From a virus: a stretch of DNA of 29,003 nucleotides. This document shows, one piece after another, positions 1-29,003 of the stretch (the first letter of the stretch is position 1; each line of letters opens with the position of its first letter). The stretch is taken from positions 1-29,003 of IMG/VR virus record IMGVR_UViG_3300047300_000074. The stretch is one strand, 5' to 3'. The position numbers and the translations under genes were made by a program. The notes beneath the pieces are model-generated. The model was not told where the DNA came from. It was given only the letters and a program-made list of their open reading frames with translations, and made no database searches.

Positions 1-42
1 TTTCGGAGGGGTACAAAGTCAGTAGGGGGGAGACTTTTGCGT

Positions 43-52
43 GGGAATTCCC
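43..52. repeat. Perfect 10-bp palindrome in upstream non-coding region
   Basis: GGGAATTCCC is a perfect 10-bp palindrome lying between two G-runs (GGAGGGG near 5 and AGGGGGGAG near 24) and the tRNA gene. The stretch 1-75 has no ORF with a ribosome binding site. Because it sits directly upstream of the terminase genes it could be part of a packaging (cos/pac) region or a regulatory site. That is inferred from position only; the window starts too close to it to see more. Confidence 0.3.
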
Positions 53-75
53 TAAATGTGGTACGCTTGCATCAT

Positions 76-151
76 GCTGGCATGGCGCAACTGGTAGCGC
101 AACCGCCTTGTAAGCGGTAGGCTGTGGGTTCAAGTCCTACTGCCAGCACCA
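76..151 (+). tRNA. tRNA-Thr (anticodon UGU)
   Basis: A complete cloverleaf can be folded by eye. The acceptor stem GCTGGCA (76-82) pairs with TGCCAGC (141-147), followed by discriminator A and an encoded CCA (149-151). The D stem is GCGC/GCGC. The anticodon stem ACCGC/GCGGT encloses the loop CTTGTAA with anticodon TGT at 109-111, reading the threonine codon ACA. The T arm is GTGGG-TTCAAGT-CCTAC with one G-U pair. The gene ends 17 bases before the small terminase start, so it is probably co-transcribed with the packaging genes. Phage tRNAs often serve codons enriched in late genes, and ACA is visibly common in the tape measure and tail-tip genes. No integrase is in view, so I read it as a phage gene and not an attachment site. 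Confidence 0.93.
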
Positions 152-168
152 TAAGACAGGAGAAACCT

Positions 169-540
169 ATGGCAAAAAAACCACGTCACATTCTTAAATA
201 TCTGGAAGACCCCAACACATGGGATCGGGCTGCTTTCGAGACTGCGATTCGCGCAGAAGTCGAGGCAAGTACAGGTACGCTCACGGCAAGCGATGAGTTG
301 CTGATTGGTGCGCTAGTGTTTACTGTTGACAGTCTTCTGACGGCTGAAATCAACATTCGTGAAGAAGGCCATGTGACCATCTATGGCGCAAATCCCGGCG
401 TCAGTGCTTGGTATAAGGTGCGTACCGAGATGGCTGACAAGGCAATCAAGATTCTTGCCGAACTGGGTCTGGTCGCTCGTGGTCGTCCAAAACTTGCCAA
501 CAAAGTCTCTGACGTAGATGAACTATTCGCCTCAGCTTGA
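169..540 (+). CDS. terS: Terminase small subunit, P27-like
   Basis: This 123-residue protein is the likely DNA-recognition subunit of the packaging motor. The ATG at 169 is chosen over an in-frame ATG at 124, because the latter lies inside the tRNA while 169 is preceded by ACAGGAGAAA at good spacing. Residues about 73-108 (start NPGVSAWYKV, then a helix ending ELGLVARGR) match the C-terminal pattern of P27 small terminases, in which a conserved NP and helix precede a 'lgltp.sR' segment. The protein overlaps the large subunit gene by 23 bases in another frame, the usual terS-terL arrangement. P27 membership is from motif recognition; DNA specificity is unknown. Confidence 0.82.
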   Translation: MAKKPRHILKYLEDPNTWDRAAFETAIRAEVEASTGTLTASDELLIGALVFTVDSLLTAEINIREEGHVTIYGANPGVSAWYKVRTEMADKAIKILAELGLVARGRPKLANKVSDVDELFASA

Positions 541-2197
541 GTCTGCATTTGCTTACGCGATTGGCGTAGCTCGTGGGGACATTCAGGCTTGCGAGGATAT
601 TCGCCTAGCCTGCCAACGCTTTTTGGACATGGTGGAGCGCAAGGATGCGCCCTATGAATTCGTGCCTGCGAAGGTCGAGCATGTCCTGAAGTTCGTCAAA
701 TTCTGCAAGCATGTAAAAGGCCCAGATGCTGGAAAGTCGATTGAACTTCAGCCGTTCCAAGTTCTATTCTTGGCGGGAATTTACGGCTTCCGTGATAAGC
801 GGGATCATTCCATTCGCTGGACAACGGACGTTATTCTTTTCGTCCCCCGAAAGTCGGGTAAGACCACGATTGCGTCCATCATCTCCCTTTACGAACTCCA
901 GTTCGGTGATGCGGGTGCAGAAGTATTCACGCTTGCGACAAACCGTGAGCAGGCATCAATCTGTTTTGATTCGTCAAAGGCGATTGTCGAAGGCATGGTC
1001 GCGGAACTCGCGGCAAAGTTTATCGTCTACCGAAGTGAACTGAAAAAGTCTGGTGATTCGACATCGACATATCGTTCTTTGTCTCGTGAGAACCGAAAGA
1101 CTGGTGACGGTAAAAACCCATCCTGCGCGATGATTGACGAGGCGGCTCAGATTACTGAGCGTGGCTCGATTGAAGTGTTGCACTCGGGTATGGGCGCTCG
1201 GAAGAATCCTTTGAGGATGTATCTGACGACAGCCAGCTTCACGAAGGAAACGAAATTCTATGAAGACCTTTCGCACTTCCGCGCTGTATTACGGGGTGCT
1301 GCTGCTGACAATTTCCGCTGGTTTGGCCTTCTGTATAGCGTTGATCCCGGTGATGCTTGGGCAGACCCTTCTGTCTGGGGTAAGGCAAACCCGATGCTTG
1401 GGGTTTCAGTCACCACTGAGCATATTCAGCACATGGCTGAAGAAGCTGGTGCAAAGCCTGCGAGCCTGAACGAGTTTCTTTGCAAGCAACTCAATATCTA
1501 TGTCAGTGCGAATGCTGCGTGGGTTGACCGCAGGTATTGGGATGAGTCGGTGCGCCCAATGCCAGAGAAGGAACCTGAGTCAACATTTGTGGCGTTTGAC
1601 TTGGCGCACACACGAGACTTGAATGCTGTTGTGACACTGCATCGGTACAGCGAAGAAGACTTCCAAGCGAAGTTCCAATTCTTCCTGCCTGAAGAATCAA
1701 TCGAGCTAATTCCGAATCACTACAAGAGCATTTACAGCCAAGCTGTGATGTCTGGCATTTTGCGACTCACTCCGGGCAACGTAACCGATCTAAATGAGGT
1801 CGAGTCGTATGTGAAGCAGGAATGTGCCAAGCACAACGTCAAGGCGGTGAACTATGACCCGTACAACGCTGCTGCGCTGGTTGCAAATCTGTATGGAGAA
1901 GGGTTGCCAGTGGTAAAGGTTGGTCAGGGCATGGCCGTGCTGTCAAACCCATCCAAGGCAACTGAGCAGTTGATTATGAAGAAAGCCATTCACCATGATG
2001 GCAATCCATTTGTTGGATGGCAGCTTGGAAACTGCGAGGTTTATACCGATGTGAATGGAAACGTGAAGGTTCGCAAGAACGAAGCCGATCCTTCCGCAAA
2101 GGTGGACGGAATTATTGCCATGATTATGGCCATCCACGGCCATTTGGACAATGTATTTGTGTCAGATTCGTTTGGTTTCAGGTCTATTGAGTGGTAA
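518..2197 (+). CDS. terL: Terminase large subunit (ATPase-nuclease)
   Basis: This 559-residue packaging motor pumps DNA into the prohead and cuts it. The N-terminal ATPase has a Walker A-like PRKSGKTT at 110-117 and a Walker B CAMIDEA at 203-209 (DE = catalytic pair). The C-terminal RNase H-like nuclease shows three acidic residues in the expected order: D361 in VAFDLAHTRD, D447 in NYDPYN and D530 in KVDGIIAM. Length and motifs fit the Terminase_1 family of HK97-like siphophages, which mostly use cos packaging. The start at 518 overlaps terS by 23 bases. It is followed after 24 bases by the portal gene, as in most HK97-type head operons. Confidence 0.96.
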   Translation: MNYSPQLESAFAYAIGVARGDIQACEDIRLACQRFLDMVERKDAPYEFVPAKVEHVLKFVKFCKHVKGPDAGKSIELQPFQVLFLAGIYGFRDKRDHSIRWTTDVILFVPRKSGKTTIASIISLYELQFGDAGAEVFTLATNREQASICFDSSKAIVEGMVAELAAKFIVYRSELKKSGDSTSTYRSLSRENRKTGDGKNPSCAMIDEAAQITERGSIEVLHSGMGARKNPLRMYLTTASFTKETKFYEDLSHFRAVLRGAAADNFRWFGLLYSVDPGDAWADPSVWGKANPMLGVSVTTEHIQHMAEEAGAKPASLNEFLCKQLNIYVSANAAWVDRRYWDESVRPMPEKEPESTFVAFDLAHTRDLNAVVTLHRYSEEDFQAKFQFFLPEESIELIPNHYKSIYSQAVMSGILRLTPGNVTDLNEVESYVKQECAKHNVKAVNYDPYNAAALVANLYGEGLPVVKVGQGMAVLSNPSKATEQLIMKKAIHHDGNPFVGWQLGNCEVYTDVNGNVKVRKNEADPSAKVDGIIAMIMAIHGHLDNVFVSDSFGFRSIEW

Positions 2198-2221
2198 TAT
2201 GTGACCAAATAGGAGCTAATC

Positions 2222-3619
2222 ATGGGAATTTTGGACATTTTCAGAGGGAAAAAACAGGCCAATGAATCGAACTCCATGTTCGGTCAGACGGCTCTTGGCA
2301 ACAACATTGTCTATCAAGGCAACAATCAAGCCCCCAATGTAAACACCCAAATCCTGTATGTGACGACAGGAAGCACTACAAATGCTGGTCGTCCTGTGGA
2401 CATGTCCATGTTGGCGCGAAACAGCACCATCATGTCCTGTGTTGCCATCAAGGCTCGTGCTTTGGCACAACTTCCTATCCGCATCAAGTGCGAAATGCCT
2501 GATGGCAAATGCCTTGATGCCGTGAAGGACAAGGCTGTTGATGACCGAAATAAGGCCAAAGCAAAGCAGGTTTCCAAGCTCCTGAACAAGCCAAACAACT
2601 TCCAGTCTCGCTATGAGTTCTGGTATCAGTGGCTCATGTGGTACGAACTGTCTGGTGAAGCCTTTACGCTTTGGTGGCGCAAAGATCAAGACAGCGTGAC
2701 ACAAACTCCGCTGGAAATGTATATCTTGGATTCGACGCTGATTGCTGTGACCATCACGCCAACTCGCTATCCAAGCTATCGCCTGTCCACTCCGTCTTAT
2801 GGTTTCAGCAAGGATGAGCCTTTGAAGTTCAACCAAGTCATGCACTGCAAGGAAATGGCTTGGCAAGGTTCCGCTGGCTTCAACAAAGGCGTCCTGATGG
2901 CCGAATTGTGCGGCTTGGATCAAGACATCGACTTGTACGCCAACTATGTCATGCAAAACGGCGCAAAGCCTTCTGGCATGTTCGTGACGGAAGCCGTTAT
3001 CCCGGACGGAAAGTACAAGGAAATTGCTTCACGTCTGAAAGAGGCTTGGAGCAATATGGTCGGAAGCAAGAATTCCGATCCATCAAAGCCCGGTCAGGGC
3101 ATGTTGCTCGACCAAGGCATGAAGTATCAGAAGTTGGAAATGCTGACGCTTCAGGATGCTGATGCTGCTGCTTTGAAGCTCCAGACTATGCGCCGAATCT
3201 GTGGCTTGTTTGGTGTCCCGCCTTCCATGATTGGCATCCATGACGGCAAGTTCAACAATACCCAGACTGCAATGGATGAGTTCTATAAATCGGCCATGTA
3301 TCCGATTATCGTGAACGTCCAAGAGAAGCTGGAAGATCATCTTTTGGATGGGTATCCAGCACTTTCTGTCGAATTCGACACCAAGGATTTCCTGAAAGGC
3401 GCTCCGCTGGATCAAATGAACTTTGTATCGTCAGGCGTTACAAACGGCATCATGACTCCAAATGAAGCTCGTGCCTACATGGGTATGCCTTCCATTGAAG
3501 GCGGCGACGAACTGGTGAAAGAGCCTGATCCTGCTGACCCAATCTCTGGTAGCAGCAAACAGGACACTGGCGGTGGTGGCGGAAACCAGAAGAAAAAGAT
3601 GAACATCGGAACGACTTGA
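2222..3619 (+). CDS. Portal protein, HK97 family
   Basis: This 465-residue protein is the dodecameric vertex channel through which DNA enters and leaves. The start ATG at 2222 follows AGGAGC at good spacing. Recognisable family features are the early 'NSTIMSCVAIKARALAQLP' block (about residues 66-84), the central 'AKPSGMF' segment (about 248) and the 'RRICGLFGVPPSMIG' block (about 325-339), typical of HK97 gp3 portals. The C-terminus is low-complexity: a Gly run, then QKKKMN. It lies between terL and the prohead protease in the canonical order. The unusual part is the 139-base leader that follows it before the protease start. Confidence 0.94.
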   Translation: MGILDIFRGKKQANESNSMFGQTALGNNIVYQGNNQAPNVNTQILYVTTGSTTNAGRPVDMSMLARNSTIMSCVAIKARALAQLPIRIKCEMPDGKCLDAVKDKAVDDRNKAKAKQVSKLLNKPNNFQSRYEFWYQWLMWYELSGEAFTLWWRKDQDSVTQTPLEMYILDSTLIAVTITPTRYPSYRLSTPSYGFSKDEPLKFNQVMHCKEMAWQGSAGFNKGVLMAELCGLDQDIDLYANYVMQNGAKPSGMFVTEAVIPDGKYKEIASRLKEAWSNMVGSKNSDPSKPGQGMLLDQGMKYQKLEMLTLQDADAAALKLQTMRRICGLFGVPPSMIGIHDGKFNNTQTAMDEFYKSAMYPIIVNVQEKLEDHLLDGYPALSVEFDTKDFLKGAPLDQMNFVSSGVTNGIMTPNEARAYMGMPSIEGGDELVKEPDPADPISGSSKQDTGGGGGNQKKKMNIGTT

Positions 3620-3625
3620 TAAAAA

Positions 3626-3841
3626 ATGCGTACTGATTCAAAATATCTGTTAGCATTAGCGAAACAGGTCACAAGACCAGATATACCGTTGCCCGTATTG
3701 AAAGGGCAATCCCCTAAAATACAAGACAACAACCAGTCCATTGCTTTAGGGGCAATTAATGAAGCAACTCAATCTAATTTGCGAAGCCAAACTCAACCTG
3801 TCCGAAAAGGCCGAAAACGGAAAGCCGACAGGAAAGATTGA
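3626..3841 (+). CDS. Possible small ORF overlapping the protease start (doubtful)
   Basis: This is a 71-residue reading frame starting seven bases after the portal stop. It fills the portal-protease gap and runs 83 bases into the protease gene in another frame. It has no clear ribosome binding site (A-rich TGATAAAAAATG) and uses codons such as TTA and ATA more than its neighbours. The product is basic at its C-terminus (RKGRKRKADRKD) and matches nothing I recognise. The same bases hold two inverted repeats, so the stretch may be an RNA leader and not a gene. I would keep it only as a doubtful call. Confidence 0.22.
   Translation: MRTDSKYLLALAKQVTRPDIPLPVLKGQSPKIQDNNQSIALGAINEATQSNLRSQTQPVRKGRKRKADRKD
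3689..3709 (+). promoter_or_regulatory. Hairpin in portal-protease leader
   Basis: TTGCCC (3689-3694) pairs with GGGCAA (3704-3709) across a nine-base loop. The same TTGCCC could instead pair with a second GGGCAA at 3750-3755, which overlaps the protease ribosome binding site, so two mutually exclusive folds are possible. Regulation is inferred from complementarity alone. Confidence 0.35.
3711..3752 (+). promoter_or_regulatory. Inverted repeat sequestering the protease ribosome binding site
   Basis: CCCCTAAA (3711-3718) is perfectly complementary to TTTAGGGG (3745-3752), with 26 bases between. The right arm contains the Shine-Dalgarno AGGGG of the prohead protease (ATG at 3759). If formed, the helix would hide the ribosome binding site and lower protease translation. 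This is visible as sequence symmetry; function is inference. Confidence 0.4.
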
Positions 3842-4559
3842 AGCTCGTATCACTACATGGGGCGCTCGTGAGGGCGCTGATGGCCGTAAGTTCTTCTACA
3901 AGGCAGAAGGCTTCATGGAATGGGTGAAGGAATTTGCCAAATCTGGCCGTCCTTTGCCGATGTATGTGAATCACAATTCTGACCAGATTCCGGTTGGTGA
4001 GTGGACATCCATTGAAATGGATGATGACGGCATGAATGCCTCTGGCCGTCTGTTTTTGAACACCACAACCGGCTCCGATTTGTATCAGGTGATGAGCGAA
4101 TCACCCAACATGTTTGGCGGCGTGAGTGTTGGCGCTTACGCTGAAGAATATCAGTGGGTGAAGGAAGATGGCTCCGTCTTCCCGGCTGGCTCCAATGATT
4201 ACTGGGATGAAGGCTACTTCCAAATCACTAAAGGTGGTTTGCGCGAGACTAGCGTTGTCATGCACCCAAACAATCCAAAGGCGGAAATCAAAAAGTTGGA
4301 ATACTTCCGACAAGACGGTTCTGCCGATTTGAAGGTTTTGGAAGAAGCTCTGCGGGATGCAGGTCTTTCCAAGTCGGAAGCGGTTGCCGCCGCATCCGTG
4401 TTCAAGCAGGTTATTGAGCAGCGTGACGCTGTTGAAGAGCCTGCTGAAAGTGCGCCGACTCAGAGTGATTCTGGTGCGGAGGCAACCGAAGCGGAAATTC
4501 TCGCTGCTCTTGAGCAACGCGAACTCCTTAAACTCCTAGACAAACGCCTGAAAGGTTAA
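3759..4559 (+). CDS. Prohead maturation protease, HK97 (S78/U35) type
   Basis: This 266-residue serine protease is packaged in the prohead and removes the capsid delta-domain before expansion. The ATG at 3759 follows AGGGG at seven-base spacing. Catalytic His is H72 in MYVNHNSDQIPVG and catalytic Ser is S123 in FGGVSVGAYAEE, with the spacing and flanking sequence of the HK97 gp4 family. A third-position motif (VMHPNNPKA, about 167-175) precedes a Glu/Ala-rich C-terminal tail (about 215-260) that probably acts as scaffold or is self-processed. The gene sits between portal and capsid, as in HK97, and ends one codon before the capsid start. Confidence 0.92.
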   Translation: MKQLNLICEAKLNLSEKAENGKPTGKIEARITTWGAREGADGRKFFYKAEGFMEWVKEFAKSGRPLPMYVNHNSDQIPVGEWTSIEMDDDGMNASGRLFLNTTTGSDLYQVMSESPNMFGGVSVGAYAEEYQWVKEDGSVFPAGSNDYWDEGYFQITKGGLRETSVVMHPNNPKAEIKKLEYFRQDGSADLKVLEEALRDAGLSKSEAVAAASVFKQVIEQRDAVEEPAESAPTQSDSGAEATEAEILAALEQRELLKLLDKRLKG

Positions 4560-4561
4560 TC

Positions 4562-5911
4562 ATGTCGAAAGAAATCATCGAAAAACTGGATTCCATCGAA
4601 GCTGCTCAAGCTGCGAAAATCCAAGCAGTTGAAGCTGCTATCCCCGCTGCTGTTGAAGCTGTCAAAGCTGAATTCAGCGAAATGGTGTCTGCTCTGGAAG
4701 CCAAAGTCGCCTCCGTGCAAGCTCCTGTCATTCACAAGGAAAAAGCCAAGAGCGTCCGTCAAGATGTGAACCGCCATGTGCGCGAACAACTGAAGGAAAT
4801 CGCTTCTGGCAAGTCCACCTTTGAGAAGCAACTGCAAATCTTTGCAGATGAGTCGCAAATGGAAGCCTACCTGTCGGAAGCCTCGGCTCTGACCGCTGGT
4901 GGCGATGGCAAGGGTGGCCGTACTGCTTACGACCCCGTGTTCCGCGCTCTGCGTCTGGAAAACCCGCTGCGTGGCGTGTCTCGCACTGTGGCTACCGATG
5001 GCTCCAGCTATCAGTTCCGTGTGAAGACTGGCAACGCTGGCGCTCAGTGGGGCTACGGCATCCAGAACAACGGTTCGCCCACCACGGAAAACACTTCCAT
5101 CTGGCAAATCGTGCTGAAAGACATCAACGTGCAATTCCCGATCCGTACTGCGGCTCTGGATGACATCGACGGTCTGGAAGCCAACGTGGTTGACGACATG
5201 CTGGCCGAATTCGCCCAAGCTGAAGCTCAGTCCATGATTTCCAACAACGACCAATCCGGTGACGGCACTTCCGTGTCTACTGGTGGCGCTGATGGTCTGC
5301 GTGGCCTTGACCAGTACGGCGGTGCAAACAGCACCTACACTGGTGGTACGCACTCGACTGCCGCTTTCGGTAGCTCTGGCACTGGCTCCAACACTGGCCT
5401 GCATAGCCTGAACACCTATGACCAGTTGACTACAAACGGCAACACCGTGGGTGCTGGTAACGTGACCTACAAGGACATCGTTAACTTCATCTACGCTCTG
5501 CCGCAGCAGTACTGGACGCCCAACGCCAAGATCATGATGAACAACGTGTTCTTGTCGCAAGTGCGTGGTCTGGTTGACGACAACGGCGCTCCCATCTTCA
5601 ACCGTAATGAAGGTCTGAGCGTTGACGGTATCGTCGGCCAACTGCTGGGCTTCGATGTGGTGGTTAACAGCTATGTTGACGCTCCTGCTCAAGCCGAAAC
5701 CGGCTCCGCTGGCACCAACAGCCTGTACCCTGCGTACTTCGCTGACTGGTCGCGTTTCCACACGATCATCGACCGCCTGAACATGCTGGTTCGTCGCTAT
5801 GACCAGACTCTGCCCGGCTACATCACCTTCTACGGTGAAAAGCGTCTGGCAACGTCTGTGCGCGATCCGTTCGCTGGTGTGCGTTATCGCTCCACAGGCA
5901 CTGCTACCTGA
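4562..5911 (+). CDS. Major capsid protein 1 (HK97 fold, with delta-domain)
   Basis: This 449-residue protein forms the main shell. Residues 1 to about 105 are helical and charged with heptad-like spacing (EKLDSIEAAQAAKIQAVEAA near 7-26), as expected for an HK97 scaffolding delta-domain. After a flexible SALTAGGDGKGGR segment (about 108-120) the mature HK97 core begins with YDPVFRALRLENPLRG. Other landmarks are the E-loop region (about 147-175), FPIRTAALDDIDGLE (P-domain spine), a Gly/Ser/Thr-rich insertion (about 230-285) and the terminal VRDPFAGVRYRS. Codon use is strongly biased toward C/G-ending codons, as expected of a highly expressed gene. A closely related paralogue lies directly downstream after a strong hairpin. 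Confidence 0.95.
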   Translation: MSKEIIEKLDSIEAAQAAKIQAVEAAIPAAVEAVKAEFSEMVSALEAKVASVQAPVIHKEKAKSVRQDVNRHVREQLKEIASGKSTFEKQLQIFADESQMEAYLSEASALTAGGDGKGGRTAYDPVFRALRLENPLRGVSRTVATDGSSYQFRVKTGNAGAQWGYGIQNNGSPTTENTSIWQIVLKDINVQFPIRTAALDDIDGLEANVVDDMLAEFAQAEAQSMISNNDQSGDGTSVSTGGADGLRGLDQYGGANSTYTGGTHSTAAFGSSGTGSNTGLHSLNTYDQLTTNGNTVGAGNVTYKDIVNFIYALPQQYWTPNAKIMMNNVFLSQVRGLVDDNGAPIFNRNEGLSVDGIVGQLLGFDVVVNSYVDAPAQAETGSAGTNSLYPAYFADWSRFHTIIDRLNMLVRRYDQTLPGYITFYGEKRLATSVRDPFAGVRYRSTGTAT

Positions 5912-5926
5912 TAGCAGTAAACAAAT

Positions 5927-5946
5927 GCAGGGGCTTCGGCCCCTGC
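5927..5946 (+). terminator. UUCG-capped hairpin between the capsid paralogues
   Basis: GCAGGGGC (5927-5934) and GCCCCTGC (5939-5946) form a perfect 8-bp, GC-rich stem closed by the very stable TTCG tetraloop, starting 15 bases after the first capsid stop. The downstream run is only TTTG, a poor U-tract. It may therefore be a leaky terminator, an mRNA 3'-end stabiliser or a processing barrier that makes capsid 1 more abundant than capsid 2. The structure is certain; the role is inferred. Confidence 0.75.
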
Positions 5947-5976
5947 TTTGTAGGTTCTTTCATTTAGGATATAGCC

Positions 5977-6990
5977 ATGACCATCACCGAAAAAATCCTC
6001 GACGGAATCAAACAAGCCTACAACGAAGGCAGCAAAGTCACTATCGACCTCAAGGAAGCGTCCTCGTTGACTGGTTCCGGTTCGGGTGTTGGTGGTCGTG
6101 TTCTGTTTGATGACGCATTCGCTGCGTTGCGTTACGCAAACCCCTTCCGCATGGGTTCGCGCAATGTGAAGATTACTGAATCTGACATGCAATTTGTTGC
6201 CAAGACTGGTAACGCGACATATCAGACAAACCCTTGGGGCTACCCCGTCCAGAACAACACTGGTACGCCTAGCACCAACACTTCGATCTGGCAATTGCCA
6301 ACTCGTGCTGTTACTGCTCAGTTGCCGATCCGTACTGCTGTGCTGTCGGATGTGAATGGCCTGCAATCGGAACTGATTGAAGACTTGATGCTGGAATTTG
6401 CTCAGGTCGAAGGTGCTTCGATGGCCGTGAACAACGACCAAGCTGGCTCTACGACAACTGCTACTGGCGCAACATCTGGCCTGCGTGGCTTGGACATGTA
6501 TACGTCTGGCTCTGCTTCGGCATACGGCACTTCTGGCACTGCAATCACTGCCGGTATTCACACTCTGGCCACTGTGGCTCAAACCAGTGGTGGCGTGGTT
6601 TACAACGACATCGTTGATGTGGTCAATACCTTCCCTGCTCAGTACTGGGCGCTTCCGGGCAACGCTTGGCACATCCGTCCGTCCATGATTGACAGCCTGC
6701 GTAGCCTGAAAGATTCTCAGGGTCTGCCGCTGTTCCTTGAGGTTGGCGACGAAGACGGTGCTGCTGTTGGCCGCATGTTTGGTTTCCCCGTGATCCCGAA
6801 CCCGTACCTGTCTACCGGCTTCCCGATTTATCTGGCAAACTGGCCCCGTTTCCTGACCATTGCTGACAATGAGGAAATGAGCATTCAGTTGTTTGAGCAG
6901 ACCACTCCCGGTTTCATGACGATCTACGCAGAAAAGCGTGTTGTCTCGACTGTGCGTGACCCGTTCGCTGGTGTTCGTATGAGCGCCTAA
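5977..6990 (+). CDS. Capsid protein 2, paralogue of the major capsid protein (short N-terminus)
   Basis: This 337-residue HK97-fold protein is clearly homologous to the preceding gene. Shared blocks in the same order are EASSLTGSGSG..GGR / EASALTAGGDG..GGR, DAFAALRYANPFR / PVFRALRLENPLR, LPIRTAVLSDVNGLQ / FPIRTAALDDIDGLE, GLRGLDMY / GLRGLDQY, YNDIVDVV / YKDIVNFI and VRDPFAGVR at the C-terminus. It has only about 26 residues before the conserved cleavage-like segment, against about 105 in capsid 1, so the delta-domain is essentially missing. The ATG at 5977 follows TAGGATAT. It may be a vertex (penton) protein, a decoration-like subunit or a relic of duplication. No disabling mutation is seen. 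Confidence 0.9.
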   Translation: MTITEKILDGIKQAYNEGSKVTIDLKEASSLTGSGSGVGGRVLFDDAFAALRYANPFRMGSRNVKITESDMQFVAKTGNATYQTNPWGYPVQNNTGTPSTNTSIWQLPTRAVTAQLPIRTAVLSDVNGLQSELIEDLMLEFAQVEGASMAVNNDQAGSTTTATGATSGLRGLDMYTSGSASAYGTSGTAITAGIHTLATVAQTSGGVVYNDIVDVVNTFPAQYWALPGNAWHIRPSMIDSLRSLKDSQGLPLFLEVGDEDGAAVGRMFGFPVIPNPYLSTGFPIYLANWPRFLTIADNEEMSIQLFEQTTPGFMTIYAEKRVVSTVRDPFAGVRMSA

Positions 6991-7000
6991 GAGGTGAAAA

Positions 7001-7669
7001 ATGGCAGTTGACAACATTGTTGGATACCCCTTTGGGGCACAAACACGAAATCCGTTCAACTATGCAAAGGTTGAACAGACTTCGCGTGACGTTTCTACGA
7101 ACTGGTTGACTGCCAATGAAATCACCGAACATCTGAACCTGTTTGACGATACAAGTCAGGATGCTTATGTGCTTTCTCTGGAGCTTGCTGTAAGGATGGC
7201 TATCGAGGATTACCTTGGTATGTCCATCTTTGCAACTTCATACAGGGTCTATTACGGCGGCGAGAGCCTTGCAGCAGCGCCTGCAAGCCTTGACATCCCC
7301 GAAGTAAGCCAAGCCTCAGTATCTTCTCCAAACCCCGTCACAATCAGTTCTGTGGCGTATTGGAGCGATGCCAGCCCGTCTGTGCTGACGACTATCCCGA
7401 GCAACCAGTACTACTACGACCCGTCTGGCAACAAGATCATCGTGTCTGGTTTGCCTACCGACATCAACACGGCAATGACGGCTCCAATCGTGGCTCAGTA
7501 CACGGTTGCGGCCAATCCATTGGCTGCGTATCCTGTCATCAAGCAAGCCGGTCTTCTGCTTCTGACGCATCTTTACAACAATCGTGCGAATGCAACAGAA
7601 ACCAAGCTCAAGGACATTCCGTTCGGCGTGACAACCTTGCTTCGTCCTTACAAACCTTTGGTGATGTAA
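7001..7669 (+). CDS. Head-tail connector (gp6/phiE125 gp8-like)
   Basis: This 222-residue protein lies directly after the capsid genes, the usual place for the adaptor that docks under the portal. The ATG at 7001 follows GAGGTG. Family-like features are the N-terminal helical segment 'LTANEITEHLNL...DDAYVLSLELAVRMAIEDYLG' (about 36-75), a central strand-rich part including YYYDPSGNKIIVSG, and a C-terminal helix with 'IKQAGLLLLTHLYNNRA' (about 182-198). The order helix bundle, beta insertion, helix is typical of the phiE125 gp8/HK97 gp6 adaptor group. The assignment is by pattern and position; I could not align it. Confidence 0.72.
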   Translation: MAVDNIVGYPFGAQTRNPFNYAKVEQTSRDVSTNWLTANEITEHLNLFDDTSQDAYVLSLELAVRMAIEDYLGMSIFATSYRVYYGGESLAAAPASLDIPEVSQASVSSPNPVTISSVAYWSDASPSVLTTIPSNQYYYDPSGNKIIVSGLPTDINTAMTAPIVAQYTVAANPLAAYPVIKQAGLLLLTHLYNNRANATETKLKDIPFGVTTLLRPYKPLVM

Positions 7670-8014
7670 ATGACCATTGCGCGTTTCGAGAATATCGCCA
7701 TCAACAATCTGGCTTTTGGCAAGTCTGATTTTGGTGAGCAATCGACTACTCAAACAGAGTGGTTCAAGACTCGTGCGCGTGTTGCAGATGTTGCCAACAG
7801 CGTGAAAATCGCTGACAAGTACCGTCTGTATCAGGACTTGGTTCAGTTCACTTTGAACTACACTCCGAACATGAAGATGATTGTTGACAGCCAGCAATCG
7901 TACTCAATTACTTGGCGTGGCAATGACTGGCGCATCACAGATGTTCGTGAATCGAATGACCGTATGCGTGTGACATTCATGTGCTACCGTTCTGACCCTG
8001 TTACGGCGGTGTAA
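7670..8014 (+). CDS. Head closure / head-tail joining protein
   Basis: This 114-residue protein starts immediately after the connector stop (TAAATG junction). It is rich in beta structure and contains 'SITWRGNDWRITDVRESNDRMRVTFMCYR' near residues 82-110. That resembles the beta-barrel end of SPP1 gp16/HK97 gp7-type stoppers ('...y.V..v.... r...l.c.r'). The role would be to seal the portal complex and give the tail a docking surface. Size and gene order support it; sequence similarity is weak by eye, so another connector role is possible. Confidence 0.6.
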   Translation: MTIARFENIAINNLAFGKSDFGEQSTTQTEWFKTRARVADVANSVKIADKYRLYQDLVQFTLNYTPNMKMIVDSQQSYSITWRGNDWRITDVRESNDRMRVTFMCYRSDPVTAV

Positions 8015-8434
8015 ATGGCACAACAGCTTAATGTCGTCCAGTATGGCAAGGCCATTCAGTACCAACTGAGTCAAATCGTTGATCCTGTGCCGGTCTATGC
8101 GGCTTTCAACCGCAACTTTGCCAATCAGCCCAAGTTTGTGACTTGGATGCTGCGTGATGTCCACCAGCCTGTATATACGGGCCAAACTCAGGGCAACAAA
8201 GGCATTGACACGCCGACATTCCAGATTTCAATCTTTACACAGCAGATTGAAGACGGCTTCACGATTTCCAATCAGATTCTTCAGAGCCTGCATGGATATT
8301 CCGGGCAACTTGGCTCTCCAAGTGATGGATTCTTCGTGGCAAAATCTGATGTATTGTGGCTTTATAACAGCTACAATAACGAAGAGAAAATGGCGCAAAT
8401 CTATTTGGATTGCACCATCTACATCCCAGCATAA
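8015..8434 (+). CDS. Tail terminator / tail completion protein
   Basis: This 139-residue protein lies between the stopper and the tail tube, where lambda gpU-like tail terminators are usually encoded. It has a helical start, a central 'FQISIFTQQIEDGFTISNQILQSLHGYSG' segment (about 68-96) and a beta-rich end (MAQIYLDCTIYI). The 'fqisi...... a...a..i...l.g..g' pattern is what DUF3168/gpU-like proteins show. It starts at a TAAATG junction with the preceding gene. The call rests mostly on position and fold-like pattern. Confidence 0.55.
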   Translation: MAQQLNVVQYGKAIQYQLSQIVDPVPVYAAFNRNFANQPKFVTWMLRDVHQPVYTGQTQGNKGIDTPTFQISIFTQQIEDGFTISNQILQSLHGYSGQLGSPSDGFFVAKSDVLWLYNSYNNEEKMAQIYLDCTIYIPA

Positions 8435-8471
8435 GACAATTTGTTCAACTCACTTTTGAAGGAAACTCAAA

Positions 8472-8996
8472 ATGGCTCTCATTAACAAAGTCTTGCCGGG
8501 TTACACCGCAACCCTGTGGTGCCAAACTGGCGCTACGCCCACGCCTCTGACTGATGCTCAACTGGCTACTTGGACTGGTCAAGTTGCTGACATCATCGGC
8601 ACCTCCGCTGGTGGTACTGGCACTGATGGCATTCAAGTTCCCGTTGAAGCTATCCCCGCTTTCGGTGCTGATGACGCTTTCGCTGCTTACTCTGTGGCTG
8701 GCGCTCGTACTGGTGCCAAAATCACCACTCAGAACCAAGTTACCAGCCTGACCATCACGGCTGCTTGGAACCCTGCTGATACTGCCCAGTTGCTCATCCG
8801 TGATGACGGCTACAACGGCACTATCGTTCGTACCTATGTCGTGGCCGTGTATGATGGCACCGATACCGTTGCCTACGCCTTCAACGGCATGGTCGGCGGC
8901 ATGTCGTGGGATATGTCTCCCTCGGCTGAAGGCAAATTCAACTTCACCATCCATCCGGTTGGTGGCAACAGCTACGGTTGGTCTAACAACGCATAA
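8472..8996 (+). CDS. Major tail tube protein
   Basis: This 174-residue, strand-rich, Gly/Ala/Thr-rich protein has a good ribosome binding site (GAAGGAAAC, ATG at 8472). It uses the same C/G-ending codon bias as the first capsid gene, consistent with very high expression. It lies between the tail terminator and the chaperone genes, where the tube subunit is found in lambda-like siphophages. The C-terminal half (AYAFNGMVGGMSWDMSPSAE... FTIHPVGG) resembles the closing strands of tube proteins. Tube proteins diverge strongly, so the assignment comes mainly from context, composition and codon use. Confidence 0.78.
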   Translation: MALINKVLPGYTATLWCQTGATPTPLTDAQLATWTGQVADIIGTSAGGTGTDGIQVPVEAIPAFGADDAFAAYSVAGARTGAKITTQNQVTSLTITAAWNPADTAQLLIRDDGYNGTIVRTYVVAVYDGTDTVAYAFNGMVGGMSWDMSPSAEGKFNFTIHPVGGNSYGWSNNA

Positions 8997-9001
8997 GAAA
9001 C

Positions 9002-9226
9002 ATGACGACAATAAAAGACAGCAATGACCTTCTGAGTTTCCTCGTGGCCCAAGCCGGTTCTTCAAAGGACTGGTTTGGGTACACGCAGCAACGCATCACG
9101 TCCATTGCTCTAGCCCACGAGATTGCTGCAAATCATGCAGATACGATGTCCCCTTCGGAGGCCGTCGAATATGCTATTGAATTGAACCAGCAGGTTTACG
9201 ACAAGATTATCAAAAACAGGAAATGA
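9002..9226 (+). CDS. Small protein between tail tube and tail chaperone
   Basis: This 74-residue, mostly helical, acidic-to-neutral protein starts five bases after the tail tube stop and ends just before the chaperone gene. The C-terminal part 'SPSEAVEYAIELNQQVYDKII' looks like a single amphipathic helix. I recognise no family. Tight packing with neighbours and intact reading suggest it is real. It could be an extra chaperone component or a structural accessory. Confidence 0.62.
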   Translation: MTTIKDSNDLLSFLVAQAGSSKDWFGYTQQRITSIALAHEIAANHADTMSPSEAVEYAIELNQQVYDKIIKNRK

Positions 9227-9227
9227 C

Positions 9228-9680
9228 ATGACACGACTCGGTAGCGCATTCAAGAATTCTGATGGCCTGCGACTCAAAACATTTGAGTTGGGTGGTCAAA
9301 TCTTTCGCGTCCGTATTCCTTTGACCAAGGAAATGGAAGCGATTGAGGAACGCATCAAGAAAGTAGATGAGGCTGAAGAGCAGCGCCGTTACGAGAAAAT
9401 GGTTGCTGGCTTCAGTGAAGTCGAAATTGATGGCGTGGTGAAGACTGAAAACGATTTGGTCGTTGATGGTCGGTCTACTCGTGACATGGTTCGCATGGTT
9501 CTCCAAATGGAAAACCGTGTGGTTGAATTCATCAAGTTGCTTGTCCCGGTTGATGGGACTCTTGATGACATCACATACGAGGAAATCGACTCTGAATGGC
9601 CGATGTCGGTACAACTTGATCTGCTGGCAAAAATCAATGAAGTGATTGCGCCCGGATACAAGGAAGAGCGAAAAAACTAA
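9228..9680 (+). CDS. Tail assembly chaperone, short form (gpG-like)
   Basis: This 150-residue protein is the zero-frame product of the tail chaperone locus that keeps the tape measure in a form ready for tube assembly. It starts at ATG 9228 after CAGGAAA. The protein is charged and helical (EAIEERIKKVDEAEEQRRYEK near 38-58) and ends at TAA 9678-9680. The stop directly follows a canonical slippery heptamer, so a fraction of ribosomes should read on. Position between tube and tape measure plus the frameshift make the call strong although sequence similarity to lambda gpG is not visible. Confidence 0.85.
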   Translation: MTRLGSAFKNSDGLRLKTFELGGQIFRVRIPLTKEMEAIEERIKKVDEAEEQRRYEKMVAGFSEVEIDGVVKTENDLVVDGRSTRDMVRMVLQMENRVVEFIKLLVPVDGTLDDITYEEIDSEWPMSVQLDLLAKINEVIAPGYKEERKN

Positions 9681-10021
9681 TTCAGGACATTCATCGTCAA
9701 GCAAGGGCGTACATCTTTGCTCACGGTGGGTGTCCAGACGAAATTCCGGTGGACGACATGCGATCCATCGAAATCATGTTGTCCGATGGGATGATAGGAA
9801 ACAAGGCGGTGCTTCTGGCCTTGTCGTCCTTGACCACGGGCAACTTGAACGCGAAAATACAAAAGACAGCAAAGCCGTTCCGAATGGAAGACATCTTGCC
9901 GTCAACACATGATTACATTGTTCCACCTCTGACAGAGGAACAGAAGCGAGAGCAGGTCAATGACAAGTTGTTGGCCTTCATTGCCATGAAACCGGGGTCG
10001 GAGGGCTTTATTAAGGCTTGA
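9228..10021 (+). CDS. Tail assembly chaperone, frameshifted long form (gpGT-like)
   Basis: The long form arises by -1 frameshift at 9671-9677. After the slip, translation continues from codon CTA at 9677 to the TGA at 10019-10021, adding 114 residues for a total of about 264. The extension begins LIQDIHRQARAYIFAHGG and continues through DDMRSIEIMLSDGMIGNKA. It is open throughout although no ribosome binding site precedes its first internal ATG (9749), so independent initiation is less likely. In lambda the equivalent T domain binds the tube protein while the G part coats the tape measure. Inferred from the slip site and frame relation. Confidence 0.82.
9671..9677 (+). promoter_or_regulatory. 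Programmed -1 frameshift slippery site A_AAA_AAC
   Basis: The zero-frame codons CGA AAA AAC TAA contain the classic X_XXY_YYZ heptamer A AAA AAC in the correct phase, immediately before the stop. Seven bases downstream, GGACA (9685-9689) can pair with TGTCC (9731-9735), enclosing AGCAA (9700-9704)/TTGCT (9717-9721). This two-part stem is a candidate stimulatory structure. The -1 frame is open for a further 114 codons. Confidence 0.88.
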
Positions 10022-10022
10022 C

Positions 10023-10505
10023 ATGGCAACTGAGATTTTTCGGATCGAAGGCTTGGCTGATTTGGAGTCCAAGCTGTCCGAACTCATGGAGTTGGGCCGT
10101 GCTGACTCTATTGCCAAGCAAACCCTCGTCAAAGCCGCCAAAACGGCTATGGAGCCGGTTTTGCAGGAAGTCCAGTCTACGGCTCCATACGATGCAGAAA
10201 AGCCTCGTGACGCCCGTAATCCGATCCACTTGCGCGACACGGTAAAGCTCACGGCTCGTATTCCAAACGAAACTGATCGTCGATCGACGATGGTCAATCA
10301 GACTGATGTGGCTATTGCTGTCGTGTCTGTCAAAAAATCTGCGGTTTCTCTTGCTCAGGAATTGGGCACAAAGAAACTTCACGCACAACCATTCCTGCGT
10401 CCTGCTCTTGCCCGTCACAAGGACATGGTGGTTTCCTTGTTCAAGGAAGACCTGAAGGAATACATCAATCAAGTTGCGGCTAAACAAGCCCGGAGGAAGA
10501 AGTAA
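10023..10505 (+). CDS. HK97 gp10-like neck/tail completion protein
   Basis: This 160-residue protein matches the HK97 gp10 family pattern. It has an N-terminal helix 'IEGLADLESKLSELMEL', a central helix with 'AKTAMEPVLQEVQSTAPYD', an 'HLRDTV' block near 69-74, and the C-terminal 'AQELGTKKLHAQPFLRPALARHKDMVV' block (about 110-136: glt....aqPFlrpA). Members act at the head-tail neck. Here the gene sits after the tail chaperones and immediately before the tape measure, whereas in HK97-like phages it usually precedes the tail tube gene. It is basic at its C-terminus (KQARRKK). The start at ATG 10023 overlaps nothing and follows the chaperone stop by one base. Confidence 0.8.
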   Translation: MATEIFRIEGLADLESKLSELMELGRADSIAKQTLVKAAKTAMEPVLQEVQSTAPYDAEKPRDARNPIHLRDTVKLTARIPNETDRRSTMVNQTDVAIAVVSVKKSAVSLAQELGTKKLHAQPFLRPALARHKDMVVSLFKEDLKEYINQVAAKQARRKK

Positions 10506-12964
10506 TGGCTTCTCAATATCTTGCACGACTTGGCATTGTTCTTGGTGTCGATAGCGGTGAGCTTGTCCAAGGCATTGAGAATGCCAAGAAACAGTTTCAC
10601 AACTTCAAGAATCAGGTCGAGAAAGACACGAAGGCTGCTGCCCGTGAGTTTGAAGCCCTGAAGAATGCAACTGAGGACTACGGCAAAACACTCACAAAGG
10701 TTGAGCAAATTCAGCGCGAGATTGAGCGTGGTCGTTTCATGTTCGCATCGCAGAACGTGAAAGACAAACTTTTAGAGCAGGCCAAAGCATACGACGCTCA
10801 AGCAGCTTCAATGAAGAAAGTTTCTGGTGTAATGACTGAACAACAGAAGTTGCAAGTCGGATACCAGCTAACTGACTTTTTCACACAGGTTGCAAGCGGT
10901 CAAAACGTAATGATTGCATTCTTGCAACAAGGCGGTCAGCTTAAAGACACAATGGGTGGAGTCGGCAATGCTTTCAAAGCTGTTGCTTCTGTTCTCAGTC
11001 CTATGAAAGTTGGCCTTGCTGCTGTTGCAGGGTACTTTGGAGCTATTGCTTATGCTGCTTACAAAGCAGACGAAGAAGTAGACAAATTCAACGACACGCT
11101 TGCCATGACCGGCAACTACGCTGGCATCTCAATTCAAGAATTTGAGAAGATGTCTCGTGAGATGGCAAAGCTCAGTGGCACATCTATTGGCAACGCAAAA
11201 GATGCTTTGATGCAGCTTGTTGCTTCTGGTCGATTTACAGAAGAATCCATTGGCGCTGTCCAAAGAGCCGTGCTTGCCTTTTCTCGCGTGGCTGGAGTGT
11301 CTGGTGCTGAGGCTGCGAAGCAACTTGAGAGTGGACTTAGTGGTTCTGCTTCTGAGGCAAAGTCTTTGAACGACAGGATGAATTTCCTGACGCTTGAACA
11401 ATATAAGCATATTGAGGCATTAGACAGGGCTGGTAAACGCCAAGAGGCTGCTCGTGAAGTTGCCATTGCCTTGACTACACAGCTTGAACTTCAGGCTCGT
11501 CAGGTCGGTTCTTTGGAGGGCGCTTGGGGAAGGCTTACAAAGTCTTTCAACGAATGGTATGAGAACACAAAAGAGAAACTTCGTGAGCCTACCATTCAGG
11601 AAAACCTTGCTGCAATTGACAAGCAAATTGAGCAAATGCAGGCAAAGATGTCTGGCGATGGAGTGCTTGCAAAACTGCTTGGCCCCGGCTATCAAAAGAT
11701 TATTGATTCTCTAAAAAGCGGCAAGGATGATTTGCTTGAAATTGAGCGTCTTCGCGCTCGTGCATCTTCTGCCAAAAAGGTTGGAGAAGATGAAAAAGGC
11801 GGCATATCTTTGCGTGATCGTGCTGGAGGTCTTGCATCTGAACTTCGTTTTGCTGAAGAAGCTGAAAAGCTAAAGATTGACGCGAAGTTCAAGGCAAGAC
11901 TTGCTTTGGCAAGCGAAGAACAAAAAATTGAAATTGATCTTGAGAGAAAGAAGTTTCTTGCGATTCAGGAGGAACGCAAGACTAATGAAGCAACATTTTC
12001 TCAATTCACTGGGAAGATAGCCGAAATCAGATCGCAAAAGATTGCAGAGGCTGAAGCCGAGGCAGAACAAAAAAGGGTTGAACTTCGCAAAAAGCGTTTT
12101 ACGCAAGAACTTGATGCTGAAATTGCTGCAAGACGTAATGCGGAAGAAAAGCAAGCTCAAGAGGATTTGCGAAAAGTTCAAGCACAGTTAGATGCTTACA
12201 AAACGACTGAAGCCGCAAAAGAGCAAGCAAAATATCAGGGCGATGTTTTGCGTATGCAGATGGACATGATTGGTGCTTCAGAAAAGGAAAAGAATATTGC
12301 TGAAGAAAAGCTCAAGATCGAAAAAGAGATTGCTGATTGGAAGCGTTCTGAGCAATATGGACTGTTATCTGAGAGTGACAAAACATTCTATGAGGAACAA
12401 AAACGTAGAGTGTCTGAAGCAAAAATTGCAAACATTGAGCTTGCGGATTCGCTGCGATATGTCCAAGGAATGTATGACGCTGTTTGGTCGAATATGTCGT
12501 CTGCTATCGAGACATTCGTCCGCACAGGCAAGTTGAGCATCAAGGACTTCACTCGCTCTGTGATTCAGGACATGCTCATCATGAACATGAAGTTGCAAGC
12601 GATGCAACTTGTCCGTGGTTTGCTTGGTAGCTTCATGGCTGGATTCAATACTGGCTCTGTTGGTAATGCAACAACTATGGCTCCCGGTGGCGGTTATTTT
12701 GCTGATGGCGGTGATCCTCCTGTTGGCAAAGTAAGTGTTGTTGGCGAGAAAGGCCCAGAACTGTTTGTGCCTCGCACTGCTGGCACAATCGTTCCTAACC
12801 ATGCGCTTGCTGCAATGGGTAGCACAACGAATGTGACCAATAACTACATCAATGCGATTGATGCCAAGTCGTTTGAACAGCGCCTTTTGGAAAGCAATCA
12901 GACCATCTGGTCGGCTAACCAATACGCATCTAAGAACCTTGCAACGAATTTCGGGAGAACCTGA
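10505..12964 (+). CDS. Tape measure protein (lambda gpH-like)
   Basis: This 819-residue protein sets tail length and is ejected with the DNA. The N-terminal half has the TMP_2-type block 'YQLTDFFTQVASGQNVMIAFLQQGGQL' (about 119-145) and one hydrophobic segment near 172-188. A long charged coiled-coil region (about 440-640) follows. The C-terminal part 'MYDAVWSNMSSAIETFVRTGKLSIKDFTRSV' is the lambda tape-measure C-terminal domain, followed by a Gly-rich tail with 'VGEKGPELFVP'. At about 0.15 nm per residue it predicts a tail of roughly 120 nm. The start overlaps the previous stop (TAATG), and the end overlaps the next start (TGATG). Confidence 0.95.
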   Translation: MASQYLARLGIVLGVDSGELVQGIENAKKQFHNFKNQVEKDTKAAAREFEALKNATEDYGKTLTKVEQIQREIERGRFMFASQNVKDKLLEQAKAYDAQAASMKKVSGVMTEQQKLQVGYQLTDFFTQVASGQNVMIAFLQQGGQLKDTMGGVGNAFKAVASVLSPMKVGLAAVAGYFGAIAYAAYKADEEVDKFNDTLAMTGNYAGISIQEFEKMSREMAKLSGTSIGNAKDALMQLVASGRFTEESIGAVQRAVLAFSRVAGVSGAEAAKQLESGLSGSASEAKSLNDRMNFLTLEQYKHIEALDRAGKRQEAAREVAIALTTQLELQARQVGSLEGAWGRLTKSFNEWYENTKEKLREPTIQENLAAIDKQIEQMQAKMSGDGVLAKLLGPGYQKIIDSLKSGKDDLLEIERLRARASSAKKVGEDEKGGISLRDRAGGLASELRFAEEAEKLKIDAKFKARLALASEEQKIEIDLERKKFLAIQEERKTNEATFSQFTGKIAEIRSQKIAEAEAEAEQKRVELRKKRFTQELDAEIAARRNAEEKQAQEDLRKVQAQLDAYKTTEAAKEQAKYQGDVLRMQMDMIGASEKEKNIAEEKLKIEKEIADWKRSEQYGLLSESDKTFYEEQKRRVSEAKIANIELADSLRYVQGMYDAVWSNMSSAIETFVRTGKLSIKDFTRSVIQDMLIMNMKLQAMQLVRGLLGSFMAGFNTGSVGNATTMAPGGGYFADGGDPPVGKVSVVGEKGPELFVPRTAGTIVPNHALAAMGSTTNVTNNYINAIDAKSFEQRLLESNQTIWSANQYASKNLATNFGRT

Positions 12965-13614
12965 TGTCTTTCCAAACGATCTTTGAGATTCAGCAGTCCA
13001 TGACGGTGAACAACCGCAGGACTGTTGGGCAGCAAGTTAGCCGTTCAGGTCAAGTTCGTGTTGCCCAGTACCTTACGTCTGTGCCGTGGGTGTTCACTGT
13101 GACGCCTCACGCATACCTGCCGTATGCCACATCCCGCGACATCATCCAGACGATTGATAACCTTGATCGTCAGTTGCCTGAAACGATTACTTTCAACAGT
13201 GCGAATCTGGCTTGGTTCACTGACTACCAAGGCGATCTGACGACTGCTCAGGCAAATGCTTTGACTCTGGCTGCTGTTCCTGCGGCAAACGCACAGACAA
13301 TATCTGTTGGTAACTTGCCTTCTGTCGCATCAACAAAATATGTGTTCAAGGCTGGTGATTTTCTTCAGCTTGGAAGCTACACATACAAGGTGACAGAGGA
13401 TGTCCAGCGTGGTTCTGCAAGCACGGTTTCTGTTGACATCCATCGCCCTGTGATTGGGACTCCTACGACTGGCACTCTGGCTGGTGTTGGCAATGCCTGT
13501 GAATTCACAGTCTTGGCAGAACTTTGCCCAACATATACACTGATGCCTGCTCCCGGTGGCGCTTTTGTCCAGTGGGATGACGCATTCGTCTTCAGAGAGG
13601 ACATTACAGGATGA
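12964..13614 (+). CDS. Minor tail / distal tail protein
   Basis: This 216-residue protein is the first gene after the tape measure, the place of lambda gpM or the distal tail protein in related phages. It is strand-rich and contains 'AYLPYATSRDIIQTIDNLDRQLPETITF', then a segment 'YVFKAGDFLQLGSYTYKVTEDV' (about 121-142) that resembles a small beta-domain for ring formation, and ends with 'FVQWDDAFVFREDITG'. Overlaps TGATG with the tape measure and ATGA with the next gene show translational coupling. Specific family not recognised; function from position. Confidence 0.7.
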   Translation: MSFQTIFEIQQSMTVNNRRTVGQQVSRSGQVRVAQYLTSVPWVFTVTPHAYLPYATSRDIIQTIDNLDRQLPETITFNSANLAWFTDYQGDLTTAQANALTLAAVPAANAQTISVGNLPSVASTKYVFKAGDFLQLGSYTYKVTEDVQRGSASTVSVDIHRPVIGTPTTGTLAGVGNACEFTVLAELCPTYTLMPAPGGAFVQWDDAFVFREDITG

Positions 13615-14255
13615 GTACAACAATGACGGCTCTGGATAGCCCGTCTATCCGACATGCCGAATTTATTAGGCTGACGATGCCGTCGAACGTCTACACGTTC
13701 TGCAATGCTGCCGCGCCAATTTCAGTCAATAGCATGACCTTCACGAACTTGGGTAGCCTGCTGCAACTTTCCGACATCAAGCGCGACATCAAGGCTAACA
13801 GTTCTGACTTGAGCATTTCGCTGACTGGCGTTGACGGCACAAACGTGTCAATCGTCCTGAGTTCAGACATCAAGGGTTCGCGCATTGAAGTCTGGCGAGG
13901 CTTTCTTGATTCTGACAACCAGATTATTGAGACTCCGACACAGCAGTTTTTCAAGCGGTATCAAGGCATCGTTTCCAACTATTCCATTACAGAAGATTGG
14001 AACGAACAAGCCAGAACTCGTATCGCTACTGTCGGCATCTCTTGCGCTTCATTCAGGACAATCCTTGAGAATCGCGTGGGAGGCGTCAGAACCACTCCAA
14101 AGATTTGGCAAGTGTTCTATCCCGGCGACAACAGCATGAACCGTGTACCAGCCATTGCTGGATCGTATTTCGACTTTGGTAGTGAACCTGAAACTGGTAG
14201 TCAAGCTCTTGCTAATGCAGCAACTAGATTTGTTAAGAGATTGACTGATTCATGA
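13611..14255 (+). CDS. Tail tip protein, DUF2163-like
   Basis: This 214-residue protein lies between the distal tail protein and the acetyltransferase and is coupled by ATGA overlaps on both sides. It shows an N-terminal beta-rich half ('SDIKRDIKANSSDLSISLTGVD' near 54-75, then 'SRIEVWRGFLDSDNQII') typical of lambda gpL/GTA gp13-like hub proteins. These present the pattern of 'l.is.vd......v.iy.g.ld...'. The C-terminal part with 'RVGGVRTTPKIWQVFYPGDNSMNRVP' resembles the DUF2163 C-terminus. Assigned by pattern and gene order; a Cys-rich cluster-binding end as in lambda gpL is not evident. Confidence 0.58.
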   Translation: MSTTMTALDSPSIRHAEFIRLTMPSNVYTFCNAAAPISVNSMTFTNLGSLLQLSDIKRDIKANSSDLSISLTGVDGTNVSIVLSSDIKGSRIEVWRGFLDSDNQIIETPTQQFFKRYQGIVSNYSITEDWNEQARTRIATVGISCASFRTILENRVGGVRTTPKIWQVFYPGDNSMNRVPAIAGSYFDFGSEPETGSQALANAATRFVKRLTDS

Positions 14256-14698
14256 TTAGATTTGCTACAAGATACGACATTCCAAGGCTTCTGGAGATTG
14301 TTGAAGCGTATTCATTTGAATACCCGATACAGACGCTTGGCGATAGAAGAAACCACTCTGCGAAATATGTTGAGCAGCTTTTGTTCTCCATTATTCAAGG
14401 ACGTGGATTCATCCTGATTGATAAGCACATGACAGGTGCTTTGATTGCTCTGAAGCAAAACAATGTCTGGTGTCCTGATGTTGTAGAGCTTCATGAGCTT
14501 CTGTGGTGGGTAGAGCCAGAACATCGCAATGCGACAGTTGGCGGAAAACTGTGGCTTGAATACGACAAGATGGCAAAAAAGATGTTGCAAGATGGCGTGA
14601 TTCAATGTGCTTACACATCTGTTTCTGCCAAAGGCCCATTGATTGATTACACAAAGCGCGGATACAAAGCTGTCGGCGCGAGTTTCGTGAAGGAATAA
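14252..14698 (+). CDS. GNAT-family N-acetyltransferase inside the tail-tip cluster
   Basis: This 148-residue protein is of GNAT type. It begins with the usual 'MIRFATRYDIPRLLEIVEAY' (beta1-alpha1), has the acetyl-CoA loop HRNATVGGKLW at about 91-101 (R-x-x-x-x-G-G form), and ends with 'TKRGYKAVGASFVKE', the common 'y.k.GFk.....f.K' strand. It would transfer an acetyl group to an unknown substrate. It overlaps the previous gene by ATGA and is followed after two bases by the tail fibre/tip gene, so it is expressed with tail genes. In lambda-like and GTA-like clusters this slot holds an NlpC/P60 peptidase (lambda gpK, GTA gp14), which I do not find here. Confidence 0.83.
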   Translation: MIRFATRYDIPRLLEIVEAYSFEYPIQTLGDRRNHSAKYVEQLLFSIIQGRGFILIDKHMTGALIALKQNNVWCPDVVELHELLWWVEPEHRNATVGGKLWLEYDKMAKKMLQDGVIQCAYTSVSAKGPLIDYTKRGYKAVGASFVKE

Positions 14699-14700
14699 AG

Positions 14701-17700
14701 ATGGTCGGGATGATGATTGCTACTACCCTCGCTCTTGAGGGCGTAGCCATGTACGCGGCGGCATTTGCAATCAACTTTGCCGTTTCAAACATCATGACTC
14801 GTGCGTTTGCACCTGATATGAGCGCAAACCAAGCTGTTGACAATGGTGTTCGCCAGCAGGTTCCTCCTTCCTCGGCCAACAGTATTCCTGTGGTGTATGG
14901 AGATGCCTATATGGGAGGGTCTTTTATTGATGCAGCACTTAGCACAGATGCAAAAACGATGTATTACGTTTTGGTTGTTTCTCATATAAGCCCAAATGGT
15001 CAATTTTCATTCGATTTGAGCGACATGTATTGGGGTGACCGTAAGATTACGTTTGACGGCACAGAACAGACAAAGGTTGTTAGCTTAACGGATGGTGCTG
15101 GAAATGTTGATTCAAAGGTAAGCGGAAACATTTACATTGCACTCTACACATCAACTCAGGCTGGTGTGATTTCGTCTGCTAACGGTGCTTCTGCTCCGTC
15201 CGTGTTTATGGGTGGCTCAGACCTTCCTTCTGAATTGCGCTGGGCTGGCACAAACCGTCAGATGAATGGCCTTGCATTTGCCATCGTTAAGATGAACTAC
15301 AACCGTGAAGCAGAGACTACAAACATGCAGACTCTGACGTATCACGTTCATCATTACCTTAACGGCGCTGGATGTGCCAAACCCGGTGATGTTTGGTATG
15401 ACTACATGACAAACGAAAAGTATGGCTGTGCAATGCCTACCGATATTGTCAACATTGATTCTGCAACTGCTCTGAACTCATATTCAGACGAAACAATCCC
15501 GTACACGCAAGATTCGGTTACCTACTACCAACCTCGCTATCGTATCAATGGCGTCATTGACACTGGTCAGGCTTGCTTGAACAACATCAATGCCATCATG
15601 ATCGTGTCTGACTCATGGAACCAGTACAACGCAGCATTGGGTCAGTGGAACATCGTCATCAACAAGGCTACGACATCTTCGTTTGCGTTTGACGATGACA
15701 GCATCATTGGTGAAATTCGCGTAAGTGCTTACGACATCACCAGCAGCGTTAACCAGATTGAAGCAGAATTTCCAAGCGCAGATAACCGCGATCAATCTGA
15801 TTTTGTTTACTTAGAGACTCCTGCTGAATTGCTATATCCGAATGAGCCAATAAACAAACAATCCGCAAGATTTGCAATGACTAACAATTCTGTTCAGGCG
15901 CAATATCTTGCAAATAGGATTCTTGAGCAAGCCCGTGAAGACCTGATTGTCAGCTTCAGCACAAACTACCAAGGCATTCAGATTGAAGCCGGTGATGTAG
16001 TGACTGTGACAAACTCGTCGTATGGGTGGTCAAACAAGCCGTTCCGTGTGATGCGTGTGTCTGAGGCATCTTTGCCTGATGGCAATCTAGGAGCATCGTT
16101 TGAACTGAACGAATACAACGCTCAGGTCTACGATGACAAGGACATCACGAAATATGCTCCTGCACCGAATACAGACCTTCCAGACCCATCGTACTTTGGG
16201 CCTGTTCCTGCACCTACGGTTGTCTCAAGCTATCCGTCTGCCGCAGTTCCTAGCTTCAATGTGCAACCGTACATGACAAGCGCCAGCTTTGCAACATACG
16301 CAGAGATTTGGTACTCAGCATTCTCTACGCCTACCGCTTCACAGCTTCTGCTTGGCGGCACTACGGCGCTTCCAAGCAATGGTGTTCCTTATTCGGCTGG
16401 CCAGACTTTGCCGACTGTCAATCTGACTATTCCTGCTGGCAATTGGTATCTGTTCTCCCGTATGGTGAACCCGATTGCAAACAGCGAATACTCTCCAGCA
16501 TCGACTGTCTTCCAATGGCGTCCTACCACGTTCCAATACACAGAGCGATGGATCGCTGTGGCTTATGCTGACAACGCAACAGGCACTTCTGGCTTCAGCC
16601 TAAATCCTCGCAACAAAACCTACTATGGCTTGTTCAACAACGCCACTGCAAACGGCAGCGCAAACCCTGCTGATTACACATGGTATGAAGGCAGCTTCGG
16701 CTCATCAAACTACCTGTTGATGGCGAACCGTAGCAACCGCAAGTTTAGCTTTGCTATTGGCAATGCTGGATTCAACAACCTCGGTGGAGCATTCGTTCCG
16801 ACAGAGACATCGGTGTATGACACATCCGTCTGGGGCGCTTTGCAGGATGGTCAGAACTACATCGACCTTGATGCCCGTACTGGTCAGCTTACGAAGGCTG
16901 GAACAACTGCGGTTAGTTCTGCTGACGGTCTTGTGAGTGTGACGAACAACACCGATGGCGCAATGGTTGTGTCGCTTCAAAAGTTCCTGAACTTCGGTGC
17001 TGGCGTGTATTCCAAGACGTTCAATACAGCCACTCTGACGATTGACGTATTTGGCCGTGTGGTTGGATTTACGCAGCCTGACGACTTCTACTACACCGAA
17101 GATGTCTTCAGTGCCACGGCTGGTCAGACTACGTTTGCAGTGACAAATACTGACAGTGTTCTCGTGTTCCGTGATGGTATTTTGCTGGACACCAGCGAAT
17201 ACTCTACAACGGCATCAAGCGTTATTCTGAGCAATGCCTGCGCTGCTGGTGAGATTGTGATTGCAATCAGCATGAGAGCAGTAAGCACCGACCAGTACTA
17301 CGAGAACATCAATGCTGTTATTGCGTCCAGTTCATCAAACTCCATCATTTACACAAACCCGTTGTATCAGACGGTCAATGCTGGCGACTTGCTGTGCTTT
17401 GCTGCAACTCAGCCTGAACCTTCTGATACTCCAACAACGTACACAGTTCAGTCCGTAAACACATCGACAAAAACGATTGTGTTTACGACAAGCATATCTG
17501 GTGCAACGGCTGGGTATGGAGCTTTTAGAAAACGTGCTGCTGGCTCTGAGTACATCCCATTCAGCCGTTACTCGGTTGATCTGTCTGCTGCAACATCGTA
17601 CACACCCACCGACTTCACAATCCGTAATGGCTTTGAGTCTGTGTATGTGAATGGCTGTCAACTCAGCGAGATTGACTACGATCTGACAACCACTGAAATC

Positions 17701-18000
17701 AATGGCTTCCCATCATCAGTGACTGGAAAAATGACGTTCATTTTGTTCTCTGAAAACAATTTTGGCGTCCCGGCATCGAATATCACAAACACAGTCGCAT
17801 ATTCTGTGAATGGAGCTTTGTCGTACACTTTCCCGAACAACCCTTCTGCGATGGAAGTCTACGCCAATGGTGTAATTTTGGCGAAAGGGTCAAGCTACGA
17901 CTACACAGCAACAACTGCTGGGTACAATTTGACCAATGCTTTTAACAATAACTTTACCTTGCTCAATCAGCAGACTTTTGCTAGGATTGGCGCTGCATAA
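14701..18000 (+). CDS. Central tail tip/host specificity protein (gpJ-like)
   Basis: This 1099-residue protein is the receptor-contacting central tip. The N-terminus (about 3-36) is unusually hydrophobic (MMIATTLALEGVAMYAAAFA), like the small lambda gpI-type segment that is fused here. Residues about 347-478 hold the Phage-tail_3/gpJ core: 'SVNQIEAEFPSADNRDQSDF', 'ARFAMTNNSVQAQYLANRIL', 'IEAGDVVTVTN'. A strand-rich middle (about 500-790) is followed by three related C-terminal beta units centred on VLVFRDGILL (about 820), SVYVNGCQL (about 980) and MEVYANGVIL (about 1051), each followed by a D/E-Y strand. These probably bind the receptor. The ATG at 14701 follows AAGGA. Confidence 0.88.
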   Translation: MVGMMIATTLALEGVAMYAAAFAINFAVSNIMTRAFAPDMSANQAVDNGVRQQVPPSSANSIPVVYGDAYMGGSFIDAALSTDAKTMYYVLVVSHISPNGQFSFDLSDMYWGDRKITFDGTEQTKVVSLTDGAGNVDSKVSGNIYIALYTSTQAGVISSANGASAPSVFMGGSDLPSELRWAGTNRQMNGLAFAIVKMNYNREAETTNMQTLTYHVHHYLNGAGCAKPGDVWYDYMTNEKYGCAMPTDIVNIDSATALNSYSDETIPYTQDSVTYYQPRYRINGVIDTGQACLNNINAIMIVSDSWNQYNAALGQWNIVINKATTSSFAFDDDSIIGEIRVSAYDITSSVNQIEAEFPSADNRDQSDFVYLETPAELLYPNEPINKQSARFAMTNNSVQAQYLANRILEQAREDLIVSFSTNYQGIQIEAGDVVTVTNSSYGWSNKPFRVMRVSEASLPDGNLGASFELNEYNAQVYDDKDITKYAPAPNTDLPDPSYFGPVPAPTVVSSYPSAAVPSFNVQPYMTSASFATYAEIWYSAFSTPTASQLLLGGTTALPSNGVPYSAGQTLPTVNLTIPAGNWYLFSRMVNPIANSEYSPASTVFQWRPTTFQYTERWIAVAYADNATGTSGFSLNPRNKTYYGLFNNATANGSANPADYTWYEGSFGSSNYLLMANRSNRKFSFAIGNAGFNNLGGAFVPTETSVYDTSVWGALQDGQNYIDLDARTGQLTKAGTTAVSSADGLVSVTNNTDGAMVVSLQKFLNFGAGVYSKTFNTATLTIDVFGRVVGFTQPDDFYYTEDVFSATAGQTTFAVTNTDSVLVFRDGILLDTSEYSTTASSVILSNACAAGEIVIAISMRAVSTDQYYENINAVIASSSSNSIIYTNPLYQTVNAGDLLCFAATQPEPSDTPTTYTVQSVNTSTKTIVFTTSISGATAGYGAFRKRAAGSEYIPFSRYSVDLSAATSYTPTDFTIRNGFESVYVNGCQLSEIDYDLTTTEINGFPSSVTGKMTFILFSENNFGVPASNITNTVAYSVNGALSYTFPNNPSAMEVYANGVILAKGSSYDYTATTAGYNLTNAFNNNFTLLNQQTFARIGAA

Positions 18001-18009
18001 GGACTTGAA

Positions 18010-18366
18010 ATGACACAAGCCTACAATCTTTCGCAACTTGCGAATAACCTCAATTCAAGCGGTCAGTTGGATGCAACTGATGGGCTTGTGAATGCCGTCC
18101 CTGTGGCTAATGGCGGCTCTGGCGCTTCAACTGCTTCTGGTGCAAGATCAAACCTTGGTGTGCCTGCAAATGATGGTACTGGAGCAACTGGTACTTGGGG
18201 AATTGGAATATCAGGAAATGCCGCAACCGCAACAAATGCCACAAACGCAGCACATCTTGTCACAACAAACTGGACGGTCGAGGAATCAGGTGGCATCCTG
18301 TATTTCAAATACGGCGGTGTCGCAAAATTCCAGATGGATCAAGCAAACGGCTTCTCAGCCTTGTAA
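18010..18366 (+). CDS. Small fibre-like protein with phage-fibre repeat
   Basis: This 118-residue protein contains 'VANGGSGASTASGARSNLG' (about 32-50), the typical 'p.anGGTgat....ar.nLg' tail-fibre repeat, and then '[18 protein letters not shown]' (about 59-76). The last motif is nearly the same as one in the 1136-residue fibre ([18 protein letters not shown], near residue 820-837), though the codons differ widely. The end 'FKYGGVAKFQMDQANGFSAL' looks like a short receptor-binding or assembly tip. The start follows AAGGA. Likely an accessory fibre or fibre tip; it is intact and not an obvious fragment. Confidence 0.68.
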   Translation: MTQAYNLSQLANNLNSSGQLDATDGLVNAVPVANGGSGASTASGARSNLGVPANDGTGATGTWGIGISGNAATATNATNAAHLVTTNWTVEESGGILYFKYGGVAKFQMDQANGFSAL

Positions 18367-18376
18367 GGAGAATTAA

Positions 18377-18727
18377 ATGACAATCACAGTTGGCGGAACC
18401 GCCATTACTTTTAACGACGGCACCACGCAGACAACTGCTGGCGGCGCCGTTAATACATCAACAGTATTGAGCGCAACTGCTGGTGCTTCTGTTGGTGCAG
18501 TAGGCACTTATGCGTTTCTTTTCAGAAATGACGGAAACGCTTTTACTGCCGGTACAACTTATGCAGCGAGTGTACTTAGGTATGCAGGCGTGTATTCGAC
18601 GGCAGGGTCATGCTATCAATTTGCAAACGTCTGGACCGCTGGCGCTGCTCCATCTGGGACTTGGCGAGCTATGGGTTCAGTTTCATCGCAGGCCTATGGC
18701 TCAGCCGTTTTCTTGAGAATTTCCTAA
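18377..18727 (+). CDS. Small tail-associated beta-rich protein
   Basis: This 116-residue, Gly/Ala/Thr-rich protein starts with the motif 'MTITVGGTAITFNDGTTQTTA', common at the start of small fibre tip proteins of environmental phages. In the second half it has 'YAASVLRYAGVYSTAGSCYQFANVWTAGAAPSGTWRAMG', predicted to be strands. A strong RBS (AAGGAG) precedes the ATG at 18377, and the gene lies 10 bases after the previous one. The fibre role is inferred from composition, motif and neighbours. Confidence 0.62.
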   Translation: MTITVGGTAITFNDGTTQTTAGGAVNTSTVLSATAGASVGAVGTYAFLFRNDGNAFTAGTTYAASVLRYAGVYSTAGSCYQFANVWTAGAAPSGTWRAMGSVSSQAYGSAVFLRIS

Positions 18728-18737
18728 AGGACAAAAA

Positions 18738-18989
18738 ATGCAAGCACAACTCACTTCACTCACAAACCCAGTTTGGGCAGACGCAGAACATACACGCATC
18801 GACTGCGAAATCACAACTTCGCAGTTTGGTGATGAAATCCTGCCGTTTACTGCCGACCAAAATGACGTAGAAGCGCATGGCCGTGGCATTTTTGCTGACA
18901 TCGTTGCCGGGCACTACGGCCCAATCGGTGAATACGTTGCGCCACCTGAACCAAAGCAGCCAACTGTTGAAGGCGCGCAAACGCTGTGA
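18738..18989 (+). CDS. Small fibre-locus protein, possibly fibre assembly helper
   Basis: This 83-residue protein (ATG after AAAGGA) begins 'MQAQLTSLTNPVWADAEHTRIDCEITTSQFGDEILPF', includes 'FADIVAGHYGPIGEY' and ends in a Pro-rich tail (PPEPKQPTVEGAQTL). Small proteins with a 'f.a...D....g..if..i..G..G.i..y' pattern often accompany tail fibres, some as folding helpers. I cannot name the family with certainty. It overlaps the next gene by GTGA. Confidence 0.6.
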   Translation: MQAQLTSLTNPVWADAEHTRIDCEITTSQFGDEILPFTADQNDVEAHGRGIFADIVAGHYGPIGEYVAPPEPKQPTVEGAQTL

Positions 18990-19264
18990 ACACAGTAGCC
19001 CCGCGCTTCGCTGTAACGCAGGATGGCACGACTCTCAACGTCTACCATCCTGCTAAGGGTGAGGGCTTGCCGCGCCACGAACACGCCTATGCCCACTTGA
19101 CCATGTGCCATGCAGGCTCAATCATCGTCCGCAAAGAAGGCCGCGAGTTGGTGATGACTAAGGACACCCAGCCGGTAAACCTTGTCGCCAACGAGTGGCA
19201 CGAAATCGAAGCTCTGGAAGACGGCACTGTGTTCGTGAACGTCTTTGCTGAAGGCAAGTATTAA
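18986..19264 (+). CDS. Cupin-fold protein, GTG start
   Basis: This 92-residue protein starts at GTG 18986, overlapping the previous stop as GTGA. It shows the cupin metal motif GLPRHEHAYAH (H31, H33 and H37) and a later H72 in 'ANEWHEIEALEDGTVFVNVF', which fits the second cupin motif. A metal-bound single cupin can be an enzyme, a sugar binder or just a small beta-barrel. Its place among fibre genes suggests a role in fibre modification or in the virion, but no substrate can be read. Single-domain cupins are not standard tail components. Confidence 0.7.
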   Translation: MNTVAPRFAVTQDGTTLNVYHPAKGEGLPRHEHAYAHLTMCHAGSIIVRKEGRELVMTKDTQPVNLVANEWHEIEALEDGTVFVNVFAEGKY

Positions 19265-19298
19265 GCGATAATCGAAAAAGACAAGACAGAATCCGTAG

Positions 19299-19316
19299 CC
19301 CTGCGAGATAGCAGGG
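19299..19316 (+). promoter_or_regulatory. Hairpin upstream of the fibre adaptor gene
   Basis: CCCTGC (19299-19304) pairs with GCAGGG (19311-19316) around the loop GAGATA in the 82-base gap before the next gene. No U-tract follows, so it is more likely an mRNA structure or processing element than a terminator. The gap is the longest within the fibre locus. Confidence 0.4.
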
Positions 19317-19346
19317 AGCGTTACCACCCGAGATTTGGGGAACCAA

Positions 19347-19844
19347 ATGGCTGTCTTCAATAAAAACACACTTATTCAAGTGTCGGGGTTTGATAACCCC
19401 ATCATCGCTGGCGAATTGGTCTATCAACAAAAGACCTACTGGAACCTTGTGTTCACAGGCGCTGGCTCTACTCCTGTCAATCTGACTGGTGCAACGATTG
19501 ACGCACAGATCGTTCGTCGCTTGCTGTCTAACATTCAAGACAGTCGCACTGGTTTGACGTTCGACATCACGGACTATTCCCCGGCTCCTACGCCAGTTGA
19601 TCTGACCATTACGAACCGCAATGATGCGGCAGGTTCTTTCACGCTTGTGATTGACCAGACGGCGTGGGACATAATTGCTGGCGATCCTGAGTTGGACATC
19701 TCGGCTCAGAGTCCTGTTGGCTTTTCTGGTCGCATCAAAATCAGTTTCCCTGCAAGTGGCGGGACACCTCAAGATGACTCAATCATCTTCCTGTTGTTCC
19801 TTGTTCGCTCCGATGGTGTTGTGAACACTTCTGCTTCCGTCTAA
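19347..19844 (+). CDS. Fibre-associated structural protein (baseplate/tip adaptor-like)
   Basis: This 165-residue protein starts at ATG 19347 after GGGGA; an in-frame TTG at 19335 is less likely. It is strand-rich with 'LVYQQKTYWNLVFTGAGSTPVNLTGATIDAQIVRR', 'DLTITNRNDAAGSFTLVIDQTAWD' and 'GRIKISFPASGG'. The pattern 'g.dw.....v....G.pvdLtG......vR......l.......g.....l....t' is common in Ig-like beta proteins that sit just upstream of fibre genes (BppU-like N-terminal domains). It probably links the fibre to the tail tip. No catalytic motif is seen. Confidence 0.6.
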   Translation: MAVFNKNTLIQVSGFDNPIIAGELVYQQKTYWNLVFTGAGSTPVNLTGATIDAQIVRRLLSNIQDSRTGLTFDITDYSPAPTPVDLTITNRNDAAGSFTLVIDQTAWDIIAGDPELDISAQSPVGFSGRIKISFPASGGTPQDDSIIFLLFLVRSDGVVNTSASV

Positions 19845-19853
19845 GGGGAAATC

Positions 19854-22800
19854 ATGGCTAATTTGAATGTGACCGTAGTTGACGGCAACAATATCAACGT
19901 CCAAGTCACGCCGACTCCCGATCAAGTCATCAATATTGACCGTGGTGTTGCTGGTAACGGTATTGAGAGCATTACGCAAACCGACATCGGTGACTATGCG
20001 TATCTGGACATTGTTTACACGAACGGCACGACTGAGCAGCTTGGCCCGATTGGTGTTAGCAGTGCCATCCTGATTGACATTGAAGACAACATGGTCAGCA
20101 TCACGGCTGTGGCTGGTGATCTGACGGCCATCAATGCTGTCTATGCCAATCTTGCAGCTATCAATGATGTGGAAGCCAACATGGCTGCAATCATTGCTGC
20201 TCCTGCTGAAGCTGCTGCTGCTGCTGCTAGTGCTGCTGCTGCATTGGTTTCTCAGAATGCTGCTGCCACATCTGCGTCTGCCGCATCGACGAGCGAGACA
20301 AATGCTGCCGCATCTGCAACTTCTGCATCTGCATCTGCAACTGCCGCAGGAGTTTCTGAAACCAATGCTGCTGCAAGCGAGACAAATGCTGCTGCCTCTG
20401 CTGCTGCTGCTCTAGTTTCTCAAAATGCTGCTGCTGCATCTGCTGCTGCTGCTTTGGCATCTGAGAATGATGCCGCAAGCTCTGCTGCTGCCGCGCTTGC
20501 TTCGCAGGGTGCTGCTGCGGCTTCAGCTAGTGCTGCTGCTGCAAGTGAATCAAACGCTTCTGCTTCTGCTTCTGCTGCTTTGGCGTCAGAAAACGCTGCT
20601 GCTGGCTCTGCTTCTGATGCTGCCGTAAGTGAGTCGAATGCTGCTGCTTCTGCTGCTGCTGCCTTGCAAAGTGCTGCTGACGCTCAAACTGAAGCTGACA
20701 ATGCCGCAACATCTGCTGGCGAATCCGCTACCAGTGCTGCTGCTGCTCTTGCATCTGAGGGTGCTGCTGCTGCATCTGAAACTGCCTCTGCTGCGTCAGA
20801 GTCTGCTGCTGCGACTTCTGCTGCAAACGCATTGGCATCTGAGAACTCTGCTGCAACCAGTGAGACAAATGCCGCTTCGTCTGCTGCTGCTGCTCTTATC
20901 TCTGAGCAAGCTGCTGCTGCTTTGTACGATAACTTTGATGATCGTTATCTCGGAGCAAAGAACTCAGACCCATCCACGGACAACGATGGCAACCCGCTGA
21001 TTACTGGTGCGCTGTATTGGAACTCTATCACGCAACGGATGCGTGTATATAACGGCTCTGCATGGGAAAACTCGTATGTTCCGTCCAGCGATTTTGTAGC
21101 AAAGTCTGCAACGGCAACTGATAACGCAGTTCCTCGTTTTGATGGAACTACTGGCAACACAATTCAGAACTCTGGCGTCATCATTGATGACAGCAACAAC
21201 GTATCTGGCAACAGCTTCACTGGCGCTTACGTTCAAATCAACACAGCGGTTGTTGAGGCATCTGGTGTCGGGAAGATGGTATGGGATGCAGACCAAGGCA
21301 CGATTGCATTCAATGCTTTGAATGACGGTCTTGTGCGTATTGGCCAGTCTCTTTTGGCTTACGTCACAAACGCAGAATCGACGACTATCCAGAAAGGCCA
21401 AGCCGTTTATCTGTATGGCGCTCAGGGTGATCGTGCTACTGTAAAGCTGGCATACAACACGTCCGATGCCACATCTGCCAAGACTTTTGGCCTAGCCAAT
21501 CAAGCCATCCCTGCTGGCCAGACTGGCTTTGTAATGTGTCAAGGCGTCATCAACAACATCGACACATCGGCATACACGCCCGGTGCAACTGTCTATCTTG
21601 GCCCGACACCCGGCTCTCTCACAACAACAAAGCCTTATGCTCCAAACCATCTGGTTTACATGGGTGTTGTCGAGAAGGCAAATAATGGCGCTGGTCAGAT
21701 TTATGTCCGTCCTCAAAATGGATATGAGCTTGACGAGCTTCATGATGTATCAGCCCAAAGCCCAAGCAATGGTCAGACACTCGTCTTTAATAGCATTACT
21801 GGCTTGTGGGAAAAATCTTTTGCTCCAATCCTGACTGGCGCAACTGGTCTTCCTTTGACAACTGGTGTTACTGGCATCCTTCCAATCGCAAACGGCGGTA
21901 CAAATGCTGACAACGCATCTGACGCACGAAATAATCTCGGCCTTGGCTCTGCTGCTGTTCTTACTGCTGGCGCTGCCAACGGCGTGGCAACTCTTGATGG
22001 TAGTGGCACTGTTCCTTTGTCGCAAATTCCTGCATCGCTTCAAGGTGCGTTGAGCTATCAAGGTACATGGAATGCTTCCACAAACACTCCAACAATCACA
22101 TCTAGCGTAGGATCGAAAGGTTACTACTACGTTGTGAGCGTTGCTGGCAACACCACAATCAACGGTGTATCTGATTGGGTGATTGGCGACTGGATCGTGT
22201 TCAACGGTTCTGTGTGGGAAAAGATCGACAACACTGATGCTGTCACATCTGTCAACGGTTACACGGGCACTGTTGTTCTTACCAACACCGATGTTGGCGC
22301 TCCGACTACAACAGGCACTGGCGCAACAGGCACATGGGGTATTGACATCTCTGGTAATGCTGCCACGGCTGACGTTGCTGACACATCCAATGACCTGAAC
22401 ATCAACGGCATGACCGTAGAGACTGCAATCCAGTCTTCTGATTACATCGTCGTCTATGACGTTTCTGCTGGCGCGACTCGCAAAGCAACAATCAGCAATG
22501 CCGCGATTGTTGGGCCTACTGGCCCTGTTGGGGCAACTGGCCCTACCGGGCCTACGGGAGCCACTGGCCCTACTGGTGCGACAGGTTCTGCGGCAACAAT
22601 CGCTGTTGGCACAACCACTACTGGCGCGGCAGGAACTTCTGCATCGGTTGCCAATAGCGGCACATCGTCTGCTGCGGTGTTTGACTTCACGATCCCTCAA
22701 GGCGCGACTGGCCCCACCGGAGCTACTGGCCCTGCTGGTTCTCCCGGCCCTACTGGCGCTCCCGGCCCAACTGGGCCAACAGGTTCTACTGGGCCTACCG

Positions 22801-23264
22801 GGCCGACTGGCCCTACTGGGCCTGCTGGCCCTTCTACCGTTGTTAATGCAACAGCAACTGATTCCAATTTTACGGCCTATGTGGTTGGCGTCAGCACAAG
22901 TGGTTCCAATACGACTCCGTATGTCACTGGTGGTGTTTATTTCAACCCGTCAAACGACTATATGTATTCGTCAGCTTTTCAAGCAACTTCTGATGAGTCG
23001 CTGAAAATGAACTGGCGTGATGTTCCTGTTGATTACATTGAACGTCTTGCTGAAGCAAAACATGGTGTATTTGATTGGATTGAAAGTGGTGAAACTGATG
23101 CAGGTGTATCTGCTCAGTCAATGGCATTGATTCTTACCGAAGTTGTCAAAGCTGGTAAAGACGGAAAACTGTCGGTTAACTACGGTAACGCTGCGCTTAT
23201 CGCTTGCATTAAACTGTCTCAGCGCATTCTCGCGCTTGAACAACAGTTGAAAGAAAAGACATGA
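19854..23264 (+). CDS. Long chimeric tail fibre: Ala-rich stalk, collagen-like tracts, S74 chaperone
   Basis: This 1136-residue fibre is modular. Residues 1 to about 107 form a beta-rich attachment domain. About 108-355 is an Ala/Ser-rich helical stalk with recurring [14 protein letters not shown] units, like lambda Stf. About 358-410 is a conserved module ([12 protein letters not shown].. [20 protein letters not shown]). A fibre repeat [20 protein letters not shown] sits near 677. Gly-X-Y collagen-like tracts span 887-911 (8 triplets) and 950-994 (15 triplets), dominated by GPT. The C-terminus from S1046 (SDESLK, with K1051 five residues on) is a Peptidase_S74 intramolecular chaperone, which should cut itself off after trimerisation. 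The stop overlaps the next start (ATGA). Confidence 0.93.
20200..20920 (+). repeat. Degenerate GCT/GCA-rich low-complexity tract (Ala-rich stalk)
   Basis: About 700 bases dominated by GCT and GCA codons with interspersed TCT, AGT, GAG and AAT encode the Ala/Ser-rich stalk. Units such as 'GC-tct-GAGac-AAtGCtGC' recur imperfectly. It is coding sequence, in frame throughout, and prone to slippage or recombination that would change fibre length. Confidence 0.8.
22512..22835 (+). repeat. Collagen-like Gly-X-Y repeat region
   Basis: Two blocks of GGN-CCN-ACN-type triplet codons encode 8 and 15 consecutive Gly-X-Y units, separated by a 38-residue linker (912-949). Most triplets are GPT with proline in the X position; two (GSP, GAP) carry proline in Y, as do none of the others. 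The synonymous codons vary (GGC/GGG, CCT/CCC, ACT/ACC), so the repeat is kept at protein level and did not arise by recent DNA duplication. Such tracts form trimeric triple helices. Confidence 0.92.
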
Positions 23265-23806
23265 GCCACCTACCAATTTGGTACATAGGAAGTATCCCGA
23301 CAGACGTATGCGATGCGGCTGTCCGGGAATTCATGACCATTGAGCCGCAAGACGCCACTATGGGCGCTGATGGTCAGCATGAGGACAAATCCCATCGGGA
23401 TACTGTTCTTCGATTTGCTCCTGACGGCCATTGGTTTGGCGGCATCCTTCAGGAACATGGACGTTTAGCCAATCAGAAGATGGGCTGGGACTATGAGCTA
23501 ACAGGCCATGAGAACGTCCAATTCGGCTCATACGGGCCTGATGGACACTATGGGTGGCATACAGACACCTTCACACTGTCTGGCCTTCCTATTGAGCGCA
23601 AAGTCAGTGTCGTTTGCATGATGTCAGATCGTGAAGAATATGAAGGCGGAGAGCTTCAAATTCGTCTGTATCAGGATTACACTGCTGACTTGAAAAAGGG
23701 CGACATGATCGCCTTTCCTTCAATTCTTGAACATCGCGTTATTCCGGTGATTTCGGGTATGCGTAGTTCTGCCGTTGTATGGCTTAATGGCCCGAGGATG
23801 CGGTGA
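23261..23806 (+). CDS. 2-oxoglutarate/Fe(II) oxygenase, prolyl 4-hydroxylase-like
   Basis: This 181-residue protein has the full metal and cosubstrate set of the family. H100-x-D102 lies in GWHTDTF, the distal H158 in LEHRV, and the 2-oxoglutarate-binding R168 in GMRSSAVVW. The strands '[21 protein letters not shown]' and '[19 protein letters not shown]' are typical of P4H/PiuC-type double-stranded beta-helix enzymes. It is a predicted hydroxylase using O2 and 2-oxoglutarate. The ATG overlaps the stop of the collagen-like fibre (ATGA), so the two are translationally coupled. A fibre proline is the obvious candidate substrate, which is inference; a host or nucleic-acid substrate is not excluded. 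Confidence 0.88.
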
Positions 23807-23988
23807 TGGCGACCATCAATGAAACCGAAGCACGTTTGAATTCACACGAGGCAGTTTGTGCCCTGCGTTATGAGCAGATCAATGCCAGACTGAAGCGTCT
23901 TGAAGGCATCTTGCTTAAGACGGCAGGAATTATGTTGGTCAGCATGGCAGGCATTCTTTGGACGTCTATCTATCATTTGCCGAAATAA
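23806..23988 (+). CDS. Small membrane protein, XhlA/holin-accessory-like
   Basis: This 60-residue protein has ATG 23806 overlapping the previous stop (TGATG); a GTG one codon earlier is possible. Residues about 4-36 form a charged amphipathic helix with heptad-like pattern (INETEARLNSHE...INARLKRLE), and residues about 37-56 form one membrane segment (LLKTAGIMLVSMAGILWTSIY). This layout matches XhlA-like lysis proteins, which pair a soluble coiled coil with a C-terminal TM. It begins the lysis cassette. Family name is by pattern only. Confidence 0.68.
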   Translation: MATINETEARLNSHEAVCALRYEQINARLKRLEGILLKTAGIMLVSMAGILWTSIYHLPK

Positions 23989-23999
23989 TGGTGATGTAA

Positions 24000-24509
24000 A
24001 TGATCGGTTTAATTCTTGATGCAGACAAGGCGCTTGATGCGGTCAATAGCGCACTCGCACTGGTCAAGAAAGCTGCGTCCACTGTTCAAGACGCTCAAGG
24101 GCTTGCTCCTGTTCTTGGCAATCTATTTAAGGCCAAAGCACAAGCTGGAGATACGCTTCAAGCAGCCAAGGCAGGTAAATTAGGACAGTCTGCTCTTGAG
24201 CTTGCTGCTCAGATCGAGATGGCGATCTACGAGGCAGAGCGATACGAAGAACACCTCAAGAACACAGTGTTCTACCCAAACCACGTTGACTTGTGGATGA
24301 AGATTAAAGCGACTGAAGCCACCATCAAAAAAGGTCAGCTTGAAGCCGCAAAACAAGCCAAACTAGAAGCAAAACGCAAGGCTGACAAAGACAAGGAAAC
24401 GGAAGAACTCATTGTCGCACTCGTCATTGCAGTTGTTGTTCTTGGTGCGCTACTGTGGGGCGGCTGGGAGCTTTTGATGATGTGCAAGGGCGGCAAATGT
24501 GGCCGATAA
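24000..24509 (+). CDS. C-terminally membrane-anchored helical protein in lysis cassette
   Basis: This 169-residue, Ala/Lys-rich protein is predicted to be mostly helical, with a long charged coiled-coil segment (about 100-136, e.g. EAAKQAKLEAKRKADKDKE). A membrane helix follows at about 139-162 (LIVALVIAVVVLGALLWGGWELL), then a short end with two Cys (MCKGGKCGR). It starts at the junction GTGATGTAAATG. Similar small proteins occur next to lysis genes in environmental phages, but I cannot name a family. Topology is reversed relative to an i-spanin (Rz), whose TM is N-terminal, so a spanin role is only a guess. Confidence 0.62.
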   Translation: MIGLILDADKALDAVNSALALVKKAASTVQDAQGLAPVLGNLFKAKAQAGDTLQAAKAGKLGQSALELAAQIEMAIYEAERYEEHLKNTVFYPNHVDLWMKIKATEATIKKGQLEAAKQAKLEAKRKADKDKETEELIVALVIAVVVLGALLWGGWELLMMCKGGKCGR

Positions 24510-24666
24510 GTGGGAGCCAGTTCGCAAAGGGCTAGACCGATGGTTGTCTCTCGTTCCAAAATTTGGCGTTGCTTGGATTGTGCTGGACATACTTCCACAT
24601 CTTCCTGATGCTATTGCAAAAAAGATTGTTGATAAGGTACTGAACGTACTTGGATTAGGAGATTGA
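24499..24666 (+). CDS. 55-residue GTG-start protein in lysis cassette
   Basis: This small reading frame starts at GTG 24499, overlapping the end of the previous gene by 11 bases, and ends at TGA 24664-24666, one base before the holin start. It reads MADKWEPVRKGLDRWLSLVP, then KFGVAWIVLDILPHLPDAIA, then KKIVDKVLNVLGLGD. AAGG lies about nine bases upstream of the GTG. It fills the gap exactly, with a hydrophobic centre and an amphipathic C-terminal helix, so it may associate with membrane. I recognise no family. A minor holin-like or antiholin role would fit position only. Confidence 0.6.
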   Translation: MADKWEPVRKGLDRWLSLVPKFGVAWIVLDILPHLPDAIAKKIVDKVLNVLGLGD

Positions 24667-24667
24667 A

Positions 24668-25150
24668 ATGTTGCCAATCGTTGCTGGGATAGTTTCATCC
24701 CTCATTCAAAACAACCTTCCGAAACTGGCTCAGGCTGTTGTTGACAAGGGTGTTGATTACGTTCAAGAGAAAACTGGTATTGAACTTAAGCCCGACATGA
24801 CGCAGGAAGATTTCGACAAGCTGCGTCAGCACGAAGAAGCAATGGCAAAACTTCGCAATGAAGATTCGGCAAATGCCCGTGACAGAGAGATTCAGATTGC
24901 AACGAGCCAAGACGCACCGATGATTAACAAAATCGTCACGCCTGTTCTTGCTCTTGGTACTGTCACTTTGAGTTTTGCATTGTTTGCTGCAATCATGTTC
25001 CTTCCAAACATCGAAGGTTCACGCAAAGACATCTTGATCTATGTGCTTGGCGCAGTAAACGCTGCAACTGTTCAGGTGCTGTCATACTACTTTGGCGCAT
25101 CTCATGACCACAAGAAAGACGTAACACCTAGCGTATTGGATAGCAAATGA
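24668..25150 (+). CDS. Holin, GTA 3TM-like
   Basis: This 160-residue protein has an amphipathic N-terminal region (MLPIVAGIVSSLIQNNLPKL), then a charged helix with 'ANARDREIQIATSQDAPMINKIVTPVLAL'. Two clear membrane segments follow at about 87-112 and 121-143 (ILIYVLGAVNAATVQVLSYYFGAS). The 'ARdr.....s.d....i..vl.l......' block before TM1 and the 'fyfGsS' type end match holins of the GTA 3TM/phage holin group. It would form the inner-membrane lesions that release the endolysin. It is coupled by ATGA to the endolysin gene. Confidence 0.82.
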   Translation: MLPIVAGIVSSLIQNNLPKLAQAVVDKGVDYVQEKTGIELKPDMTQEDFDKLRQHEEAMAKLRNEDSANARDREIQIATSQDAPMINKIVTPVLALGTVTLSFALFAAIMFLPNIEGSRKDILIYVLGAVNAATVQVLSYYFGASHDHKKDVTPSVLDSK

Positions 25151-25659
25151 AAGAGAATTTCGAGAAGGCTTTGGCCGCAGTTCTTCATCACGAAGGCGGC
25201 TTTGTAAATCATCCATCCGATCCCGGTGGCATGACAAATCTTGGCTGCACAAAGAAAGTGTGGGAAGAGCATTGCGGACACGAAGTTGACGAGAAAGCAA
25301 TGAGGGCGCTCACGCCTTCTGATGTTGCACCTCTTTACAAAACAAAGTACTGGGACAAAATCAAAGGCGATGAGTTGCCTTCTGGAGTTGATTACGCCGT
25401 GTTTGACTGCGCTATCAACAGTGGTGCTGGCAGGGCTGCAAAGTTCCTGCAATCGTGCGTTGGCGTTGATCCTGATGGCGGTATTGGCCCCAAGACATTG
25501 GCGGCAGTGAAAGCCTTTGACCAAAAGCAATTGGTCGAAGACTATTCAAAGCGCCGTCTGTCTTTTTTGATGGACTTGCCTACTTGGGATACGTTCGGCA
25601 AGGGCTGGAGTCGTCGTGTGAGCGAAGTTAATACGGTCGCTCTTTCGATGCTTCAATGA
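25147..25659 (+). CDS. Endolysin, GH108 N-acetylmuramidase
   Basis: This 170-residue lysozyme-like enzyme hydrolyses the glycan strands of peptidoglycan. The catalytic Glu is E16 in HHEGGFVNHPSDPGG, followed by MTNLGCT, the classic GH108 start. The C-terminal region (about 95-165: GVDPDGGIGPKTLAAVKA ... RRLSFLMDLPTWDTFGKGW) is the PG_binding_3-like half of the same family. No signal peptide or SAR-like N-terminus is seen, so it should depend on the holin. It ends 32 bases inside the convergent leftward gene; no terminator hairpin separates the two transcription units. Confidence 0.93.
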   Translation: MKENFEKALAAVLHHEGGFVNHPSDPGGMTNLGCTKKVWEEHCGHEVDEKAMRALTPSDVAPLYKTKYWDKIKGDELPSGVDYAVFDCAINSGAGRAAKFLQSCVGVDPDGGIGPKTLAAVKAFDQKQLVEDYSKRRLSFLMDLPTWDTFGKGWSRRVSEVNTVALSMLQ

Positions 25660-25852
25660 TGAGTCGTTGGACGTAAACGCTGGCGTCCATGAGTTCATCC
25701 TGAAGGTGTTGAAGCCACCCGATCAGATCAATATCTTCTCTGGTGGTGTCGGTGCCATATTTGGACAGCCCGACTTCGGCTCTGTTTTTGAGTTTCAGTC
25801 GGACTGCTTCGACGTTCGGATCAAGACTGCTTGACGAAGATTCCATCTTCAT
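25628..25852 (-). CDS. Small conserved phage protein, MazG-like helix pattern
   Basis: This 74-residue protein ends the leftward operon and overlaps the endolysin gene tail to tail by 32 bases. It contains 'KNRAEVGLSKYGTDTTREDIDLIGWLQHLQDELMDASVYVQRLI'. That is a pattern (KYG..l.r.dl....WLqHlqeElmDa..Y..rl) I associate with small phage all-alpha pyrophosphohydrolase-like proteins; the E-x-x-D pair in DELMDA could bind metal. The start ATG 25852 overlaps the previous gene by 32 bases and follows AAAGG. Catalytic activity is uncertain because the domain is half-length. Confidence 0.65.
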   Translation of the reverse strand: MKMESSSSSLDPNVEAVRLKLKNRAEVGLSKYGTDTTREDIDLIGWLQHLQDELMDASVYVQRLIIEASKERPY

Positions 25853-26180
25853 TCATGTAGCCTTTGCGATCCTTGATTTCGTCGTACGCTTGGTACATGC
25901 AATCAACCAGATTGACATCTGCAAGAGCGCAGCCATTGATGAGTGTGACCATCACATCGCCAACTGCGTCCTTGTACTTGCCAAGCCACATTTTGTAAAC
26001 CGGCGCATCTTTTGACACGCCAGTTTGCTCAAGAACATATAGTGCAGTTGCAGCTTCAAGCAACTCTCCAGATTCTTCCAGCGTTTTTTGAGCCTGAGCT
26101 TTGGAACTGCTATTGGGAATAATCTTTCGAGCTTCAGCCCATCTGATGATGTCGCTTTCAACGTCTGAGAAGCTGCTCAT
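25821..26180 (-). CDS. MazG-like nucleotide pyrophosphohydrolase
   Basis: This 119-residue all-alpha NTP-PPase has the metal motif TLEESGELLEA (E35, E36, E39) and the second helix KDAVGDVMVTLI (D71, D75), matching EExxE...(E/D)xxxD of the MazG fold. It should hydrolyse a (d)NTP to the monophosphate and pyrophosphate; phage MazG proteins are thought to adjust the nucleotide pool or alarmone level during infection. The ATG overlaps the upstream stop (ATGA) and follows GAGGAAA. It forms part of the leftward early-type operon. Confidence 0.8.
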   Translation of the reverse strand: MSSFSDVESDIIRWAEARKIIPNSSSKAQAQKTLEESGELLEAATALYVLEQTGVSKDAPVYKMWLGKYKDAVGDVMVTLINGCALADVNLVDCMYQAYDEIKDRKGYMNEDGIFVKQS

Positions 26181-26377
26181 TTGATTTCCTCGGTTTGACC
26201 GCCAGTGGCGTCTTCAATCTTCATGCCCTTTTGCATGAGGTCTGCCAGTTCATCTTTCTTCACAGCCGTGACATTAATGATGCCTGTGGATGCAAAGTCA
26301 AGAGCTTGCATACGATTGGTTGCACGAACCAAACGGATTTGTTGGCCGTGGCCGGTGAGGTAGAGTCGAGTTTTCAT
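26177..26377 (-). CDS. Small hypothetical protein
   Basis: This 66-residue protein reads MKTRLYLTGHGQQIRLVRAT and continues with 'NRMQALDFASTGIINVTAVKKDELADLMQKGMKIEDAT'. The pattern of a short beta-hairpin, then 'ALdfa......v..A....lA.Lm..G..ve' is common in small phage proteins of early operons, but no function is known to me. It has a good ribosome binding site (AAGGAACC), and its stop overlaps the MazG-like start. Confidence 0.72.
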   Translation of the reverse strand: MKTRLYLTGHGQQIRLVRATNRMQALDFASTGIINVTAVKKDELADLMQKGMKIEDATGGQTEEIK

Positions 26378-26385
26378 GTGGTTCC

Positions 26386-26880
26386 TTATTTAATTGTGAG
26401 CCTATCTTTACGAACAATCCGAGCGCCAGCGACAGGTTGACCGGCAAGGATGGCATTTTTGATCTTTGTTTTGGATGGCTCTGGAGGTTTGGGGTCGTTG
26501 CACAATTCGCGGTCAAACTGTGCGCCTTCCTCAATTTCCACCGACTCATCCCGATCAACATAGAGCTTGACGATGAAAGACCCGTCAGCAGCCTTTATTT
26601 CGTGGATTCCAGCCGTTTTCATGTTCTCGGCAAGGTATTCCCTCAATCTGTCTGCTTTTCGCTCGTAGGCTGTTTGAAGGGCTTTGATGCGTTTGATGGC
26701 TTCTTTGGCTTGTGAAGCGTCAGATTCGCAGTTGAGAACATAGGCCGCTACTGCATTGGCCTTGTTCCCAAGCATGACCCGGAATTCTTCAAAGGCAGGA
26801 AGTGCCTCGCCAGTTTCCGGGTCAAACAGCGAATCAAGTTGCTCACGAAAGTCATGTGCAAGTTTATACAGAGAAGTCAT
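26386..26880 (-). CDS. Gp157-like siphovirus protein
   Basis: This 164-residue protein fits the Sipho_Gp157 family. It has a long N-terminal helix (MTSLYKLAHDFREQLDSLFD), then 'KANAVAAYVLNCESDASQAKEAIKRIKALQTAYERKADRLREYLAENM' (about 40-87), then a beta-part 'FIVKLYVDRDESVEIEE' and 'ELCNDPKPPEPSKTKIKNAILAGQPVAGARIVRKDRLTIK'. The last block, 'k..idK..ik.al..G..v.Ga.l......l.ik', is the signature. Its function has been linked to phage resistance in some hosts but is not established. The start directly abuts the stop of the upstream gene (TAAATG). Confidence 0.85.
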   Translation of the reverse strand: MTSLYKLAHDFREQLDSLFDPETGEALPAFEEFRVMLGNKANAVAAYVLNCESDASQAKEAIKRIKALQTAYERKADRLREYLAENMKTAGIHEIKAADGSFIVKLYVDRDESVEIEEGAQFDRELCNDPKPPEPSKTKIKNAILAGQPVAGARIVRKDRLTIK

Positions 26881-27525
26881 TTAAAACTCGCTTTCCATGT
26901 CGTCAAAGCCAGAGCCACCAGCGGGAGACTGACCAGAAGAATGACCAGAAGCCATTGCGTATTCAGGGCTTGTCTTGATGGCATCTTTTAGCTTGTCATG
27001 GAAACCATCAAACACAGCCCAATCAGGATTGTCCAAGTCAAACACCACAACTTCATGAATAGGCTCAGGCTTGGCATTCTTGAGCGCAGAAGGGATCGGA
27101 GTGATGCTGGCTACGTTGGCGTAGGTCTTGCCGTTTGTCTCGCTGTGCGTGACGTTAATCATGCAATAGACGTTTAGCAACTTGGAGATGTCAAAGCCTT
27201 TGGCTTCCTCGTCAGTAAACGCACGACCACGCCAAGATTCCAAATCCTTGCGAAGATTGGCTTTTTCATTGAGAGACAGCGTGTATGACTTGTTTATGGT
27301 CATCGGAGTGACGTTGCCATCACGTTCAATGGTTAGGGGATTGCCATCGTTGTCTTCACCAAAGAGTTCCCATGCGATGCGAATCTTGTGAAGCTGTTTG
27401 TCACCATGTTGGCTACGCACAAGCTGAGTGCCAAGGTCAATCAGCGAATAGCAACGCCCCATGTGGACACCTTGCGGAACCTTTTTAAAGTCACCGCCAC
27501 CAGAATCAGAAGCTACAAAACCCAT
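26881..27525 (-). CDS. Putative ssDNA-binding replication protein with acidic C-terminal tip
   Basis: This 214-residue protein starts at ATG 27525 after AAAGGA; an in-frame upstream ATG at 27552 lacks one. The N-terminal 'FKKVPQGVHMGRCYSLIDLGTQ' and 'HKIRIAWELFGED' blocks, then 'LSLNEKANLRKDLESWRGRAFTDEEAKGFDISKLL' and 'CMINVTHSETNGKTYANVASITPIP', are shared by a group of early phage proteins. I associate this group with replication (NGO0469-type), probably OB-folded. It ends with a Gly/Ser-rich linker and FDDMESEF, an acidic, aromatic-ended tip like that by which SSB proteins bind partners. ssDNA binding is inferred. Confidence 0.65.
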   Translation of the reverse strand: MGFVASDSGGGDFKKVPQGVHMGRCYSLIDLGTQLVRSQHGDKQLHKIRIAWELFGEDNDGNPLTIERDGNVTPMTINKSYTLSLNEKANLRKDLESWRGRAFTDEEAKGFDISKLLNVYCMINVTHSETNGKTYANVASITPIPSALKNAKPEPIHEVVVFDLDNPDWAVFDGFHDKLKDAIKTSPEYAMASGHSSGQSPAGGSGFDDMESEF

Positions 27526-27570
27526 TTCAATTTCCTTTAAAAAAACGACCATTACAGGCTGGTCGAAAGC

Positions 27571-27720
27571 CTAAAACCAAAGATAAATGCCGTGGAAGAT
27601 GCCAATCGGGAACATGATTGCGCCTGCAATCAGGAAGCCCCAAAGACCTTGAGCAAAGCAAGTGAAGATGTGTGTGAACCATGCCAGCAGGCATGTGATG
27701 CCAATGATCCAGCCCATCAT
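27571..27720 (-). CDS. 49-residue two-TM membrane protein
   Basis: This short leftward gene has ATG at 27720 (a second ATG follows directly), stop TAG at 27571-27573 and the run TTGTGGGGGC just upstream. The product is almost all hydrophobic: MMGWIIGITCLLAWFTHIFT forms the first membrane helix, and GFLIAGAIMFPIGIFHGIYLW forms the second. The motif 'GiTCLLAWFtHi..cFa.g.WgFLiAGAi.FPiGiiHGi..Wf' is one I recognise from small phage membrane proteins of unknown role. The upstream gene's stop overlaps its start as ATGA, supporting both. Confidence 0.78.
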   Translation of the reverse strand: MMGWIIGITCLLAWFTHIFTCFAQGLWGFLIAGAIMFPIGIFHGIYLWF

Positions 27721-27887
27721 GCCCCCACAAATCGAGGTGCGCGTGGCTGGACTTCTTTAGGCTTCAGCCAGTTGCCAGATGGAGGCGTCCATCCGGTGTA
27801 TTTGTGCCACGTTGCTTGAACGTCAGCACCTGATGTCCACTTGAACTGAGGATGTCCAACTGGGATGAGTGGAAGCGTTTTTTTCAT
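27717..27887 (-). CDS. 56-residue hypothetical protein at operon head
   Basis: This is the first gene of the leftward operon, with ATG 27887 after GAGAAG and TGA at 27717-27719 overlapping the next start. It reads MKKTLPLIPVGHPQFKWTSG, then ADVQATWHKYTGWTPPSGNW, then LKPKEVQPRAPRFVGA. Several Trp and Pro residues and no TM suggest a small folded or peptide-like binder. 'dv..tW.ryGW.PP' is a pattern seen in short phage proteins, but I know no function. Tight overlap and a clean ribosome binding site argue that it is real. Confidence 0.72.
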   Translation of the reverse strand: MKKTLPLIPVGHPQFKWTSGADVQATWHKYTGWTPPSGNWLKPKEVQPRAPRFVGA

Positions 27888-27901
27888 GGTATCTTCTCGT
27901 G

Positions 27902-27921
27902 TCTTGGCGATGTTGCCAAGA
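27902..27921. promoter_or_regulatory. 20-bp dyad (operator-like) in divergent intergenic region
   Basis: TCTTGGC (27902-27908) and GCCAAGA (27915-27921) form a perfect 7-bp inverted repeat with a six-base centre GATGTT. It lies in the 56-base gap between the divergent genes starting at 27887 (leftward) and 27944 (rightward). That is the expected place for overlapping promoters and an operator. A weak -35/-10 pair for the leftward genes (TTGGCA, 17 bases, GAAGAT, reading the complement) overlaps it. It could instead form an mRNA hairpin. Confidence 0.5.
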
Positions 27922-27943
27922 ACAATCTTACTCCACTTTTTTC

Positions 27944-28168
27944 ATGTCACGCAAGCAATCGACAAAAAAACAACAGTTCTGGGCTGGTAGTAATATCCCT
28001 AAGAGTTCAGGAAACGCATTCGACTGGCAGAACACGGCACAAGGCATCTACACCAAGGCAGAGCTTGGCCCTATGGAGGCTCATGTAAGGGCCAAAATCA
28101 CCCTTGCAGTGAACCCAAACATGCCAGCCTACTCACGAGCCAAGCCAAACAAGTTTACGAACGCTTGA
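27944..28168 (+). CDS. 74-residue hypothetical protein
   Basis: The ATG at 27944 (MSRKQSTKKQQFWAGSNIPK) is chosen over an in-frame upstream ATG at 27869, which would overlap the divergent gene. No ribosome binding site precedes it, so translation might be leaderless or poor. The sequence is basic with 'FDWQNTAQGIYTKAELGPMEAHVRAKITLAVNP', reminiscent of short phage proteins in front of replication genes. No family recognised. Start choice is the weakest point. Confidence 0.55.
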   Translation: MSRKQSTKKQQFWAGSNIPKSSGNAFDWQNTAQGIYTKAELGPMEAHVRAKITLAVNPNMPAYSRAKPNKFTNA

Positions 28169-28183
28169 AGGCTGTGGTATAGT
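28154..28183 (+). promoter_or_regulatory. Candidate sigma70-type promoter for the HNH/replication genes
   Basis: TTTACG (28154-28159, 4 of 6 to TTGACA) and TATAGT (28178-28183, 5 of 6 to TATAAT) are 18 bases apart. The predicted start is near 28190, at the beginning of the candidate structured RNA. Such matches occur by chance; position is the main support. Confidence 0.38.
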
Positions 28184-28187
28184 TTTT

Positions 28188-28267
28188 GAAACCCGGCTAC
28201 CGAGGAAGTCATGAGCCTCGGGAAAAGCGAACCGTACCCCGCCTGCCGTTGGTTTCTTTCAGGGTAC
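28188..28267 (+). ncRNA. Candidate pseudoknotted leader RNA upstream of HNH gene
   Basis: Four perfect helices can be drawn in this 118-base gene gap. P1: GAAACC (28188-28193) with GGTTTC (28251-28256), extended by CGGC (28194-28197)/GCCG (28245-28248). P2 hairpin: CCGAGG (28200-28205)/CCTCGG (28216-28221), ten-base loop. A pseudoknot: GTACCC (28234-28239) inside P1 with GGGTAC (28262-28267) outside it. An alternative helix, CCGTAC (28232-28237) with GTACGG (28275-28280), would exclude the pseudoknot and cover the GGGA ribosome binding site of the HNH gene. The layout is switch-like. I cannot match it to a known RNA class. Confidence 0.55.
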
Positions 28268-28286
28268 AACATGAGTACGGGAATTT

Positions 28287-28817
28287 ATGAGAAAAGCTAT
28301 CAGCAAAAAATTGCGCTTTGATGTTTTTAAGCGTGATGGATTCGTTTGCGCCTATTGTGGTTCAACGCCACCTAATGTCATTCTTCAAGTTGACCACATA
28401 AATCCAGTGGCAAATGGAGGGTCAAATGACATTGACAACCTTATCACAAGCTGTCAACCATGCAACCTTGGCAAAGGTGCGACAACTCTTGGTTCAATTC
28501 CTCAATCGTTTTCTGACAAAGCAAAAATTGTTGCAGAGCAAGAGGAGCAGATAAGAGCCTATTACGATGTTTTACAAGAAAGAAAAGATCGGATTGATTA
28601 TGAAATGTGGCGCATAGCTGACATCATCGACCCCGGAAGCCCTCAGAGTGGAATGAATAGGGATTGGCTTAAAAGTATCAAGTATTTTTTGGAATCCCTT
28701 GATTTTTTTCAAGTTCAAGAAGCAGCAGAGATAGCGATCTGCAAATACAAATATGGCGGTAAAAAAACATTCTTGTATTTTTGCGGTGTTTGCCATAACA
28801 AGATTAGGAGCGAATGA
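28287..28817 (+). CDS. HNH endonuclease
   Basis: This 176-residue protein has an N-terminal HNH zinc domain. C21-x-x-C24 lies in CAYCG, the catalytic D36-H37 in QVDHINPVANGG, N51 in DIDNL, and C56-x-x-C59-N60 in CQPCNLGKG. The second half (about 75-176) is helical and Cys-containing near the end (YFCGVCHNKI), with no recognised fold. It may bind DNA target or be a free-standing homing nuclease, or help replication or packaging. The ATG at 28287 is preceded by GGGA. It is next to a structured RNA candidate and directly followed by a replication gene (TGATG overlap). Confidence 0.88.
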   Translation: MRKAISKKLRFDVFKRDGFVCAYCGSTPPNVILQVDHINPVANGGSNDIDNLITSCQPCNLGKGATTLGSIPQSFSDKAKIVAEQEEQIRAYYDVLQERKDRIDYEMWRIADIIDPGSPQSGMNRDWLKSIKYFLESLDFFQVQEAAEIAICKYKYGGKKTFLYFCGVCHNKIRSE

Positions 28818-29003
28818 TGGCTCGAATCAGAACAATAAAGCCTGAATTCTGGCGCGATGAATTGCTGGCTGGCATTTCCCCTGAAGCAGCTTTGTTGGCT
28901 ATTGGCCTTCTGAATCATTGTGATGACGAAGGCTACTTCAATGCCAATCCAAAGCTGGTCGAGTCAGACGTTTTTCCACTCCGAACATTGTCATCAACCA
29001 CTA
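28817..29003 (+). CDS. Replisome-organiser-like protein, N-terminal part (cut by window end)
   Basis: The first 62 residues are visible, in frame to the last base. MARIRTIKPEFWRDELLAGI, then SPEAALLAIGLLNHCDDEGYFNANPKLVES is the typical start of phage replication initiators with an N-terminal winged helix ('aRiRtiKPeFW.de.l...sp.arLl.igLw...Dd.Gr'). It probably loads the helicase at the phage origin. ATG 28817 is preferred over 28814 because the GGAG at 28807 then has a six-base spacer. The start overlaps the HNH stop, so both are translated from one transcript. Confidence 0.8.
   Translation, partial: MARIRTIKPEFWRDELLAGISPEAALLAIGLLNHCDDEGYFNANPKLVESDVFPLRTLSSTT

Follow-up and report, generated by a model that had tools for sequence, protein, structure and literature searches.

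Most tailed phages build their shell from one capsid protein, according to a review that gives T4 as the exception (PMC3185693). In T4, pentamers of gp24* fill 11 of the 12 vertices, gp24 is believed to have arisen by duplication of gp23, and the two proteins lose 10 and 65 N-terminal residues, respectively (PMC9958956), with copy numbers of 55 for gp24 and 960 for gp23 (PMC5694885). The sequences of the two T4 proteins are only about 20% identical, and the head that they form is large and prolate, with a separate scaffolding core. HK97-type phages and the gene transfer agent RcGTA have one capsid gene. Two HK97-fold shell proteins that co-assemble are also encoded by the operons of Family 2B two-component encapsulins, which are nanocompartments of cells and carry cNMP-binding domains. 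In Roseobacter phage CRP-406 and Synechococcus phage S-CBS3, one capsid protein is fused to its own protease and no second capsid is annotated. Judged by its genes, a large group of small freshwater phages, tailed and known mostly from metagenomes, encodes two related head-shell proteins, hereafter cap1 and cap2.

The window, i.e., the whole stretch of DNA that was analysed, spans 29,003 bases and makes up an entire virus record. Its genes follow a siphophage order, with terminase, portal, S78 protease, cap1, cap2, head-tail adaptor and then tail genes that include an 819-aa tape measure. The features of the head region are as follows.

3759..4559, plus strand: prohead protease (S78), directly upstream of the capsid pair (PF04586, E 2.6e-8; PHROG head maturation protease)
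4562..5911, plus strand: cap1, major HK97-fold capsid protein of 449 aa whose N terminus forms a long delta/scaffold-like domain (PF05065, 9e-29)
4562..4876, plus strand: delta/scaffold-like domain of cap1, residues 1-105, mostly missing in cap2 (joint alignment; helices from the model)
5922..5951, plus strand: terminator-like hairpin between cap1 and cap2 (folding; comparative hairpin test)
5977..6990, plus strand: cap2, second HK97-fold capsid protein of 337 aa with a short N-terminal helix only (PF05065, 5e-20)
7001..7669, plus strand: head-tail adaptor, downstream of cap2 (phrog_442, E 7e-12; phrog_40, E 4e-10)

The locus resembles those of HK97-type phages and RcGTA in capsid fold, in the S78 protease-capsid gene order and in the N-terminal delta domain but differs from them in having two capsid genes. 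Unlike the Family 2B encapsulins, the pair carries no cNMP-binding domain and is flanked by phage genes (terminase, portal, protease and tail genes). Elsewhere in the window are a tRNA-Thr gene (anticodon TGT) at 76-151, at the left end and immediately ahead of a gene resembling that of a terminase small subunit, a 2OG-Fe(II) oxygenase gene at 23261-23806 that adjoins a 1136-aa tail-fibre-like gene, and, on the opposite strand, a gene for a Mu Gam-like DNA end-protection protein (26386-26880, minus strand; phrog_253, E 2e-26).

The first-pass annotation had described the pair as two tandem HK97-fold capsid paralogues, and the open reading frames, BLASTP, Pfam, PHROG and predicted models all bear this out. 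The two proteins share 42% identity over 355 columns (BLASTP, E 3e-73), and both belong to the Phage_capsid family (PF05065), with scores of 101.1 bits for cap1 and 72.5 bits for cap2 against a cut-off of 24.2 bits, as well as matching PHROG major head families. AlphaFold2 models, which are monomers of moderate confidence (pLDDT of 73 for cap1 and 74 for cap2), matched RcGTA, HK97, D3 and other capsids in Foldseek with a probability of 1.00. The best PDB match of the cap1 model was the RcGTA capsid (6tb9), and the cap2 model matched both RcGTA (6tb9) and HK97 (8fqk). A profile search likewise placed the RcGTA capsid closest among solved structures (E 5e-12), and it was among the best by fold; a search of solved structures with the cap2 profile alone gave no match. 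Neither protein matched the gp23-type Pfam family at E 0.01, and the duplication is thus most likely independent of that in T4.

The main difference noted earlier between the two proteins, about 105 residues before the shared segment in cap1 and about 26 in cap2, proved exact, as the shared conserved block (EASxLT..G....GG) starts at residue 106 of cap1 and residue 27 of cap2. In a joint alignment, residues 3-68 and most of residues 88-100 of cap1 are occupied in the cap1 family only. The N-terminal region of cap1 is modelled with helices at residues 2-50, 65-81 and 97-110, and a single helix (residues 3-17) is predicted before the shared segment of cap2. Cap1 therefore combines the two marks of an HK97-type major capsid protein, a long N-terminal delta domain and an upstream protease, a combination that cap2 alone lacks. 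The cleavage site of both proteins would lie at the shared segment. The terminal VRDPFAGVR that had been read in both proteins is indeed present in each, followed by an 8-residue tail (YRSTGTAT) in cap1 and by MSA in cap2; the short C-terminal tail sets cap1 apart from cap2 family-wide in the joint alignment. The same alignment has 67 columns that carry one and the same residue in both families at a conservation of at least 90%, against 14 that are conserved within each family but differ between them. Across the cap2 family, the predicted A domain is missing three segments of 8-9 residues (cap1 257-264, 289-296 and 378-386), and the family also has a 3-residue insertion in the predicted E-loop (cap2 84-86), the boundaries of both domains being approximate readings from monomer models. 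In HK97-fold shells, the A domains come together in the middle of each capsomer.

Most of a set of 449 loci came from scans of viral contigs (six) and genome contigs (one), each limited to its best 80 loci. Exactly cap1 followed by cap2 was found in 418 of them, the remainder being put down to truncation at contig ends, to a disrupted cap1 frame (L059/L129 and L394) or to an HNH gene in between (L350). Both genes, in the same order, are present wherever the contig is long enough for a judgement. No relative with a lone capsid gene was seen by these alignment scans among the best 80 loci of each, and a more distant one may exist. The locus L350, the one apparent lone cap1, was rejected as such, since an HNH endonuclease gene (L350:5357-5683; PF01844, E 4e-5) stands after cap1 and is followed by the start of a cap2 that runs off the contig end. 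Two related ORFs, which by eye look like GIY-YIG homing endonucleases and have no Pfam match, lie between cap1 and cap2 at L008:5462-6004 and L199:5815-6528. In L059:4490-5840, cap1 is split after about 150 codons by an in-frame stop, which is either a sequencing error or a real interruption. Related capsid genes also occur in bacterial and archaeal metagenome-assembled genomes (L212-L217), including one labelled Candidatus Nitrosotalea; these are probably phage contigs binned by mistake. The only isolate that matched at E 1e-5 in the phage collection was Methylophilaceae phage P19250A (KX815270), which has the same gene order and both capsids, at 60% (cap1) and 56% (cap2) identity, and whose record annotates the second capsid gene as "hypothetical." Some contigs had been fetched repeatedly, and removal of identical pairs left 281 distinct pairs.

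A phylogeny had been suggested as a means of dating the duplication. In a tree of 68 cap1 and 68 cap2 sequences, the two families lie on opposite sides of one branch with 100% SH-aLRT support, so that the split is deep rather than local and, because the clades are fully separate, the duplication is older than the whole group. Within a genome, cap1 and cap2 share 35-46% identity (median, 41%). Distances among the cap1 sequences correlate with those among the cap2 sequences (Mantel r 0.58, p 0.001), which, together with the separated clades, argues for vertical co-inheritance. Cap2 changes about 1.3 to 1.5 times faster than cap1, with subtree lengths of 17.6 versus 11.8-13.3, and the median cap2/cap1 distance ratio is 1.6. 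Over 1,174 pairwise, non-independent comparisons, the median dN/dS was 0.164 for cap1 and 0.168 for cap2. Values near 1, which the first-pass annotation had named as the sign of decay, were thus not what we found; medians of about 0.17 indicate purifying selection on both genes and, taken with the tree, an old duplication of which both copies have been kept by selection. Universal co-retention, purifying selection and a deep duplication make it well supported by sequence that cap1 and cap2 are two functional capsid paralogues, only cap1 having the long delta/scaffold-like domain. The pair recalls gp23 and gp24 of T4, which are likewise two HK97-fold paralogues with a long N-terminal region on the main one and a short one on the other. 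It differs from them in its higher median identity (41%), in its adjacent genes, in having the predicted scaffold fused to cap1 and in size, T4 being the much larger phage and the longest records of the group being about 37-41 kb.

The region between the two genes is itself conserved in form. A GC-rich hairpin with a T-rich tail was found between cap1 and cap2 in 269 of 280 distinct pairs, as 158 different stem-loops, compared with 2 of 280 shuffled sequences, 2 of 274 regions after cap2, 1 of 277 before cap1 and none of 281 inside cap1. This is the form of an intrinsic (rho-independent) terminator, a GC-rich hairpin and a U-rich tail, and its persistence through changes of the letters themselves is the mark of a functional terminator; we thus refer to it as a predicted terminator. 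In the window, the hairpin core GCAGGGGC-TTCG-GCCCCTGC occupies 5927-5946 and is followed by TTTGTAGGTTCTTT, and its U-tract is weak (TTTGTAGG), so read-through may be high and partial termination is likely. A promoter and terminator scan of the window alone did not rise above shuffles, so that the comparative test was needed, and promoter-like sites in the first 12 kb of the window were no commoner than in shuffles. Codon usage was measured over six NNC/NNT families, as the share of their codons that end in C. The mean fraction was 0.55 for cap1, 0.41 for cap2 and 0.37 for the protease (0.82, 0.71 and 0.49, respectively, in the window), and cap1 exceeded cap2 in 93% of the 281 pairs (p 4e-45, calculated over relatives that are not independent). 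Hairpin and codon bias together probably put cap1 above cap2, i.e., cap1 would be made in excess, and by codon bias cap2 would stand somewhat above the protease.

The earlier claim that only one of the paralogues has a delta-domain holds in the window but not throughout the relatives, as cap2 carries a different N-terminal domain in 13 contigs. There, a 105-aa domain (phrog_2859) is fused in frame to the cap2 N terminus with no stop (L076:5671-5985, L286:4686-5000 and 11 more contigs). These contigs come from two distant parts of the group and have an intergenic gap of about 350 bases; a 24-residue remnant of the domain is found in L039. The same domain begins the protease-capsid fusions of CRP-406 and S-CBS3, which thereby resemble the long cap2 of some relatives, and its occurrence in both settings suggests that the N terminus of cap2 points into the procapsid. 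The domain is also part of a putative DNA-binding protein of jumbo phage PaBG.

Three roles had been offered for the second protein, namely a vertex subunit, a stabiliser or a copy used in a different shell size. Among these, a minor vertex-type subunit appears to fit best, given the predicted attenuating terminator, the weaker codon bias and the short N-terminal peptide, the last being a property that cap2, as a paralogue of the major capsid protein, shares with gp24 of T4. We give roughly an even chance to a division of labour like that of gp23 and gp24, with cap1 abundant and in hexamers and cap2 a minor subunit, most likely in vertex pentamers. Cap1 would then be the abundant subunit that fills the hexamers, and its 105-residue N-terminal domain would act as an internal scaffold before being removed by the S78 protease. 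Cap2, with its short N-terminal helix only, would rely on the scaffold domains of cap1, would probably be cut at the equivalent site and would most likely form pentamers at the 11 non-portal vertices, in convergence with gp24. The partial terminator after cap1 would keep cap2 and the downstream connector genes below cap1. That cap2 is part of the virion and is cleaved is inferred, as are the number of its copies and its vertex position. The trimming of its A domain, as placed on the models, may also speak for the vertex. On the other side, a lower expression level does not by itself name a position in the shell, and the codon bias of cap2, being above that of the protease, means that cap2 need not be rare. 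Moreover, most HK97-type heads make their pentamers from the same protein as the rest, so a vertex protein is not required. The step from minor shell subunit to vertex is taken by analogy with T4 and has about an even chance of being right.

The main rival to a vertex subunit is that individual capsomers contain both cap1 and cap2, at a ratio that may be fixed or variable, so that the shell would have two components and no vertex specialist. A two-component Family 2B encapsulin co-assembles in this way, with variable composition and irregular tiling (PMC12407261), and the two families have much in common, with far more conserved columns identical than different. However, the hairpin and codon bias suggest unequal supply, and the family-wide trimming of the A domain and the E-loop insertion in cap2 suggest a distinct local environment, leaving this explanation unlikely. 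A broader proposal is possible, if doubtful: that this widespread siphophage lineage of about 40 kb has an obligate two-component HK97 shell, in which cap2 is more than a T4-style vertex subunit and either mixes in hexamers or presents exchangeable N-terminal domains to the inside of the procapsid, the conserved terminator setting the ratio.

Cap2 might instead act in few copies, as an assembly factor located at the portal or close to it or as an internal tether, its N terminus presenting a domain to the procapsid interior. The 13 contigs with the in-frame phrog_2859 domain, shared with the CRP-406 and S-CBS3 fusions, and the grouping of cap2 with the connector genes downstream of the hairpin are in keeping with such a role. 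Yet most relatives are missing the extra domain, and the whole HK97 fold of cap2 is under selection, which is more than a tether needs; we consider this role quite improbable. Slightly less probable again is that cap2 serves a different shell size or acts as an assembly chaperone and then leaves the virion. Its want of a long delta domain would suit this, but no size-switching partner or satellite was seen, and universal pairing over a deep divergence is better explained by a head that both proteins share than by an optional one. A recent or decaying duplicate without function is rejected with near certainty, as nothing was found in its support and it is opposed by the dN/dS of about 0.17, by a duplication older than the group and by the failure to see any true lone-capsid relative among the best 80 loci of each scan.

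We found no description of a two-capsid small siphophage, or of P19250A as one, in the open-access literature searched. Preferring a minor, vertex-type cap2, we note that the group looks like a second, independent two-capsid case besides T4, in small and simple phages. The hairpin between cap1 and cap2, the codon bias of cap1 over cap2 and the phrog_2859 domain fused to cap2 are new here. With hundreds of sequenced relatives and one cultured member, P19250A, these phages constitute a natural test of how the HK97 fold splits into specialists, and they offer a test of how a transcription terminator sets the ratio of capsid subunits. The finding would also correct the annotation of the second capsid gene as a "hypothetical protein."
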